A stretch of DNA of 64,000 nt, from the NCBI GenBank assembly GCA_004195045.1, contig SGBC01000004.1:154631-218630 (forward strand), written 5' to 3'. Under the pieces are notes generated by a model that saw only the letters and a program-made list of their open reading frames with translations, searched no databases and had not been told where the DNA came from. Positions within the stretch are counted from its first letter, which is position 1. The number at the start of each line of letters is the position of its first letter. Positions 1 through 64,000 of the stretch are shown here, piece by piece. This stretch comes from Candidatus Acididesulfobacter guangdongensis (GTDB taxonomy: Bacteria > SZUA-79 > Acidulodesulfobacterales > Acidulodesulfobacteraceae). The position numbers and the translations under genes were made by a program.

Positions 1-1200
1 TATTACTACCGTGCCGGGTTTGTAAATTAAGTCATGTCCGCACCCGTTTTCTTGTTTTGACGATATATTTAATGGCATATTGTCTTTACTGTTGCCGCTG
101 TTTTGAGTAAATATATTATTGCAATTATTTTTTTTGGCTGATATTTCATTTATTTTGTCAGGCAGTAATTCTGATGACAGTTTATTGTATATTATCTGTT
201 GATTTGTATTTAAATCTTCGTTTAAAAATTCGCAATAATTGTGTTTTGGTTTAATATATATTATTTTTAAATTATCTTTATCTATATTTTCGTTATTTTC
301 GCCGCACATTTTTAATTGTTCTTTTATTATTATAAGATTAGCTTTTATAATTTTTATCGTTTTTTTTTCAAAAATAAAATATGCGTTATCGGATTGAGAG
401 AATGTTCTGATTTTAGAATAAATCAAATCTGGCTCGTCAAGTTTAAAATTAATTTTTTTAGTTTCGTTATCTATTTTATCTGTTACGGTTAAATATTGCC
501 TGTAATCTTTTCGGTATAGTATTGAACCGGATTGGGGCGAAGCGTAGGTAAAAATTTTTTTATATTTTTTATTTAAATGGATATCATCTATAGCGTGAAT
601 GAAACTCAGCGTTTTTACTATATCAGACAAAATATACGCACCTTCCTTTGAAACTTTAGAGTACAATTCGTTAAAGTATTCATCTTTAGCAATCGGAATT
701 TTCATCTGAGCCATAATCGGACCTGTATCCATTCTTTCGTCTAATGCCATTATAGAAATCCCTGTAAATTTAAGATTTTCAAGTATGGCGTAATGGATTG
801 GACTGGGACCCCTCAGGTCAGGCAGAATAGAAGGGTGGAGATTTATAGCGCCGTATAATGGTATATTTAGAATCTTTTCAGGTAGAATCAGACCGTAAGC
901 AACAACAATAATTAAATCCGGTTTGATATCCGCAAGATAATCTATTTCATCTCCATTATTCTTAAGGGTTTTAGGAGTTCTTACCGGTATATCGTATTTT
1001 TCGCTTATAATACTGACGGGAGATTTTATATATTGGGATTTTTTTGCGTTCCATGTTTCAGGTTTTGTATATACGCACTGTAATTCAATAATATTCTTTT
1101 TTGTTAATTCAATTATAGATATTAAGGAATTTGCTGCAATTTCAGGAGTTCCCATAAAAACAACCTTCATGGGCTTAATATTATTAATATTATAATCCAT
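1..1200 (-). CDS. fmt: methionyl-tRNA formyltransferase, C-terminus cut by window edge
   Basis: Formylates initiator Met-tRNA with 10-formyltetrahydrofolate in the cytoplasm. The minus-strand frame stays open from 1200 to the left edge, so the end of the gene is missing. It shows the MKVVFMGTPE opening and the catalytic residues N120, H122 (in INLHPSILP) and D158 (in MDTGPI). The start at 1200 lies one base after the def stop, as expected for a translationally coupled pair; family proteins usually begin at the motif itself, so the ATG at 1170 is a real alternative. The C-terminal domain carries an Asn/Lys-rich stretch unusual for the family. Confidence 0.93.
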   Translation of the reverse strand, partial: MDYNINNIKPMKVVFMGTPEIAANSLISIIELTKKNIIELQCVYTKPETWNAKKSQYIKSPVSIISEKYDIPVRTPKTLKNNGDEIDYLADIKPDLIIVVAYGLILPEKILNIPLYGAINLHPSILPDLRGPSPIHYAILENLKFTGISIMALDERMDTGPIMAQMKIPIAKDEYFNELYSKVSKEGAYILSDIVKTLSFIHAIDDIHLNKKYKKIFTYASPQSGSILYRKDYRQYLTVTDKIDNETKKINFKLDEPDLIYSKIRTFSQSDNAYFIFEKKTIKIIKANLIIIKEQLKMCGENNENIDKDNLKIIYIKPKHNYCEFLNEDLNTNQQIIYNKLSSELLPDKINEISAKKNNCNNIFTQNSGNSKDNMPLNISSKQENGCGHDLIYKPGTVVI

Positions 1201-1201
1201 A

Positions 1202-1765
1202 CTAATGCGCTTTTTCTTCAAATTTTAATTTTTTAAGTTTTGCGTTATACAATGTTCTTTTAAGAGGAGAGGCTTTATCAATAAAAAGAACGCCGTCAAG
1301 ATGGTCAATTTCATGTTGAAAAGCTATGGATAATATACCTTCGGATTCTGTAATAAATTCTTTTCCGTCTAATCCTACGGCTCTTACTTTAATGTTTTTA
1401 GATCTTTCAATATCTGCATTGAATCCCGGTATAGACAGGCATCCCTCTTCGTGAATAATTTTACCTTCTCTGTATATTATTTCAGGATTAATTGCAATTA
1501 TAAGATTTTTATTCAGAAAGAGAATATCTCTGTCTTTTAAAAAATTTTCGCAATTTGCATCAAGTTTTTTACCGACATCGATTGCAATTATCCTTTTGTT
1601 TATTCCTACCTGCGTTGCTGCAAGACCAACCCCTTCAGCTTTATACATCGTATATGCTATATCTTTTGCCAGTTCTTCTATGCTTTTGAGTTCGTCCTTG
1701 GTTACGTTCTGAGCCTTTATCCTGAGTTTCGGGTCGGGATATTGTAAAATATTAAAAAATTTCAT
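1202..1765 (-). CDS. def: peptide deformylase
   Basis: Removes the N-formyl group from nascent proteins; a cytoplasmic metalloenzyme. All three family motifs are present: GVGLAATQ (45-52), EEGCLS with the metal-binding Cys109, and QHEIDH (150-155) with the two metal-binding histidines and catalytic Glu. At 187 residues it is slightly longer than the usual 165-180; the extra length is in the loop around residues 67-90. It is the first gene of a def-fmt operon, the standard pairing of the two formyl-cycle enzymes, with one base between def and fmt. Confidence 0.97.
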   Translation of the reverse strand: MKFFNILQYPDPKLRIKAQNVTKDELKSIEELAKDIAYTMYKAEGVGLAATQVGINKRIIAIDVGKKLDANCENFLKDRDILFLNKNLIIAINPEIIYREGKIIHEEGCLSIPGFNADIERSKNIKVRAVGLDGKEFITESEGILSIAFQHEIDHLDGVLFIDKASPLKRTLYNAKLKKLKFEEKAH

Positions 1766-2099
1766 AATTAAATTATTGTTTTTTTACTCGGCTATTTATT
1801 ATTTCAGCTTTATTCTATCTAATTTTGCTTTATTTTTATCTATTTATCTATGTTTGTTTTTAGTGCTTGTTTTAAATTATTTCTATTTTTTTATTTTTAT
1901 GTTCTATTTATAGCTATACTATTATTCTGGACAATTTTTGTGTTCTACGTTTTTGCAGTTTTACACAGTTCTAATATATAGCATTATTGCATTACATACC
2001 TATTGTATGTCTTATATTATTATTATATCATAATCTTAGAAAACTATATGCTTCGCTTTATATATTATTTACATTTCGTTTTATAGCATAAGTCTTAAG
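1766..2099. other. intergenic, A/T-rich
   Basis: Spacer of 334 bases with T-rich runs near 1840-1920. It must hold the def-fmt promoter (minus strand) and the 3' end of the secreted-protein gene. I see no RNA gene or clear terminator. Confidence 0.5.
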
Positions 2100-2690
2100 C
2101 TAATCGTTTAGATTAAACTTTTTTTGATAAATAACCAATCCGTGTAATGTCAGCGGAAAATTATATAAATGCTGAGTCGCAGCATTAGGCAATTTTTTAG
2201 AGACTGACTTAGGCGGCACTTTTAAAGCTGCAAATCCCGCCGGTATTTTTTTTCTTTTAACTCTAAGCAGCGGACCGTGTTTCAATGGTGCCGGTATTCT
2301 AGTCTGTCTTGTAATTTTAAAAATATTGTTTAAATGTTTAGAATTAAACCATATTCCTTCATTCCAATAATAATATTGTTTAGTTTTAGCGTAATAATAG
2401 TACACCTTTTGATTCTTTTTATCTATATAACCTTTAAGGTCAGATGAAAGATTTAAAATGACATATTTTTTGTTCTCGGCATAATACTTTTTGTTTAACT
2501 TACCGCCTATATTTTTAGTACCGTTGTTATTTTTAATAGAAGCGTAGGACAGAGCATATGCAGAATTAAATAATGCGAAAGAAAAAATAAATATAAAAGC
2601 TGTACCCGTTAAAAGCTGGAAAATTGAAAAACTTTTATTTTTAAGCATTATACACCTGTTTAAAGTTTTAATTAATTTTATTATCATCAA
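2100..2690 (-). CDS. secreted protein of unknown function, Tyr-rich
   Basis: Not recognised. The N-terminus has a hydrophobic export signal (about residues 22-46, ending SAYALS), so the product is probably periplasmic or outer-membrane associated. The mature part is basic and contains a tyrosine cluster (KVYYYYAKTKQYYYWNEG, about 95-112) resembling the Y/W-rich stretch of the lipoprotein at 27012-27740. The longest frame starts at 2690; Met15 (2648), immediately before LKNKSFSIFQ, gives a more normal signal peptide and may be the true start. It stands alone, convergent with nothing. Confidence 0.6.
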   Translation of the reverse strand: MMIIKLIKTLNRCIMLKNKSFSIFQLLTGTAFIFIFSFALFNSAYALSYASIKNNNGTKNIGGKLNKKYYAENKKYVILNLSSDLKGYIDKKNQKVYYYYAKTKQYYYWNEGIWFNSKHLNNIFKITRQTRIPAPLKHGPLLRVKRKKIPAGFAALKVPPKSVSKKLPNAATQHLYNFPLTLHGLVIYQKKFNLND

Positions 2691-3010
2691 TTTTGACTGT
2701 CGTTATTTGACTATATTATATTATAAATTATTAAAAATCAATTTTTAATTGAAATTTTTAGTATGATATATAAATGAAATATTTCGATTCAGAATTTATT
2801 TATTTTAATTTTTAATATTGTTTTTTTAAAGAAATAATGTTAACATATAGAAAAATGTATTATTTGTGACCATTACATCTGTTATTATTGGTTATTATGC
2901 TATTTGGTTAATGTTGTATGATATGATATGAGATAACATCGTATGATATATGTTATGGTTTTAAAATTAAAACAGTTAAATATAGTTTAAAATATTAATA
3001 AGGAGACAAA
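2691..3010. other. intergenic with short GTATGATAT repeats
   Basis: Divergent spacer of 320 bases between the secreted-protein gene and the disulfide oxidoreductase gene. GTATGATAT-like words recur around 2919-2955. No gene is visible. Confidence 0.45.
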
Positions 3011-3661
3011 ATGGCTCTTTTATCTAAAGAAGATGCTGCGTATCTTAAAAAAGATTTTTCTGAAAAATTAAAAGAAAACATTAAAATAATTTTTTTTAAA
3101 TCTGAAGATGCCTGCTTGTATTGCAACGAAACAAGGGAGATACTTACTGAATTGTCGTCGCTCAGCGATAAAATTTCTCTCATCGAATATGATTTTGACA
3201 AAGATAAAGATGCAGTTAAGACATATGCGGTTAAAAGAACTCCTGCTATTATTATTGCAGGAGACGATAAAGATTACGGCATAAGATTTTACGGAATGCC
3301 GGCAGGTCATGAGTTTACGACCATAATAACGGCTATAAAAAACGTATCAAATAAAACTGCCAATCTGAGTGAAAATACTTTGACTAAGCTCAAGGAAATA
3401 ATAAAGCCGTTTAACATACAAGTTTTTATAACACCTACCTGACCTCATTGTCCGCCGGCGGCGGTTCTCGCATACGCATTTGCAATGGTAAACGATTATA
3501 TTACCGCAGAAGTAATAGAGGTTCAGGAGTTTGTTAATTTAGCAGACAAATATGAGGTCAGCAGCGTACCTAAGACGGTTATGAATGATAACGGAGAGGT
3601 TTTAGGGGCTGTTCCTGAAAGTATTTTTTTGAGTAAAGCTATGGAATCATATAACTCATAA
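3011..3661 (+). CDS. protein disulfide oxidoreductase (two thioredoxin-fold domains), probable selenoprotein read through UGA at 3440-3442
   Basis: The first frame ends after 143 codons at TGA (3440-3442), but the same frame continues 73 codons to TAA at 3659-3661 and the join is seamless. Residues 140-149 read FITPT-U-PHCP, where PDO/glutaredoxin-like proteins have TPTCPYCPP. The N-terminal domain has CLYC (Cys35, Cys38) and a cis-Pro in RTPAI (78); the C-terminal domain has U144-P-H-C147 and a cis-Pro in SSVPKT (187). The total of 216 residues matches archaeal-type PDOs of about 225. These proteins catalyse dithiol-disulfide exchange, with the C-terminal motif as main active site. Start chosen at 3011 behind AAGGAGAC. 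A TGT/TGC to TGA mutation in a dying gene is the alternative, but the downstream half shows no other damage. Confidence 0.8.
3440..3487 (+). promoter_or_regulatory. candidate bacterial SECIS hairpin
   Basis: Directly after the UGA, CCGCC (3452-3456) pairs with GGCGG (3460-3464) around a GGC loop. CATTG (3446-3450) can also pair with CAATG (3483-3487) as an outer stem. A short GC stem with a G at the start of the loop, 10-15 nt after UGA, is the type of element SelB recognises. It is an island of GC in an A/T-rich gene, though it also encodes the conserved PPAA. Confidence 0.5.
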
Positions 3662-3733
3662 TGCAATATAATACAACGAAATATAAAATTAAATATAATA
3701 TGTGCGGCAGGTCTGTGTTTGCTGCGTCTTATA

Positions 3734-3935
3734 CCTTAATCCTGCAATAGAAAATATTTATGCATTTCTTTGCTCGGTTAAGCAAAATATAACTTTCTAT
3801 TGCAGAAATATAAGGAAAAGGTGTCAGATTTTATTTTTTTGCATATGGAATAGTTCAATTAACAAAGAAAATATTTGCAAAAAAATTAATCTGACACCTT
3901 TTCCGAGCAGATAACTTTCTATTGCAGGATTAAGG
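3734..3935. mobile_element. miniature inverted-repeat element B, copy 1, interrupted
   Basis: Begins CCTTAATCCTGCAATAGAAA and ends with its inverse. The intact relative at 9876-9955 is 80 bp, whereas this copy is 202 bp because another element sits inside it. It encodes nothing and resembles a MITE or REP-like unit. Confidence 0.75.
3806..3910. mobile_element. nested 105-bp insertion inside element B
   Basis: Contains a perfect 17-bp inverted repeat, GGAAAAGGTGTCAGATT (3814-3830) and its complement (3888-3904). The segment is flanked by the identical 17-mer ATAACTTTCTATTGCAG at 3789-3805 and 3911-3927, which occurs once in the intact copy, as a target duplication would. The AAGGTGTCAGATT end is reminiscent of REP/RAYT-type units. 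Confidence 0.65.
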
Positions 3936-3969
3936 TTATAGTGCCGTGCAGATTATATTTAATTTAATG

Positions 3970-3978
3970 TGGTATAAT
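3970..3978 (+). promoter_or_regulatory. extended -10 promoter TGGTATAAT
   Basis: A TGN-TATAAT extended -10 ends 10 bases before the ATG at 3989 with no Shine-Dalgarno sequence between, which suggests a leaderless or nearly leaderless transcript. Confidence 0.5.
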
Positions 3979-3988
3979 ATATAATATT

Positions 3989-4675
3989 ATGCAGCCAAAA
4001 TTACACAGTTATTGTATTGATAAGACTATAAGCGTTTTATATAATGACTCGAAGTTTGATGTTATCAATAAACTATTCGATTGCAAGATATCTCCGCTGG
4101 GTTTTGACGAGCGTATCCTGCTAATGCAGAGGGGTTCTTATATAATTGACAGGCTTGCGATTAAAAAGTTCAGGGTTCACTGGTTTGGAGGACATTATCT
4201 TTATCCTCACTCTCATGCAGGCTATGTCAGGGGATTCTCAGACGCGGGGACAAAATGCGCGCAGCTTTTTAATATTGCCGTTTCTTCGTGGAAAAAAGGA
4301 AATATTAAAAGTTCATTTATTGCATTGGGCGGCGCTACTCATCTAGTGCAGGATTTGTGCATTCCGTTTCATACTACAAATCTCGCATTGAAAAAACATA
4401 TTCATTTCGAAAGATGGATGTCGGCAAATTATCTTGATTTATCTATCGGGCTTGAGAACGGTACGTATAAATTTGAATCTTTAAAAGGACATTATAATGA
4501 CCAGTCGGCTTTCGGATGGGTTGACTACAATGCTCATAATTCTTCAAAATATTTGCCAGAGCTGCTTTATGCATCAAAGTCGGCCGACTATTTTAAATCT
4601 TTAAATATAATTTTACCTCAGGCAATCAAAACATCTGCCGGTTTTCTTAAATTATTTGCCAAAAAAGTTTCGTGA
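3989..4675 (+). CDS. zinc-dependent phospholipase C-like protein
   Basis: Resembles the phospholipase C / P1-nuclease fold, in which a tri-zinc site is built from His and Asp residues. The visible core is GGATHLVQDLCIPFHTTN (about 111-128), matching the family pattern H-x3-D-x4-P-x-H; further candidate zinc histidines lie in WFGGHY, YPHSHAG and HIHFERWM. No signal peptide is seen, unlike secreted bacterial toxins of the family, and 228 residues is near the length of the catalytic domain alone. Substrate unknown. It has its own promoter and is flanked by two different repeat elements. Confidence 0.65.
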   Translation: MQPKLHSYCIDKTISVLYNDSKFDVINKLFDCKISPLGFDERILLMQRGSYIIDRLAIKKFRVHWFGGHYLYPHSHAGYVRGFSDAGTKCAQLFNIAVSSWKKGNIKSSFIALGGATHLVQDLCIPFHTTNLALKKHIHFERWMSANYLDLSIGLENGTYKFESLKGHYNDQSAFGWVDYNAHNSSKYLPELLYASKSADYFKSLNIILPQAIKTSAGFLKLFAKKVS

Positions 4676-4746
4676 TCCGTAAACATTAGCGAACGCGGCG
4701 CTATTTATTTATTGCGCATACTATTATACACTGCGTTGCAAATATC

Positions 4747-4907
4747 TAACCCAACTTTACCGCTTTTATGATTCTAAAATTATAACCCATTAATATTGTT
4801 ATATTTTATTTTTTATTCAGTAGCCCGTAGACATTTTTATTGCCCCATGAATATAGTAATATCAATGTGTTGTTGATAGCTGCTGATAATTATGATGAAG
4901 TTTGGCT
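4747..4907. mobile_element. dispersed repeat A, copy 1 (MITE-like)
   Basis: A 161-bp non-coding unit with imperfect terminal inverted repeats (TAACCCAACTTTACC at the left; the complement of the right end reads TAGCCAAACTTCATC). Its core, with CTAAAATTATAACCCATTAA and a block around 4829-4870, recurs almost unchanged at 45701-45850. Confidence 0.7.
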
Positions 4908-4940
4908 AAAAATAAACTTTATTGTTTTAATTACTTAGGT

Positions 4941-6266
4941 TTATAATTTTTTTCTCAGGTCTTTGACTCTTTTAGATTTTCCCTGGCTTCTTTCCAATGT
5001 TTTTGGAGGAACTATTGTAACTTTTGATTTTACCCCGATAAGTTCATGAATTTTATACTGGAGCATAGCCGATATCTCTTCTAATTTTTTATCGCCCATA
5101 TTGTATATTTCAGATTTGGCTTCGACAAGAATATTAATTTTATCCAACAGATTGTCCGTATACAGTTCAATCAGGTAAACAGGCTCTAAAAAATCAAAAC
5201 TGAACACGGCTGATTCAATTTGCGACGGAAACACATTTACACCTTTGATTATAACCATATCGTCCGTTCTGCCTTTAATTTTTTTCATTCTTACAAAAGT
5301 TCTTCCGCATTTGCATTTTTCTCTGTTTAGACTCGTAATATCGCGGGTTCTGTATCTTATTAAAGGCATAGCTTCCTGATTTAAGTTTGTCAGAACCAAC
5401 TCTCCAAGCTCTCCTTCGGGAAGAACGTCGCCTGTTTTGGGGTCTATTATTTCAGGATAAAAATTGTCTTCATTGATATGCAATCCGTTTTTGTATTCAC
5501 ATTCATAGGCAACACCGGGACCTAAAAGTTCACTTAAACCATAGATATCATATGCGTCAATATTAAGCATACCTTCAATTTTCAGTCTTAATTCATTAGA
5601 CCACGGTTCAGCGCCGAATATACCTTTTTTTAATTTTAACTTTGAGGTATCTTTGATATATTTAGGGAGTTCTTCGGATAAAAAAAGTGCGTATGACGGT
5701 GTGCAAAATAAAACTGTAACGCCGAGATCGTTCATCATAGCAAATTGTCTTTCGGTAAATCCGCTTGACATCGGCACTAACGTCATTCCGATATTTTCGG
5801 CTCCGTAATGAAAGCCGAGTCCTCCGGTAAACAAACCGTAGCCGAAAGCATTTTGCGCAATATCGTTTTTATTTAATCCGCAGGCGTAAAAGACCCTTGA
5901 CATTAAATCTGCCCATACTTTTATATCTTTTTTAGTATAAGATACAATAATCGGTTTTGCCGTAGTTCCTGAAGAAGCATGTATTCTTATTATTTTATCT
6001 AAATTGGACGAAAATAGTCCGAATGGATAATTATTTACAAGATCGCTTTTTAAAGTAAAAGGGATATTTTTTAGATCTTTAGTACTTCTAATTAAATCTA
6101 TATTAACTCCTGCCTTATCAAATTGTTCTTTATAAAAAGGTACGTTTTTGTAAACATATTTTAATGTTTTGTTTAATCTTTCAAGTATTAGTACATTTAG
6201 ATCGTCTGAAGGCATTGTTTCTAATTTTTCTTCAAAATAGTTTATCTGAATACTTTTTTTGTTCAT
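4941..6266 (-). CDS. paaK: phenylacetate-CoA ligase family protein
   Basis: Adenylate-forming ligase that joins an aryl acetate to CoA using ATP. The phosphate loop ASSGTTAKPI is at 97-106; YGLSELLGPG and RYRTRDI mark the adenylation core. At 441 residues it has the family's normal length. It follows iorA-iorB in the same direction (291-base gap), so it likely activates the aryl acetates arising from aryl pyruvates, or works in reverse with aryl-CoA for energy gain, as proposed for anaerobes that ferment aromatic amino acids. Substrate preference (phenylacetate, indoleacetate, hydroxyphenylacetate) cannot be read from sequence. Confidence 0.88.
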   Translation of the reverse strand: MNKKSIQINYFEEKLETMPSDDLNVLILERLNKTLKYVYKNVPFYKEQFDKAGVNIDLIRSTKDLKNIPFTLKSDLVNNYPFGLFSSNLDKIIRIHASSGTTAKPIIVSYTKKDIKVWADLMSRVFYACGLNKNDIAQNAFGYGLFTGGLGFHYGAENIGMTLVPMSSGFTERQFAMMNDLGVTVLFCTPSYALFLSEELPKYIKDTSKLKLKKGIFGAEPWSNELRLKIEGMLNIDAYDIYGLSELLGPGVAYECEYKNGLHINEDNFYPEIIDPKTGDVLPEGELGELVLTNLNQEAMPLIRYRTRDITSLNREKCKCGRTFVRMKKIKGRTDDMVIIKGVNVFPSQIESAVFSFDFLEPVYLIELYTDNLLDKINILVEAKSEIYNMGDKKLEEISAMLQYKIHELIGVKSKVTIVPPKTLERSQGKSKRVKDLRKKL

Positions 6267-6381
6267 AAATATACTGTCCTTTAAAAAATAATTATAATAT
6301 TATGATTATGATGATATTACAGTTAATATTTAAACGGTTAATATACAAAAATAAATTGCGTATTAAAAAATATAATGTAAA

Positions 6382-6521
6382 ATACTATATAATTTATTAC
6401 AAATTTACTGACGATTCTCTATAATTTAATATAAACATACTTAAATGTTCTATGATATAGTATAAATTATAAATATAGCACAATTAAGCTAACATACTAT
6501 ATAGTTTAATACAAATTTAAT
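6382..6521. repeat. 26-bp direct repeat in the paaK leader
   Basis: ATACTATATAATTTATTACA with its TTTA tail at 6382-6407 recurs at 6496-6521 with two differences. It lies in the 291-base spacer between iorB and paaK and could be paired regulator sites or simple A/T drift. Confidence 0.4.
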
Positions 6522-6557
6522 ATAAAATACAATAAAAATAAAATTATTATCAAACAG

Positions 6558-7151
6558 TCAGGCTGAAATTTTACGTCCGAGCAAAAATGCCTTTTCATTT
6601 ATATCTATTGTGTTAGCCGGCACATTTTCCTTAAGAATATTAAGCCATGTCTGTTCCTGTATATAAGTAAATTGCGAAGATGCTCCGATAAGGATGGTAT
6701 TGGCGACTTTTATATTCCCCAATTCCTGCGCAATTTTGCCTATATCTACCGTAATTAAATCTTTAAAATTAAAATCTATTGTAATTTTATCTATAATTGA
6801 TTTAAAAGATGGCAGGCTCACAGGATTTGCAGAAGACCTTCTGATATATTTTCCGATTGAAGCAGTTATTATTTTTGTTTTTTCACTTGCATAATCTATA
6901 TATCTAAGAGTTTCATATAAATCAAAAGATAATATTATATCTGCAGTGTGTAAAGGTATTAAAGGAGTAAAAATTTTATTGCCGTATCTTAAATGCGTTG
7001 ATACTGAGCCTCCTCTCTGAGACATACCGTGCACTTCCGAGGTTTTAACGTCGTAGTTTTCATAAAAAGCGCTCAGACTTATTATTTTACCGGATAGGAC
7101 GACGCCTTGCCCTCCTATTCCGCAAATCAAAATACTTTGATTAGTTTCCAT
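6558..7151 (-). CDS. iorB: indolepyruvate:ferredoxin oxidoreductase, beta subunit
   Basis: Gamma-type domain of the 2-oxoacid:ferredoxin oxidoreductase superfamily. GIGGQGVVLSGKIIS (11-25) and EVHGMSQRGGSVSTH (about 39-53) are the family signatures. With IorA it oxidatively decarboxylates aryl pyruvates to aryl-acetyl-CoA while reducing ferredoxin. The 197-residue length is typical. It lies 30 bases after iorA in the same operon. A cytoplasmic, oxygen-sensitive enzyme, consistent with anaerobic life. Confidence 0.93.
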   Translation of the reverse strand: METNQSILICGIGGQGVVLSGKIISLSAFYENYDVKTSEVHGMSQRGGSVSTHLRYGNKIFTPLIPLHTADIILSFDLYETLRYIDYASEKTKIITASIGKYIRRSSANPVSLPSFKSIIDKITIDFNFKDLITVDIGKIAQELGNIKVANTILIGASSQFTYIQEQTWLNILKENVPANTIDINEKAFLLGRKISA

Positions 7152-7181
7152 ACGTTATATTTTTATTTTTAAATATTATTT

Positions 7182-9116
7182 TTAATTATGTATAAATCCA
7201 AAGACGCAAATATCTCTGCATATTGAACATCCGGTACAGGAAGAGTCAATTGTCGGCACCGGTTTATTTTTGTCTGTTATTTTATCAGATATTACAATAG
7301 AAGGGCATCCAATCGAAATACACAAGTCACAGCCGATGCATCCGGCAGAATCTATTTTAAATTGATTTTCCGGCGCTAATTTTTTTGGATATAAAACGCA
7401 AGGTCTGTTTGTTATAATTACATTGAGAGTGTTTGTGCTTAAAGCATGTTTAAGGGTATTATACGTAGAATTGTAATTATAGGAATCGACATCGTAAATT
7501 TCGGTAATACCTATCCCTTCTACTATTTTTTTTATATCAATTTTATTGGCTATAATAGCATCATTAAGGTTTTTTCCGGTTCCGGGATGTTCCTGTCCGC
7601 CGGTCATAGCAGTCGTGGAATTATCTAAAATAATTGCGGTAAATATTGCGTCGTTGTATTTTGCATCTATTAGAGAAGTTATACCTGAATGAAAAAAAGT
7701 AGAGTCGCCCATAACGGCTGCAACTTTTTTATCGGAAGATTTTGACAGATACAAACCTTGGGCAGCACCGAAAGCCAGTCCCATAGATATACAGCTGTCC
7801 ATTGCGCTAAGCGGCGGTAAAGCGCCAAGCGTATAGCATCCTATATCGCCCATTACAGGGACTCTTAATTTTTTTAAAGCGTAAAATACCGAAGTATGCG
7901 GACAGCCGCTGCATAATGCCGGAAGCCTTGGCGGAATATCTATTGCGTTATTTATTGCACTGTCTTTATTTTTATTGACGTTGGTATAATTATTATTATC
8001 AGAATTATCAGAATTATCAGAATTTTCGCAGGATAGCCGTTCAGGCGCAAAATTTTTTTGAAACCGTCCTTCTAAAAAACCGTTTTTTATAAGTCCTTCT
8101 CTTACAAGGTCAGGAGTCAGTTCGCCAAATTGTGGAAAAAAATCTTTGCCTTTGAGCATTATGCCGAGCGTACTGATTTCATTTTCAATAAAAGACTCGA
8201 GTTCTTCAATAACTACTACATTTTTAACTTTTGAGCAAAATTCATTAATTAGCGCATCAGGCAGCGGATAAGAAAACGAGAGCTTCAGAAAAGATGCTTC
8301 AGGCATAATTTCCTTTGCATATTGATACGATACCCCGCTTGTTATAATTCCGTAATTTAAATTGCTATATTCAATTTTATTTAATCCTGAAGTATTTGAA
8401 AATTCTCTTAATTTTTTAAGTCTGTCAATGGCTGTTTTATGTCTTTTTCTTGCATACACCGGCACCATAACAAATTTTTCTATATTTTTTGTATATTTTG
8501 TATTTCCGCTATCTGTCGCTTCCATAGCTTTTTGGCGCTCTGGAAATGCGATAGAGTTATATGTATTATTATTTAAATCTATTATGCTTCTTGAGTGCGA
8601 TATTCTTGTGGTAGTTCTGACTAAAACAGGAGTATCAAAAATTTCGCTTATGTCGAAAGCTATTTTTGAAAAATAATAACATTCCTGACTGTCAGAAGGC
8701 TCAAGCAGCGGAACTTTTGCGAATTTAGCGTAATACCTGTTATCCTGCTCGTTTTGCGAACTATGCATGTTAGGGTCGTCGGCGGTTAATATTACAATGC
8801 CGCCTCTGACGCCTGTGAGCGATAATGTCATAAAAGGGTCTGACGCAACATTTAAACCGACGTGCTTAGTAGTAAAAAGACTTCTTTTCCAGCCTATAGA
8901 CGCTCCTATAGCAATTTCAAGAGCGGTTTTTTCATTGATAGACCAGTTTACATAAATACCTTTGAATTTTGATAAAAAAGGAAGAATTTCTGAACTGGGC
9001 GTTCCGGGATAACCTACCGCAATTGACGTTTTACCATTATAACATCCAAAAGCGACAGCTTCGTTGCCTGTAAGCAATAACTTGTCGTTAAAAATTTTTA
9101 AAAAAGACAAATCCAT
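7182..9116 (-). CDS. iorA: indolepyruvate:ferredoxin oxidoreductase, alpha subunit
   Basis: TPP-dependent catalytic subunit: the pyrimidine-binding domain at the N-terminus (LLTGNEAVAFG, VGYPGTPSSEI), then the TPP pyrophosphate domain with GDSTFFHSGI and LDNSTTAMTGGQ. The C-terminus (593-644) holds two CxxCxxC ferredoxin sites, CIGCDLC-x4-CP and CTGCSIC-x3-C. The 644-residue length is slightly above the usual 600-620 because a linker near residues 365-385 carries an NSDNSDN run, produced by a 9-bp tandem repeat at about 7997-8025. First gene of iorA-iorB-paaK. Confidence 0.95.
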   Translation of the reverse strand: MDLSFLKIFNDKLLLTGNEAVAFGCYNGKTSIAVGYPGTPSSEILPFLSKFKGIYVNWSINEKTALEIAIGASIGWKRSLFTTKHVGLNVASDPFMTLSLTGVRGGIVILTADDPNMHSSQNEQDNRYYAKFAKVPLLEPSDSQECYYFSKIAFDISEIFDTPVLVRTTTRISHSRSIIDLNNNTYNSIAFPERQKAMEATDSGNTKYTKNIEKFVMVPVYARKRHKTAIDRLKKLREFSNTSGLNKIEYSNLNYGIITSGVSYQYAKEIMPEASFLKLSFSYPLPDALINEFCSKVKNVVVIEELESFIENEISTLGIMLKGKDFFPQFGELTPDLVREGLIKNGFLEGRFQKNFAPERLSCENSDNSDNSDNNNYTNVNKNKDSAINNAIDIPPRLPALCSGCPHTSVFYALKKLRVPVMGDIGCYTLGALPPLSAMDSCISMGLAFGAAQGLYLSKSSDKKVAAVMGDSTFFHSGITSLIDAKYNDAIFTAIILDNSTTAMTGGQEHPGTGKNLNDAIIANKIDIKKIVEGIGITEIYDVDSYNYNSTYNTLKHALSTNTLNVIITNRPCVLYPKKLAPENQFKIDSAGCIGCDLCISIGCPSIVISDKITDKNKPVPTIDSSCTGCSICRDICVFGFIHN

Positions 9117-9181
9117 GAAAATAATTTCGCAAATGGTTGATCCGGCTCAATTTGGTTTATTTATTGTTTACTTATTAATAA

Positions 9182-9278
9182 GGTAATCCAGGAGAACGCG
9201 CACAATCAGAATTAATACCGTTGCTTCCTTTCGGACCTGGCGGAGTTTTTAACCATCCTGCCGCATTTCTGGATTACC
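9182..9278 (-). ncRNA. ffs: 4.5S / small SRP RNA
   Basis: On the minus strand the apical domain reads CAGGTCCGAAAGGAAGCAAC, matching the conserved SRP helix 8 (GGUCCGGAAGGAAGCAGC in E. coli). The ends GGTAATCC and GGATTACC close a long hairpin of about 97 nt. This is the short Alu-less form that binds Ffh and its receptor for co-translational membrane targeting. Ends are placed from the terminal complementarity. Confidence 0.9.
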
Positions 9279-9543
9279 AGTAGAAAATATAGCATAATTT
9301 TTAATTTATTGAAAGTATTTTATTTATAAGATAAAATATATCGGTAATTAGAGAATATTTTAATTAGCTTAATTAGGCAATTAATGGCAGACCGTATTTA
9401 TTTTATTAACTTTTTATTAACTTTATTTTTTTAATTAATGTAATTATTAATGTAATTTATTTATTAGTTATATTTTTTTCAAATCACTTAATTCTAATTT
9501 TATTTTACAACTAAACATTTATAATTAAAAAGGAGAAATTATT

Positions 9544-9795
9544 ATGTGCGCAGGATATGAAGATTTAGACTTAACCGAGGAAACTAAAAATTTAGAAATG
9601 GCAAGGCAGTCTTTAATAGAGGAATTTCAGGCAATTAATTGGTATCAAGAAAGATTTGAGCTTACAGGCGATGATGAATTGAAAAAGATTTTGGCGCACA
9701 ACAGAGACGAAGAAAAAGAACATGCAGCCATGTTAATGGAGTATATTAAAAAGCATGATGCCGTTCAGGCTGACAAATTTTTACATCATGATTAA
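9544..9795 (+). CDS. encapsulated-ferritin-like protein (EncFtn family)
   Basis: A two-helix half-ferritin whose ring of dimers builds ferroxidase sites. EEFQAINWYQER and AHNRDEEKEHAAML are family hallmarks; by alignment to the R. rubrum protein the iron ligands are E27, E57 and H60, with W33 nearby. At 83 residues it stops at DKFLHHD and lacks the C-terminal extension with the encapsulin-targeting peptide seen in classical members, and no encapsulin gene lies in the window. A strong AAGGAGAAA site precedes the ATG. It probably oxidises or stores Fe(II), perhaps unencapsulated. Confidence 0.88.
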   Translation: MCAGYEDLDLTEETKNLEMARQSLIEEFQAINWYQERFELTGDDELKKILAHNRDEEKEHAAMLMEYIKKHDAVQADKFLHHD

Positions 9796-9875
9796 TATTG
9801 ATAACATTTGCCGTTGTTAATATATTACTATTATTTTACGATTAGTATTGACAATATTCATCATTTGTTAATATA

Positions 9876-9955
9876 CCTTAATCCTGCAATAGAAAATATT
9901 TATGCATTTCTTTGTTCGGTTAAGCAAAAGATAACTTTCTATTGCAGGATTAAAG
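9876..9955. mobile_element. miniature inverted-repeat element B, intact copy
   Basis: 80 bp bounded by CCTTAATCCTGCAATAGAAA and the inverse TTTCTATTGCAGGATTAAAG (19 of 20 positions match). It can fold into one long hairpin, sits just after the EncFtn gene, and could end transcription there. Same family as 3734-3935. Confidence 0.75.
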
Positions 9956-10044
9956 ATATATATTGCCATTATGTTCTTTTCTTATTATCTTAATTAGCGG
10001 TAAAGTTATATTAAATATTATCCGTCAAACTCTATAAAATGTTG

Positions 10045-10050
10045 TATAAT
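10045..10050 (+). promoter_or_regulatory. -10 element TATAAT, leaderless-type spacing
   Basis: A perfect TATAAT ends 8 bases before the ATG at 10059, leaving no room for a ribosome binding site. No good -35 is visible. Confidence 0.45.
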
Positions 10051-10058
10051 ATTAAATT

Positions 10059-10616
10059 ATGAAAACAAAATTAGAGAATGAAGGTATTATTTCTTCAAAA
10101 AAGATTATAATAGGCATAAATTTAAATTTTGAAAGTTCGTACGTGCTCACTTCCGCTGTTTCTTTGTTTAGAGAAAGCGCCGCTCATTTTTATATCATGC
10201 ATATAATTCCCGTTAATACGGCGGGCGCTTTTTCTTTTATTAATTCTAAAGAGAGACAGATAGAATCTGACAAGAAAAATGTTGTTAATAATATTGAAAA
10301 TATAATAAAAGAAAGCGGTTTATATTTTTTAAATTATGAAATTATAGTGTCCAGAGGAATACCTCATATTGAAATTATAAATTTTTCAAAAAAAAATGCC
10401 GTTGATTTGATTGTTATAGGCACTCATCAAAAAATCGGTTTTAAAGAACTTGCTTTCGGTTCTGTATCATTTTCAATATCAAAAAATTCAATATGTCCGG
10501 TCATGCTTATCCCGCTTAAAAATGCCGTAAAATTATCCCAGAAAGAGTTAGCCGAAGAAGCTGTGCCTGCAGTCAATATTATGCCTAACAGCCAGTTAAT
10601 AAGCAAAAAAAACTGA
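10059..10616 (+). CDS. universal stress protein family
   Basis: UspA-like nucleotide-binding fold. The start IIIGINLNFESS corresponds to the family's beta-1/loop; VDLIVIGTHQK and GSVSFSISKNSICPVMLIP match the ATP-loop pattern G-x2-G-x9-G-S/T with the final PVxxIP strand. One domain plus a roughly 30-residue tail (185 residues; usual length about 145). Expression appears to come from the TATAAT directly before the ATG. The role in stress survival is inferred from the family only. Confidence 0.85.
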   Translation: MKTKLENEGIISSKKIIIGINLNFESSYVLTSAVSLFRESAAHFYIMHIIPVNTAGAFSFINSKERQIESDKKNVVNNIENIIKESGLYFLNYEIIVSRGIPHIEIINFSKKNAVDLIVIGTHQKIGFKELAFGSVSFSISKNSICPVMLIPLKNAVKLSQKELAEEAVPAVNIMPNSQLISKKN

Positions 10617-10674
10617 TTTAATTAATTAATTAAATAAATAATTAAATAATTAAATAATTAAATAATAAATAAAA
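10617..10674. repeat. AATT/AAATAATT microsatellite
   Basis: Simple-sequence run of TTAA, AAATAATT and AAATAAAT units directly after the stress-protein gene; no gene. Confidence 0.6.
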
Positions 10675-10722
10675 CAATTAGTTAAATTAAGTATATCTAT
10701 TTTGGAAATATTATAAAACTTT

Positions 10723-12984
10723 ATGATAATAGTTCATGATTTTAAGATTGAAATGTCGAGATTAAATAAATATGGTAAGACTTGCACAGATAATAAAAAT
10801 AAAGTTTATAATAATAACGGCAGCGGCAATGATACCGCCAATGGATTGGAATTAGAAGAAGATATTATTCGTACGGCTATTATAAAGAGGCTCTCTGAAT
10901 ATAACGCAAGTTTTATTAATGATTATTCAGATGCATTTAAGATAATAATAATTAAAAAGTCGTTAGATTTAAGGCAGAAAATTAGTAAATCTGTATTTTT
11001 ATTTGCATTAGAAATTATAGAAAGTAAACCGGATGCGAAAGAATTAAGCATAAAAGGTAAAAAGATTGGCAGTATAGAGGATTATATACTTGATTTGTTA
11101 TTTAAATCGGGGATTAAAGCAAGAATTGCATCTGAAAAGGAAAAAGAAATATATTATCTGAATTGCTTAACGCTGCATGAGAAGAAAGACGATAATAAAT
11201 TTAACGCAACAAATTTATCCAATGAGCCTGCGCTTGACTCTGCACTGCCCACAGACGACATGTCATTATTGGAATCAGAAGCGGAATATAAACGTAAACA
11301 TCAACATAAATCTGCATTTGATACATTAAAATTAAATGCCGATAATCACAATATATATAACATATCGGAAACGGAAGACGATAAAACAGATATAAAACCT
11401 TCTTCAAATAAGAATTTATATAAAATAAATCAAAGAAAACCGAATGTTGTTATTATAGGTATGGGTCCTGCAGGTATTTTTGCCGCAGTCGAATTATTAA
11501 AAAACGGCATAAAACCGGTTATTATAGAAAAAGGCAAAAAAGTTGAAGATAGACAAAAAGATGTAGAACAATTTTTTAATAGCGCACTGTTTAATCCGCA
11601 AAGCAATGTTGTTTCCGGCGAAGGAGGGGCGGGCACATTTTCTGACGGAAAACTTACTACAAGAAAAAAAGACTATTATGTAGGCTATTGTATGAATTTT
11701 CTGGTTCAGATGGGAGCGGATAAAAATATTTTAACTGCGAATAGACCGCATGTAGGAAGCGATATATTAATTGAAATACTTAAAAATATCAGAAAATATT
11801 TAATAAATAACGGAGCAGAATTGCGATTTGAAGAAGAATTGAAAGAGATTATTATTTCTGATAAAAACAATAGCGGAGGAAATAATATTGTTAATAAAAA
11901 ATCATTGTATAAATTTCAAAATGAAAATGAAAATGAAAATCAATATGAATATGAATATACTAATCTAAAACTTGACGGCATTATAACAGATAAAGAAACC
12001 ATAAATACCGATTATCTGATTTTAGCGGCAGGCGCAAATAATTTTAAACTTTACACAATGCTTTTTGATAAAGGTGTAAAAATGGAACAAAAGCCTTTTG
12101 CTATCGGGTTCAGAATAGAACATAAACGTGAATTTATAGATAGAATTTTGTTACGGGATAATCAAAAATTATCTGGCTTGTATTATAATTTAAGTTCAAA
12201 AAAATTCGGAGGATATTCTTTCTGTATGTGTCCGGGAGGCGTTGTTGTAGGTTCAAGTTCAGAAGAAGGACATCTTTGTATAAACGGGATGAGTTATTCC
12301 GGCAGAGATCTTGAAAATTCAAACAGCGCAATTGTTGCGACTGTTATGCCGGCAGATTTATCTAAGTTCTATAATTGCGGTTTACCTGACAATACGGCAG
12401 ACAATATAAATGATAAAGATAATAGACAAAATAAAGAGAATAATGGGAACAAAGAGAATAAAAATAGCGGTTCTTTGGCTATGCTTAATTTTAGACGAGA
12501 CTTGGAAAAAAAAGCATTTATCGCCGGCGGCGATTCATTTTCCGCTCCTTTTCAATATACGGCAGAATATATAGAGGATATTTCTAAGAATTATAATTAT
12601 AAATATGAAAATTTTTTTAAAAATATTAAAACCTGCAGAACTGAATATAGTTCCGATATACCTGTTCCCTCCTATAGACCTGCCGTAACCAGCTATGAAC
12701 TTTTTAAATTATTACCTGAATTTATAAATATCAAATTAGCAGGGACATTAACCGAATTTAATGAAAAATTTCACGGATTTATCGGTAATTCTGTTTTAAC
12801 CGGAATTGAAGCCGGTACTTCTTCGCCAGTTCGTATTTTAAGAAATAAAGATTTTCAGTCGATAAATGTTGAAGGCATTTATCCTTGCGGGGAAGGTTCA
12901 GGGTATTCAGGAGGTATTATAACAAGTGCTATGGATGGGGTAAAATGCGCAATTTCAATAGTTGAAAAAATTACTAATAAATAA
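10723..12984 (+). CDS. FAD-dependent dehydrogenase-like protein (COG2509 type) with Asn-rich insertions
   Basis: The Rossmann FAD motif VIIGMGPAGIFAA begins near residue 243, followed by GEGGAGTFSDGKLTTR, PHVGSD and the C-terminal YPCGEGSGYSGGI, all marks of the uncharacterised NAD(FAD)-utilising dehydrogenase family. Upstream lies the usual N-terminal domain of about 100 residues. At 753 residues it is much longer than the usual 460-540 because of low-complexity inserts: a linker at about 155-235, NENENENQYEYEY (about 402-414) and an N/K-rich run (about 560-585). Substrate unknown. No clear Shine-Dalgarno supports the start at 10723, so the N-terminus is uncertain. Confidence 0.82.
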   Translation: MIIVHDFKIEMSRLNKYGKTCTDNKNKVYNNNGSGNDTANGLELEEDIIRTAIIKRLSEYNASFINDYSDAFKIIIIKKSLDLRQKISKSVFLFALEIIESKPDAKELSIKGKKIGSIEDYILDLLFKSGIKARIASEKEKEIYYLNCLTLHEKKDDNKFNATNLSNEPALDSALPTDDMSLLESEAEYKRKHQHKSAFDTLKLNADNHNIYNISETEDDKTDIKPSSNKNLYKINQRKPNVVIIGMGPAGIFAAVELLKNGIKPVIIEKGKKVEDRQKDVEQFFNSALFNPQSNVVSGEGGAGTFSDGKLTTRKKDYYVGYCMNFLVQMGADKNILTANRPHVGSDILIEILKNIRKYLINNGAELRFEEELKEIIISDKNNSGGNNIVNKKSLYKFQNENENENQYEYEYTNLKLDGIITDKETINTDYLILAAGANNFKLYTMLFDKGVKMEQKPFAIGFRIEHKREFIDRILLRDNQKLSGLYYNLSSKKFGGYSFCMCPGGVVVGSSSEEGHLCINGMSYSGRDLENSNSAIVATVMPADLSKFYNCGLPDNTADNINDKDNRQNKENNGNKENKNSGSLAMLNFRRDLEKKAFIAGGDSFSAPFQYTAEYIEDISKNYNYKYENFFKNIKTCRTEYSSDIPVPSYRPAVTSYELFKLLPEFINIKLAGTLTEFNEKFHGFIGNSVLTGIEAGTSSPVRILRNKDFQSINVEGIYPCGEGSGYSGGIITSAMDGVKCAISIVEKITNK

Positions 12985-13188
12985 AAGAAGAAAAATTTTG
13001 TTTTGTTTTATTTTTCAAAATATAATATAATTATATATAAATTGATATATTCATATATAGAAATGTAATATTTAAAAGCAAAACAGTTATGTGATATGTA
13101 AAGTATATATAATATATTAAAAATGAAATAAAAAAGAATAAGATAATAATCAAATTAAATAATTTAAAAATTTTATGGAGATATTGTT

Positions 13189-14352
13189 ATGAAAAAAGTT
13201 CTTATTATAGGCGGAGGTTTTGCCGGGGTTGAGGCAGCTATACAGCTTAAAAAATTTAATTTTGACGTAACTATGGTCAGCAACAGAGACTATATGTATA
13301 TCTATCCTATTTCTATATGGATACCCACAGGCGGATTAAATTTTGAAGATGCTAAATTATCATTAAATAAATTAAGCGCCGTTCATAAGTTTAATTTTGT
13401 CATGGATGAAATTACAAAAATAGACCCTAAAAATAATAAAGTTATAGGGAAAAATGCTTCTTATAATTTTGATTATTTAGTTGTTGCCGTCGGAGCAGGA
13501 AAAGCTAAACCTAAAGGGATCGAAAATACATATTCAATTTGCGGGATTCCCGAAGAATCTCTCAAAATAAAACAGAAAATGGATGAATTAATTAAATCTA
13601 AAAAAGGGAAAATATCAATAGGCATAGGAGGAAATCCTAAAGACCCTTCCGCTATGAGAGGCGGCCCTGCTTTTGAACTCCTTTTTAATTTTGACAACCT
13701 ATTAAGAAAAAAAGGAATTAGAGATAATTTTGAGTTAAATATTTTTGCTCCGATGGATACTCCGGGGAAAAGATTAGGTGACAAAGCTTATAATATGTTA
13801 AACGAATTTTATGAAAATCTTAAAATAAAAAAATATTTTGGAAAAAAGATAAAAGAATTTGTTAAAGACGGAATTATTTTTGAAGATGATTCTAAATTAA
13901 ACAGCGACTTGACGGTTTTTGTGCCTGCAGGGAGCATTCATGAAATATTTTCATCATCGGAATTGCCGTTGACCGAAGCCGGTTTTATAAAAATTGACGA
14001 TAATTTAAAAGCAGAAGGTTACGAAAATGTTTATGCTATTGGAGATTCTGCCAATCTAGCAGGGCCTGCGTTTAAAGCAAAGCAGGGGCATGTTGCAGAA
14101 TTAATGGCTAAGATAGCTGCATATAATATAAATGAAAAAGAAACAGGCAGTAATAATTATAAAGGATATGAAGAACATGTCCATGTTCTCTGCGTTATGG
14201 ATAACGGTAAAGGAGCGGCTTATGTTTATAGAGACGCTAAAAAAGAAAAAGTAATTATGCTGCCAGTAATAGGTCATATGCTTAAAAAATTCTGGGGATG
14301 GTATTATAAAAATTCAAAATTGAATAAAATTCCCAGATTTCCGGGTTTTTAA
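13189..14352 (+). CDS. sulfide:quinone oxidoreductase-like flavoprotein
   Basis: NDH-2/SQR family membrane-associated flavoprotein. GGGFAGVEAA (8-17) binds FAD and AIGDSANL (about 282-289) closes the second Rossmann element. Two cysteines fall where SQRs keep redox Cys: C118 in SICGIP and C335 in HVLCVMD. The middle SQR cysteine, expected beside GPAFE (about 159), is absent (SAMRGGPAFE). The C-terminus KKFWGWYYKNSKL is amphipathic, as in quinone-docking members. Electrons would go to the quinone pool; sulfide as donor is inference. Start is behind TGGAGATATTGTT. Confidence 0.78.
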   Translation: MKKVLIIGGGFAGVEAAIQLKKFNFDVTMVSNRDYMYIYPISIWIPTGGLNFEDAKLSLNKLSAVHKFNFVMDEITKIDPKNNKVIGKNASYNFDYLVVAVGAGKAKPKGIENTYSICGIPEESLKIKQKMDELIKSKKGKISIGIGGNPKDPSAMRGGPAFELLFNFDNLLRKKGIRDNFELNIFAPMDTPGKRLGDKAYNMLNEFYENLKIKKYFGKKIKEFVKDGIIFEDDSKLNSDLTVFVPAGSIHEIFSSSELPLTEAGFIKIDDNLKAEGYENVYAIGDSANLAGPAFKAKQGHVAELMAKIAAYNINEKETGSNNYKGYEEHVHVLCVMDNGKGAAYVYRDAKKEKVIMLPVIGHMLKKFWGWYYKNSKLNKIPRFPGF

Positions 14353-14372
14353 CCTGAGCGCCTCTAATTTAT

Positions 14373-14390
14373 CCCGTCCGTAAGGGCGGG
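14373..14390 (+). terminator. terminator hairpin after the SQR-like gene
   Basis: CCCGTCC (14373-14379), GTAA loop, GGGCGGG (14384-14390): seven pairs with one G-U, followed by TAATTTTCC. The only GC-rich stretch of the spacer. Confidence 0.7.
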
Positions 14391-14915
14391 TAATTTTCCA
14401 TTTAGTTAGAAATTGAGTCGGAATTATCCAAATAAATTAAGCAAGAAGTTTTTAATTTGCCAATTAGTATTAAAATAAACAATATATTATTTGTTATTTA
14501 TGATTTAATTGTAAAATAAATAATTGTTGCAATAAATCTTAAATTTTTTTATAATATATAAAAAAAATATTTGATTTTTATTATTATTTTAATCTGATTA
14601 TTCTTTTATATTATTTATTGCTTTTTATATATATTTGTCGTATTTTTTATTTTTTTGCTTGTTTTTATAGACATAATAATAGAAAAAAATTAATTTTAAC
14701 TATTATTTTTATTATTTTCAATTATTTTAACGGTTATTTTATTTTAATTTAATTTAATAAATAATAAATTAGATCTCTGTATTATTTTTCTAATCAGCTA
14801 AGATTGCTATTTCTATCTGCTATTAAATTGAAGGCAAAAAGCTTCATTTAAAAATATTTTATAATATATTTCTATTTTGAAAAATTATTTAAATAAATAT
14901 TAAGGTGAGAGTGTT
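14391..14915. other. intergenic, A/T-rich
   Basis: 525 bases of A/T runs. The terminator lies at its left; near 14904 AAGGTGAGAG serves the next gene. Nothing else recognised. Confidence 0.5.
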
Positions 14916-15629
14916 ATGAAAATATTATCAACAAGTTCTTATCAAAATTTAGTTTCGCAAATTGATGAACTTAGAAAAAAAAATGAAGCATTAAGTCAAG
15001 ATTTATCTAATAAAGAGAGTGAAACAAATTCATTAAGAGACAATTCCAAAAATCAAATTAACGAATTAACTTCAAAAATAAAAAAATTAGAATCGGATAT
15101 GGTTTCTAAAGATAATCTCTTAAATTCATGCGCATCTGATTCAGATGAACTGGCAAAAATAAAAGAAACTATGCATAATATTTTAAAATCATGTCAGGAT
15201 GGAACCGGTCATACGAAAAATTATATAGAGTCGTTATCGGAAGTATATTCAAGCTCATTTGCAACGCTTCAAAAAACATATCAGGATTCGGTTGAACTAT
15301 ATAAATTAACTTTATTTACCGATGAAATATTAAACGTTATAGTTTCGATAACCGACCAGATTAATTTATTGGCTTTAAACGCAGCCATTGAAGCGGCAAG
15401 GGCAGGAGAGGCGGGAAGAGGTTTTGCAGTTGTTGCGGACGAAGTCAGAAAACTTTCCGAGAAATCTTCCAGTTCTACTAAAGAAATTTCAAATGTTCTA
15501 TTCGGTATAAGAAAAGTCAGCGCCAAACTCAATAATACGCTGCGTATTGATGATAAGCTTAATGAAACGTTAATGAAAACTATTAAAAATATAGAAGAGG
15601 AACTGAAGAAGATTTGTCAAAAAAATTAA
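14916..15629 (+). CDS. soluble chemoreceptor (MCP) signalling protein
   Basis: No membrane segment. Residues 10-65 are a charged heptad-like coiled coil and residues about 145-182 are the highly conserved receptor tip ([19 protein letters not shown], then [11 protein letters not shown]), which contacts CheA and CheW. At 237 residues it is far shorter than typical receptors: only a few heptads flank the tip and there is no recognisable sensor domain, so the input must come from a partner. The next gene encodes an ODP oxygen sensor, a known partner type for such receptors. Confidence 0.85.
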
Positions 15630-15927
15630 ATTAAAAAAATAACTTAAAACTATTTATATAACATTTGAATAAGTTACAAAACTTTTGTAATGTCATATAG
15701 GATCGTATAGGATAATATATGATCATATATGATATAGATATATAAAATAACATACACAATAGCATATATATAATAACATATATAGTGCTAATATCCAAAA
15801 TTGCCGATAGAAATTTTAAAAGCAAATAAAACATGGAAACGACAACGGAAGGCAATAAAAAAATGATATTAATTTTACATTATAATATTAAGAATTATAA
15901 TACTGATTATAATTTAGGAGATTTCTG

Positions 15928-16686
15928 ATGATCACTGAAACATTATACGAAGATGATAATCACAGGTTTTTATATTTTGGCAAAGATACTGACAGACCGG
16001 AATATATAATTGATACAAATCAATATTTAATCGTTCATGATAAAGTCGGATGCGTGCTGGATCCGGGCGGAATAGAGATGTTTTCCGCCGTTTCTTCCTC
16101 TTTAGCCGGCGAAATAAGAATGTCAGATGTTAAATATTTTTTTTGTTCTCATCAGGACCCCGACGTTAATTCATCGTTAGCTTTATGGGTTTCTATTACT
16201 GAAGCCAAAGTAATTATTGACAGGATATGGTCGACATTTATAACGCATTACGGTGTTCAGCCGAGCAATATGATAATGATCGAGGATAACGGCATGAAAT
16301 TTAACATGACCAAAGATTATTCTTTTGAAATTATTCCGGCCCATTATCTTCATTCCCCAGGTCATTTAAATCTTTACGATCCTATTTCAAAAATTTTATT
16401 TACGGGAGATATCGGCGCAGGATTAATGCCTAAGGAAGATTTAAAAACAAAAAAAGGCAGAAATATTTTCGTTAACAATTTTAACGACCATATAAAATAT
16501 ATGGAGTGGTTTCATCAAAGATTTATGGGTTCAATGGAAGCAAAAAAGGCATGGATAGAAAGGGTGTCAAAATTAGATATCGAGACTATCGCTCCTCAGC
16601 ATGGTTTAATTTTTAAAGGCAAAGATATGGTTAATAATTTTTTAAACTGGTTCGACTCATTGAAAGTAGGTCTTTATTCCAAGTAA
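15928..16686 (+). CDS. ODP-type diiron oxygen-sensing protein (metallo-beta-lactamase fold)
   Basis: Relative of the flavodiiron-protein beta-lactamase domain but with no flavodoxin domain. Candidate diiron ligands: H75, D77, D79 in SHQDPDVN; H142 in YLHSPGHL; D161 in FTGDIGAG; H225 in APQHGL. The His after the D of the classical HxExDH motif is missing (V80), as in ODP proteins, which bind O2 and report to chemoreceptors (described in Treponema denticola). It follows a soluble MCP after 298 bases in the same direction, supporting aerotaxis signalling rather than O2 reduction. Start behind TTAGGAGATTTCTG. Confidence 0.82.
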   Translation: MITETLYEDDNHRFLYFGKDTDRPEYIIDTNQYLIVHDKVGCVLDPGGIEMFSAVSSSLAGEIRMSDVKYFFCSHQDPDVNSSLALWVSITEAKVIIDRIWSTFITHYGVQPSNMIMIEDNGMKFNMTKDYSFEIIPAHYLHSPGHLNLYDPISKILFTGDIGAGLMPKEDLKTKKGRNIFVNNFNDHIKYMEWFHQRFMGSMEAKKAWIERVSKLDIETIAPQHGLIFKGKDMVNNFLNWFDSLKVGLYSK

Positions 16687-16846
16687 AGTTAATGCGTCGG
16701 CATTTTATTATAATGTAATAATAATGTAATATACACCATATTGATTTATTTATAGAATTATATAAAAGCGTATAGAATTATATAAAATTGATTATATAAA
16801 AGTATATAAATAGCGAAAGCTGAACGGAAAGCGTTGATTCTCAATT

Positions 16847-17443
16847 ATGACAGAATATTTATCCGACATAAATGAACTTCAATCGGCGGTAGAAGCTATA
16901 ATTTTTACGTCAGGAGAGCCGGTTCCCTATTCTAAGCTTTTTGAAATTTTAATAACAAAACAATTTGCCGAGCAGCAAGATCCTTTAATAATTAAAAAAA
17001 AGATTAAAGAGGCGGTAGGTTTTATTAAAATTGAATTTAACGAAAAAAGAAGTCACGGAATATATCTGTCTGAAAACGGCGGATATCTGAGTTTTAAAAC
17101 TAAAGCAGAACATTATATGGTTATTTCTGATTTTTTGGCTGTAAAACTTCAAAAATTCACAAAAGTTCAGCTGGAAACTTTAGCCGTAATTGCATACAAA
17201 CAGCCTGTTATACGAAGTGAAATAGAACAGATAAGAGGCGTTGATTCAAGCAATGTTATCAGATTTCTGCTGGATAAAAATCTAATAAGGATTGCAGGAA
17301 AAAAAGATGTAATAGGAAAACCGCTGATGTATAAAACGACTAACTTTTTTTTAGAGATGTTTAATCTTAAAAGTTTGGACGAACTTCCCGCCGAGACAGA
17401 TATGAACGATTTGTTTGCGTTAACGAATAATCAAATAAGCTAA
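16847..17443 (+). CDS. scpB: segregation and condensation protein B
   Basis: Winged-helix kleisin partner in the SMC-ScpA-ScpB condensin. LQSAVEAIIFTSGEPV (11-26) opens the first winged helix and VQLETLAVIAYKQPVIRSEIEQIRG marks the second; RIAGKKDVIGKPLMYKTT is the family's C-terminal signature. The 198-residue length is typical. The usual partner scpA is not adjacent; upstream is the ODP gene. Chromosome organisation role is from the family. Confidence 0.93.
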   Translation: MTEYLSDINELQSAVEAIIFTSGEPVPYSKLFEILITKQFAEQQDPLIIKKKIKEAVGFIKIEFNEKRSHGIYLSENGGYLSFKTKAEHYMVISDFLAVKLQKFTKVQLETLAVIAYKQPVIRSEIEQIRGVDSSNVIRFLLDKNLIRIAGKKDVIGKPLMYKTTNFFLEMFNLKSLDELPAETDMNDLFALTNNQIS

Positions 17444-17468
17444 AAAATTACCGCTTAAAAAAAATTTG

Positions 17469-17477
17469 TGATATAAT
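17469..17477 (+). promoter_or_regulatory. extended -10 TGATATAAT upstream of htpX
   Basis: TGN-TATAAT about 98 bases before the htpX ATG; the intervening leader is A/T-rich with a Shine-Dalgarno at its end. Confidence 0.5.
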
Positions 17478-17574
17478 ATTGCAATAGAATGTTTATTGTA
17501 TAGAATAAAGATAAATAAATTTTATAACTTTATTAAATTTATAAATATTTTTATATAAGGCGGTGGTTTTAGAG

Positions 17575-18435
17575 ATGAATTATTTTAAAACTTTTATTTT
17601 AATGCTTTTATTGACCGTTCTCCTAATTGTTGCCGGCGGACTTCTCGGTGGCGAGGCTGGGATGATTATAGCTCTTATCTTTGCGGCGGTTATGAATATG
17701 GGCACATATTGGTTCAGCGATAAAATGGTATTATCCATGTATCATGCTACTCCGGTTACTGAAAGCGAGCAGCCCGAATTATACTCAATTGTAAGAAATT
17801 TATCGCAAAAAGGAAATCTGCCTATGCCAAAGGTCTATATTGTGGAGGAAGATACTCCAAATGCTTTTGCAACCGGAAGAAATCCTAAACATGCGGCGGT
17901 TTGCGTTACTTCTGGTATCATGAAAATTTTAAACAGAGATGAATTATCCGGAGTTTTAGGGCATGAACTAACGCACGTGAAAAATAGAGATATATTGATA
18001 GGTTCAGTTGCAGCAACTGTCGCTGGAGCAATAAGTATGCTGGCTATGATGGCTGAGTGGGGAGCAATGTTTTCAGGATTCGGCGGCAGAGGGGAAGATA
18101 AAGACGATAATTTTATAGCATTAATAGCTATGGCAATTATAGCTCCTTTAGTCGCAGGTTTAATTCAATTGGCAATCTCAAGGCAAAGAGAGTATGCTGC
18201 CGATAAGGGAGGAGCTAATTTAAGCGGAAACCCGCTTTCTCTTGCCAGCGCGCTAAATAAACTTGAGGCAGGGAATAATGCGGAACCCATGCCTGACAGC
18301 AAAATGGCGAATATTACGGCTCATATGTTTATTGTTAATCCGCTGAGAGGAGGAGGTTTTAAGAAACTTTTCAGCACTCATCCTGCGACTGAAGATAGAA
18401 TCGCGAGGCTTAAAGAAATGGCAAAAGGTTTATAA
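17575..18435 (+). CDS. htpX: zinc metalloprotease HtpX
   Basis: Inner-membrane M48 protease that degrades misfolded membrane proteins. Two N-terminal membrane segments (about 5-25 and 28-46), the catalytic HELTH (130-134), another hydrophobic pair (about 141-160 and 175-195) and the third zinc ligand in REYAADKGG (about 200-208). The ATG at 17575 (MNYFKTF) is preferred over the in-frame GTG at 17563, because AAGGCGGTGG then sits at normal distance. The 286-residue length is typical. Often induced by envelope stress; no such site identified here. Confidence 0.94.
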
Positions 18436-18599
18436 TAGCCTACCGCCTCTTTAAAAAATTTTCAGAAAAATGACTTATCTTATTGCTTGATTATTATTAA
18501 TAATATGTTATTATATTTTACATTGGCAAAAATTATTTAGACAGATTGATTGGTTTGTTTGTTAGTTATTTTTGTCGCTATTAACTAAAAGAGGTTATT

Positions 18600-19250
18600 T
18601 TGAAACAGATTGCGCCGTCTATTCTTTCGGGTAATTTACTGAATTTATCAAGAGAAATAGAATTAATAGAAGAAGCAGGGGCTGATTTAATCCATATAGA
18701 TATAATGGATGGTATTTTTGTGCCTAACATTACTGCAGGGTGGAATTTTGTTGAAGCTATAAATGAAAAAACTGCTCTGCCTTTGGACGTTCATCTAATG
18801 GTTGACAGGCCTGAAAGGTATATCGAGGATTTTATTAAAGCAGGAGCGGATATACTTACGATTCACCAGGAGGCTTGCATACACTTAAACAGAACAGTTG
18901 AACGGATAAGAGAATTAGAGGCAAGTCCGGGTGTTGCAATTAATCCTTCTACTCCTGTTGCAGTATTAGAAAATATTCTTGATTATGTAGACATGGTTTT
19001 AATAATGTCTGTTAATCCGGGTTTTAGCGGACAGGAATTTATTTATGCGTCTTTATTTAAAGCTGAAAAATTATTCAGAATGATAAATGAAATTGAACTT
19101 GAAACCATTATCGAGATAGACGGAGGAATTAAAGTTTCTAATATTGCAGAAGCTTCCAATTCTGGATGTGATATATTTGTGAGCGGGTCTGGTATATTTG
19201 GTACAGAAAATTATTCTGAAACAATAAATGAAATGAAAAGAAGAGTGTGA
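18600..19250 (+). CDS. rpe: ribulose-phosphate 3-epimerase
   Basis: TIM-barrel enzyme of the pentose phosphate and Calvin pathways interconverting ribulose- and xylulose-5-phosphate. Motifs: APSILSGN (5-12), HIDIMDGIFVPNIT (33-46) with metal-binding His and Asp, LDVHLMV (62-68), MSVNPGFSGQEF (about 136-147), IEIDGGI (about 172-178) and the phosphate-binding VSGSGIF. Starts with TTG at 18600 behind AAAAGAGGTTATT. The 216-residue length is normal. Confidence 0.95.
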   Translation: MKQIAPSILSGNLLNLSREIELIEEAGADLIHIDIMDGIFVPNITAGWNFVEAINEKTALPLDVHLMVDRPERYIEDFIKAGADILTIHQEACIHLNRTVERIRELEASPGVAINPSTPVAVLENILDYVDMVLIMSVNPGFSGQEFIYASLFKAEKLFRMINEIELETIIEIDGGIKVSNIAEASNSGCDIFVSGSGIFGTENYSETINEMKRRV

Positions 19251-19394
19251 CGCATATCAGATTAAATTACAGTTGTTCACGTATTTTTATTTTTCAAGAT
19301 ATAATATATAATAAACAATTAACCTTTAAAAAATTTGTTGCTCCAATTATATTTTAAATTATTTAATCTTTTACCGACATTTACATTATCATAA

Positions 19395-19416
19395 ATACTA
19401 ACATTAATGTTAGTAT
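19395..19416. promoter_or_regulatory. 22-bp perfect palindrome before tRNA-Pro
   Basis: ATACTAACATT and its exact complement AATGTTAGTAT form a gapless palindrome about 85 bases upstream of the tRNA; it could be an operator or a cruciform site. Confidence 0.45.
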
Positions 19417-19500
19417 TAAAAGTTTTATCTATCCTGTGAATCAATTTTATTTATTAGATTGATTATATTAATTTGTTTAAGTCGTTCTCTTACCATATTT

Positions 19501-19577
19501 CGGGACGTGGCGCAGTCCGGTAGCGTACCTGCTTCGGGAGCAGGGGGTCGTGGGTTCAAATCCCGCCGTCCCGACCA
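19501..19577 (+). tRNA. tRNA-Pro, anticodon CGG
   Basis: Acceptor CGGGACG pairs with CGTCCCG, followed by A and an encoded CCA. The anticodon arm is CCTGC-TTCGGGA-GCAGG with CGG at 34-36, and the T arm is GTGGG-TTCAAAT-CCCGC. The 77-nt cloverleaf is complete. The decayed island downstream makes it a plausible integration site. Confidence 0.97.
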
Positions 19578-19620
19578 GTAAAATAAGTGCTTTGCGGTAG
19601 TTTTAAAAAACGGTTTAAAA

Positions 19621-19776
19621 TTGATTGTGCCCTTAATTGTCGGAGTAGGAAAAACAACTACCGCCGTAAATTTAGCCAAATCGCTTACCTTGCCTATTTT
19701 TCCGGTTACAGCTTTAATATGCGGATGCTACCCGTTCCAGCATGGAAATCTTAATATCTTCGGCATGGTTTTCTAT
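19621..19776 (+). pseudogene. scrap of a ParA/MinD-type P-loop ATPase
   Basis: In frame from about 19621 the sequence reads IVGVGKTTTAVNLAKSL, the deviant Walker A of ParA/MinD ATPases, then runs into sequence with no further motif and ends after about 50 codons. No initiation signal. A relic inside the tRNA-Pro island. Confidence 0.45.
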
Positions 19777-19963
19777 TCTTGAAATAGCGGTTTTTTTGGT
19801 TTTAAGCTTAGCGGCAAGTTCTTCCTGAGTTAAACCGGCAGACTCCCTCATCTGGCGAATCATAGCTCCGATTTTAAACTGTTCGTAGCCTCCATCAAAT
19901 CCTTCGCGGAAAGATATGTCCGTTTTTTTTCATATTTTCTGTGTATTTTTTCAAATCACTCAT
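19714..19963 (-). pseudogene. XRE/HigA-type antitoxin with a frameshift
   Basis: Starts [13 protein letters not shown] at 19963. After a run of eight A (minus strand) the frame must slip to continue as [15 protein letters not shown], then the helix-turn-helix [23 protein letters not shown], and it stops after LERVASAY. Intact relatives of about 95 residues regulate and neutralise a RelE/HigB-type toxin. No toxin frame is visible next to it. The slip in A8 could also be a sequencing error. Confidence 0.65.
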
Positions 19964-20229
19964 TTTTACCATAACATTTTTTTTTGCGACGATTTTGTAA
20001 CAAAAATTCAATAAATTTTATACAAAATATATATTATTTATGATTTATTGTCAAGGTCTAAAACAGCTTATGTACTGCGTCTTTAACTGGTGCCCCGACC
20101 GGAACTAACCGATGGCCAAAGGTTTAGAAAACCTGTTATTGCGGATTACGACTTATTGATATTGTTAAATTATTATCATTGTTAAAAATGCTATATGACA
20201 ATTTTGAGACAAAAGGTTTAAATCCGGAC

Positions 20230-20475
20230 TTATTCGTTTGCTGCTTTATCTCTATATATTCTTTCTTCTCTGAATCCCATATGAACGAGTATATCGTATA
20301 GTCTGTCCATTCTATCGGACAGTCTGTCTATTCTGGCGGATAATTTATTATCCACTTCTGTAATTTTATCGGAAAGATTTTTATTTAAACTAATCTTTCT
20401 GTCCGTATGGACATAAACCCCGATGACAAATCCAAGCGTAATTAAAAGTATGCCTAAATTTATATAACCTATCAT
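20230..20475 (-). CDS. small membrane-anchored coiled-coil protein
   Basis: 81 residues: one membrane helix at 5-24 (LGILLITLGFVIGVYV), then a heptad-patterned helix (ITEVDNKLSARIDRLSDRMDRL). No family recognised; similar short proteins occur beside mobile genes. A strong AGGGGGTATT site in front of the ATG supports translation. It sits in the decayed island but is itself undamaged. Confidence 0.6.
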   Translation of the reverse strand: MIGYINLGILLITLGFVIGVYVHTDRKISLNKNLSDKITEVDNKLSARIDRLSDRMDRLYDILVHMGFREERIYRDKAANE

Positions 20476-20814
20476 AATACCCCCTAAATTAAATTAATTC
20501 TTTATTAAATTATACCGCCGTTCTTTAAAATAATAAAGGATTTTTTCTTCATTTCTGATTATTCAAATAAAATCTCTGCGCATTTTTATTTGTTTATTTT
20601 GAAAAAATAAACGCTAATAAATAATTAATGGATAAATAAGGATAAATAAATCTAACTTTTTATTTTTATTACTTTTTTTATTGAATTTTTCTTGATTTTC
20701 TCTGGGGGAGGGATATAATTTACAATAGTTAATATTTAATACTAATAAAATTATGGGAACAAAATTATAGGGACGGATTTATTATTCCTTTTTACCGGTT
20801 GGTAAATTGCCAAT

Positions 20815-20868
20815 AAAAAATCCCCACATATATTGGGGAAATTTATTTTGCAAAATTGGGGATTTTTT
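20815..20868. terminator. bidirectional terminator-like hairpin
   Basis: AAAAAATCCCCA (20815-20826) and TGGGGATTTTTT (20857-20868) are perfect 12-bp inverses, giving an A-run/GC-stem/T-run layout on both strands. An inner CCCC...GGGG pair also exists. Confidence 0.55.
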
Positions 20869-20882
20869 GATTGCAAAATACA

Positions 20883-21040
20883 CCTAAAGAGGGCGTAAAG
20901 TTCTACGTCTGCTACAACGCGATGATTCTAACAACCTCGTGAGAAAGACTATTATAAAAGGCGTGACCCCCGTTCTCATGGGACTTTTAAAGGTTTACGA
21001 ACTGAGGAAGGAAGGGTATGTGTATGTTACCAATCCGTAA
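20883..21040 (+). pseudogene. DsrE-family relic
   Basis: One frame reads PKEGVKFYVCYNAM, the DsrE strand with its Cys; after a frame change the sequence continues as IIKGVTPVLMGLLKVYELRK then EGYVYVTNP and stop, the typical DsrE C-terminus. The N-terminal half is absent. Probably the tail of a broken sulfur-relay gene left in the island. Confidence 0.6.
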
Positions 21041-21084
21041 AATTAATGCGGCGAGATAGGCTCATTATACCTGAAATCTTAATA

Positions 21085-21771
21085 TCATGTATATTTTGCA
21101 TCCAACTGAACACGGTTTACGTTTTTAATTAGACACCCATTACGGAAATTACCGGACACCCTTTTCTCAATTAATTTGATAGTTATTAAATCTTTAGTAA
21201 GCTTATTAGTAGCTTCGGCAATAAGCTTATCTATATCTTCATCGGATATAGTTACTAACCTGTACAATTCGTTGAGTTTCTTAATTTTAAAAGCGGGGTT
21301 CTTTTCTATTAAACCTTTTTCAATACAAAAATAAAAAAAATTGTATAATGTAGATGTTTCAATATTTGCGGTCATAAACGATATTTCAGATTCCCTTTCG
21401 CCGATATTTTTCGGCATTGATAATATTTCTAATTTTCTTTTTAATTGATAATCTTTAATATTGGATTGGGTAATAGCTTGAATATTCTTAGTTTTAAAAA
21501 TAGGCAAGAAATGTTTTGACGAAGTAATTCTAACTTCAATTGTTTTTTGACTAACTGCTTGAGATTTAATATATTGCTCCCATGCGGATAAAAATGTATA
21601 ATTAGAATTAATTGGCATGCTAAATTTTTTTCTAATTAAATCAGTTTCAATGGTATTTGCGATTTGCTGGGCGAGTTTTTTATCATGGGTTTTTGTCGTA
21701 CCTTGATATTGCCTGCCTTCTAATCGCACTTGATGCCAATAAATATTGCCTCTTTTGTATATAGTTGCCAT
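21085..21771 (-). pseudogene. tyrosine recombinase (integrase), catalytic domain lost
   Basis: The N-terminus MATIYKRGNIYWHQVRLEG is the arm-type DNA-binding beta sheet; residues about 60-165 are the SAM-like core-binding domain (WEQYIKSQAVSQKTIEVR). Homology stops near LTKDLITIKL, before the first catalytic Arg, and a short unrelated tail follows. No R-H-x-x-R or catalytic Tyr exists, so it cannot recombine DNA. Placed 1.5 kb after tRNA-Pro, it is probably what remains of the integrase that brought the island. Confidence 0.8.
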
Positions 21772-22098
21772 AATTTTTGATTTAAAAATAAATTTTATGG
21801 TTGATTTAAAAAACGAACTGGGCTATCAAAAAATAGATGCCGTAATTAAAAGTTTGCGTTCTGATGAAAATCTACCTATTTACGAAATAGCATAAGTTAT
21901 ACTATAAATTTTCATGAACGAAAAACACGAACACGAAAAAAGAACACGAACATAACATATACGCCATGGCTTACCGTGAATGGGACTATATGGATATCCT
22001 TAATTTCGACGGATTGGAAACGAGATAGAGATAGGACGAAAATTCATATCATAACGGAAATAATATAACTGTTTTTTTACTGATAATTTTAAATCTTT
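21772..22098. other. decayed spacer with short relic frames
   Basis: Contains a 32-codon frame at 21797-21895 (MVDLKNELGYQKIDAVIKSL...) and a 20-codon frame near 21965-22027, neither recognised and neither with a ribosome site. A short GAACACGAA repeat lies at 21920-21955. Likely island debris. Confidence 0.4.
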
Positions 22099-23499
22099 AT
22101 GAATCTGTTTGACAATAGCGGCAATAATGACGGAAGCGATAACAATGTCGCTGCAAATAAATTTAAAAATAACATTCTCCAACCCCTTGCAGAAAGGCTG
22201 CGGCCTAAATCGTTATATGAGTTCTTTGGGCAAAATCATATTCTTGGCGAAGGCAAACCTTTAAAAAATATGCTTGATGCGGGATTTATACGTTCTATGA
22301 TATTCTGGGGTCCTCCGGGAAGCGGAAAGACCACGCTTGCCACCATAATTGCCGGTATATCCGGTTATGAGTTTTATAAAATTTCTGCAGTCTCAAGCGG
22401 CGTAAAAGAATTAAGAGAAATTATCGACAAGGCAAATACTAATTTTAAATACTACGGCAAGCCTATACTTATCTTTATTGATGAAATTCATCGATTCAAT
22501 AAATCACAGCAAGACATACTGCTTCATTCAATTGAAGAAGGAAGTCTTATCTTAATCGGAGCTACTACAGAAAACCCTTCATTCGAAATAAATTCGCCTA
22601 TTTTATCAAGAGTAACCGTATTTACTTTACATCCCCTATTTAAAGAAGATTTAAACCTGATTATAGACAGAGCGCTTGCCTCCGATGAAACTGTTAAAAA
22701 AAAGAAAATTAACTTAAAAGAAGACGGCAGGGAAGCTCTCATAAGATATTCCGGCAGCGATGCAAGAATAATGCTGAACGCTCTTGAAACGGCCGTAAAT
22801 ACTTCTGAAACAGCCATAAATACTGCTAAACCATATACTGATAACGTCAATGACGACACTATCATACTTGACGCAACGAAAATAGAAGAGGCTTATTTAA
22901 GAACATCAAAATATGATAAAACAGGTGAAGAGCATTATAATACTATCTCCGCTTTTATAAAAAGTTTAAGAGGCAGCGATCCGGACGGAGCTGTTTTCTG
23001 GCTTGCTAAAATGCTTGATTCAGGAGAAGATGCTAAATTTATTGCAAGAAGAATGGTTGTTTTGGCATCTGAAGATGTCGGCAACGCAGAACCTGATGCA
23101 TTAAATTTGGCGGTTAGCTGCTTTAACGCTGTAAATGTAATAGGCATGCCGGAGGCGAGAATTCTTTTGTCGCAGGCGGCAACATACCTTGCAAGCTGTC
23201 CTAAATCAAACGCAAGCTATCTTGCTATAGAATCGGCGTTAAATGATGTGAAAAAATTCCCCGGAATAACAGTTCCGCTTCACTTGAGGAATGCGCCTAC
23301 AAAACTTATGAAAGAGCTTAATTATCATGAAGGATACAGATACGACCACAATTATGAAAATCATTTTGCGAAACAGAAATATCTTCCAGAAGAACTTTCA
23401 GATAGAATATACTACCGACCTGAAAATATCGGCAAGGAAAAAGAAATTAAAATACGTCTTAAAGCATTATGGGAAGAAAGCAAGAATTACCGAGAATAA
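22099..23499 (+). CDS. rarA: replication-associated recombination protein A
   Basis: AAA+ clamp-loader-like ATPase acting at stalled forks. LAERLRPKSLYEFFGQNHI (about 31-49) is the family opening; Walker A GPPGSGKTT (74-82) and Walker B ILIFIDEIHRFNKSQQD (about 125-141) with sensor GATTENPSFE are intact. The C-terminal tetramerisation part (SAFIKSLRGSDPDGAVFWLA, then MLDSGEDAKFIARRM) is present. A short N-terminal extension is Asn/Asp-rich (NSGNNDGSDNN). The 466 residues include this extension and a variable loop near 235-255. Confidence 0.95.
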   Translation: MNLFDNSGNNDGSDNNVAANKFKNNILQPLAERLRPKSLYEFFGQNHILGEGKPLKNMLDAGFIRSMIFWGPPGSGKTTLATIIAGISGYEFYKISAVSSGVKELREIIDKANTNFKYYGKPILIFIDEIHRFNKSQQDILLHSIEEGSLILIGATTENPSFEINSPILSRVTVFTLHPLFKEDLNLIIDRALASDETVKKKKINLKEDGREALIRYSGSDARIMLNALETAVNTSETAINTAKPYTDNVNDDTIILDATKIEEAYLRTSKYDKTGEEHYNTISAFIKSLRGSDPDGAVFWLAKMLDSGEDAKFIARRMVVLASEDVGNAEPDALNLAVSCFNAVNVIGMPEARILLSQAATYLASCPKSNASYLAIESALNDVKKFPGITVPLHLRNAPTKLMKELNYHEGYRYDHNYENHFAKQKYLPEELSDRIYYRPENIGKEKEIKIRLKALWEESKNYRE

Positions 23500-23659
23500 A
23501 ATTGATTATAGCCCAAATGTTAATAAGTGCCGTTTTGTCGGTCTGTCTGAATAGGCAATTCAATGCAGACGGAAAATAGATGAAAATAAATAAAGATACT
23601 ATAAAGGTACTAGAAAAACAGATTAAGATACTATTTAAGTTCGACCGGAAAATAGAAGA

Positions 23660-23911
23660 ATGCTATACACAATATTATTTCAAATATTAAACTATTCAGG
23701 CTTATTGGCTACACTATTAGCCGTCTGGTTCTTTTCGTCGCATAAATACAAAATAGGATTCCTAATATCCATATTAAGCTGCATTCTCTGGATAGCTATC
23801 GCTTATATCGATAACGTATGGAGTTTGTTAATTCTTAATGCGATATTGCTGATATTGGATATAAGAGGATATTTTAAAAAAGATATTCAGAAAATAACGC
23901 AGAAAATATAA
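23660..23911 (+). CDS. small integral membrane protein
   Basis: 83 residues with three hydrophobic helices (about 6-24, 29-50, 53-70) and a basic C-terminus. The pattern GFLISILSCILWIAIAY...LILNAILLILDIRGYF resembles one half of PnuC- or PQ-loop-like proteins, but the match is too short to name. A weak GGAAAATAGAAG precedes the ATG. Function unknown. Confidence 0.6.
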   Translation: MLYTILFQILNYSGLLATLLAVWFFSSHKYKIGFLISILSCILWIAIAYIDNVWSLLILNAILLILDIRGYFKKDIQKITQKI

Positions 23912-24005
23912 AAATAAAATTGCGATTAATACTTTAAGATAGCCGCAATCCTTGCTTCTTCAAGATATATCACCAAAGAAACCAAAGTATTGATATGTAT
24001 TTTTA

Positions 24006-24365
24006 TTATTTCGCTCCAAATTGATCGCACGCATCAATTACGTATCTTATAAATGCGACACTCGGTCCTCCGCCCATGAGAGCCGCCACAAATGCAGCCT
24101 CTATTATTTCCGGTCTTGACGCTTTATGTGAAATAGCGTTTTTTACATGAAAAGCGACACAGTACTCGCATTGCGATTTAACCGATAATGCAATAGATAT
24201 TAATTCTTTAGTTTTTGCGTCTAATGCCCCGCTTTTTTCAGCTTGTTTAAAAAATCCCATAAAAGAATTTGTATATTCCGGATAATCTTTTCCAAGTTCG
24301 TTCATTAAATCAATAAATCTGTCATATGCCATGTTCATGTCTATTTTCATTTCTTTCGGTTCCAT
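24006..24365 (-). CDS. carboxymuconolactone decarboxylase / AhpD-like protein
   Basis: All-helical CMD-domain protein. The signature CEYCVAFHVKNA (about 65-76) contains the CxxC and His proton-relay of AhpD-type peroxidase partners, which suggests thiol-based redox activity rather than decarboxylation. GALDAKTKELISIALSV precedes it as in most family members. At 119 residues it is a single domain. It stands alone in its direction, behind GGGAGGTTAAAA. Likely oxidative defence; the redox partner is unknown. Confidence 0.88.
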   Translation of the reverse strand: MEPKEMKIDMNMAYDRFIDLMNELGKDYPEYTNSFMGFFKQAEKSGALDAKTKELISIALSVKSQCEYCVAFHVKNAISHKASRPEIIEAAFVAALMGGGPSVAFIRYVIDACDQFGAK

Positions 24366-24683
24366 TTTTAACCTCCCTGTATTATTTTAATATTAAATAC
24401 ATTATATATAGTATATAATACTATATATAACAAATATATTATATATAATTATGCAGACGACTTTATTTATTAATTAAACCGATATAAATTTTTGCAGCTA
24501 AATATATAATATATATTATAACCTTATTATCAATATGTATCTCTATTTAATATTATTATCAATATAATTCTATATTATTTATATTTACCCGTTGATAGCG
24601 GAAACAAAGTGCAGCGAAGCTCATTCTCTGCCTTTAGGCATATGGACAAAAAATAAATATAAACTAAACAGAGCAGAGGATTC
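24366..24683. other. divergent spacer
   Basis: 318 bases between the AhpD-like gene and topB. Repeated TATATAATA words near 24405-24450 could hold promoters for both; none is clear enough to call. Confidence 0.4.
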
Positions 24684-26711
24684 ATGAAACTAATCATCGC
24701 CGAAAAACCGTCCGTAGCTAAAGCCGTGGCTTCTTTTTTAGGCTCTTCCGTCCGCGGAAACGGATATTTCGAAACTAAAGATTATACTATAACGTTCTGT
24801 TACGGTCATGTTTTGGAGCAGCTTGGTCCGAAAGAATATCTCGGCAGACCCGTCAATATAAACGACGCTCCGCTGATACCCGACAAATGGCGGTTAAAAG
24901 TAAAAGAGTCCGCTTCCGTTCAGTTTAAAATTATTAAATCGTTAATAGCAAAGGCTTCGGAAATAATAAACTTGGGAGACCCGGACAGAGAAGGGCAGCT
25001 GTTAGTAGACGAACTTATCGAATACTGCGGTTATAAAGGACCGGTCAAAAGATTATGGCTGAACGCCTTAGACGATGAATCAGTCGCTAATTCGTTTAAA
25101 AAACTTGAAGACAATTCTAAATATATTAATTTTAAGAACTGCGCTTTAGCCCGCCAGAGATTAGACTGGCTAATCGGTTTAAACGCCTCTATCGTTGCCA
25201 CCAAAAAAACCAATCAGCTGTTATCAATAGGAAGGGTTCAGACCCCCACGCTGTCTTTAATAGTGGAACGCGATTTAAAGATAGAAAACTTTAAGCCGCA
25301 GGATTTTTACGAAGTCTTCGTTGATATAGAACATGCAAAGCCTTTTACGGTTAAATGGATTAAAGGCGATATTAAAACGGACGAAGAAAACCGCATTACG
25401 GATAAGCAGGCTGCCGAGAAATTAGCCGGTCTCGTAAAAAACACTGCAGGCAAGGTTATCAACTTTGAAAGCAAGAAAGGAACTTCTAAAGCGCCTAATC
25501 CGTATAATCTTGCAAAACTAACCAAGGACGCTTCGGCTAATTTCGGCTTTTCCGCCGATACAACGCTGAAATTAGCCCAGAGTTTATACGAAAGGGCTTT
25601 TGCTACGTACCCCAGAGTTGACAGCGAGTATCTGCCTGAAGAACAGTTTGCCGGCAGTAAAAAAATACTGATGAACTTTAATTTGCCCAAAATAATAGAT
25701 TTTACCAAGAAACATCCGGCATGGAACACAAAAAAAGTTGACGCTCATCACGCTATAATCCCGACGGTTAAAAAAGCGGCGGGACTGAGTGAAGACGAAC
25801 AAAACCTATATAATTTAATAGCAAACAGATTTATTAATCTGTTTATGCCGGAACAGGAGTTTATAACTAAATTAATAGAAATGGATATTAAAAACAATAT
25901 ATTTTCGGCTAAAAAAAAGATAATAACCAATCCCGGCTGGTCAGACGAAAAATCGCAGGATGATTTGCCGAACGTAAAAATAAACGATATTTTAAATACG
26001 GCGGGTTCGAGAATGGAATCCAAACAGACCACTCCGCCTGTGAGGTTTACGGACGGAACTTTAATAGCCGCAATGGCTAATATTCATAAATACGCCGAAG
26101 ACGACAAAGACATAGAAATATTAAAAGAAATAAAAGGCATAGGAACAAGCGCCACGAGAGCCAATATAATAGAAACTCTTATAAAGCGCGGATATATAGA
26201 AAGACAGAAAAAAAACCTTATTTCCGTTGATTTGGGAAGAAAGCTGATAAGCGATTTAAAAGGCGGCGAAAATATTAAACTGCTGACTTCCGCTCATTTA
26301 ACCGCCGATATGGAAGAAGAGCTGAAATTAATAGAAAAAGGCGAAAAAACAATAGACGAAATACTGAATAAAGGCATAGCAACGACTAATGAACTAACAG
26401 CAAGCCTTAAATCTTTGCCTTTTTCCATTAAAGGCGTTCCGTATAATAATCCGAACGCGCAGGTAATCGGCAAATGCGGGTGCGGAGGAGATATAACGGA
26501 ATTTTCAAAAGGATATAAGTGCGTCAAGTGCGGAGCTATTGTATGGAAAGAATTTTCAGGAAAAAAATTATCAATTAGAACCGCCGTAAGTCTTTTGAAT
26601 AATAAAACCGTTTCGCTGAAAGGTTTTACGTCAAAAGCGGGCAAAAAATACGATGCCGTTTTGCGTTACGATTTTGATGCAAAAAAAATAGCGTTTGTTA
26701 ATAACAAATGA
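24684..26711 (+). CDS. topB: DNA topoisomerase III
   Basis: Type IA topoisomerase that passes single strands and resolves recombination or replication intermediates. The toprim domain has E7 (IIAEKPS) and DPDREG (99-104); the catalytic Tyr is Y309 in ATYPRVDSEYL. GIGTSATRANIIETLI is the conserved domain-IV motif. A C-terminal four-Cys zinc motif (CGCGG...CVKCG) and a short tail end the protein. 675 residues, typical of TopB rather than TopA. The coding sequence looks noticeably less A/T-biased than its neighbours. Confidence 0.96.
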   Translation: MKLIIAEKPSVAKAVASFLGSSVRGNGYFETKDYTITFCYGHVLEQLGPKEYLGRPVNINDAPLIPDKWRLKVKESASVQFKIIKSLIAKASEIINLGDPDREGQLLVDELIEYCGYKGPVKRLWLNALDDESVANSFKKLEDNSKYINFKNCALARQRLDWLIGLNASIVATKKTNQLLSIGRVQTPTLSLIVERDLKIENFKPQDFYEVFVDIEHAKPFTVKWIKGDIKTDEENRITDKQAAEKLAGLVKNTAGKVINFESKKGTSKAPNPYNLAKLTKDASANFGFSADTTLKLAQSLYERAFATYPRVDSEYLPEEQFAGSKKILMNFNLPKIIDFTKKHPAWNTKKVDAHHAIIPTVKKAAGLSEDEQNLYNLIANRFINLFMPEQEFITKLIEMDIKNNIFSAKKKIITNPGWSDEKSQDDLPNVKINDILNTAGSRMESKQTTPPVRFTDGTLIAAMANIHKYAEDDKDIEILKEIKGIGTSATRANIIETLIKRGYIERQKKNLISVDLGRKLISDLKGGENIKLLTSAHLTADMEEELKLIEKGEKTIDEILNKGIATTNELTASLKSLPFSIKGVPYNNPNAQVIGKCGCGGDITEFSKGYKCVKCGAIVWKEFSGKKLSIRTAVSLLNNKTVSLKGFTSKAGKKYDAVLRYDFDAKKIAFVNNK

Positions 26712-26844
26712 CTAATGTAAACTTATTAGAGATTACGGACCAAGCAGGAGTGGGATTTGTTTATTAATAGCAAATGACCAATATAAACAAGAGGCGATAA
26801 AATATGCCGGAGATACAAATCTTCATAATTAATAATTTTTTTTG

Positions 26845-26853
26845 TGCTATAAT
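26845..26853 (+). promoter_or_regulatory. extended -10 TGCTATAAT
   Basis: TGN-TATAAT about 160 bases before the lipoprotein gene at 27012; the leader between is the simple-sequence tract at 26919-26970. Confidence 0.45.
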
Positions 26854-26918
26854 ATAAAAGTAAAACTAACGTATATAAAATTCACTATATAAAACTAAAT
26901 ATTAAATAATATTGAAAA

Positions 26919-26970
26919 TGTAAATGTAAATATAAATATAAATATAAATGTAAATATAAATATAAATATA
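26919..26970. repeat. (TAAATA)n microsatellite
   Basis: Alternating AATGTAA and AATATAA units in the leader of the 27012 gene. Slippage could change leader length. Confidence 0.6.
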
Positions 26971-27011
26971 TTAATATTAATTAATACAAAAAATAAATCG
27001 GAGCCAAAATC

Positions 27012-27740
27012 ATGAAACTTTTAAATAAAGCAGTTTCTGCAGCAAAAAATGCTGCAAGAGCTTTTAATAGGTTGTTCTATAGGTTTTTAGTTAAAACTCC
27101 GGCATTAAATTCGGGCGTATATATGCTTAAATATAAAAAACATATTATTTTTCTTACCATTTTTATGTTATTTGCGTTTAACCTTAGCGGCTGTGCAACA
27201 TATCGGACACCTTCAGCCTATTCGGCCGGTTTTATAAGCGTATCAACCCCAAGTTTTGCTTTTTCTTTCGGACAGGGGGTTAATGCGTATTATTATCCGC
27301 CTTTTCAAACTTATATTTACGGATATAACGGGTACTATTACAGATGGTTTAATAATAGCTGGGTTTATGCAAGCGCTTATTCGGGTCCGTGGTTTCAACT
27401 GCCCCCGACCTCTGTTTTGCCGCCTCCGCTGCTTTATGGTCCGCCTCCGCCTATAGTCACTTATAGACCTTATTTTATGTGGTGGAGAAGAAATATTGGA
27501 CCGTGGTACAGAGTATATCATCCGGGGTGGTGGGTTAGACACCGCGCATATTTGAGACATTATGACTTGTGGCGTTCTCATGCAGCGAGGTTTTATGCAA
27601 ACCATCCGTTTAACAGATGGAAGATGAGAAGAATCTTTAATATAAAACGCAGAGAAAGAGAAAAATATTTCCGAAGAAGAATGAAAGCATACAAACGCAA
27701 TCAAAATAACAGGCGCAGATTTTATAGACATAGACATTAG
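27012..27740 (+). CDS. Tyr/Trp/Pro-rich lipoprotein of unknown function
   Basis: A hydrophobic segment (about 44-58) ends in the lipobox FNLSGC (55-60), so the product is likely a lipoprotein. The mature part is rich in aromatic and proline residues (GYNGYYYRWFNNSWVY about 104-119, then PPPLLYGPPPPI) and ends in a strongly basic tail (RRREKYFRRRMKAYK type). GGAGCC supports the start at 27012, giving a long pre-signal region; Met38 (27123) would give a normal signal peptide. No family named. The Y/W repeat resembles YXWF-type envelope proteins and the secreted protein at 2100-2690. Confidence 0.62.
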   Translation: MKLLNKAVSAAKNAARAFNRLFYRFLVKTPALNSGVYMLKYKKHIIFLTIFMLFAFNLSGCATYRTPSAYSAGFISVSTPSFAFSFGQGVNAYYYPPFQTYIYGYNGYYYRWFNNSWVYASAYSGPWFQLPPTSVLPPPLLYGPPPPIVTYRPYFMWWRRNIGPWYRVYHPGWWVRHRAYLRHYDLWRSHAARFYANHPFNRWKMRRIFNIKRREREKYFRRRMKAYKRNQNNRRRFYRHRH

Positions 27741-27780
27741 AAAAAAACTATATATATTATATATATAATTATACTATGGC

Positions 27781-27829
27781 AGCGTATCGGCAAAGAAATG
27801 GCAAAACTGCAGTCTGATGCTGATACGCT
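27781..27829. terminator. hairpin after the lipoprotein gene
   Basis: AGCGTATCGGCA (27781-27792) pairs with TGCTGATACGCT (27818-27829), 12 pairs with one G-U and a 25-nt loop. No U-run follows, so it may end transcription only weakly or protect the 3' end. Confidence 0.5.
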
Positions 27830-27884
27830 ACACTTGTTTGTTGATATAATTTTTTAAGTTAACATAAATCAAAAAAGAATAAAA

Positions 27885-28559
27885 ATGTCTGGTATTCTTA
27901 TTTTCGATACGGAAACTACCGATGCTTCAGAACCTGTTCTGATAGAAGCCGCAGGTATTTACGTAGAAGGCAGTCCATTTGATAAACAGCATAATGTATT
28001 CACTCAAAGATATAATCCTGAAAAGCCTATAAGTTTTGGAGCTATGGCTACGCATCATATATTAGATGAAGAGCTTGTCGGCTGCCCTAAATCTTCCGAG
28101 TTTAAATTAAACGCTAACGTTAAGTATTTAATAGGACACAATATAGATTTCGACTGGTCTGTTATAGGCAAACCGCCTGTAAAGAGAATAGATACGCTTG
28201 CTATGGCAAGAGCCGTTTATCCTGAGTTAGATTCTCACGGTCTTATAGCTTTGAGCTATGCTCTATGCGATGCAAATAAAAGAAAACAGTTAAGAGAAGT
28301 ATTAAAAAACGCTCATAGTGCTCTAACAGATGCCAAATTATGTTTAAGCGTTTTGAGAAATATTTTGCAAAAAATGGATTTGCATAAATGGTCTGATATT
28401 TATGCTTTTTCGGAAGAATCAAGAATACCTAAGATAATGCCGTTTGGAAAGCATAAAGGCATTGCCGTAAAAGCTCTCCCTGATGATTATAAAATATGGT
28501 TAAGAAAACAGCCGAATATTGACGAATATTTATTGAAGGCGCTAAATGCTGCTGAATAA
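27885..28559 (+). CDS. exoX: exodeoxyribonuclease X-like 3'-5' exonuclease
   Basis: DnaQ-type DEDD nuclease: FDTETTD (7-13) with D and E, GHNIDFDW (about 86-93) with the second Asp, and HSALTDAKL (about 144-152) with His and final Asp, so catalytically complete. The C-terminal PKIMPFGKHKGIAVKALPDDY, then IWLRKQPNIDEYLLKAL, is the DUF3820 tail found in E. coli ExoX. It degrades DNA ends in repair. 224 residues, family length. It is followed directly by A/T simple repeats. Confidence 0.9.
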   Translation: MSGILIFDTETTDASEPVLIEAAGIYVEGSPFDKQHNVFTQRYNPEKPISFGAMATHHILDEELVGCPKSSEFKLNANVKYLIGHNIDFDWSVIGKPPVKRIDTLAMARAVYPELDSHGLIALSYALCDANKRKQLREVLKNAHSALTDAKLCLSVLRNILQKMDLHKWSDIYAFSEESRIPKIMPFGKHKGIAVKALPDDYKIWLRKQPNIDEYLLKALNAAE

Positions 28560-28707
28560 AAATAAATAAATGAAATGATTAAATAAAAATTAAATAAAGC
28601 TAAATAAAATAAAATAAAATTAAGTAAAATCAAACAAAACAAAATAAAACTAAGTAAAATTAAATTAAATAAAATCAAATAAAATAAAGTTAAAATAAAA
28701 CTAAATG
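28560..28707. repeat. (TAAAA)n-type degenerate microsatellite
   Basis: About 150 bases of AAATAAAAT, AAGTAAAAT and AAACAAAAT units with almost no complexity, between exoX and dut. Confidence 0.7.
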
Positions 28708-28746
28708 CAATAACTAAATTTTAACGGCTGCAAAATAATTATTATT

Positions 28747-29193
28747 ATGATTATGGACTTATTTGAAGACTTTTATTTAAACATTGAACTTTTTCATCCC
28801 GAAGCCGTTATGCCAGTCCGCAGTATTAACGGAGACGCCGGATTAGATTTATGCGTTTGCGAAAAGACCGTCTTAAGACCTAATGTTTTAATTAAAGCGC
28901 ATATAGGCATTAAAATAGAGTTTCCCATAGGCTACGCCGCTATTATAAAAGAAAAATCAGGATTGGCTTTAAAAGGCATTGAAATTAAAGCCGGTGTGAT
29001 AGACCACGAGTATAGGGGGGAAGTGATCGTGTTAGCTAAAAATAAATCAATGGCGCCTATAATATTAGAAACAGGAAATAAGATAGCTCAGATGTTAATA
29101 ATGCCGGTCTGGACAGGTAAGCCCTTGCAGGTAGGAAAAGTAAATAAAAATACCGTAAGAAAAGATAAAGGCTTCGGTTCGACCGGGGAATAG
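28747..29193 (+). CDS. dut: dUTP diphosphatase
   Basis: Trimeric enzyme hydrolysing dUTP to dUMP. Five motifs in order: INGDAGLDL (24-32), EKSGLALKGI (about 75-84), GVIDHEYRGEV (about 89-99), GNKIAQMLI (about 118-126) and GFGSTGE (142-148). The usual Arg of motif 2 is Lys, and motif 3 has His where Ser/Ala is common; both are tolerated substitutions. 148 residues is normal. Lies between exoX and menG without obvious operon linkage. Confidence 0.94.
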   Translation: MIMDLFEDFYLNIELFHPEAVMPVRSINGDAGLDLCVCEKTVLRPNVLIKAHIGIKIEFPIGYAAIIKEKSGLALKGIEIKAGVIDHEYRGEVIVLAKNKSMAPIILETGNKIAQMLIMPVWTGKPLQVGKVNKNTVRKDKGFGSTGE

Positions 29194-29363
29194 AAAGATA
29201 AAATTAAGCTTAACATATTAAATTGAATTAAATTAAATAACGAAACTAAACTAGTCCGTATTTTTTTTAAAGTATAACTGGTAAAAATTTCAAAAATACG
29301 ATATATATAATAAAGACGGAAGCAATTTAATAAAAAATTATATTTACAGATTGGTGCAATATA

Positions 29364-30077
29364 GTGAGCAAAAAGATAAATGAGATGTTTTCTAGGATAT
29401 ATAAAAAATATGATTTTATGGACCATATTTTAAGCTGTAATGTGGATATTTTCTGGAGAAAAAAAGCAGTAAACGAAACCCTAAAAGGTTTAAAAAGTCA
29501 TAACAGCTATAAATTGCTTGATGTCGCATCGGGAACAGGAGACCTTGCAATTGAAATAAAACGTGCTGCCGTCAAAAAAAAGCAGGGTGAAGATATAGAT
29601 ATAGACATATATGCTATAGATTCAAACAGCGATATGCTTAATGTAGCCGTTAATAAAGCAAAAAAGATGAATTTGCCCATACATTTCAAAGTCGGCGATG
29701 CCCTGGCAATTGATTTTCCTTCCGACAACTTTGATTTACTTACAAGCTCATTTGCATTAAGAGATTTTGACGATTTAGAGAAATTCATTCAAGAGGCAAA
29801 TAGAGTATTAAAAAAAAACGCGAAGATTGTGCTTATGGATATGTCTGATCCAAAAGGCAAATTTTCTAATCTGTTTTTTAATCTATATGCAAAAATTATG
29901 ATTTTAGAAGATTCTTTAGTAGATAAAGATGCTTATTCATTTTTGATTAACAGCATACGTTCATTTGATGAGCAAAGATTAATAAATATTATGAAAAACA
30001 AAGGTTTTAAGAATATAAAGGTTGCCAAACTTTGTCCGTATGTAACTTTTTTATTGACGGCTGAAAAAGATAAATGA
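29364..30077 (+). CDS. menG: demethylmenaquinone / ubiquinone methyltransferase
   Basis: SAM-dependent C-methyltransferase of the UbiE/MenG family, last step of menaquinone synthesis. The opening VNEMF..IYKKYDFMDHILSCNVD equivalent is present (INEMFSRIYKKYDFMDHILS, 5-24); SAM motif LLDVASGTGDLAIEI (about 51-65), DALAID and TSSFALRDFDD are intact. Begins with GTG at 29364. In an anaerobe with an NrfD-type respiratory complex nearby, menaquinone is the likelier product. 237 residues, normal. Confidence 0.92.
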   Translation: MSKKINEMFSRIYKKYDFMDHILSCNVDIFWRKKAVNETLKGLKSHNSYKLLDVASGTGDLAIEIKRAAVKKKQGEDIDIDIYAIDSNSDMLNVAVNKAKKMNLPIHFKVGDALAIDFPSDNFDLLTSSFALRDFDDLEKFIQEANRVLKKNAKIVLMDMSDPKGKFSNLFFNLYAKIMILEDSLVDKDAYSFLINSIRSFDEQRLINIMKNKGFKNIKVAKLCPYVTFLLTAEKDK

Positions 30078-30159
30078 GTGTTTTGAAGAAAGAAAGGAAA
30101 AATTTGAACGAATGAAAAAATAATATATAATTTTTAAATCAACATTTTTAATAAACTAA

Positions 30160-30232
30160 ACAAATAAATATAACTTCAATAAATATAAATAAATAAACAA
30201 ACAAACTAACTAACTAAATAAATAAACAGGAG
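30160..30232. repeat. AAAT/CAAA/CTAA simple-sequence run
   Basis: Four-base units (AAAT, CAAA, CTAA) fill the leader of the small gene at 30241, ending at its Shine-Dalgarno ACAGGAGAC. Confidence 0.6.
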
Positions 30233-30240
30233 ACTATTGT

Positions 30241-30417
30241 ATGAAAAATATTGAAATGAACGTTGCCGGCGATGTTTTAACAATTAAGGTTGATCTTTCC
30301 AAGACATTCGGCAAGTCCAGCAGCGGCAAATCAACTATTATCGCTTCTACGGAAGGCAATGTATCAGTGCCGGGCAAGGAGGAAGTAAAAATCGGATTAA
30401 ACGTTTATACTAAGTAA
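30241..30417 (+). CDS. conserved 58-residue protein of unknown function
   Basis: Short but convincing: CAGGAGACTATTGT precedes the ATG, and the sequence MKNIEMNVAGDVLTIKVDLS...GKSSSGKSTIIASTEGNVSV...GLNVYTK has the pattern of a widespread small protein (beta-rich, with a central SSGK-S/T stretch) that is annotated as hypothetical in many proteobacteria. No signal peptide or membrane segment. The GKSSSGKST stretch resembles a phosphate loop but is too short to be an NTPase. Frame use and codon choice match its neighbours. Confidence 0.75.
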   Translation: MKNIEMNVAGDVLTIKVDLSKTFGKSSSGKSTIIASTEGNVSVPGKEEVKIGLNVYTK

Positions 30418-30684
30418 AGTTAATAATAACAATAATTAATTAATTTGAGGAAAAGGTAATATAAACCGTTCTTAAAAATGATGTTTGTCTGTTGAAATAA
30501 TAAGGAACCATAAAATAATTTTATGTTTCTTTATAAATAAATTAATTTTAATTTAACACAATAAACTGATTTTAAAGACCGGTTTTATTTAATTTGCAAA
30601 TTTATTTATTGTTCTATTATCCGTTTACTTTATGTATACCGTATTTTTGCATCGCATAAAGCCTTATAGACTATGCTCGTTTTT

Positions 30685-30724
30685 GTCTAGAATCCCTAGT
30701 TTTTAGACATGGGGAGTATGTCAA
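30685..30724 (+). mobile_element. orphan IS200/IS605-like right end
   Basis: TAGAATCCCTAG, a short loop, ATGGGGAGTATGTCAA resembles the hairpin and TCAA terminus of IS605-family right ends, which is also the 3' end of TnpB guide RNAs. GTCTA (30685-30689) pairs with TAGAC (30704-30708). No tnpA or tnpB is nearby. Confidence 0.4.
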
Positions 30725-30894
30725 TCACTCCGTAACTGTGGATTAAGAAAGTTTATATACTAAAATTTCATCCTTCTTTTTTATTTTCAACCCGACACTT
30801 CACCGCTTTTTTATTGCAAATGGAACTTATTCAAGTTATTAATTTATTTTAAAAATAGATTTAAGCGATTTCTCCCCGTCGTTCTTTCCTGAAA

Positions 30895-31020
30895 TGTAAG
30901 ATAATAATTCGCAAACTTATAGTTTAAAGCTTACATATACGTAGTTATATTTTACATATTAAATATTATTTGTTTACAAAATGTATATATTCCACTTCTT
31001 TTCATAACAATATTTATAGA
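30895..31020 (+). promoter_or_regulatory. shared promoter module, copy 1 (porin)
   Basis: Palindrome TACAAAATGTA (30975-30985) followed by TATATTCCACTTCTTTT and TATAGA (31015-31020) 40 bases from the palindrome start. TGTAAG at 30895 and CTTACA at 30930 are further half-sites. Same layout at 33104-33212 and 37277-37348. Confidence 0.65.
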
Positions 31021-31308
31021 GTAAGCTCTAATTATTATAGAATGGTCATAAAATATAAAAAAATATTGGTTTAATATTTTTTTAGCAATATTAACCTTTA
31101 TTCTATAATTTAAAACTTTTAATATTAATAATTCATAAAATATACGGGTTAAAATATTACAATAAATATTAAAAAATATATTGCATATAGAGATAATATA
31201 CATACATTTGCTGCATGGATTGTTTTTTATATTATAGCTTAACCACACTAACTTAATTCACTATTCATTAATTTAATTTGGAAAAAAACAGCAAAGAGGA
31301 GAGAGGGT

Positions 31309-32904
31309 ATGAACACATTTAACAGGACAGAAAAGCGAAGGTTGAATCAGCCGAGCTTGAACCAAAAATACGTATTTTTTATTTTGGTTTTTGGATTTAT
31401 TGCAGTTTTAAGTTTTGCGGTATTGCAGATAAAAACGTCTTATGCGTCGGGACAATCCGTATTAACGGGAGGAAACGTTAATCTTTACGAAAACCCGGCA
31501 ACCGGCGAAGTATTTTTAAAATCGGGCGCGGGAAGAGTAAAGATAGGAAAAAAAATGACGGATAAACTCTTTAAAACGAAAAGCGCCGAGTCTTCAGACA
31601 TACCGTCCATGCCGTCATGGCTGAAAAATATTCAGCTTCACGCCCTTATCTATATGGGATACGGGTATTTTACCAATACGGGCTTCAGCGGTCAGATGCA
31701 GCTTGAAGAAGAACCGCCTGCAACCGGTAATAACGGATATAACGCTTTTAACGTCAACAGGGGATATTTAATATTTATTTACCAGCCGAATAAAAACTGG
31801 TTTTTAAAGATTACGCCTAATATAGTTAAAACGTCAAATTCCGGAATAACGGGAGGAAGCGAGTTTTACCGTCTTAAATATGCATTTGTTCAGTTCAACC
31901 ATGTTTATAATGCAAACGGGCTTACGACAAATATAAAAGTAGGTCAGTTTCCGACTCCTATGGTAGCATGGGAAGACGGACTTTTAGGATACCACTTTGT
32001 TGAAAGAACCCCATGGGGATTTTTAGGTGTAACATCTACTCAGGCAGGTTTAGGCGTATCCGGCAAATTCAGAAATGACGGTAAGATATATTTGGCGTAT
32101 AACGCCGGTATTTTTAACAATGCGGCTTTTCATAATTCCGAAGAAGCAGACCAGAAGAGTCCTCAGGTAAGGTTAAGCTACTACCCGTTCGGCGCATCTT
32201 CAAATTTAAACGGTTTAGGCGTAAGCGGGTACTATTCATGGGGAATGAACGACAGCAGTTTTGAGCCGTCCGTGTCTGATGCAAGTTCTTCAAATCTTCC
32301 GGTTACAAGGTCGTCTTTGATTCTTAATTATAAAACGGACAGATACAATATTGTTCTTCAATATGATTATGCAAGAAATTTAACATATCCGTTAGGCGGA
32401 GGACCCACCAGTTTCGGAAACAGCGAAGATGCCGGAAGCGCATGCTCTCCCATAGGCGAATATTCCACTTCAGAACCAAATACAACTTGTAATCCTAACG
32501 GCTCTTTGCCGTTCAATGTCGGTTTGCCGTCAAGCGTGACAGGCGCGATTTCAAATAATAGCGAGCACGGAGTAGACGCTTTCGGATATTATAATATAAC
32601 AAATAAAATAGGCGTATTCGGACTTATTCAGGACTGGTTTATGCAGCCTAATGCCGGAACTCCCGTTGCAAGCAGCGGTACAAGTAATTTATACGAAAGT
32701 CCTTATAATTTTCAGAGACTCGTAATAGGCGTCGGGTATAAACTAAACAATAATATTCAGCTTGCATTAGACGACCAGAATTTCAGATTCTTAAACGACA
32801 GCGCCTATAGAAACGCTCCTGAAACATCGCCTGCGTATATTAACTATGGACAGTGGATGGGAGATACTAACGCAATATTCTTAAATGCGAGGATAGCGTT
32901 TTAG
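31309..32904 (+). CDS. outer-membrane porin (phosphate-selective / OprP-like fold)
   Basis: Signal segment at about 22-46, ending TSYASG. The mature protein is rich in Gly, Asn and aromatic alternation typical of beta barrels, with GYLIFIYQPNKNWFLKITPN, VKVGQFPTP-like NIKVGQFPTPMVAWE and the closing AIFLNARIAF whose terminal Phe is the BAM signal. LQLHALIYMGYGYF-like strands start near residue 105. 531 residues suits a 16-18 strand barrel. It starts the respiratory locus, behind GAGGAGAGAGGGT, and likely admits the anionic substrate or electron acceptor. Specificity not deducible. Confidence 0.82.
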   Translation: MNTFNRTEKRRLNQPSLNQKYVFFILVFGFIAVLSFAVLQIKTSYASGQSVLTGGNVNLYENPATGEVFLKSGAGRVKIGKKMTDKLFKTKSAESSDIPSMPSWLKNIQLHALIYMGYGYFTNTGFSGQMQLEEEPPATGNNGYNAFNVNRGYLIFIYQPNKNWFLKITPNIVKTSNSGITGGSEFYRLKYAFVQFNHVYNANGLTTNIKVGQFPTPMVAWEDGLLGYHFVERTPWGFLGVTSTQAGLGVSGKFRNDGKIYLAYNAGIFNNAAFHNSEEADQKSPQVRLSYYPFGASSNLNGLGVSGYYSWGMNDSSFEPSVSDASSSNLPVTRSSLILNYKTDRYNIVLQYDYARNLTYPLGGGPTSFGNSEDAGSACSPIGEYSTSEPNTTCNPNGSLPFNVGLPSSVTGAISNNSEHGVDAFGYYNITNKIGVFGLIQDWFMQPNAGTPVASSGTSNLYESPYNFQRLVIGVGYKLNNNIQLALDDQNFRFLNDSAYRNAPETSPAYINYGQWMGDTNAIFLNARIAF

Positions 32905-33032
32905 AAATCAGGGCTTTATATTAATAAAAAATAATAATAGCGGTAATAAAACTTTTACAAATGAATTAATAAAAATTACAAATTATAAATTATAGATAGG
33001 CAGAGGTTTTTCTTTATCTCCGGCAAGGAACG

Positions 33033-33090
33033 CAAATATACGTTTCAGTTAATGTGAAGATTAATTGAAGCGTATATTTGTTATTTTTTT
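33033..33090 (+). terminator. Rho-independent terminator after the porin
   Basis: The 20-base arm at 33033-33052 pairs completely (two G-U) with 33061-33080 around an 8-nt loop, followed by TTATTTTTTT. It separates the porin from the first cytochrome gene. Confidence 0.8.
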
Positions 33091-33103
33091 ATCTTTTTCT
33101 AAA

Positions 33104-33212
33104 TGTAAGCTAATTACTTACAAACTAATATTTATATCCTACATATTAAATCTAATTTGTCTACAAAATGTATATATTCTACCTCTTTTTATATGACAAT
33201 AACTATTATAAG
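33104..33212 (+). promoter_or_regulatory. shared promoter module, copy 2 (cytochrome)
   Basis: TGTAAG-N7-CTTACA palindrome (33104-33122), TACATATT (33140-33147), TACAAAATGTA (33162-33172), then TATATTCTACCTCTTTTT and -10 TATTAT/TATAAG (33204-33212). Most complete of the three copies. Confidence 0.65.
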
Positions 33213-33303
33213 CTTTAATTAAAGGGGAAATGTAATACAAAAGGAAATATTAAATCTAAATTTATTATGATGTTAATTTAAAAATTTAAAAAGGGGAATT
33301 AAA

Positions 33304-33669
33304 ATGAAGAACATTAGAAATGGAATTATTCTCAGTGTTATTCTGTCTGTTTTTTATTTATTTTTCATTGCCGGCAGTTCTGCTTTTGCGCTATCTGGCA
33401 AGGCGGTATTTAAATCAGCAGGGTGTATAAGCTGCCATACAATTAACGGCGCAGGAGGCAAGATTGGACCAAATTTGAGTAAAATCGGCTCTAAACGGAA
33501 TATTGCATGGTTAAGAAGTTTTATTTATAATCCGTCTAAGTATTTTGCCCCCGGCAGTTCAGTTAGTTTAAACGGAAAAACCTACACAGTAATAATGCCT
33601 CCTTTTAGCAGAACCTTATCTAAAGCTAAATTAGATGTTCTAACGACATATTTAGAATCATTAAAATGA
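33304..33669 (+). CDS. monohaem c-type cytochrome, type 1
   Basis: Periplasmic class I cytochrome c. Signal peptide at about 1-30, then CISCH (41-45) covalently binds haem; Met98 in VIMPPF is the likely sixth ligand. The domain signature (CxxCHTINGxGGKIGPNLSxIG, ending YLESLK) is shared with the next cytochromes, so they arose by duplication. 121 residues. Behind its own copy of the shared promoter and a GGGGAATTAAA site. Probably shuttles electrons to or from the molybdoenzyme downstream. Confidence 0.92.
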   Translation: MKNIRNGIILSVILSVFYLFFIAGSSAFALSGKAVFKSAGCISCHTINGAGGKIGPNLSKIGSKRNIAWLRSFIYNPSKYFAPGSSVSLNGKTYTVIMPPFSRTLSKAKLDVLTTYLESLK

Positions 33670-33818
33670 TTTACTTTTTATGACGGTAGGTTTTTTTGAT
33701 AGCAAAATATAATTGCGTAATATGTTTTCATATTAAGCTGATGATTTAAAACTAATGATTTAAAACAAAATAATAGTTTAATTAAAAATATTTTTAAATT
33801 TAAATGAGGGGGTATAAG

Positions 33819-34481
33819 ATGAATAAGACGAAAAAGTTCATTTTTATTACGGCAGTATCTTTTATACTTTGTTTTTTTAGTGTCGGTTTAGCTTTTTCAA
33901 TGCCGTCGGGACCTAAGCTTTTCAAGGAGTATTACTGTATTGACTGCCATACGCTGGGTCATCAGGGAGGAACGGTCGGACCTGACCTTTCTAAAATCGG
34001 CAAAACCAAAAGCCTTGCGTGGATTAAAGCTCAGATATTTCATCCAGGCAGCCATTTTCTTTTAGGTACTAAAACTAAAATTAACGGAAAAATGTATCTT
34101 GTCAGGATGCCAGGTTTTAAGACTATACCGCCTGCCGTTGCAAATAAATTAGCGGAATATATTAAAACTTTTCCATCACGGAGACAGAATTTTAGTTATA
34201 AAATACCTAAAGGATTGAAATTGTTTAGAGAAGATAATTGTGTCGCATGCCATACGATAAACGGTGTAGGCGGAAAAATAGGTCCAAATTTGTCTCATAT
34301 CGGAAAAACGAAAAGTCTTTCATGGATTGAAACGCAGATAATAGATCCTAAGGTTCATTTTACTTACGGAGTTCCGACGACTATCAACGGTCATACTTAT
34401 CTTGTGATAATGCCTACATTAAATAAAATCTCATCGTCACAATTAGACACTATCGCTAAATATCTTGAATCATTAAAATAA
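33819..34481 (+). CDS. dihaem c-type cytochrome (two fused copies)
   Basis: Two class I domains in tandem: CIDCH (40-44) and CVACH (141-145), each followed by the G-x-V/I-GP-x-LS-x-IG and W-I/L signature; the second ends YLESLK like the neighbours. Export signal at about 1-27. The in-frame ATG at 33804 is rejected since GAGGGGG lies between it and 33819, which fits as ribosome site for 33819. An internal duplication plus fusion of the monohaem form. Likely a periplasmic two-electron wire. Confidence 0.92.
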   Translation: MNKTKKFIFITAVSFILCFFSVGLAFSMPSGPKLFKEYYCIDCHTLGHQGGTVGPDLSKIGKTKSLAWIKAQIFHPGSHFLLGTKTKINGKMYLVRMPGFKTIPPAVANKLAEYIKTFPSRRQNFSYKIPKGLKLFREDNCVACHTINGVGGKIGPNLSHIGKTKSLSWIETQIIDPKVHFTYGVPTTINGHTYLVIMPTLNKISSSQLDTIAKYLESLK

Positions 34482-34564
34482 AATTGAGCAAGAAATATTT
34501 GTTAATTTGTTTATTGTAAGAATACAATTAAATAGCAGAAGAATAATCGATAGTATAAGGATTT

Positions 34565-34794
34565 AAACACATAGAGAATGGAAATATGTAGTAACTGCGG
34601 ATATGTGTTGACTAAGAACAAATTAATAAGATAAAGAATGTTCTTAGTCCTCTAATTAGTACGTGCCGGATATCTATGCTATGCTGCCGTCATATGGCAG
34701 CAATCAATAAAGCATTAGAGATTTTTACGGCGAAGTGCTTGTTTTCCCCCCGTGCACTTAGTTATTTATTTAGGTACCGGCGCGAACTAATTAC
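34565..34794 (+). other. large folded element: two hairpins and a three-way junction
   Basis: Three consecutive structures by pairing: AACACATA/TATGTGTT (34565-34609), GACTAAGAACA/TGTTCTTAGTC (34610-34649), then an 18-bp stem (34652-34669 with 34777-34794, one mismatch and one pair valid only as U-G on the plus strand) enclosing arm 1 (34672-34680 with 34711-34722, capped by GCTGCC/GGCAGC) and arm 2 (AAGTGC/GCACTT, C6 in the loop). Untranslated and GC-richer than its surroundings. Candidate structured RNA, or a transposon-like unit. Confidence 0.5.
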
Positions 34795-35087
34795 CTGCGT
34801 TATTGTTAATAATTTAATTTTCCAATATAAATCATAATTAATTTATTAGTACTTGATATAAATAAATTAAATATTATTTTGGCTTTATTTATTGCAATAA
34901 TTGAATTAACAACTATAATTTATTATACATTTTTATACCAATGCATAATTTGTATGATAAATTCTATAAGTTGCAATTTAACATAATCGATTGTAGTTTA
35001 TATTTTATATTAAAATTATAACAATATAATATGTCATAACTGTCAGTACTCTAACTTCATTGCTACAGCAGCTGCGGAAATCTTTGT
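34795..35087. other. A/T-rich leader of the sensor kinase gene
   Basis: 293 bases of A/T sequence; no TACAAAATGTA site here, so the kinase gene seems not to share the cytochrome promoter. Confidence 0.4.
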
Positions 35088-36509
35088 ATGTTTACAAAAC
35101 TAATCTTATTATTTAAAAATATTTTTGAAAAACTGTACAGTGTTTCCCTGCGTAATAAAATAATAAGTCTTATTATACTTATAACTTTGCTTATAGGTTT
35201 ATTTACCGTAACTTACACATATTATGTTTTTAATAAAGAAAGTAATTTGCAATTAAAAGTTTTAAGCAAAACTTTAGCCGAAGATTTATCCTACCAGTCT
35301 GTACATTACATAAAAAAAAATAATATAATTAACTTAATGAAAGTTATAAGAAATATGCGGTACCGCAATAAAGATATCCGTTATATTTTTATAGAAAATA
35401 ATAAAGGAAAAGTTATTGCATCAACGTTTGAAAATGGATTTCCTCTAAAATTATTAAAAATTCATAATGATAGATTTAAAAAAATTTCGGTAGTTGAATT
35501 AAAAAATATGTACGGTGGCGTATGGGACACCAGCTATCCAATATTAAAAGGTAAATTAGGTGTTGTAAGGGTCGGTATCTTAACGAAATATTCCAGGATA
35601 ATTGCAAATTCATTTATTGGTTCATTAGCAGTTGTAATTATTCTGATTATATTTATTAATATTATTATTTTTAGCACTCTTATAACTTTCATTACTAAAC
35701 CTATTGTTAAACTTACAAATGGATTAAAAAATGTTGGAGGCGGCGATTTAACGGTGGAGTTGGAAGAAGTAAAGAATAATTATGAATTGAGTGAAGCAAT
35801 ACATGCTTTTAATAAAATGATTAAGCGATTGCGGGATGCCGAAACAATAAAACTGGAAAAAAGCAAATTAATGAAAGAATTTACAAAAAAAATAATGGAT
35901 GCTCATGAAGAAGAAAGAAAAAGAATATCAAGGCAATTGCATGATCAAATAGGGCAGATTTTAGCGAATATAAAAATTAGATTAAAAATTCTTGAAAATT
36001 CTGACGGAATAAATAATAAAATTAAAAATGATATTAAAATACTAAGAGATAACCTATCGAATGATATTGAATTAGTACATAGCATGGCTAAAAATTTAAG
36101 ACCTGCAATAATTGACGAATTAGGGTTATTCAATGCAATTAATTACTATATAGATGATTTTGTCAAAATTTCAGGAATTAAAGTCAAATCTGATTTTATA
36201 GGACAAAGCAGCTGCTGCAGACTTCAGCCTGAAATTGAAATTGCAATATATAGAATTGTGCAGGAAGCGCTCCTGAATGTAGTTAGCCATTCCAAGGCAA
36301 CTTTTGTCAGAATAATCCTTGAATGTAATAAAAATGAATTCAGAGGCGTTATAGAAGACAATGGTATCGGATTTAATTATAAAAAGGGCAATGTTGAAAA
36401 TTTAGGTCTTTACGGCATGATTGAAAGAGCAGAATTGTTGAATGGCAGGCTTGATATTAAATCGGAGAAAGGAAATGGAACGACTATAACGTTCAATGTT
36501 AATTATTAA
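35088..36509 (+). CDS. sensor histidine kinase, NarX/DegS type
   Basis: Membrane segments at about 25-47 and 178-203 flank a small periplasmic Cache-like sensor domain (about 48-177, with RYIFIENNKGKVIAS). HAMP follows (about 204-253), then HisKA_3 with the phospho-acceptor H285 in RKRISRQLHDQIGQ, and an HATPase with NVVSHSKA and EDNGIGF. It pairs with the response regulator 27 bases downstream. Position inside the cytochrome/molybdoenzyme locus suggests it senses that pathway's substrate, like TtrS, though its sensor domain is different and smaller. Confidence 0.9.
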   Translation: MFTKLILLFKNIFEKLYSVSLRNKIISLIILITLLIGLFTVTYTYYVFNKESNLQLKVLSKTLAEDLSYQSVHYIKKNNIINLMKVIRNMRYRNKDIRYIFIENNKGKVIASTFENGFPLKLLKIHNDRFKKISVVELKNMYGGVWDTSYPILKGKLGVVRVGILTKYSRIIANSFIGSLAVVIILIIFINIIIFSTLITFITKPIVKLTNGLKNVGGGDLTVELEEVKNNYELSEAIHAFNKMIKRLRDAETIKLEKSKLMKEFTKKIMDAHEEERKRISRQLHDQIGQILANIKIRLKILENSDGINNKIKNDIKILRDNLSNDIELVHSMAKNLRPAIIDELGLFNAINYYIDDFVKISGIKVKSDFIGQSSCCRLQPEIEIAIYRIVQEALLNVVSHSKATFVRIILECNKNEFRGVIEDNGIGFNYKKGNVENLGLYGMIERAELLNGRLDIKSEKGNGTTITFNVNY

Positions 36510-36536
36510 TTAAATAAAGACGAGGGAGGGACTATC

Positions 36537-37205
36537 TTGAATTATAATTACAACATAGTGATTATAGACGACCATAAAATTTTAGTTTCCGGTTTGCATT
36601 TGCTTATTGAAACTCAAAATGATTTGCATGTTGTAGGGGAAGCTAATAATGGAGCATCGGCAATCAAAATCGTTCAAGAAAAGAAACCGGATGTTATATT
36701 GCTTGATATTTCTTTGCCAGATATTAGCGGACTTGATTTAATTGCAAAATTAAAGAATGTTTCTCCCGATTCAAAGATATTAATACTTACTATGCATGAT
36801 AATCAATGTTTTTTGCAGATTGGATTTGATAATGGAGCAAACGGATTTTTAGTTAAAAAAGCGGTGGATGAGGACCTTATATATGCGATAAAAACTGTTG
36901 CAAGAGGAGAGAACTATATTCATCCTTCTTTGCTCAATAAATTTATTAAAAGGCATGAAAATAAGATTAATTACGACAGCAACGAAGAACTGCTCTGGAG
37001 TAGTTTAAGTGCCAGAGAGCAAGAAGTTCTAATCGGTATAGCGCATGGATATTCTTATAAAGAAATAGCCAAAAAAATTTTTATAAGTGAGAAAACTGTT
37101 GCTACATACAGATACAGAGGCATGGAAAAGTTATACATCAAAACTAAATCAGAACTTACGGATATGGTTTTAAAATTAAATTTATTTTTTAATGAAAAGT
37201 TATAG
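36537..37205 (+). CDS. NarL/FixJ-family response regulator
   Basis: Receiver domain with D11-D12 acid pocket, phospho-acceptor D57 (VILLDISLP), T (ILTMHD) and K (FLVKKA); then a LuxR-type helix-turn-helix (LSAREQEVLIGIAHGYSYKE, AKKIFISEKTVATYR). TTG start at 36537 behind GAGGGAGGGACTATC. NarL relatives bind TAC-type heptamers, and TACAWAT-like words occur in all three shared promoters of this locus, so it is the natural candidate activator; that link is inference. Confidence 0.92.
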   Translation: MNYNYNIVIIDDHKILVSGLHLLIETQNDLHVVGEANNGASAIKIVQEKKPDVILLDISLPDISGLDLIAKLKNVSPDSKILILTMHDNQCFLQIGFDNGANGFLVKKAVDEDLIYAIKTVARGENYIHPSLLNKFIKRHENKINYDSNEELLWSSLSAREQEVLIGIAHGYSYKEIAKKIFISEKTVATYRYRGMEKLYIKTKSELTDMVLKLNLFFNEKL

Positions 37206-37276
37206 TGTTTTTAAATTTTAATTTTAAGGTATTATTTTATAATCTGTAATACATTCCCCTACAATTAAGTTTTTAT

Positions 37277-37348
37277 CTTACAAAATAAATATTCTTTCAT
37301 TACAAAATGTATATGTTTCGCCTCTTTTTACTGAGCTTTATTTATAAT
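37277..37348 (+). promoter_or_regulatory. shared promoter module, copy 3 (cytochrome)
   Basis: CTTACA (37277-37282), TACAAAATGTA (37301-37311), TATGTTTCGCCTCTTTTT, then TATAAT (37343-37348), 42 bases from the palindrome start. Ahead of the cytochrome at 37529. Confidence 0.65.
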
Positions 37349-37528
37349 AACCTTATAAGTATATCGTTTAGTCATATTGATTATACTTACATTAAATTTT
37401 ATTTATTATAAACAGTAATTGTTTGGGATACAAGATAAGCAAAATTAAATGTAAAAATTAAGATAATTTTTATTAAATACTTAAAGTTGCATTAAGTTAA
37501 TTAATTTTTATGAAGGGGAGTAGGTACA

Positions 37529-37936
37529 ATGAAGAAAAAAACAAAAGTTGTGGGGGTAGTTGTAGCTGCAGGAATAGTGCTGCTTGGAATATTTGTTGTT
37601 CTTTTTGGTTCCGTTCATCCTAAATTACCTTATTATCAGCCTTATTCGGGAAAACACTTATTTGTGACCGAAGCGTGCATTACGTGTCATACAATTAATA
37701 ACGGACATATGAATTTTAATCTTACTTATATTTCGCAGATGCATACCGTTAGTCAGCAGGGTGGTTCGCTCGGACCTAACCTCACTTACATCGGGCAGCA
37801 ATGGAATCTTGCATGGCTAAAAGAACAAATAATCGACCCTGAGGCTCATTTTACAGACAACACAATGCCGTCTTATAGGACAATGTCCGCACAAAAATTA
37901 GATAAGCTGTCCGGATATTTAGAATCGTTAAAGTAG
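37529..37936 (+). CDS. monohaem c-type cytochrome, membrane-anchored type
   Basis: Hydrophobic segment at about 8-28 without an obvious cleavage site, so possibly an N-terminal anchor facing the periplasm. Haem site CITCH (50-54); Met in DNTMPSYRTM is the likely second ligand. Compared with its paralogues it has about 20 extra residues (NNGHMNFNLTYISQMHTVSQ) between CITCHTI and GGSLGPNLTYIG. Ends YLESLK. The third shared promoter lies upstream; another cytochrome follows after 99 bases. Confidence 0.9.
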   Translation: MKKKTKVVGVVVAAGIVLLGIFVVLFGSVHPKLPYYQPYSGKHLFVTEACITCHTINNGHMNFNLTYISQMHTVSQQGGSLGPNLTYIGQQWNLAWLKEQIIDPEAHFTDNTMPSYRTMSAQKLDKLSGYLESLK

Positions 37937-38035
37937 CAGTAAATAATAAAATTTAAGATAATTATTTTTAGTTGTAAATTATAATCTAAGCGGTATTTAT
38001 TAACGTTAATTAATATTTTCAGGAGAACAGCTATT

Positions 38036-38398
38036 ATGAATAAGAAAACTAGATTTTTAGATTCAATAATAAAAATATCTGTCGGTTTATTTTTTTTAGT
38101 TTCTATTTTTATTATTCTTGCTGCATATTCTACAAAGGCTGATGCAAATTCTTCTATAAGCGGCGCAGCTTTATTTAAATCTAAAGGATGCATAGCATGC
38201 CATACTATTAACGGAAAGGGAGGAAAAGTAGGACCTAATCTGTCTCATATAGGTTCTAATAATTTAAGCTACCATTGGATGAAAAAACAGTTGACAGACC
38301 CCGCAGCACATTTTAGAAACAATATTATGCCTTCTTTTAAAAGTATGTCGCCGGCAAAGATTAAAATACTGGTAAATTATCTGGAAAGTCTAAAATGA
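38036..38398 (+). CDS. monohaem c-type cytochrome
   Basis: Signal or anchor at about 12-32, haem motif CIACH (52-56), the GGKVGPNLSHIG loop and likely Met ligand in NIMPSFKSM. Ends YLESLK, as the paralogues at 33304, 33819 and 37529. 120 residues. Behind TTCAGGAGAACAGCTATT. Directly precedes the B-C-A operon, so it is the cytochrome most likely to interact with the molybdoenzyme complex. Confidence 0.92.
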   Translation: MNKKTRFLDSIIKISVGLFFLVSIFIILAAYSTKADANSSISGAALFKSKGCIACHTINGKGGKVGPNLSHIGSNNLSYHWMKKQLTDPAAHFRNNIMPSFKSMSPAKIKILVNYLESLK

Positions 38399-38567
38399 TT
38401 TGATATTTAAATTTTTGTATTTCTATTTATTTATATGTTTTCTTTCAATGAATATATTTGTCGGCAATTATATTTTGTATGTTTTTAACCATCATATTTC
38501 ATGTATTTTGTTTTTTATAACTTTTATTTAACTGTAAAAATTATTTTTATGCTTTATGGAGGTAGAT

Positions 38568-39713
38568 ATGGAGAATAATGCAGGAACTGAAAATAAACAG
38601 ATAAAACAAAAGAAGAAGGCTAGAAGGAATTTTTTAGGCAAAATAATTGGGGGCGGAGTCGCAATTATTTTTGGTTCTGCCATATTATCTAAAAAGGTTT
38701 ATGCTGAAAAAACGGCATCCGTGAAAAAAATAGAAACTAAAAGAAAGCTCATGAAAGTTTCAGGCGAAACGCCATCCGATTATGGTCAAAATCTTCCTAA
38801 TCCAAATACTGGGAAAGTTACCGGTCCTCTAAAAAATCACAGATGGATGTCATGGCTGAATCCTACGACATGGTTTAAGGATGGATGGGTAAGATGGTAT
38901 GTGATGGAGCCTTATCTGAAATTACCGATATGGCATGAGCGGTTTTACGAAATTAAAAAAAGTAATCCCAGACACCATTGGGTTATGGTTATGGATTTGC
39001 GCAAATGCGTCGGATGTCAATCCTGTGTCGTTGCATGCAAAAGCGAAAACAACGTTCCCGTTGGAGTATTTAGAACAGTAGTAGATGTTATGGATACAGG
39101 TCATATGGAGAAAAATCCGAATGGGATAGTAATTACGGATGAAGGTAATTTTTCACCTAACGTTAAAAAAGTTATGCTGCCGAGGATGTGTAATCACTGC
39201 GACCATCCGCCATGTGTAGAGGTTTGCCCTGTAAAAGCAACATTCAAGAGGCAAGACGGCCTTGTATTGATTAATTTTTGTGAATGTATAGGATGCGGAA
39301 CCTGTATTCAGGCTTGTCCTTACAATATGAGGTTTTTTAATCCTGTTATGCATACGGCTGATAAATGTACTATGTGTGTTGACAGGCTAGACCAAGGTCT
39401 TGAACCTGCATGCGTCATGTCATGCGTCGGAAGAGCAAGGGTGTTTGGTGATAGACTCGATCCAAAAAGCGAGGTTTCAAGACTTTTAGCAAATTTTTCT
39501 ACTTCAAGGCTATTGCTCTCTATGGGAACCCATCCGCAGGTCTTTTATATAGATCTTGACGGCAATCTCACGGAAGCGACGAACCCTAAAAAAGTTAATA
39601 TGGCTTACACATATTCAATGGATTTTCAGGGAACGGCTTATGAAAAACTAGGCGGCAAGGTTGATATGCCGTATGTTGAAGAAACAGATAAACCGTTTGA
39701 ACACAGACTGTGA
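38568..39713 (+). CDS. Tat-exported tetracluster ferredoxin subunit (TtrB/PsrB-like)
   Basis: Twin-arginine signal KARRNFLGK (about 18-25) and hydrophobic stretch to about residue 40. Four 4Fe-4S sites: CVGCQSCVVAC, CNHCDHPPCVEVC, CECIGCGTCIQACP and CTMCVDRLDQG...CVMSC. It relays electrons between the NrfD membrane subunit and the molybdopterin subunit on the periplasmic side. At 381 residues it is longer than TtrB/PsrB (about 190-250), chiefly by about 90 residues before the first cluster. Start set at 38568 because GGAGG lies between it and the in-frame ATG at 38556. Confidence 0.9.
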   Translation: MENNAGTENKQIKQKKKARRNFLGKIIGGGVAIIFGSAILSKKVYAEKTASVKKIETKRKLMKVSGETPSDYGQNLPNPNTGKVTGPLKNHRWMSWLNPTTWFKDGWVRWYVMEPYLKLPIWHERFYEIKKSNPRHHWVMVMDLRKCVGCQSCVVACKSENNVPVGVFRTVVDVMDTGHMEKNPNGIVITDEGNFSPNVKKVMLPRMCNHCDHPPCVEVCPVKATFKRQDGLVLINFCECIGCGTCIQACPYNMRFFNPVMHTADKCTMCVDRLDQGLEPACVMSCVGRARVFGDRLDPKSEVSRLLANFSTSRLLLSMGTHPQVFYIDLDGNLTEATNPKKVNMAYTYSMDFQGTAYEKLGGKVDMPYVEETDKPFEHRL

Positions 39714-39779
39714 TAATTTACAAAATCATTAAATTAATTAAATTGTTGATTTAATATTTTAATTATTGAGGAGTATATT

Positions 39780-40982
39780 ATGTTGCTTTATACTAACGAG
39801 TCGTATGGTACTTTAGAAACTATTTATTGGGGGCTGCCGATAGTAATTTATCCGTTTCTTTCCGGTCTTCTGGCGGGTTCTTTTGTTGTCGGCGCTCTCT
39901 ATCACCTTTTTCATATAGAGAAACTTAAACCTATTGGCAAACTCGCGGAAATAGCTAGTTTCGCAATGCTTTTGTTAGCAGCGATGGCTCCATTAGCTGA
40001 TGCTTTGCAGCCGCAAAGAGGTGCATGGGAACTTTATTTCAGAGACCATTTTCCATATTCGCCTCTTGCAATGTTTATCGTAATATGGACCGCGTTTTTT
40101 ATTGCTTTTTTGTTTGAAATGTATTATCTTTTCAGAGAAAGCAATATAAGAAGAATAGAAACAGATAAAGGAATAAGGGGAAAAGTTGCAAAGTTTTTGA
40201 TACTCGGCAATTCCGATTTGTCTGAAAAAAGCATAAAAAAAGACCACAGAGCGTTGTGGATATTATCAATTGTTGGAATAGGACTGTCAATTTTATTTCA
40301 TGGTTATATAGGATTTCTATTCGGTGCGGTTAAAGCAAGACCGTTATGGTCAGACCCTGATATACCGCCAATGTTTATCACATCTGCCGTAGTTTCAGGT
40401 TTTGCTTTCGTAGGATTGTTATATATAATAGGCTTCAAATGGTTTTCGAATAAGAATAAAGTTGAACCTGACACTTTGGATGTTCTTAATAAGGCGACAA
40501 TTTTCGCAATATTTGCAGATCTTTTTTTCGACCTTATAGAGTGGCTTTTTTCGGTACGTTCGTACAATTCCAGAGAAGTGTACGATAGCTGGCATGCTGT
40601 ATTCAGCTGGGGAGGGCATGGTCCTTTATGGTTTAACTATCATATTACGCAGATAACGCTTGGGCTTATAATTCCTGCATTGCTATTTATTATTTCTAAA
40701 AAAATTAGAAGATCGTGGTTATGGACGCTGATAATAGATGCTTTTATTACTGTCGGCGTATGGGAAATGAGGTTTGATACGGTTATAGGCGGTCAACTTG
40801 TGCCTAAAATAGGGCAGGGGCTGATTAATTTATATATTCCGTTCTTTGGTTATGACGGCTATTTGACGGGTATCGGGTTATTTGGACTTGGAATTGTCAT
40901 ATTATTTGTTTTCGGGTATTTTTTAGGATGGGAAGATGAGCCTGAAATGATTGACAATAAAAAAATTAAGGAGGACTTATAA
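39780..40982 (+). CDS. NrfD/PsrC-family quinol-binding membrane subunit
   Basis: Integral membrane protein of eight to ten helices; YWGLPIVIYPFLSGLLAGSFVVG near the start and the WHAVFSWGGHGPLWFNYH loop are typical of NrfD family members. It exchanges electrons with (mena)quinone and docks the ferredoxin subunit. 400 residues, longer than TtrC (about 340). GAGGAG precedes the ATG. Its stop overlaps the next start (TAATG), so it is coupled to the catalytic subunit. Confidence 0.9.
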   Translation: MLLYTNESYGTLETIYWGLPIVIYPFLSGLLAGSFVVGALYHLFHIEKLKPIGKLAEIASFAMLLLAAMAPLADALQPQRGAWELYFRDHFPYSPLAMFIVIWTAFFIAFLFEMYYLFRESNIRRIETDKGIRGKVAKFLILGNSDLSEKSIKKDHRALWILSIVGIGLSILFHGYIGFLFGAVKARPLWSDPDIPPMFITSAVVSGFAFVGLLYIIGFKWFSNKNKVEPDTLDVLNKATIFAIFADLFFDLIEWLFSVRSYNSREVYDSWHAVFSWGGHGPLWFNYHITQITLGLIIPALLFIISKKIRRSWLWTLIIDAFITVGVWEMRFDTVIGGQLVPKIGQGLINLYIPFFGYDGYLTGIGLFGLGIVILFVFGYFLGWEDEPEMIDNKKIKEDL

Positions 40983-43900
40983 TGTCAATAAACAGAAGAG
41001 ATTTTTTAAAATATTCAACATTCGGCGTTGTTTCTATTGCTGCTGTCGGCGGTTTAACGCAGTGGGCGGGCGGACTGTTTGAAAATATGACGGGTACTTA
41101 TGTTTATCCCGGGAGACCCGAAACATGGCCCGGCGTGGAAATTAAATATTCAACGTGTAAACAGTGTCATAGCGATTGCGGTATTATGGCAAGATTATTC
41201 AAAGGCAACATTTTAAAACTTGACGGAAATCCGTATGACCCGCAAACTACGCAGCCGCATATAGATTATGATACACCTTTCAAAGAAGCGAAGGTTTATG
41301 TCGGAGGAACTTTCGATACCTCTAAACCTTATGTTGACGGAGCACATTCACTCTGCGCAAGAGGACAGGCGGGACGGCAGACAGTGTATGATCCATATAG
41401 AGTCTATATGCCTTTAAAGAGAGTTGGAGAAAGGGGCTCAAAGAAATTTAAAGTAATATCTTATGAACAGCTTATAGATGAAGTAGTTAACGGCGGCAAT
41501 CTGTTTAAAGACGTGAAAGGCGAAGAAAGCAGGTCTGTTGAAGGATTTAAACATATTTGGAACAACGGTCAAAATAGGTATACTCCGGCTAATCCGGAAT
41601 ATCCAGACTTCGGACCGAAAACAAATCAGTATGTTTCTTACTGGGGAAGAGCTGAAGGCGGGCAGGGTAATTTTATAACGAGGTTTGCAAATGCCCTCGG
41701 TTCGGTAAATGCTATGCCTCATGTTTCAATTTGCGATTTAACGCATCATGTAGCTACATTCAGGACATTTCCCGGAACGAATATGTTAAAACCGGACCAG
41801 CCTAATTGCGATTTTCTTTTGATTTTTGGAGCAAATTACTATGAAGCTAACTTTCCTATGCAAACTCTTGCCCGCAGGTCTGCCGAGGCAACGGCAAGCG
41901 GCAAAAAGATTGTTTTTATTGACCCCAGAGGCGGAAATCAAATAGCTCATGCAGATTATGTGCCGATAAAACCGGGTGGCGACGGCGCTTTTGCAATGGC
42001 AATGATACGGTGGATATTAGAAAATAAAAGATATAACGAAAAATATTTAGAATTGCCTAATTATAATGCGGCAGCCAGGAATATAGAACCTAATTATTCA
42101 AACGCATCGTATTTAGTGGTAGCTGAGGAAAATCATCCTGATTTCGGTTTATTTTTAAAACCGGATAAAGGACCTCTATATAAAGCTTCCGACCAGTATG
42201 TGATAGACAAAGTTTCTAAAGCTCCTGCATTTGCATCTGCGACAGAAAGGGCAGAACTATGGCCGACCGGATTTTTATCTACAAAACCTGTTATCGTAAA
42301 CGGCGTTGCATGTTTAACAAGTTTACAATATTTATGGAAAGAAGTTTCTTCTCATGATTATGAAGAATATGAAAAAGAAGCCGGCATTTCAAAAAATCTT
42401 ATAAAAGATTTGGCTAAACAGTTTACTTCGCACGGAAGAAAAGCAGCAGCTGATTTTTACAGAGGACCGGCAATGCACGCAAACGGTTATTACAACGCAA
42501 GAGCCGTAGCGCTTCTAAATGGTCTAATCGGCAATATAGACTGGAAAGGCGGTTATATAAACGGCGGCGGTAATGCCGATTTTATGACGAACAGGTACGA
42601 TCTGAACAAATGGCCTGATTTTGTCCCTGCAAGCGGGGTAAAAATATCGCGCGAAGGAAGTTTTTACGAAGATACTGATGAATATAAAAACAGGATTGCA
42701 AAAGGCGTATCTCCGTTCCCTGCTCAGCGTCCATGGTTTCCTTTCGGCGTAGGCATATGGCAGGAAATCTGGGGAGGAGTCTATTTTCAATATCCGTATG
42801 AAACTAAAATATTATTTCAGCATAATGCAAATCCTGCATATACCATGCCGGGCATGGGCGGAGCTAATGACGAGTCCTTGATGTGGATAAGAATGATAAA
42901 AGATTTAAAGAAGGTACCTCTTTTTATAGCGTCGGATATTATGATTTCTGAAAGTTCTGCCTATGCCGATTATATAGTTCCGGACGGAAGCTATATTGAA
43001 GGTTGGGGAATGCTGCCGGGTTATCCGACGTATCCGACATCCCGTATAGCCGTGAGACGTCCGATAATAGAGCCTGTAACGCAAAAAACAAAAGACGGTA
43101 GACCGATATGTATGGAGAATTTTCTTATTGATGTAGCAAAAACATTAAATCTTCCTGGTTTTGGAAAAAATGCGTTTCTTGAAGGCGGCGATTTAAACGA
43201 ACGCGAGGATATATATTTAAAAATGGTTGCAAATATTGCTTACGACAGCAAACACCTTTTAAAGAAAGTGGGCAATAAATTTGTCGTCCAGGGACCTGTG
43301 CCCGATGCCCCGGCAAGCGAAATGAAAGTTGTCGGAGATTATATGAAAAAACATCCTAAAGCTCTCAAGGGAGAAGAATGGAAGAAAGCGGCATATGTTG
43401 TTTCAAGAGGCGGCAGATTTGAGAATTGCGATGTCGGATATTTACCGTGGGGGCAGCCTGAATGGGTTACGCATAGATGGGGCGAACTTAAAAATGCCGT
43501 TCAGATTTATGATGAACTTGTAGCTAAAACACACAATGCTATAACAGGCGTAAGGTTTAACGGTTCAATAAAGTTGGAAGGACCTAAAAATATGAAGGGA
43601 GAGCTTTTATATAAAATATATTCAAGAAAAGATTACCCCTTTATGCTTTCGACTAATAGACTGCCTATACATTCAAAATCTAAAACAATGTCTGACCCAT
43701 GGCTAATAGAACTCTTGCCGGGCAATTTTATTGAAATTAGCGAGTTTGACGGAAACAGACTTGGCGTAAAAGACGGCGACCTCATTAAAGTAAGTTCTCC
43801 GACGCATACAAAAGGAATAGTGCACAGAGCAAAAATTAGATTCGCTTTACGGCCCGGGGTCGTCAGTTTTTCAATACCGTTCGGCAGATGGCTTTACGGT

Positions 43901-44092
43901 TCTGGAACATGGTATATAAACGGCAAAAAATACGACGGGGATTCAGCGAGAAATTCCGGTGTAAACCTTAATCCTTTGCAGCTGCTTGATGAATCTATTG
44001 CTGCAAAAGACGGATGGACAGTCGTAGTTGCAAATGATGTTTCAGGAGGAATGTCGCATTATAGCACCCCTGTCAGAATCGAAAAGGTATAA
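40982..44092 (+). CDS. molybdopterin oxidoreductase, catalytic subunit (TtrA/PsrA/PhsA-like)
   Basis: Periplasmic bis-MGD enzyme. Tat signal NRRDFLK (4-10); 4Fe-4S site C59-x2-C62-x3-C66 ... C125, with an unusually long last gap; candidate Mo-ligand C251 in SICDLTHH, as in polysulfide, thiosulfate and tetrathionate reductases; C-terminal cofactor domain with STNRLPIHSKSKT. 1036 residues, close to TtrA (about 1020). The order kinase-regulator ... B-C-A matches ttrSR-ttrBCA. Substrate could be tetrathionate, polysulfide, another sulfur oxyanion or arsenate; sequence by eye cannot decide, nor whether it oxidises or reduces. Confidence 0.88.
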   Translation: MSINRRDFLKYSTFGVVSIAAVGGLTQWAGGLFENMTGTYVYPGRPETWPGVEIKYSTCKQCHSDCGIMARLFKGNILKLDGNPYDPQTTQPHIDYDTPFKEAKVYVGGTFDTSKPYVDGAHSLCARGQAGRQTVYDPYRVYMPLKRVGERGSKKFKVISYEQLIDEVVNGGNLFKDVKGEESRSVEGFKHIWNNGQNRYTPANPEYPDFGPKTNQYVSYWGRAEGGQGNFITRFANALGSVNAMPHVSICDLTHHVATFRTFPGTNMLKPDQPNCDFLLIFGANYYEANFPMQTLARRSAEATASGKKIVFIDPRGGNQIAHADYVPIKPGGDGAFAMAMIRWILENKRYNEKYLELPNYNAAARNIEPNYSNASYLVVAEENHPDFGLFLKPDKGPLYKASDQYVIDKVSKAPAFASATERAELWPTGFLSTKPVIVNGVACLTSLQYLWKEVSSHDYEEYEKEAGISKNLIKDLAKQFTSHGRKAAADFYRGPAMHANGYYNARAVALLNGLIGNIDWKGGYINGGGNADFMTNRYDLNKWPDFVPASGVKISREGSFYEDTDEYKNRIAKGVSPFPAQRPWFPFGVGIWQEIWGGVYFQYPYETKILFQHNANPAYTMPGMGGANDESLMWIRMIKDLKKVPLFIASDIMISESSAYADYIVPDGSYIEGWGMLPGYPTYPTSRIAVRRPIIEPVTQKTKDGRPICMENFLIDVAKTLNLPGFGKNAFLEGGDLNEREDIYLKMVANIAYDSKHLLKKVGNKFVVQGPVPDAPASEMKVVGDYMKKHPKALKGEEWKKAAYVVSRGGRFENCDVGYLPWGQPEWVTHRWGELKNAVQIYDELVAKTHNAITGVRFNGSIKLEGPKNMKGELLYKIYSRKDYPFMLSTNRLPIHSKSKTMSDPWLIELLPGNFIEISEFDGNRLGVKDGDLIKVSSPTHTKGIVHRAKIRFALRPGVVSFSIPFGRWLYGSGTWYINGKKYDGDSARNSGVNLNPLQLLDESIAAKDGWTVVVANDVSGGMSHYSTPVRIEKV

Positions 44093-44128
44093 ATTATTAT
44101 AAATTTATATTATAAATTAATAAACGGC

Positions 44129-44169
44129 GGATTATAAATATTATAAAATTTATATAATATTTATAATCC
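44129..44169. terminator. A/T-only hairpin after the molybdoenzyme gene
   Basis: GGATTATAAATATTATA (44129-44145) is perfectly inverted at 44153-44169 with a 7-nt loop. It separates the B-C-A genes from the chaperone gene; attenuation or 3'-end protection is possible. Confidence 0.5.
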
Positions 44170-44356
44170 AATGTTGATAACGAAATGATTACAGGGCATT
44201 TTTAGTATATCTTACTATATAATAAATAATTATTTTATTTATAAATATACCATTTTAGGCGTGTGAAAATAAATGCAATTCAATGGATGAATTTATATTA
44301 GCATTAACAGTTATAACTCTAAATCATATCAATATGATGTAATCGGGTATAGATAA

Positions 44357-45046
44357 ATGCAAAGTCAACTTGTTATTAACGATTCAAAATCTGAAGAAAG
44401 GATATTTATATATAATCTTCTTTCCGAAGCTTTTGGGAAAAAACCTGAGAAAGAATTTTTAAATAAGTTTAAAATAGACGGTCTGTTTGAATTTTTAGAT
44501 GAATATATAGGCGATAAAGAAAGCGTAAACCGGCTCGAATTAACGGTTGATGAACTTTTAGAAGATAATATAAAAATAAAAAACCTTGCCGACATTTACG
44601 AGAATATGTTCGTTGTACCTGCGGCAATTAAATTTATCCCGCCGGTAGCTTCTTCTTTTACCTGTATTGACGAAGAAAAGAAAAGCGGAGATGACAGTCG
44701 GCTTACCTTAGTTGATGAATTATCTTTTTTTTATGATAAATACAACGTAAAATTTATAGGCGGAGAAAAAGATAATTTTGTTTTTCATATTGACCACATA
44801 TCCGCTATTTTTAATTTCATGGTTTTATTAATAGATTTAAATAATAAAAATCAATGCGGGTGCAAATTAGATATGCCTGCCGTAATGCATAATGATGAAT
44901 CCGTATTTTTTAATAAATTTATATTATCGTGGACAGACAGTTTTTTTTCTGAGGTCATAAAATCAGACGCTTTATTTTATAGTCAAATTTCAAAAATAGC
45001 GTCTATTTTTTTGCGCAGCGAGTCAATTATTTTAACGCCGGTATAA
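44357..45046 (+). CDS. TorD/DmsD-family chaperone
   Basis: All-helical cytoplasmic chaperone that holds Tat-targeted molybdoenzymes until the cofactor is inserted. LADIYENMFVVPAAIKFIPPVASSF (about 77-101) corresponds to the family's E-Y-x-x-LF-x-GP region, and HIDHISAIFNFM (about 138-149) is the D-H-x3-x-x-L signature. 229 residues, normal. Placed after the catalytic subunit and surely dedicated to it (TtrD-like role). Weak ribosome site (ATCGGGTATAGATAA). Confidence 0.85.
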   Translation: MQSQLVINDSKSEERIFIYNLLSEAFGKKPEKEFLNKFKIDGLFEFLDEYIGDKESVNRLELTVDELLEDNIKIKNLADIYENMFVVPAAIKFIPPVASSFTCIDEEKKSGDDSRLTLVDELSFFYDKYNVKFIGGEKDNFVFHIDHISAIFNFMVLLIDLNNKNQCGCKLDMPAVMHNDESVFFNKFILSWTDSFFSEVIKSDALFYSQISKIASIFLRSESIILTPV

Positions 45047-45160
45047 TAAAATTTTATTTTGTTCTTGTTTAATATTAATAATTAGCATAATATATAATTA
45101 TTATAACATAAGAATAACTGATTAAAATTAATTGCCTTCGGGCGCAAGGGGGGTTTAATA

Positions 45161-45406
45161 ATGACATTTTCAACATCGAAAGGGTCTTTTGAAAAAAACG
45201 GATTTAAAGTGAGGCTTACTCCTGAAACAACGAACAATGACTACGGTATATATGCCGTCGAAGACGAAAAGTACAATGTGCTATACTTTATTATCTGTAA
45301 AAACGATAATTGTTCCGACGAACATTTTACTACTTTTGAAGAAGCGGAAAAAAAATTCCCTTTTCTCTTAAATGAAACAATTGAAAAAGAGAATGAAAAA
45401 AAATAA
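45161..45406 (+). CDS. small acidic protein of unknown function
   Basis: 81 residues, strongly charged, with two Cys (IICKNDNCSDEHF, about 45-57). No signal or membrane segment. The ribosome site CAAGGGGGGTTTAATA is strong, so it is likely translated. The pattern YGIYAVEDEKYNVLYFIICKN followed by FTTFEEAEKKFPFL suggests a compact alpha/beta domain. Last gene of the respiratory locus; could be an accessory factor, but nothing identifies it. Confidence 0.65.
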   Translation: MTFSTSKGSFEKNGFKVRLTPETTNNDYGIYAVEDEKYNVLYFIICKNDNCSDEHFTTFEEAEKKFPFLLNETIEKENEKK

Positions 45407-45451
45407 ATGAAACAAGACAGCCTGATACAAGTGTGTTTTACAGACTGCATC

Positions 45452-45661
45452 TTATAAGATAAATTCTTTAGGAAAATCGTCTATAAAGTAGGATGGTTTT
45501 CCGATGTAGTAGCCTTGGGCATAATAGATATCGAGTTCTTTCAGCTTCATTAATATTTCCTTAGATTCTATAAACTCTGCAATTGTTTTTGTATTGAAAG
45601 CTTTTGCCATTGAGGTCATGGCAATTTTCTTGCCGGATAAGTTTAAACATTTCGTGAAAAT
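45452..45661 (-). pseudogene. C-terminal remnant of an EAL phosphodiesterase
   Basis: Reads KCLNLSGKKIAMTSMAKAFN, TIAEFIESKEILMKLKELDI, YYAQGYYIGKPSYF and stop: the last 65 residues of an EAL c-di-GMP phosphodiesterase domain, including the AQGYYIGKP hallmark. Everything upstream, including the EAL motif, is gone; repeat A (45701-45850) begins 40 bases beyond the break. Confidence 0.75.
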
Positions 45662-45700
45662 ATAATATAAAATAAACCTTTTTACTTAGTTGATGTTTTT

Positions 45701-45850
45701 TAACTCAACCTACCATTTTTATTACTCTAAAATTATAACCCATTAATATTATTACATCTATTTCATTTTGTAGTCCCCATAGACATTTTTATTGCCCCAT
45801 AAATATAGTAATATCAATCTGTTGCTGATAATTATGGTGAAGGTGGGTTA
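45701..45850. mobile_element. dispersed repeat A, copy 2
   Basis: 150 bp with ends TAACTCAACCTACCAT and the complement TAACCCACCTTCACCAT. The core matches 4747-4907, e.g. TCTAAAATTATAACCCATTA and ACATTTTTATTGCCCCAT. No coding capacity. Confidence 0.7.
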
Positions 45851-45944
45851 ATTTTATTTTTCACTAGTAAATATGCTACAATATAAATATATAATAAAAA
45901 CGGAAATAAATTTTAAAATTTCTCAATCGGGCGAGGTTGTCATA

Positions 45945-46790
45945 ATGTCAAAAGTTACATTTTTACGTATGTTTATAGGATTATTCGGCGTTGTCTTTAT
46001 AATACTCACATTTTGGCTAAGCGTGTATTTTCATTTGAGTATTTCCACAAAAATAGTAATCGCATTAGCGTTTGCGTTAGCGACTATTTTTGCAGAGTTT
46101 ATAATAGCTATAGATAATCTGGAAAAAAGATTAAAAGTAGCTTTTCCGTCGCTGGAACTTTCTCTTAAAGAACAAATGGCTATTAATGAAACTATAATGT
46201 TATACAATAAGCTTAAAAAGAAAAAAGATATTTCAACGCAGATAGCTATTAAAGGTTTCGAAAATATTCATCACCTCTTAAAACAAGCTGAAAAAGGAGG
46301 GGATTTTACTTTTCAAAATATTTATGTCGCTAAAATGATTATACTTGCCGAATTAAAGCCGGGACAGTCCTTTAAAATTGTGAGCAACCTTGTAGAACCG
46401 TTTTATTGGAAATCAGGCAAAGATGAGACTGAACATACAAAATTAAATTACAGGCAAGCAAAAAGAGGCATCCATATAGAACGTATATTTATTTTAAAGG
46501 ATGATGATGATTTATCTAAGATGAGAGAGATTATGGAAGAGCAGGAACAAAATAACATTGATGTTTTTTATGCTTTTAAAAACAATTTAAATAAATTGTT
46601 GCCGTATGCCAGTTTTGCTATATCCGAAGAATTGTCCTGCGGTGTAATTTCGCACAGGGAAGATTTATTGGGGAAGGTTGTTATTACCTCAAATAACGAG
46701 ATAATATCAGAACTTTCCTGGCAATTTGATAATATTAAAAAGCAATCCAATAAATTTAATGCTGCAAAAAAATCTTTATATATAAAATAA
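45945..46790 (+). CDS. membrane-anchored protein of unknown function
   Basis: Two adjacent membrane helices (about 8-28 and 35-55) then a cytoplasmic domain of about 225 residues. The latter has alternating strand/helix character: IHIERIFILKDDDDLSKMREI, then NNIDVFYAF, resembling the phosphodiesterase/PLD-like C-terminal domains of some transcription-factor and defence proteins, but no catalytic motif is seen. Start at 45945 is chosen since GCGAGGTTGTCATA precedes it; the frame itself is open from 45873. Convergent with the DUF445 gene with only 11 bases between. Confidence 0.65.
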   Translation: MSKVTFLRMFIGLFGVVFIILTFWLSVYFHLSISTKIVIALAFALATIFAEFIIAIDNLEKRLKVAFPSLELSLKEQMAINETIMLYNKLKKKKDISTQIAIKGFENIHHLLKQAEKGGDFTFQNIYVAKMIILAELKPGQSFKIVSNLVEPFYWKSGKDETEHTKLNYRQAKRGIHIERIFILKDDDDLSKMREIMEEQEQNNIDVFYAFKNNLNKLLPYASFAISEELSCGVISHREDLLGKVVITSNNEIISELSWQFDNIKKQSNKFNAAKKSLYIK

Positions 46791-46801
46791 ATAAATTTAA
46801 G

Positions 46802-48418
46802 TTACATTTTTTGCAGCAGCAGAGCGATAAGCGCTATAATCGTTCCTATAACAGAACCAACTAAAGCGCCGTTGATTCTTATATATTGCAAGTCGTTCCC
46901 GATTTTATATTCTATTTGATTTACTAATTTATCGCCGTCAAGACTTTCTAAATTTCTTTTTATAAGTTTACCTATAGTTGAATGGTTGATTTTCATTAGA
47001 TATACAACATTAGTTTTTAAAAAAATATTAACTTTATCATGGTTTTTTAATATTTCATCCTGAATTAAAATAAAAAAATAATCAAATTTTTCTTTAAATA
47101 ATTTTTTATTGACGATATATTTTTTATTGTATTCCGATATTGCGCCTATAAAATTTATTATTATTGCGCGCAGCCGGTTTTTTAACGGGTCTTTAAACCG
47201 GTTGATAACATTTAATCCTTCCGCATTTATAAAATTGGAAAGCTTATTCTTAATAATTTCTTTTTGTTCATCTTTATTTAAATAATTTATTAAATAATCT
47301 TTTATTTTGTCTGCATTTGCATTTAGCATCATTTCTATAGTATTTAAAATTTTATCCTGCGAAGTTTTATCAATATTATTTAGCGTATTAAAAATATAAT
47401 CTTTTATTTTTAATCTTACTTCATTATTCTCATTGTTTTTTATTTCTTTAATAAAATCTATTATTTTTGCTATAATTTCATTAGATAAAAGCTCAATATC
47501 TAAAATATTTGTCTTTTCTGCAACAAATAAAAAAATACTTTTTACTGCAGAATCGCTTTTATATTTTTCAATTAAATCTCCAATCTGTTCTTTTAAATAA
47601 GATTTGTTTTCTTCTATATTTGAAATTATAAAATCGCTTAAATTATTAATGCCGTCGTTAAAATTTTCATTTATTATCCGAGCCCCCGCAAATTTTATAG
47701 TGTTTATAAATTCATCAGAATACAGGTCTGTAATTCTTTTCGAAAGATTATCGGTATCATATGTTTTTATATAATTATTTACATAATTGATTAAACTATT
47801 ATAAATGTAATCAGAATCGCCTGATTCTATAAACAAAGCTAATTTGCCTATTATATTATTTGATATATTTTCATCTGATAAAGTTTTATCTAATGCTTTA
47901 TTAATATTTTCATATAAAAAATTCTTAAACCTGTCTGATTTAGTAAAATGAATAAATTTTATAATTAATTTTCTCAAGTACAATCTCGCTTTATTTCTGT
48001 TTTTATCTTTTTGAATAATTTTTAGTAAAATATCGGAAAAATCTATTCTGTTTATTTCGGCTGCCAGATAATTCTTCCCAAGCCACGTATCATTGACGGT
48101 ATTAGTTATAGAATTAATAATTTTTTCTTTATTGTTTTTAATGATATTTGTATGAGGAATATGAAGACCCAGCGGATATTTGAACAGCGCCGTAACGGCA
48201 AACCAGTCGGCGATTCCGCCGATAAGAGCGGCGGCGGAGGCTCTTTGCAGTATAAATATCCAAAAGTTCGAAATATGAATCGTATAAGATATAATAAAAA
48301 TTAAAAAAGCAAATAAAAGAAAAAGATTTGCAATAATTTTATTCTTAAGGATTTTATTTTTAACAATCGCAGTGTTAATTGTAGTGTTAGTAATCTTGTT
48401 GTTGTGAGCAAGTTTCAT
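46802..48418 (-). CDS. DUF445 family membrane protein
   Basis: RASAAALIGGIADWFAVTALFKYPLGLHIPHTNIIKNNKEKI (about 59-100) is the diagnostic DUF445/YjiN opening, following one membrane helix (about 31-52). A long helical, Asn/Lys/Ile-rich middle follows, and a closing GALVGSVIGTIIALIALLL membrane segment. 538 residues, somewhat long for the family (about 400). Function unknown; family members are cell-envelope proteins. Single-gene unit. Confidence 0.88.
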   Translation of the reverse strand: MKLAHNNKITNTTINTAIVKNKILKNKIIANLFLLFAFLIFIISYTIHISNFWIFILQRASAAALIGGIADWFAVTALFKYPLGLHIPHTNIIKNNKEKIINSITNTVNDTWLGKNYLAAEINRIDFSDILLKIIQKDKNRNKARLYLRKLIIKFIHFTKSDRFKNFLYENINKALDKTLSDENISNNIIGKLALFIESGDSDYIYNSLINYVNNYIKTYDTDNLSKRITDLYSDEFINTIKFAGARIINENFNDGINNLSDFIISNIEENKSYLKEQIGDLIEKYKSDSAVKSIFLFVAEKTNILDIELLSNEIIAKIIDFIKEIKNNENNEVRLKIKDYIFNTLNNIDKTSQDKILNTIEMMLNANADKIKDYLINYLNKDEQKEIIKNKLSNFINAEGLNVINRFKDPLKNRLRAIIINFIGAISEYNKKYIVNKKLFKEKFDYFFILIQDEILKNHDKVNIFLKTNVVYLMKINHSTIGKLIKRNLESLDGDKLVNQIEYKIGNDLQYIRINGALVGSVIGTIIALIALLLQKM

Positions 48419-48568
48419 AATTTTTATTTTATCTTAAAAGACTGAATAAAACAACTATTTTGCTTTTCTGATGACGGCACGGCATATTAATTTGAATTAG
48501 TCCGTTAATTAAGTTTGGCCCGTTAAATTGACATTTGCGACTATACGTAATAATATATATTATATACC

Positions 48569-48683
48569 AGAAAATAGACGACAGAATAAAATAATAAATT
48601 TAGTTATTTATAAAGTAGATTATTCATAATAGAAAATAGACAATATAATAAAATAATAAATTCAGTTATTTATGAAATAGATT
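48569..48683. repeat. 53-bp tandem duplication upstream of the DUF2784 gene
   Basis: AGAAAATAGACGACAGAATA and the following 33 bases (48569-48621) recur at 48631-48683 with few changes, up to 4 bases before the next ATG. The region must contain that gene's promoter. Confidence 0.65.
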
Positions 48684-48687
48684 CTCT

Positions 48688-49095
48688 ATGTTGACTCATG
48701 AAGATTTTGCAGAATTATCAGGTATTGTTTTATATTTTCATCTTGCCGTAATTTTGTTTATCATTTTTGGTTTTATAGCCGTTCCGTTTGGCGCTAAATT
48801 TAAGAAGAAATTTATATACGAATTCTGGTGGCGTCTTACGCATCTCGCGGCAATGGTGGTGGTTGCCGTTCAGGCGATGCTCGGTAAAGCCTGTTTTTTA
48901 ACCTACATTCAGAGCGACTTGCTGGAAAGCGCCGGTAAAAAAGGATATACCGTACCTTTTATTCAAACTTATATTGATAGAATTATATATCATAATTTTC
49001 CAATTTGGATGTTTTCAATAGTATATATATTCTTATTTCTATATACGTTATATCTATGGTTTAAATTTCCTCCTAAAATTAAGGCAAGTTCATAA
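48688..49095 (+). CDS. DUF2784 family membrane protein
   Basis: Four hydrophobic helices (about 13-34, 49-66, 98-120 and between). HLAVILFIIFGFIAVPFG and WWRLTHLAAMVVVAVQAMLGKACFLTYIQSDL match the DUF2784 pattern, which keeps a His/Trp-Arg/Cys arrangement. 135 residues, family length. Function unknown; membrane-located. No good ribosome site, and the duplicated 53-bp unit lies directly upstream. Confidence 0.85.
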   Translation: MLTHEDFAELSGIVLYFHLAVILFIIFGFIAVPFGAKFKKKFIYEFWWRLTHLAAMVVVAVQAMLGKACFLTYIQSDLLESAGKKGYTVPFIQTYIDRIIYHNFPIWMFSIVYIFLFLYTLYLWFKFPPKIKASS

Positions 49096-49208
49096 ATATT
49101 TTTTATTTATATATATTATTTTATATATTATTTTAGAATACTTATTTTATTTTATTTTATCTTAGCTTATCTTGTTTTTTGTGTATCTTAATTTATCTGA
49201 TATATTTA

Positions 49209-49553
49209 TTAAATATCAAATCGGTCATTATTATTAATTTGTTTGCGGAGTTCATCTAATTTTTCGGTTATTTCTTGAATAGAATATTTTTCACTTTCGC
49301 TTACCAATATTTTTTGAGGTTTTCTCTGCTGTTCCGTTATTGCCAAACATGCGGTTAATTCTTTCTCAGCGTTTACATAATCCCCGTTTGCGGATAATAT
49401 TTCAGATAAGAGCACATGCGCCGGTATAAGGTTTTTTTTAATTCTTAAAGCTAAATGAAGTTCTGCTAATGCATCATTAATCTTGCCTGATTTATATAAT
49501 TTTTTAGCTTTATGGTAATGAGCTTCGGATTTATCGTTCTTTTTAGCAGTCAT
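49209..49553 (-). CDS. TPR-repeat protein
   Basis: Residues about 10-75 form two tetratricopeptide helices pairs (AHYHKAKKLYKSGKINDALAE, LIPAHVLLSEILSANGDYVNAEKEL), then a charged tail. No signal peptide. 114 residues. A protein-interaction module of unknown partner; single-gene unit, convergent with DUF2784. Confidence 0.75.
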   Translation of the reverse strand: MTAKKNDKSEAHYHKAKKLYKSGKINDALAELHLALRIKKNLIPAHVLLSEILSANGDYVNAEKELTACLAITEQQRKPQKILVSESEKYSIQEITEKLDELRKQINNNDRFDI

Positions 49554-49913
49554 TTTTAAAAATATTAACAGTTTATGATATCAGTTTATTATGATATACA
49601 GTTATGATTATAATAAGCGGTTATAATCTTGCTGCATATTGTTCATTGTATTTATTTTATTTTTTTTATTTATTATTATATTAATACCATAATTTTAAAT
49701 TTTTAAAATAAAATAAATAAATATGATATACTAAATAGTAGGTAAGCATCGGCAGCGATATTTTTTATATACAAATTATTCATCAAAACAGTGAGTATTA
49801 TAACATTTGCCGTATCGTCAGGCAAATTTTTTCTATATATTAAAATACAGACCAGTCAGTATATTAATTTTTGTAATTTATTTAATATGTGCTTTACTTA
49901 AAAAGGAGGAACT
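49554..49913. other. divergent spacer with operator
   Basis: 360 bases between the TPR gene and the peroxidase gene; besides the 18-bp palindrome at 49845-49862, nothing recognised. Confidence 0.45.
49845..49862. promoter_or_regulatory. TetR-type operator, copy 1
   Basis: ATACAGACCAGTCAGTAT, an imperfect palindrome preceded by TATATATTAAA. The same layout precedes the DsrE gene (51440-51457). It lies about 50 bases before the peroxidase ATG, where a repressor would block transcription. Confidence 0.6.
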
Positions 49914-51038
49914 ATGCTTATTCAGAGACGATTTTTATTATTTGCTGCGGCGATGATTTTCATGCTTTCTTGCGTGATAATTGCTGCTAAAAATGTGTAT
50001 GCTGTTAATTTAAAAAGCTTTATTTTAAAGCCTGTTCCAATTCCCAAAAATAACCCGCAGACTAAGGAAAAAATAAAATTGGGCAAGATGCTGTTTTTTG
50101 ATAACAGATTGTCCGGCGACGGCAGTTTGTCATGTGCATCCTGTCATGTTCCAGCCGCCGGTTTTACGACCCCTACGAGACTTTCTTTGTCATATCCTAC
50201 GACTATGCACTGGCGTCACACCCCTTCTGTGATAGATTCAGGGTATCTTAAGTTTTTATTTTGGGACGGCAGAGCGACATCGCTTGAACAACAGGCACTG
50301 GGTCCAATATCGACACCGTTTGAAATGAATAAGCATATTCACTATCTGACGGCGGAACTTTACGAAATTCCTGTTTACAGAAAAATGTTCAGACAGGTAT
50401 TTCACGCTAAAAATATTATTACACAGAAAATGGTAGCTGAAGCGATAGCATCTTTTGAGAGAACTATAGTCGTCACTAAAACCCCGTTTTACAGTTATAT
50501 AAAAGGCAATAAACATGCGATGTCAAAAAAAGCTATAGCCGGATTTAAATTATTTATCGGGAAAGCTTCATGTATCAGATGTCATTACGGACCTGTGTTT
50601 ACCGATAATAAATTTCATGCGTTGGGAGTGCCGCCTCTTCATCTTACGGGCAAAACCGCAAAACTTGTCGCAGTTACGAGGCATTATTTTACATATGTAA
50701 ACGCGCATCTGAAAAATTCAAACAAAATTAAACGGGACCTCGGCAGATATTTAATAACGCATAAAAAATCGGACATGTATAAATTTGTCACGCCGAGCCT
50801 TATAGATATAGGAGAAATAGGACCGTATTATATGCATAACGGAAGTATAAAAGGTCTTTTGAATGTAGTAAAATTTTTTAATAAAGGCGGCGGAAATATA
50901 CCGAATAAATCAAAATTAATTAAACCGCTGCATCTTACTTTAAAACAGGAATATGAAATAGTTGCTTTTTTGAAATCTTTGGACGGGCCAAAATTTAATA
51001 TAACTTCGCCAAAATTACCGCATTTTATTAACAAATAG
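49914..51038 (+). CDS. dihaem cytochrome c peroxidase / MauG family protein
   Basis: Periplasmic, signal at about 1-30. First haem CASCH (61-65) after LFFDNRLSGDGSLS, second CIRCH (about 220-224) before YGPVFTDNKFHALGVPP. The W-D-G-R-A loop (FWDGRATSLEQQALGP) and the C-terminal PSLIDIGEIGPYYMHNG are family marks. It uses H2O2 as oxidant with cytochrome c as donor, or acts MauG-like on another protein. 374 residues. GGAGGAACT precedes the ATG; a palindromic operator and a terminator bracket it. Confidence 0.93.
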   Translation: MLIQRRFLLFAAAMIFMLSCVIIAAKNVYAVNLKSFILKPVPIPKNNPQTKEKIKLGKMLFFDNRLSGDGSLSCASCHVPAAGFTTPTRLSLSYPTTMHWRHTPSVIDSGYLKFLFWDGRATSLEQQALGPISTPFEMNKHIHYLTAELYEIPVYRKMFRQVFHAKNIITQKMVAEAIASFERTIVVTKTPFYSYIKGNKHAMSKKAIAGFKLFIGKASCIRCHYGPVFTDNKFHALGVPPLHLTGKTAKLVAVTRHYFTYVNAHLKNSNKIKRDLGRYLITHKKSDMYKFVTPSLIDIGEIGPYYMHNGSIKGLLNVVKFFNKGGGNIPNKSKLIKPLHLTLKQEYEIVAFLKSLDGPKFNITSPKLPHFINK

Positions 51039-51071
51039 AAATAGATATATATTATTATAATAAATTTTAAT

Positions 51072-51114
51072 AAACTAAATTGTTTCTGCCTTTTATGCAG
51101 AAACAATTTAGTTT
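51072..51114. terminator. strong hairpin after the peroxidase gene
   Basis: An 18-bp perfect stem (51072-51089 with 51097-51114), loop CTTTTAT, flanked by A and T runs, so usable from both strands. Confidence 0.75.
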
Positions 51115-51608
51115 AAATCTAATTGTTGCATATAATAATTAAACCGACGATGTTGTTGCCTTATATCTATACTGTACTGACTTGAGGTTTCACGACAGCT
51201 ATTGATAAAATAAATTAAATTAAATCTTCCAGCGAATGATTTCATCATCGTTGAAAAAATATTTAAATGTTCTAATAATAATTTTTTAATTTTTAAAAAA
51301 AATAAAAATAAATTAATATGATTAATATAATTATAGCCGCATTAAGCGCCTATTTTATATATTAATTTTTGATATAATCAGTGAATATTTTATATCGCAG
51401 TTATAATACAAGTTGACAATTTTTTTTATATATATTAAAATACAAACCAGTTGGTATTTTAATTAATTAAAAATTATAAAAAATTAATATGAAATTATTT
51501 TTTCGATTTTGTTTGTAAGTGTATGTCTATACTAAATAATTAAATACTAAATTAATATAAATAGTAATAAATATTTTACATAAAATAATTATATTAGGAG
51601 AAATTAAA
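51115..51608. other. leader region of the DsrE gene
   Basis: 494 bases. Holds an isolated TGATATAAT (51370-51378), the promoter and operator at 51413-51457 and otherwise A/T runs. A 19-base match (51330-51349) to the TauE/SafE gene is probably chance or a small relic. Confidence 0.5.
51413..51457 (+). promoter_or_regulatory. promoter with TetR-type operator, copy 2
   Basis: TTGACA (51413-51418), 17-base spacer, TAAAAT -10 (about 51436-51441) and overlapping palindrome ATACAAACCAGTTGGTAT (51440-51457). Classic repressor placement. Confidence 0.65.
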
Positions 51609-51962
51609 GTGTCAAAGTCAAAAGCATTGTTTGTTATTTTATCTGGAGCAGAAAATCATGTTAAAGTTTTACTCGGTCTCAATATGGCATGGAGAACAAT
51701 GAACAGCGGAGCGTTTGAAGATGTCAAATTAATTTTAGTCGGGCAGGCGGAAGATTTTATCGCTAAAACAGACGATAAAGATATCCTGGAAGCTTACGAA
51801 CAAATTTTAAATAATAATATTATGTCTCATGCCTGCGTTGTTATTGCAGATGCTTACGGAGTCACGGACATTTTAATTAATAAAAAAGTTAATATGGTCC
51901 CCTCAGCCGGAGGGTGTATCGCTCAGCTTATGTCAGAAGGCTATCAGCCAATAACTTTCTAA
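51609..51962 (+). CDS. DsrE-family protein
   Basis: Alpha/beta fold of sulfur-relay proteins. ALFVILSGAENHVKVLLGLNMA (6-27) is the first strand-helix; Cys at about 77 in SHACVVIADAYGVTD and another in AGGCIAQLMSEGY (about 106) are candidate sulfur carriers. 117 residues. GTG start at 51609 behind TAGGAGAAATTAAA. Its operator is shared with the MauG-type peroxidase, linking sulfur handling with peroxide defence. Heads a series with EamA, a second DsrE protein and TauE/SafE. Confidence 0.8.
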   Translation: MSKSKALFVILSGAENHVKVLLGLNMAWRTMNSGAFEDVKLILVGQAEDFIAKTDDKDILEAYEQILNNNIMSHACVVIADAYGVTDILINKKVNMVPSAGGCIAQLMSEGYQPITF

Positions 51963-52267
51963 TATTTAATACAGTTTAATACTTAATTGCTTTAAGAATT
52001 TTCAATAATATCCGATAACATAAAATAGCAGCAATGCGGTATAATTTATTATATTTTTTACGGAAAAGATTAAAAATTAAATTATATTTTATATATAAAA
52101 AATATAAAAAAAAATTAATTAGATAACTTTTTGCATTATAATGTTCTGTCGGTTATATCGGTTATATTGTTTATATTAGCTTTGTTGTGCTGCTGCGTTA
52201 TGATGTGTTGTGATATATTAAAAATACTATTTATAAATAATCGAATTATAAATAATCAAAATTTTTT
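51963..52267. other. intergenic, A/T-rich
   Basis: 305 bases; GGTTATATCGGTTATATTG-like direct repeats near 52150-52175 are the only pattern. No ribosome site before the EamA start. Confidence 0.4.
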
Positions 52268-53233
52268 ATGAAATATATAAAAAAACCGGATAAGTTAAAT
52301 TATTTATGGATTGCTTTTCTGACTTTTTTTGCAATTTTTGGATTTGCAGTCAACAGTCTGCTTGCCAGAATTGCGCTGCATAATAGCGTATTAAGTCCAT
52401 TGACCTACAGTTTGCTGCGTCTTGGAAGCGGAGCGGTAACGCTTTTTTTAATAATTTCTTATAAACAGATTAAACTTCCGAAACCAAATTATTTATCGGC
52501 ATTTGCATTATTTGTATATGCGTTTTGTTTTTCTGTAGGATATATTGAAATTGGCGTCGCAGTCGGAGCTCTTCTTGTGTTTTCCGCCGTTCAATTCACA
52601 ATAATTGGAAATGCAATATTAATTCATAAAGAAAAACTTTTTTTATTGCAATGGTTAGGCGTTATAATTTCAATGGGAGGTTTTATTCTGCTAGTATATA
52701 AAGGCTTATCCGTTCCTAAAAATTTTATCGGGTATTTCGGGGCTGCCATGATGATTATTTCCGGAATAGGGTGGGGAATTTATACATTAAAAGGTAAATT
52801 TGAAAGACAATATTTATTAAGGACAGCATCTAATTTTATCCATTCCTTAATTTATTTCATTCCTTTTATAATAATATTTGCGTTTTTCAAAAATGGATTT
52901 ATTAATTTGCAATATATTAATACGCCTTATATTTATTTAAAGCCGATAATTTTAGGTGTATTGTCTGGAACAATATTTTCGGCGCTATTTTATGTGCTAT
53001 GGTATAAGGTAGTAAAAAAATTATCCCGTGTTTTATCATCGTCTGTTCAGTTATTGACGCCCGCAGTAGCGGCAATTTTAGGCATAATATTGTTAAACGA
53101 AAAAATATCGTTAAATTTCTTCATTTCTGCTATTTTAATATTAGGAGGTATTATATTCGTCGTACTTAAAGAAAAAACAACGGAAGTAAGGGAAGAGATC
53201 ATTGAAGATTTAGAAGAAACATTTGATAAATGA
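52268..53233 (+). CDS. EamA/DMT-family transporter
   Basis: Ten predicted membrane helices in two EamA repeats: the first around FGFAVNSLLARIAL...SPLTYSLLRLGSGA, the second around GYFGAAMMIISGIGWGIYTLKG to PAVAAILGIILLNEKISLNFF. Drug/metabolite exporters of this family move amino acids, nucleotides or small metabolites across the inner membrane; cargo cannot be predicted. 321 residues. The last 13 bases overlap the region of the next gene's leader, so the two are likely co-transcribed. Confidence 0.88.
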   Translation: MKYIKKPDKLNYLWIAFLTFFAIFGFAVNSLLARIALHNSVLSPLTYSLLRLGSGAVTLFLIISYKQIKLPKPNYLSAFALFVYAFCFSVGYIEIGVAVGALLVFSAVQFTIIGNAILIHKEKLFLLQWLGVIISMGGFILLVYKGLSVPKNFIGYFGAAMMIISGIGWGIYTLKGKFERQYLLRTASNFIHSLIYFIPFIIIFAFFKNGFINLQYINTPYIYLKPIILGVLSGTIFSALFYVLWYKVVKKLSRVLSSSVQLLTPAVAAILGIILLNEKISLNFFISAILILGGIIFVVLKEKTTEVREEIIEDLEETFDK

Positions 53234-53246
53234 TAAAGGAGGAAAA

Positions 53247-53663
53247 ATGCAAAAAATGTCTGTTATTGTATCTAACGACGCATTCGATGCGATATTGACG
53301 CCGTTTGATTTTATACATCTGGGGACTGCTATTTACGATGAAATAAATGTTTTATTTGTCGGATTTGCCGCAAGACTTATGACCAGAGAGGGCATAAAAA
53401 CCGCGGAAGAATATTTAATCCATAAAAATATGCTTGATGAATTAAAGAAAGGTTTGGAAAGAATCGGTCTTCCCGATAATTTATATTCAATAATTAAAGA
53501 ATTAAAGCGGACAGAAGGAATGAATTTTTATATTTGTTCAAACGCCGCCGCTAAATTTTCTATAACAGCTGAAATGCTTCTGCCTGAAATTGACGGTATA
53601 GTGGGAGCCGCATGGTTTTTGATAGAAAAGGCAAACAAATCGGAAATATTTATGCAATTTTAA
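53247..53663 (+). CDS. DsrE-like protein (second type)
   Basis: DsrE/peroxiredoxin-like fold: KMSVIVSNDAFDAILTPFDFIHLG (3-26) is the first strand and helix; Cys near 100 in FYICSNAAAKFSI is the conserved sulfur-carrier position. C-terminus DGIVGAAWFLIEKA. 138 residues from ATG 53247, which has AAAGGAGG at correct distance; the longer frame from 53223 overlaps the EamA gene and lacks a ribosome site. Probably membrane-peripheral sulfur trafficking; partner unknown. Confidence 0.78.
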   Translation: MQKMSVIVSNDAFDAILTPFDFIHLGTAIYDEINVLFVGFAARLMTREGIKTAEEYLIHKNMLDELKKGLERIGLPDNLYSIIKELKRTEGMNFYICSNAAAKFSITAEMLLPEIDGIVGAAWFLIEKANKSEIFMQF

Positions 53664-53846
53664 TTTATTATTTTTATATATTTGCATTTTCTGTCTATCT
53701 GTCTATCAATATTAATCTGCGGTTGTCTCTTCTTTAAACGGGGAATTTTTACAGTCTGTCCGTCAAAAATTTTAACTTATAAGTTTTGCTTTTTATTTAT
53801 TTTGCTTTAATTATTATATTTTATTTTAATTATTATATATTATTAT

Positions 53847-54608
53847 ATGGATATTTTAAACATAGTTATACTTTCTATAACGGGAATAATAGTCGGCGCA
53901 GCGACGGGTCTTATAGGGGCGTCCGGAGTTATAATAGTCGTTCCCGTGCTTGCTTTTATATTTAATGTACCCGTTTCAATAGCAATAGGCACAAGCCTTT
54001 TAATTGACGTTATAGTCTCGTTTTCGGTAACGGCAACGTACGCTTTTAAAAAAAGAGTTAATTATCGCATCGGCATACCTACAATTATAGGAGCGGTAGT
54101 AGGCGCTCAGCTTGGCGCATATATTTCGGTCAGCATGCCGCAGAGGCTTTTAGAAATTATATTCGGTGTATTTATGCTGTTAATGGGTGCTTTTTTCTTA
54201 AAAACAAAAGGAAAATATCAAGAAAAAAGAGTTTTTCATTTTAAAAGCCCACGCATAAATTTTATAATTATACTTATTTTTGGTTTTATCATAGGGATTC
54301 TTGCAGGTCTTCTCGGCACAAGCGGCGGCGTATTATATATGCTTGTATATATTATAGTCTTTGGATTAGCAATAAAAGATTCCATCGGAACATCAACACT
54401 TGTTATGATTATAGCCGCATTAAGCGGCGCTATCGGCTATATCGCCTTAAAACATATAAATTTATTTGACGCATTTTTTATAGGTATTATTGCGATTCCT
54501 TCAGGAATTTTGTTTGCAAAAATAGCAATCAAAAGCAAAAAAGAAACGCTTATTATTGTTTTAGGGATTACTTTGCTCGCAGTAGGGCTTTCAATGATGT
54601 TTCATTAA
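53847..54608 (+). CDS. sulfite exporter TauE/SafE family (TSUP) transporter
   Basis: Eight membrane helices in two inverted halves, each with the family's G-rich signature: GAATGLIGASGVIIVVPVLA (17-36) and GILAGLLGTSGGVLYML (about 151-167). 253 residues, normal. Members export sulfite, sulfoacetate or other organosulfonates, or import anions. Adjacent to two DsrE genes, so sulfur-compound transport fits, but cargo is inferred only. No clear ribosome site. Confidence 0.9.
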   Translation: MDILNIVILSITGIIVGAATGLIGASGVIIVVPVLAFIFNVPVSIAIGTSLLIDVIVSFSVTATYAFKKRVNYRIGIPTIIGAVVGAQLGAYISVSMPQRLLEIIFGVFMLLMGAFFLKTKGKYQEKRVFHFKSPRINFIIILIFGFIIGILAGLLGTSGGVLYMLVYIIVFGLAIKDSIGTSTLVMIIAALSGAIGYIALKHINLFDAFFIGIIAIPSGILFAKIAIKSKKETLIIVLGITLLAVGLSMMFH

Positions 54609-54933
54609 AATTAAATTATTCACCGAACAGAAATTAATTTTTTTAGATTAAAATTTATTTTATTTTATAATAAACAGCTTGTAAGCGTAGATATTTGCAT
54701 TATTTTTAAAATAATACTGCAAACCTCCTTCTTCTCTCTTCTCTCTTCCTTTTATATTCTTTCGATATTAAAAGCAAATAAATTTTGACTAGTATTTATT
54801 ATTAATAGTTTTCTCTTGACGGATGTGGGGGGGGGGGGTAGTGTATTATAAATATAATATGGATAATCAGTATATCATACAAAAATAGTAATATATTTTA
54901 TCATAAATTAAAAGTTATAGCAATTAAAAAATT
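54609..54933. other. leader of the diguanylate cyclase gene
   Basis: 325 bases; pyrimidine-rich CTTCTTCTCTCTTCTCTCTTCC at 54728-54750, then the poly-G promoter at 54816-54849. No ribosome site before the ATG. Confidence 0.5.
54816..54849 (+). promoter_or_regulatory. promoter with a 12-G spacer tract
   Basis: TTGACG (54816-54821), then a run of twelve G (54827-54838), then TAGTGT (17-bp spacing) or TATTAT at 54844-54849 (22-bp spacing). A homopolymer between -35 and -10 changes spacing when it slips. Confidence 0.55.
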
Positions 54934-57429
54934 ATGATGAATATAAAAAATAAAAAAATATATTTTATCGGCGGTTTATTTTTTGCCATTGGTATATTAG
55001 TTGCAAGTATTTTATTTTTCACCGGTCCAATTCCTATAAAAAGTATTTCTGATTTTAATTCAAATCTTTTACTAAAAACCACAAAACTGAATAAAGATAT
55101 AAGGCGTATTAAAAGCATGGTACGTAAAATTATATATTACAGCTCTTTAAAATCTTCGTTATCCAAAAAAACGCGATTTAAAACTGTTATAAAGAATTTA
55201 AAATTAGGTTTAAAAAAGACTGATAGTCAGTATAAAGAACTTGACGCGTTTATTAAAGAAAACAGCGCCCTTTTAAAAAATAACCCTCAAGTTACGGTAT
55301 ATTTTCACAAATCATACTATAATTGGGAAAATATCAGCAAACCTATTCTTGAAATAATTATAAAATACCCTAAATATATATCATCTAAAATATCCTATAA
55401 GCTTTTTCTAAAGCATACTATTCATCTTTCTTATCTGCCTACCTCAAATATTATTAAGAATACAAAATTATACTTCAAAAAGCTTATAAACACTGCTATA
55501 TACATAGCGATAGCAGGCGTTATCATTATATTGTGTCTAGGTATTTTATTTATATACTATGTGAGTAAGTTCTATAAAACTATTTCTAAGAGTGAACAAA
55601 AATTTAAAACATTATTTGACAATCTTCCTCTCATTGCTTTTATTCTGGATATTGAAACAGGCTGCTTTATCGACGTTAACAAAGCCGCTGTAAAATTTTA
55701 CGGATATTCAAAAGATGAGCTGTTAAACATGAGTATCGAAAAAATAAATATTTTTACCAGCACTCAAGAACAGACAGGATTCAGAAGATTGGCTGCTGAA
55801 AAAGGAAGCCACGATGCTTTTTTTAAACATAAACTTAAAAACGGGGAGATTAAACAAGTTCAATCTTTCGGTAATGCGATTTATTTAAATAATAAACTTT
55901 ATTTGTTAACAATAATTTTAGATATAACAGAAAAAAAGCTATTAGAAGATAAGCTTAAAGAATCGGAAGAGCTATTCAGAATAATGACTGAAAATTTAAT
56001 TACGGGGGTTGCTCTTTACCGTGAAAAATATATTTATGTGAATCCGACTGCTGAAAATATATTAGCTTACACTAAAGATGAACTTTATCAAAAATATGTT
56101 TGGGATTTATTTCCTGGCGAGTTTGACAAAAAAGCAATAAAAAATGCAATAGAAAAAAGATTAGGCGGAGAAATGTTTCAATCTACTTATGCAACAATTA
56201 GAGCTTTAACAAAACAGAATAAGGAGATTTGGCTTTTAATATCATCCACGACCGTTAAATATAAAAATAAATTTACTGCCCTTGCTAGCTTTATAGACGT
56301 GAGCGAAATGGTAAGTTTGCGTAACACATTAGAGCAAGAGCGCGACCTCTTCAAAGTTTTAATAGAAAACATCAATTCCGGCATAACGCTGTATAATAAG
56401 GACAGATTTATTTACGTAAATTCTGCTCTCCTTGACTTATTTCATTATACCAAAGAAGAATTCTTAAACTTAAACGTAAATGATTTCTTCAGCATCAGGG
56501 GAGATAAGCTGTACCATCAAAATACTTCCGTATTCAAAACATATTTCAATAACGAACTGTCTTCAAGGTTTGTTTACATTTATACGGACAGCAACAGAAT
56601 AAATACAAATACAACCCGCAGCAATAATAATATTTCTGCAAATGGCAGTACTTCAGGCGCAGACACAGGTCAATCTGGAAGCAGCAGTAATAATAATGCC
56701 GGCAGCAATAATACGGACGGCGGCAATAGCAGCCTTATTCTCAATATCGACGATAATACTGTCAAACTTCCAAAAACCGATATGCACAAAAATATTAATA
56801 TAACGGATGATAAAATCCGCTATATAGATTTATTCAGAACGGTCGTAACATATAAGGGAGAGCAAACCGGTCTTGCTATATTTTCAGATGTTACCGACCA
56901 GATACTTAGAGAACAGAATATTTTAGTAGAAAGAGAAGCATATAAAGAACTTTCAGAAATTGACGGGTTAACCGGTATTTATAACCGACGCTCTTTTGAC
57001 GGTAAACTTATAGAACTTATCAATACCGCTCTAAGATACGGCAGGCCTCTATCGCTCATGATGTTCGATATAGATTATTTCAAAAGTATAAACGACACAT
57101 ACGGTCATGAAACAGGGGATTTTATATTAAAAGAACTTTCTGCTTTAGTAAAAGAAAATTTGAGGTCGGCAGATTTTTTTGCCCGCTACGGCGGAGAAGA
57201 GTTTATGGTAATAACTCCGGAAACCAATATTTTTACCGCCAAAGAGCTTGCCGAAAGATTAAGGATAAAAATAGAAGAACACGATTTTAGTATAGGACAA
57301 TCTATAACGTGCAGTTTCGGAATAACGGGAATAAAAGAGAGCGATACATCAAAGAGTATTGTGTATCGGGCAGACAGTGCTTTATATGAAGCAAAAAAAG
57401 CAGGAAGAAACAAAGTATATTATGAATAA
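54934..57429 (+). CDS. membrane-bound PAS-PAS-PAS diguanylate cyclase
   Basis: Makes cyclic di-GMP. Membrane helices at about 9-29 and 186-209 enclose a periplasmic sensor of about 155 residues; then three PAS domains (from about 222, 345 and 470), the third carrying an Asn/Ser/Gly-rich insert (about 553-605). The GGDEF domain starts at DGLTGIYNRRSFD; active site GGEEF at 753-757 and inhibitory RxxD (RSAD 744-747) are intact, so it is active and product-inhibited. 831 residues. A poly-G tract lies in its promoter. Controls attachment or motility, by analogy. Confidence 0.92.
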   Translation: MMNIKNKKIYFIGGLFFAIGILVASILFFTGPIPIKSISDFNSNLLLKTTKLNKDIRRIKSMVRKIIYYSSLKSSLSKKTRFKTVIKNLKLGLKKTDSQYKELDAFIKENSALLKNNPQVTVYFHKSYYNWENISKPILEIIIKYPKYISSKISYKLFLKHTIHLSYLPTSNIIKNTKLYFKKLINTAIYIAIAGVIIILCLGILFIYYVSKFYKTISKSEQKFKTLFDNLPLIAFILDIETGCFIDVNKAAVKFYGYSKDELLNMSIEKINIFTSTQEQTGFRRLAAEKGSHDAFFKHKLKNGEIKQVQSFGNAIYLNNKLYLLTIILDITEKKLLEDKLKESEELFRIMTENLITGVALYREKYIYVNPTAENILAYTKDELYQKYVWDLFPGEFDKKAIKNAIEKRLGGEMFQSTYATIRALTKQNKEIWLLISSTTVKYKNKFTALASFIDVSEMVSLRNTLEQERDLFKVLIENINSGITLYNKDRFIYVNSALLDLFHYTKEEFLNLNVNDFFSIRGDKLYHQNTSVFKTYFNNELSSRFVYIYTDSNRINTNTTRSNNNISANGSTSGADTGQSGSSSNNNAGSNNTDGGNSSLILNIDDNTVKLPKTDMHKNINITDDKIRYIDLFRTVVTYKGEQTGLAIFSDVTDQILREQNILVEREAYKELSEIDGLTGIYNRRSFDGKLIELINTALRYGRPLSLMMFDIDYFKSINDTYGHETGDFILKELSALVKENLRSADFFARYGGEEFMVITPETNIFTAKELAERLRIKIEEHDFSIGQSITCSFGITGIKESDTSKSIVYRADSALYEAKKAGRNKVYYE

Positions 57430-57460
57430 CTGCTAAGAATATTATAAATAAACAAATAAA

Positions 57461-57538
57461 TATTAAAAATAAATAAAAAAATCCGGTCCCTTTCGAGACC
57501 GGATCACCTTTAGGAGGAGTGATGAAAAACTTACAGTT
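57461..57538 (-). ncRNA. 78-nt repeat C, copy 1: terminator with anti-SD-loop hairpin
   Basis: On the minus strand: ATCAC-TCCTCCTAAAG-GTGAT hairpin with an anti-Shine-Dalgarno loop, immediately followed by TCCGGTC/GACCGGA and TTTTTTTATTT, a textbook terminator. It ends the 57565-58107 transcript and could survive as a small RNA. On the plus strand it reads AGGAGG with a 18-codon frame. Confidence 0.6.
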
Positions 57539-57564
57539 ATCAGTGATTCTATCATTAAATAAAA

Positions 57565-58107
57565 TTACAGAAATATAAGCCCTGATATTTTATTATGTTT
57601 AATCATTGTCTTAATATAAATTGATTTCCCGCCCGCCAAGTTTAGTTTCCACATATAAAACTTAAATCCGGCTTGTTTTAGCGCAACCAGATATTTGATA
57701 TTATAACCGTTTTTTAATTGTAATTTAGTATTAAGTGAATCAGACACCTTATCAAATTTAGTTTTAGTCACCACTGATTTAAACGATGACGAAACGGTTG
57801 ATCTAAATTTTGTATAATTCTTTTTTGCCAGAGCTTTTATCGCTTTAGACACCACCTTTTTGACGGTTTTAATCCTGGCAGGACTCACTGTCAGTCTTGC
57901 AGGTTTATTTGTATTATTAATGGCTGGCGTATTAGCTCCCGGTGGCGTTGCCGCCTGATTATTCGGCTGAGGTGCATATCCGCCGGATGGATATTGGCTT
58001 GTTGCTGGCAGCGGAGCCGAACTGCTTGGATTTAATAAATTTGCGTTTGCATTTGCGCTGAATGCAAAAAGAGATACTAAAGCTAATAAATAAATAAGAA
58101 ACTTCAT
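57565..58107 (-). CDS. secreted protein of unknown function (DUF3887-like tail)
   Basis: Signal peptide at 1-20 (LLALVSLFAFSANANA), then a low-complexity Pro/Ala/Asn linker (about 25-70), then a basic domain (about 75-180; VVSKAIKALAKKNYTKFRS, FDKVSDSLNTKLQLKNGY, KSIYIKTMIKHNKISGLIFL) whose layout resembles DUF3887/SnoaL-type domains. 180 residues; periplasmic or secreted. GGAGGTCATCAAA precedes the ATG. Its transcript ends in repeat C. Confidence 0.65.
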   Translation of the reverse strand: MKFLIYLLALVSLFAFSANANANLLNPSSSAPLPATSQYPSGGYAPQPNNQAATPPGANTPAINNTNKPARLTVSPARIKTVKKVVSKAIKALAKKNYTKFRSTVSSSFKSVVTKTKFDKVSDSLNTKLQLKNGYNIKYLVALKQAGFKFYMWKLNLAGGKSIYIKTMIKHNKISGLIFL

Positions 58108-58602
58108 TTTGATGACCTCCGTTAATTAATTTGATTGTTTATTTAAACAGCAAATAAGCAGATTATAGTTTTATGTTTATTTTATGCTGTATACAGCGTT
58201 TTAAATTGCAAGAATAAATAATCAGCAGGTAAAATCAGATGTTATTTAAGCTCAATTAAAATTAACCATTATATTATATATATATTTATTTTATATATAT
58301 TATAATTATATATTAAATAATATTATTAACTTTATAAGATTATTAATAATAATTAATATTTGAACTTGTTATATGCCATGTTTTTAGGCTAACACAAAAA
58401 TTGTTGCTTGTCAAACACATAAATATCATTTGCATATCATATTAATATCATCTCAATATCATCATATTGTTAAATATTATTAGATTATAGTTAAGATATT
58501 TTTTTATTTTGAAAACTATTTTGAAAACCTTGTCTTAATTTATTATTGCTCGTTTATAAAATTAATTATTCAAAAATATATTTAATTTAAAAATAAATAT
58601 TG

Positions 58603-58640
58603 GAAATAAATAAAAAAACTCTATCCATTTCAAACCGGTA
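58603..58640 (-). repeat. repeat C, degenerate third copy
   Basis: AAATAAATAAAAAAACTC, then CATTTCAAACCGGTAA aligns with the left part of repeat C; the hairpin arms are broken. Confidence 0.4.
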
Positions 58641-58681
58641 ATAATTAATAATAATTAATGCATTTGGGTTTATATTACATG

Positions 58682-58759
58682 TATTAAAAATAAATAAAAA
58701 AATCCGGTCCCTTTCGAGACCGGATCACCTTTAGGAGGAGTGATGAAAAGCTTACAGTT
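58682..58759 (-). ncRNA. 78-nt repeat C, copy 2
   Basis: Identical to 57461-57538 except one base (A/G before CTTACAGTT). It has both hairpins intact, although no gene on the minus strand ends here; the nearest upstream sequence is 600 bases of non-coding DNA. Suggests an independent RNA or a mobile repeat. Confidence 0.55.
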
Positions 58760-58985
58760 GTTAAATTAAGTTGAATATTTTTCGATTCAATATTATATAT
58801 GCATTTTTTATGCCAATAATAAATAAAATATATTTAAATATCTTTTAATAAAAAATATTATTAATAAATTGACAAAAAGTTTAATATAATCAAACAGTTA
58901 TTCATGTATATATATTTAACTTATTTTCTGCATGTCAAACCGCTATAAATTAATTTCATTATTTATTTATAATAAATTAATTTAA

Positions 58986-59036
58986 AATTGTCATAATGAC
59001 AATTAACTATGTAAATATTATTGTCATAACGACAAT
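58986..59036. promoter_or_regulatory. pair of palindromic operators
   Basis: AATTGTCATAATGACAATT (58986-59004, perfect) and ATTGTCATAACGACAAT (59020-59036), centres 33 bp apart, about three helical turns. Cooperative dimer binding is likely. About 150 bases before the 59168 promoter. Confidence 0.6.
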
Positions 59037-59167
59037 TATTTTAGCGGTTTTATTTATTATTTACCATTAAAATAATTTGAAAGCGTATTTTTTAATTTTA
59101 TTATAAATCGTAAAATTTCATTATTGTTTTTTTATTTATTGTTTTTTTTGAAAATATATTGCAAATT

Positions 59168-59196
59168 TTGACTATTTTTAAAAATTAGTGTATAAA
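59168..59196 (+). promoter_or_regulatory. sigma-70-type promoter
   Basis: TTGACT, 17-base spacer, TG-extended TATAAA; about 160 bases before the 59359 ATG. Confidence 0.55.
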
Positions 59197-59358
59197 AATT
59201 ATATAAACATTAATTTTGCTGAATACGACTTATATTAAATACTATATAATTATTATATGAAATATTAAACTATTATTGTATTAAATATTAACTAACCGAT
59301 AAAAAAATTCTAATATAATATAAAATAAATATCAATAAGATTTAAAATTATAAAAAAT

Positions 59359-60186
59359 ATGGAGCATGACGAAGAGTATCCGAAGAAAGGCAATGACGAC
59401 GGCAGTGTTTTAAAAATAATTTATAATCTGCTGCGTAACAGATTCGGTAAAATGAACTGGTGGCCGGCAGAATCTGATTTTGAGGTAATTATAGGCGCTA
59501 TATTGACGCAGAACACTGCATGGACAAATGTAGAAAAAGCGATTTATAATCTTAAAATCCGCAATCTGTTATCTTTTGAAGCTATGGATGCAATAGAGTT
59601 AGATTTATTGAAAGAATACATCAGACCTTCGGGCTATTACAACCAGAAGGCTCTTAAAATTAAAGAATTTATAAATTTTGCAAAAAAGGGATATAATTTT
59701 TCTATTGAATTAATGAAAAAAGAAAATACTGCCGTAATGCGGGAAAAACTTCTTAATATATCCGGCATAGGAGAAGAAACTGCTGACAGCATAATGCTGT
59801 ACGCATTAAAAAAACCGGTATTTGTCATAGATGCTTATACCAGAAGGCTGCTTGAAAGACATCACATAATCGAAGGCGCGTTAAAAGAAAAATATAAAAA
59901 TCTGCAAAAATATTTTACAGACAATATAAACAATATAAATAATGCAGATAATACCGACGATATAGACAATATAAATAAGATATACAAGATATTTCATATC
60001 GACGATATAGGCAATATATTTGATGAGTATAACGGTAATAAAATAAATAATAAAATAAACGGTGAAGCAATTGCGAAAATATACAATGAATATCATGCGC
60101 TAATAGTAATGACCGGCAAAATGTTCTGTAAAAAAACTCCCATGTGCAGCGGCTGTCCGCTTGAAGAATTAAATCATCTAATCTAA
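59359..60186 (+). CDS. endonuclease III-related HhH-GPD protein (COG2231 type)
   Basis: DNA-glycosylase fold: ILTQNTAWTNVEKA (about 47-60) and the helix-hairpin-helix LLNISGIGEETADSI (about 132-146), followed by the conserved Asp in VFVIDAYTRR. The Lys of bifunctional Nth enzymes is Glu here, as in this subfamily, so lyase activity is not expected. C-terminal cysteines CKKTPMCSGC provide three of the four Fe-S ligands; the fourth is not visible. Residues about 190-235 are an Asn/Asp/Ile-rich insert. 275 residues. Substrate lesion unknown. Confidence 0.82.
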   Translation: MEHDEEYPKKGNDDGSVLKIIYNLLRNRFGKMNWWPAESDFEVIIGAILTQNTAWTNVEKAIYNLKIRNLLSFEAMDAIELDLLKEYIRPSGYYNQKALKIKEFINFAKKGYNFSIELMKKENTAVMREKLLNISGIGEETADSIMLYALKKPVFVIDAYTRRLLERHHIIEGALKEKYKNLQKYFTDNINNINNADNTDDIDNINKIYKIFHIDDIGNIFDEYNGNKINNKINGEAIAKIYNEYHALIVMTGKMFCKKTPMCSGCPLEELNHLI

Positions 60187-60374
60187 TCTAAACTAATCTA
60201 AACGATTTAAAATCAGCTTAAATTTGCAGATAAAACATTAACCAAAAACCAAAAAACTCCTCAGGACTAAAAAAATTGCTACAAAATAAACAGTGGATAG
60301 ACTGGGGATAGAGGCAGATAATTTCTATCGGCAATTTTTGGAACAGCCGCTAACTACCAAAAATATGAGAAAAG

Positions 60375-60383
60375 TGATATAAT
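60375..60383 (+). promoter_or_regulatory. extended -10 TGATATAAT, leaderless-type
   Basis: Ends 9 bases before the ATG at 60393 with no ribosome site in between. Confidence 0.5.
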
Positions 60384-60392
60384 ACATTTATT

Positions 60393-61460
60393 ATGAAATC
60401 ATTAATAATTAAAAAATTTACGGATTTAAAAGAAATAATTTTAAATTTCGATTATAATTCTAAGGTCAGAAATTTTAATTTGCCTCTGGATTATTATGAT
60501 GCCGAAATACCCGACATAAAAGACGATGAAGTCCTTATAAAAATAGGTGCATGCGCCGTATGCCATACGGAACTGGATGAAATAGAAGGAAGAATTACTC
60601 CTATGAACCTGCCTGTTATCCCTGGTCATCAGATAGTCGGGAAAATTATTAAAACCGGAAATAATGTTAAAAAGCTTAAAGAAGGCGACAGGGTGGGCGT
60701 GGGCTGGATAAATTCCGCTTGCGGAAAATGCTGGTACTGTAAAAACGGACTTGAAAACTTGTGCGCAGATTTTATCGCTACTGGCAAAGATGTAAACGGC
60801 GGTTATGCTGAATACACAAAAGTAAAAGAAAATTACGCAGCTCTTATTCCCGACAGTTTTAGCGATGAAGAAGCCTCTCCTTTGTTGTGTGCCGGAGCAG
60901 TAGGATACAGGTCGTTAAAACTGACCGGAATAACAAACGGATTTAATTTAGGTTTTCTCGGTTTTGGCGCGTCAAACCATTTAGTGCTTCAAATTGCTAC
61001 GGCATTATATCCCGATTCAAAACTTTTTGTATTTGCGCGTTCTTTAAATGAAAGGAATCTCGCAAAAAAATTAGGAGCGTTCTGGACGGGAGATACGGCG
61101 GATACTCCGCCTGAAAAAATAAACGCTATTATCGATACCACGCCCGTATGGAAGCCTATAACCGATATTTTAAGACATCTTGCCCCCGCGGGAAGGCTTG
61201 TAATAAATAATATAAGAAAAGAAAATTATGATATAGAATATTTAAAAAATATTGACTACGCAAGAGATTTGTGGATGGAGAAAGAAATTAAGTCTGTTGC
61301 AAACGTCACTTTTAACGACATAAAAGAAGTTATTGAAATAGCATATAAATTTAATATTAAACCGCAAATTGAAATATACAGTCTGCCTGATGCCAACAAA
61401 GCCATTCTTGATATTAAAAATAGAAAAATAAACGGCTCAAAAGTTTTGAAAATATCCTAA
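60393..61460 (+). CDS. zinc-dependent alcohol dehydrogenase family protein
   Basis: MDR-superfamily NAD(P)-dependent dehydrogenase. Catalytic zinc site CAVCHTE (about 53-59) and GHQIVGKI (about 77-84, GHE-like motif with Q in place of E); structural zinc site CGKCWYCKNGLENLC (about 110-124). The cofactor loop LGFLGFGASNHL (about 188-199) replaces GxGGxG by GFGAS. C-terminus normal; 355 residues. Substrate unknown; similar proteins act on alcohols or aldehydes. Apparently expressed from its own leaderless-type promoter. Confidence 0.9.
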   Translation: MKSLIIKKFTDLKEIILNFDYNSKVRNFNLPLDYYDAEIPDIKDDEVLIKIGACAVCHTELDEIEGRITPMNLPVIPGHQIVGKIIKTGNNVKKLKEGDRVGVGWINSACGKCWYCKNGLENLCADFIATGKDVNGGYAEYTKVKENYAALIPDSFSDEEASPLLCAGAVGYRSLKLTGITNGFNLGFLGFGASNHLVLQIATALYPDSKLFVFARSLNERNLAKKLGAFWTGDTADTPPEKINAIIDTTPVWKPITDILRHLAPAGRLVINNIRKENYDIEYLKNIDYARDLWMEKEIKSVANVTFNDIKEVIEIAYKFNIKPQIEIYSLPDANKAILDIKNRKINGSKVLKIS

Positions 61461-61604
61461 TTATTTAATTTTAATTATTGAAGTTAATTATAAAATTCTG
61501 AAAACGCTATAGGGAGCGGAAATAAAATAAATCAGACACATTTATTACATTTATTAAGAAAAATAAACTTAAAAATTAAATATTTATGCCTGTGCAATAA
61601 ATAT

Positions 61605-62336
61605 GTGCGTATTTTTACAATATTTACGGCAGTCTTGTTTGTATTTAATTTAATGCCTGTTAAAAATGTTTTCGCTCTTAAATTAACTAAAAACATTAAA
61701 ATAGGACTGAGTCTGGGTCTGTCAAATACTACGGGGACAATTCCGTCTATAAGTTTAAATACCAGAAACTATATAAAATATATTAACAGAAAATCTAAGT
61801 GGCGGCATGAATTCAGGTTTAATTATACCTATATAGAAGCATACAGCGAACTGAGCTATTTAAGATTAGTTTTACAGGAATATTCAAAATATAAATTTAA
61901 TAATTGGCTGTATTTTTTTGGAAAGGAAAGGTATGACAGAAATATATCTACCGGTTTTGAATATGTAATTAATGAAAATATAGGCGCCGGAGTTAAATAT
62001 AAAATATCAGATAATTCAAATCTTTTTTTAGAATTTGGTCCTGGACTGAGGCAGGAAAAAATAATAGAAGGGCAATACTATGGAAGTATTTCATCGATGT
62101 TTGACGCTAAATATTGTTATAAAATAAATAAAAATTTAAAGTTTAAGGAAGATTTAACTGCGTATCTGGCGAATACAGGCGGAAATTCTTACACTTCTTT
62201 CAGCGAATTATCAACTAAAATAGAAAGAAATCTATACCTCGTGTTAGAGTACGAAATCAATTATCAAACTATAGTCCCCTATGGATTTAAAGCATTTAAC
62301 ACTATTTCAAGCGCAAATATTAAAGTAAAATTTTAG
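61605..62336 (+). CDS. DUF481-family outer-membrane protein, start uncertain
   Basis: Salt-induced YdiY-like barrel protein: ITKNIKIGLSLGLSNTTG-like strand, then KSKWRHEFRFNYTY, YRNISTGFEYVINENIGAGVKY and a closing ANIKVKF with terminal Phe. The signal segment is LRIFTIFTAVLFVFNLMPVKNVFA. GTG at 61605 is the first usual start codon, but no ribosome site precedes it and the frame is open back to about 61509, with AGGGAGCGG at 61511-61519 just before an in-frame ATA (61527). The N-terminus may therefore be longer. Confidence 0.72.
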   Translation: MRIFTIFTAVLFVFNLMPVKNVFALKLTKNIKIGLSLGLSNTTGTIPSISLNTRNYIKYINRKSKWRHEFRFNYTYIEAYSELSYLRLVLQEYSKYKFNNWLYFFGKERYDRNISTGFEYVINENIGAGVKYKISDNSNLFLEFGPGLRQEKIIEGQYYGSISSMFDAKYCYKINKNLKFKEDLTAYLANTGGNSYTSFSELSTKIERNLYLVLEYEINYQTIVPYGFKAFNTISSANIKVKF

Positions 62337-62429
62337 AAATAAACTGCGGAATCCTCTCTTTTTGAATCTTTTTTAATTTTTCAACTTCTTTAATTATTTT
62401 TAATTATTTTTAATTTATTTTAATCTTTT

Positions 62430-63569
62430 TTAACTGTTAAAACGTGTAAGGAATTTTAACGAATTTATAAATTTTTCGCCTTTTTTTAATCCTTTAATGA
62501 TAGGGTAAAAATTATGATACTTTTTACCTACGATAATTTTTTGCGGTATAAAATAGCCATTACCTCCGTTAATTAAAACATAAGCCGTTTTATCTATCTT
62601 AAAAATGCTTTTAGCAGGCACTGAAAGCATTTTAACCTGCGGCGTCTTAATAGTTATTCTGCCGTACATATTCGGTTTTAAAAATCTTTTATTATTGTTA
62701 AATGCAATTATTATTTTAGTCGTATCTTTTTTGGCGGATATAAATGGGTACATTGATAAAATAAATCCTTTATGTTCTGCATGAATATCGTCAAAATGGG
62801 CACTGACCGACCTGTTCCTATGAATATATGCCGTGAATTTTTCCGGTATTTCTATAGTCATCCATAACGTGTTTAAATTTGCAATCGTTAAAAGTTTCTG
62901 TCCAACACTGAAATGGCTTCCGGAATTAATAAATTTTTTAATAAGAACTCCTCCCGCAGGAGATTTTATTATTATGTCAGTTTTGGCAGCCAGATTATTT
63001 TTAAGCAGATTAATCTGCCTTGAAGATATCCCCATCAGAACAAGTCTCGTTCTGGCGGCGTTATAGAAACTCTTGGCAATCTTTTTGCTGTAATCAAAGT
63101 GACCTATTTTAAATTCCGTGTTATCTATTTTTAAATAATTTTCATAGGCTAAAATAAAATCATTTTCGGCATCTAAAACAGTAGGCGAATAAACCTCTAA
63201 AATAGGTTGAAACGCTCTTATTTCCTCTCCGGGTCTGTCGGCATATATTTTTTCGATATAACCGCTGTATTTAAGTGAAATATTTTTTACCAAGGAAGCG
63301 GCATAGGTGAGTTTTCCGGCTAATGATAATTTTCTGGAAATGTCAATTTCTTTTGGAGATATAGTTTTAATTTTATATAATTTTCTTTCATGCCTGTTTA
63401 TAATAACATACCCTTTTGCCATTTCTATATTATTAATAATTTTTTTTCTAACTATATGATGCCTATTAGAAAAAATAAATAAAATATTAATAACAACAAT
63501 GACGGCAATAATTCCTATTAAAAACAGAATTATATATTTTGGTTTATTTAATTTAGAAAGTATATTCAT
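62430..63569 (-). CDS. RND-type efflux periplasmic adaptor (CusB-like)
   Basis: Membrane-fusion protein. N-terminal anchor at about 13-33, then barrel-sandwich halves (SLKYSGYIEKIYADRPGEEI, about 97-116, and IIIKSPAGGVLIKKFINSGSHFSVGQKLLTIANL, about 197-230), a short helical hairpin between them and beta-barrel domains (ITIKTPQVKMLSVPAKSI). Heavy-metal or small-molecule efflux by family. 379 residues. It follows the TolC-like gene in the same direction; no RND pump gene comes after it, so the pump must lie upstream, beyond the window, or be elsewhere. Confidence 0.85.
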   Translation of the reverse strand: MNILSKLNKPKYIILFLIGIIAVIVVINILFIFSNRHHIVRKKIINNIEMAKGYVIINRHERKLYKIKTISPKEIDISRKLSLAGKLTYAASLVKNISLKYSGYIEKIYADRPGEEIRAFQPILEVYSPTVLDAENDFILAYENYLKIDNTEFKIGHFDYSKKIAKSFYNAARTRLVLMGISSRQINLLKNNLAAKTDIIIKSPAGGVLIKKFINSGSHFSVGQKLLTIANLNTLWMTIEIPEKFTAYIHRNRSVSAHFDDIHAEHKGFILSMYPFISAKKDTTKIIIAFNNNKRFLKPNMYGRITIKTPQVKMLSVPAKSIFKIDKTAYVLINGGNGYFIPQKIIVGKKYHNFYPIIKGLKKGEKFINSLKFLTRFNS

Positions 63570-63731
63570 TTTAAAAATAGAGTTTATAAAATTTATAAAA
63601 TAGAATTATATATTTATTTTAAAAAAGAATTTATATTAAAGTGTTTATATTTTTGGATTATTGTTTATTTAATTTAAAATTGTATGTATAAATTAAATTC
63701 ATTTTTATAAATATTATAAATATTTAATATT

Positions 63732-64000
63732 TTATTTTTTATAGACAATTTTTTTATAAGTTAAAGAAAGTTTTCCTATTACAGTTTTTAGAAAAGCCAT
63801 TTTTTTTAAATAATCAGTTTTATATCTATACACGTTTAATTCAGATTTAACCACTTTTTTAAATGCGTCTACCATTGCAAAACTTGACGAATGGCGGACT
63901 TCAAAACTATTAGTGTATAAATCAAGCAAAAATATAGACTCTGGTAAATATAATTTTTTATTTGCTATATATAATTTATAATATTTATTTATAGAATTTA
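63732..64000 (-). CDS. outer-membrane efflux protein (TolC/CusC-like), 5' part beyond window
   Basis: The frame is open to the right edge, so only the last 89 codons are seen: YKLYIANKKLYLPESIFLLD then LYTNSFEVRHSSSFAMVDAF and a helical region to KKIVYKK. The pattern (NSFEVRHSSSFAMVDAFKKV, SELNVYRYKTDYLKKMAFLK) matches the last equatorial domain and helices of TolC-family channels. First known gene of the operon with the adaptor at 62430. Assignment rests on pattern plus context. Confidence 0.65.
   Translation of the reverse strand, partial: NSINKYYKLYIANKKLYLPESIFLLDLYTNSFEVRHSSSFAMVDAFKKVVKSELNVYRYKTDYLKKMAFLKTVIGKLSLTYKKIVYKK

Follow-up and report, generated by a model that had tools for sequence, protein, structure and literature searches.

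A predicted selenocysteine-containing protein disulfide oxidoreductase and its candidate recoding element in Candidatus Acidulodesulfobacteriota

Protein disulfide oxidoreductases with cysteine and with selenocysteine

Protein disulfide oxidoreductases (PDOs) have been described as a hallmark of thermophiles, and a review regards them as exclusive to such organisms (PMC7465337). The cysteine-type PDOs of thermophiles, for instance those of Pyrococcus (1A8L), Aquifex (2AYT and 2YWM) and Sulfolobus (SsPDO), are built of tandem thioredoxin folds with a redox motif each, as is the protein described here, and they carry Cys-Pro-x-Cys where our protein has Sec-Pro-His-Cys. In these enzymes the C-terminal site is dominant, as we propose for the selenocysteine (Sec, U) form. 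In S. solfataricus this site is essential for thiol transfer, and the PDO there relays electrons, which come from NADPH through thioredoxin reductase, to peroxiredoxins (PMC7465337, PMC7278568). Sec-containing proteins of the NCBIfam family TIGR02187, with a UxxC motif, have been listed in PMC1794560 (2006), PMC9312934 (2022) and PMC13188914 (2026), and additional Sec cases come from Asgard archaea (PMC11227280).

The PDO gene described here belongs to an Acididesulfobacter-like bacterium of the acid-mine-drainage lineage Candidatus Acidulodesulfobacteriota, whose order has been described (PMC6776010). The host genome comprises 2.2 Mb in five contigs and is 99% complete; its close relatives are MAGs from acid-mine and similar sites, including Candidatus Acididesulfobacter diazotrophicus (84% identity) and SZUA-79. 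A preliminary description of the 64-kb stretch of DNA analysed here (the window) had placed at 3011-3661 a PDO with two thioredoxin folds and a Sec in its main active site, and had hinted that Sec was not clearly known in this two-domain type. Its coordinates and its account of the gene (216 residues, one TGA, TPT-U-PHC) are correct and its reading of the product as a Sec-containing PDO is borne out below, but the implied novelty is not, the three lists just cited having already included Sec-containing TIGR02187 proteins.

The PDO gene and its conservation beyond the UGA codon

The features of the locus are as follows.
3000..3005, + strand: Shine-Dalgarno-like AAGGAG, a ribosome site upstream of the ATG (from the sequence).
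3011..3661, + strand: Sec-containing PDO gene, whole frame of 216 aa plus TAA (from translation, TIGR02187 match and fold match).
3113..3124, + strand: redox motif of the N-terminal domain, C35-L-Y-C38, both Cys (from translation; C35 and C38 invariant among 23 orthologues).
3440..3442, + strand: UGA codon 144, predicted Sec, first residue of the C-terminal U-P-H-C active site (TGA in 23/23).
3449..3464, + strand: candidate SECIS (16 nt identical in 23/23 orthologues).
3566..3574, + strand: V186-P187-K188 in SSVPKT, the conserved loop that carries the cis-proline in the second thioredoxin fold (cis by analogy with thioredoxin folds in general).

The frame at 3011-3661 holds a single in-frame TGA, at codon 144 within TPT-U-PHC when the UGA is translated as a residue, and continues through PPAAVLA and SSVPKT to the terminator TAA at 3659-3661. 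Standard annotation, which does not allow for recoding, ends it at the TGA after 143 aa, and the gene represents a strong case of one cut off by standard pipelines. The read-through protein matches TIGR02187, a model that bears the name PDO_seleno_TRX, at 259.3 bits (cut-off 185, E=1.9e-77) over residues 6-212 of the protein and 2-208 of the 209 model positions, hence at full length, and thioredoxin-family Pfam matches are present in each half. By sequence its best structural matches are PDOs (1a8l of Pyrococcus at 3.8e-58, and those of Aquifex as well). A structure predicted with an alignment of all 23 family members as input (mean pLDDT 85.9, pTM 0.86) matched the Aquifex PDO 2ayt with a TM of 0.92 and both 2ywm and 1a8l with 0.90, the matches to 2ayt and 1a8l spanning the entire chain; the N-terminal domains of AhpF (1zyn, 5h29) rank after the PDOs. 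Confidence in the model is low around residues 180-200, a region that includes the second cis-Pro loop. Each thioredoxin fold contributes one redox motif, C35-x-x-C38 and U144-x-x-C147. The product of 3011-3661 is a PDO of two thioredoxin folds and a full-length member of TIGR02187, as the preliminary description had assigned it.

Codon 144 is TGA, and the only stop within the frame, in each of the 23 full-length orthologues (the window copy plus those of 22 relatives with 64-94% identity), an agreement that goes well past what chance would give. A further genome (G008) contributes only a contig-end fragment covering the first domain, and six genomes of the family have no PDO match, among them G028; since the latter is 100% complete and has selA and tRNA-Sec, the gene can be absent while the Sec trait persists. 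Widening the search from the family to the phylum added nothing to these 30 genomes, to which depth within the phylum is thus limited. Mean pN/pS across the 23 orthologues is 0.196 upstream of the UGA and 0.208 downstream, values that a dead tail would not give, and a decaying tail is therefore ruled out.

These data bear directly on the possibility that the TGA is an accident, by nonsense mutation or sequencing error, with the downstream half in decay. The 143-aa ORF of standard annotation is what such an accident would yield, but all 23 independent assemblies keep the TGA, even where identity is as low as 64%, the orthologues contain neither another stop nor a frameshift, and selection past the TGA equals that before it. 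We reject an accidental TGA, to which we give next to no chance, on the conservation of both the TGA and the downstream frame, and the orthologue decay that the preliminary description had named as evidence against Sec was not found. In addition, the in-frame UGA aligns with the Cys of homologues and is followed by a conserved frame, the pattern by which selenoproteins are recognized. Taken with the Sec machinery and the invariant downstream stretch described below, codon 144 is almost certainly read through, and its reading as selenocysteine is strongly supported.

Candidate SECIS, selenocysteine machinery and neighbourhood

The longest run of invariant nucleotides in the PDO gene across the 23 orthologues is the 16-nt TGTCCGCCGGCGGCGG at 3449-3464. 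Codons 141-155 show a synonymous divergence of just 0.22-0.23, as compared to approximately 0.5-1.0 elsewhere in the gene, and among the 37 invariant amino-acid columns with at least fourfold degeneracy the only codon-invariant ones are the four directly after UPHC, where Pro-Pro-Ala-Ala is encoded by CCG CCG GCG GCG in 23/23, against a window background of 31% GC in which GCG makes up 17% of Ala codons. Frozen synonymous sites of this kind are expected of a SECIS stem-loop, and the 16-nt run resembles a SECIS under selection, for which we infer a stem of 5 bp pairing 3452-3456 (CCGCC) with 3460-3464 (GGCGG) around the loop 3457-3459 (GGC); the invariant run and this predicted stem terminate at the same position. 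The folding energy of the stem-loop does not stand out from that of dinucleotide shuffles (z 0.4-0.5), and an element invariant in 23/23 offers no covariation, so the argument for a SECIS comes from synonymous-site conservation and from nothing else. The lineage supplies 23 natural sequences for this candidate UGA-recoding element with its frozen synonymous positions.

The preliminary description had proposed a search of the same genome for selA, selB, selD and tRNA-Sec, and all four are present: the tRNA-Sec exceeds the Rfam cut-off and is confirmed by ARAGORN (anticodon TCA), and the matches to selA, selB and selD score 575, 312 and 347 bits. The selD gene (L019:1483-2559; contig G000:C4, match 92943-93875) itself contains an in-frame UGA, within HG-U-GCKLGPEDL, and by the same reading of UGA the host SelD is itself a predicted selenoprotein. 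Sec-containing SelD is a known form of this enzyme, and selenide water dikinase appears in the TGA list of PMC1914089. Among the 30 family genomes selA is above cut-off in 28 and tRNA-Sec in 25. Three (G009, G011 and G021) combine the UGA-containing PDO and selA with no tRNA-Sec over the Rfam cut-off, probably owing to draft gaps, despite a stated completeness of 100% for G011.

Alternatively, UGA might specify an ordinary amino acid, Trp or Gly by reassignment of the code or Cys by a tRNA variant. Cys at codon 144 would likewise restore the active site; however, TGA is the stop of 7 of the 33 long ORFs in the window, on which basis code reassignment is rejected, the genome carries the Sec machinery just described, and the frozen downstream stem points to local, SelB-dependent recoding. 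We regard an ordinary amino acid at this position as very improbable.

A third scenario is compatible with Sec insertion and does not exclude it: the single-domain 143-aa protein with the N-terminal CxxC might also be made in functional amounts by termination at the UGA, as a programmed second product when selenium is short. UGA recoding is generally accompanied by some termination at the Sec codon, and the first domain forms a complete fold in the predicted model, but the sequence bears no sign of selection for a separate short product, with pN/pS even over both halves, and we consider such a dual output unlikely.

The PDO gene is flanked by def, by a gene for a protein without a Pfam match and by a gene with weak likeness to Zn-dependent phospholipase C, flanks that are conserved across the lineage with rearrangement; the phospholipase-like gene and the one without a Pfam match lie at 3989-4675 and 2100-2690. 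No redox operon partner was found among these flanking genes, the gene adjoins neither sel genes nor trxB in the host genome, and a simple motif scan of the 64-kb window gave no second convincing Sec-like in-frame TGA. Directly downstream of the PDO gene, at 3733-3936, lies a palindromic repeat (ACCTTAATCCTGCAATAGAAA...TTTCTATTGCAGGATTAAGGT), which recurs at 9878-9953; the copy next to the PDO gene seems interrupted by another palindrome (AAAAGGTGTCAGATT..., 3814-3904), and the intergenic gap after the PDO gene is approximately 200 nt longer than in a 94%-identical relative (L077). These palindromes look like nested MITE/REP-like insertions.

Proposed mechanism, origin and comparison with known selenoproteins

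We propose that the gene very probably encodes a cytosolic PDO with a Sec-Pro-His-Cys site, in which the UGA at 3440-3442 would be decoded by SelB and Sec-tRNA-Sec under the direction of a small GC-rich stem-loop that begins 10 nt past the UGA. The C-terminal Sec-Pro-His-Cys would be the catalytically dominant motif: by homology with the C-terminal site of the Sulfolobus PDO, the selenolate of Sec144 would attack a substrate disulfide (in proteins or peroxiredoxins) and Cys147 would resolve the mixed selenide-sulfide. The Se-S bond would then be reduced by thioredoxin reductase and NADPH, possibly through the N-terminal CxxC pair; the direction of the reaction, the electron donor and the substrates are all presumed here. 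Expression of peroxiredoxin and thioredoxin reductase has been reported in the order of the host (PMC6776010). The host genome encodes a thioredoxin reductase (G000:C2:27463-28356) and a conventional thioredoxin, so the PDO is not the sole such carrier. That Sec would make it a much faster catalyst is plausible.

Among 80 related loci, which span many phyla, the site is Cys in 59 and predicted Sec in 21. The homologues the preliminary description had suggested comparing have TGA in all 23 full-length cases of the lineage and Cys in most cases outside it. The 21 comprise 19 loci of the Acidulodesulfobacteriota clade, one of a Zixibacteria MAG (L112, TPTUPYC) and one of a Nitrospirota MAG (L116, TPTUPHC), the last two having in common a GC-rich CCGGCCGCGG shortly after the UGA; the contig scan for relatives looked for a motif in which the Sec position is encoded as Cys, which leaves Sec forms elsewhere undersampled in these counts. 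In a quick tree of the loci the Sec label requires three changes, of which strongly supported branches force only one, and separate Cys-to-Sec changes in L112, L116 and the Acidulodesulfobacteriota are on this account likely but not proven. We tentatively speculate, well aware that it may not hold, that a candidate phylum of mesophilic or moderate acidophiles fixed a Sec PDO as a main cytosolic thiol-disulfide catalyst, along with a rigid recoding element, and that Sec arose from Cys separately in the Nitrospirota and Zixibacteria relatives. TIGR02187 PDOs, thermophile-specific according to PMC7465337, are found in acid-mine bacteria, although the growth temperature of the host is not established.

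The PDO described here is a new and very well supported member of an already catalogued family and not a new class of selenoprotein; what is new lies in the detail, namely a predicted Sec form fixed in a lineage, its occurrence outside the known thermophiles and a rigid candidate recoding element, and a little-studied selenoprotein family is thereby extended to a whole acidophilic candidate phylum. The N-terminal domain of AhpF likewise has tandem thioredoxin-like folds (1zyn, 5h29), but it is joined to a flavin reductase, unlike the PDO, and the AhpF model TIGR03140 is a far weaker match (86.6 bits, cut-off 502.9). The Asgard (Borrarchaeales) Sec-containing AhpF-N homologues, regarded as recent derivatives of Cys forms (PMC11227280), belong to the same selenoprotein family by name, and are likened to our protein by name only; they are archaeal, and so are their Sec machinery and SECIS. 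Closest are the Sec TIGR02187 proteins of Carboxydothermus hydrogenoformans and Symbiobacterium, predicted with high confidence in the lists cited at the outset, which share the NCBIfam family and the UxxC motif (for ABB15282.1 the likeness is one of family and motif listing); the PDO described here differs from those listed in its lineage, in its UPHC motif, in being fixed in an acidophilic candidate phylum and in its invariant RNA element.
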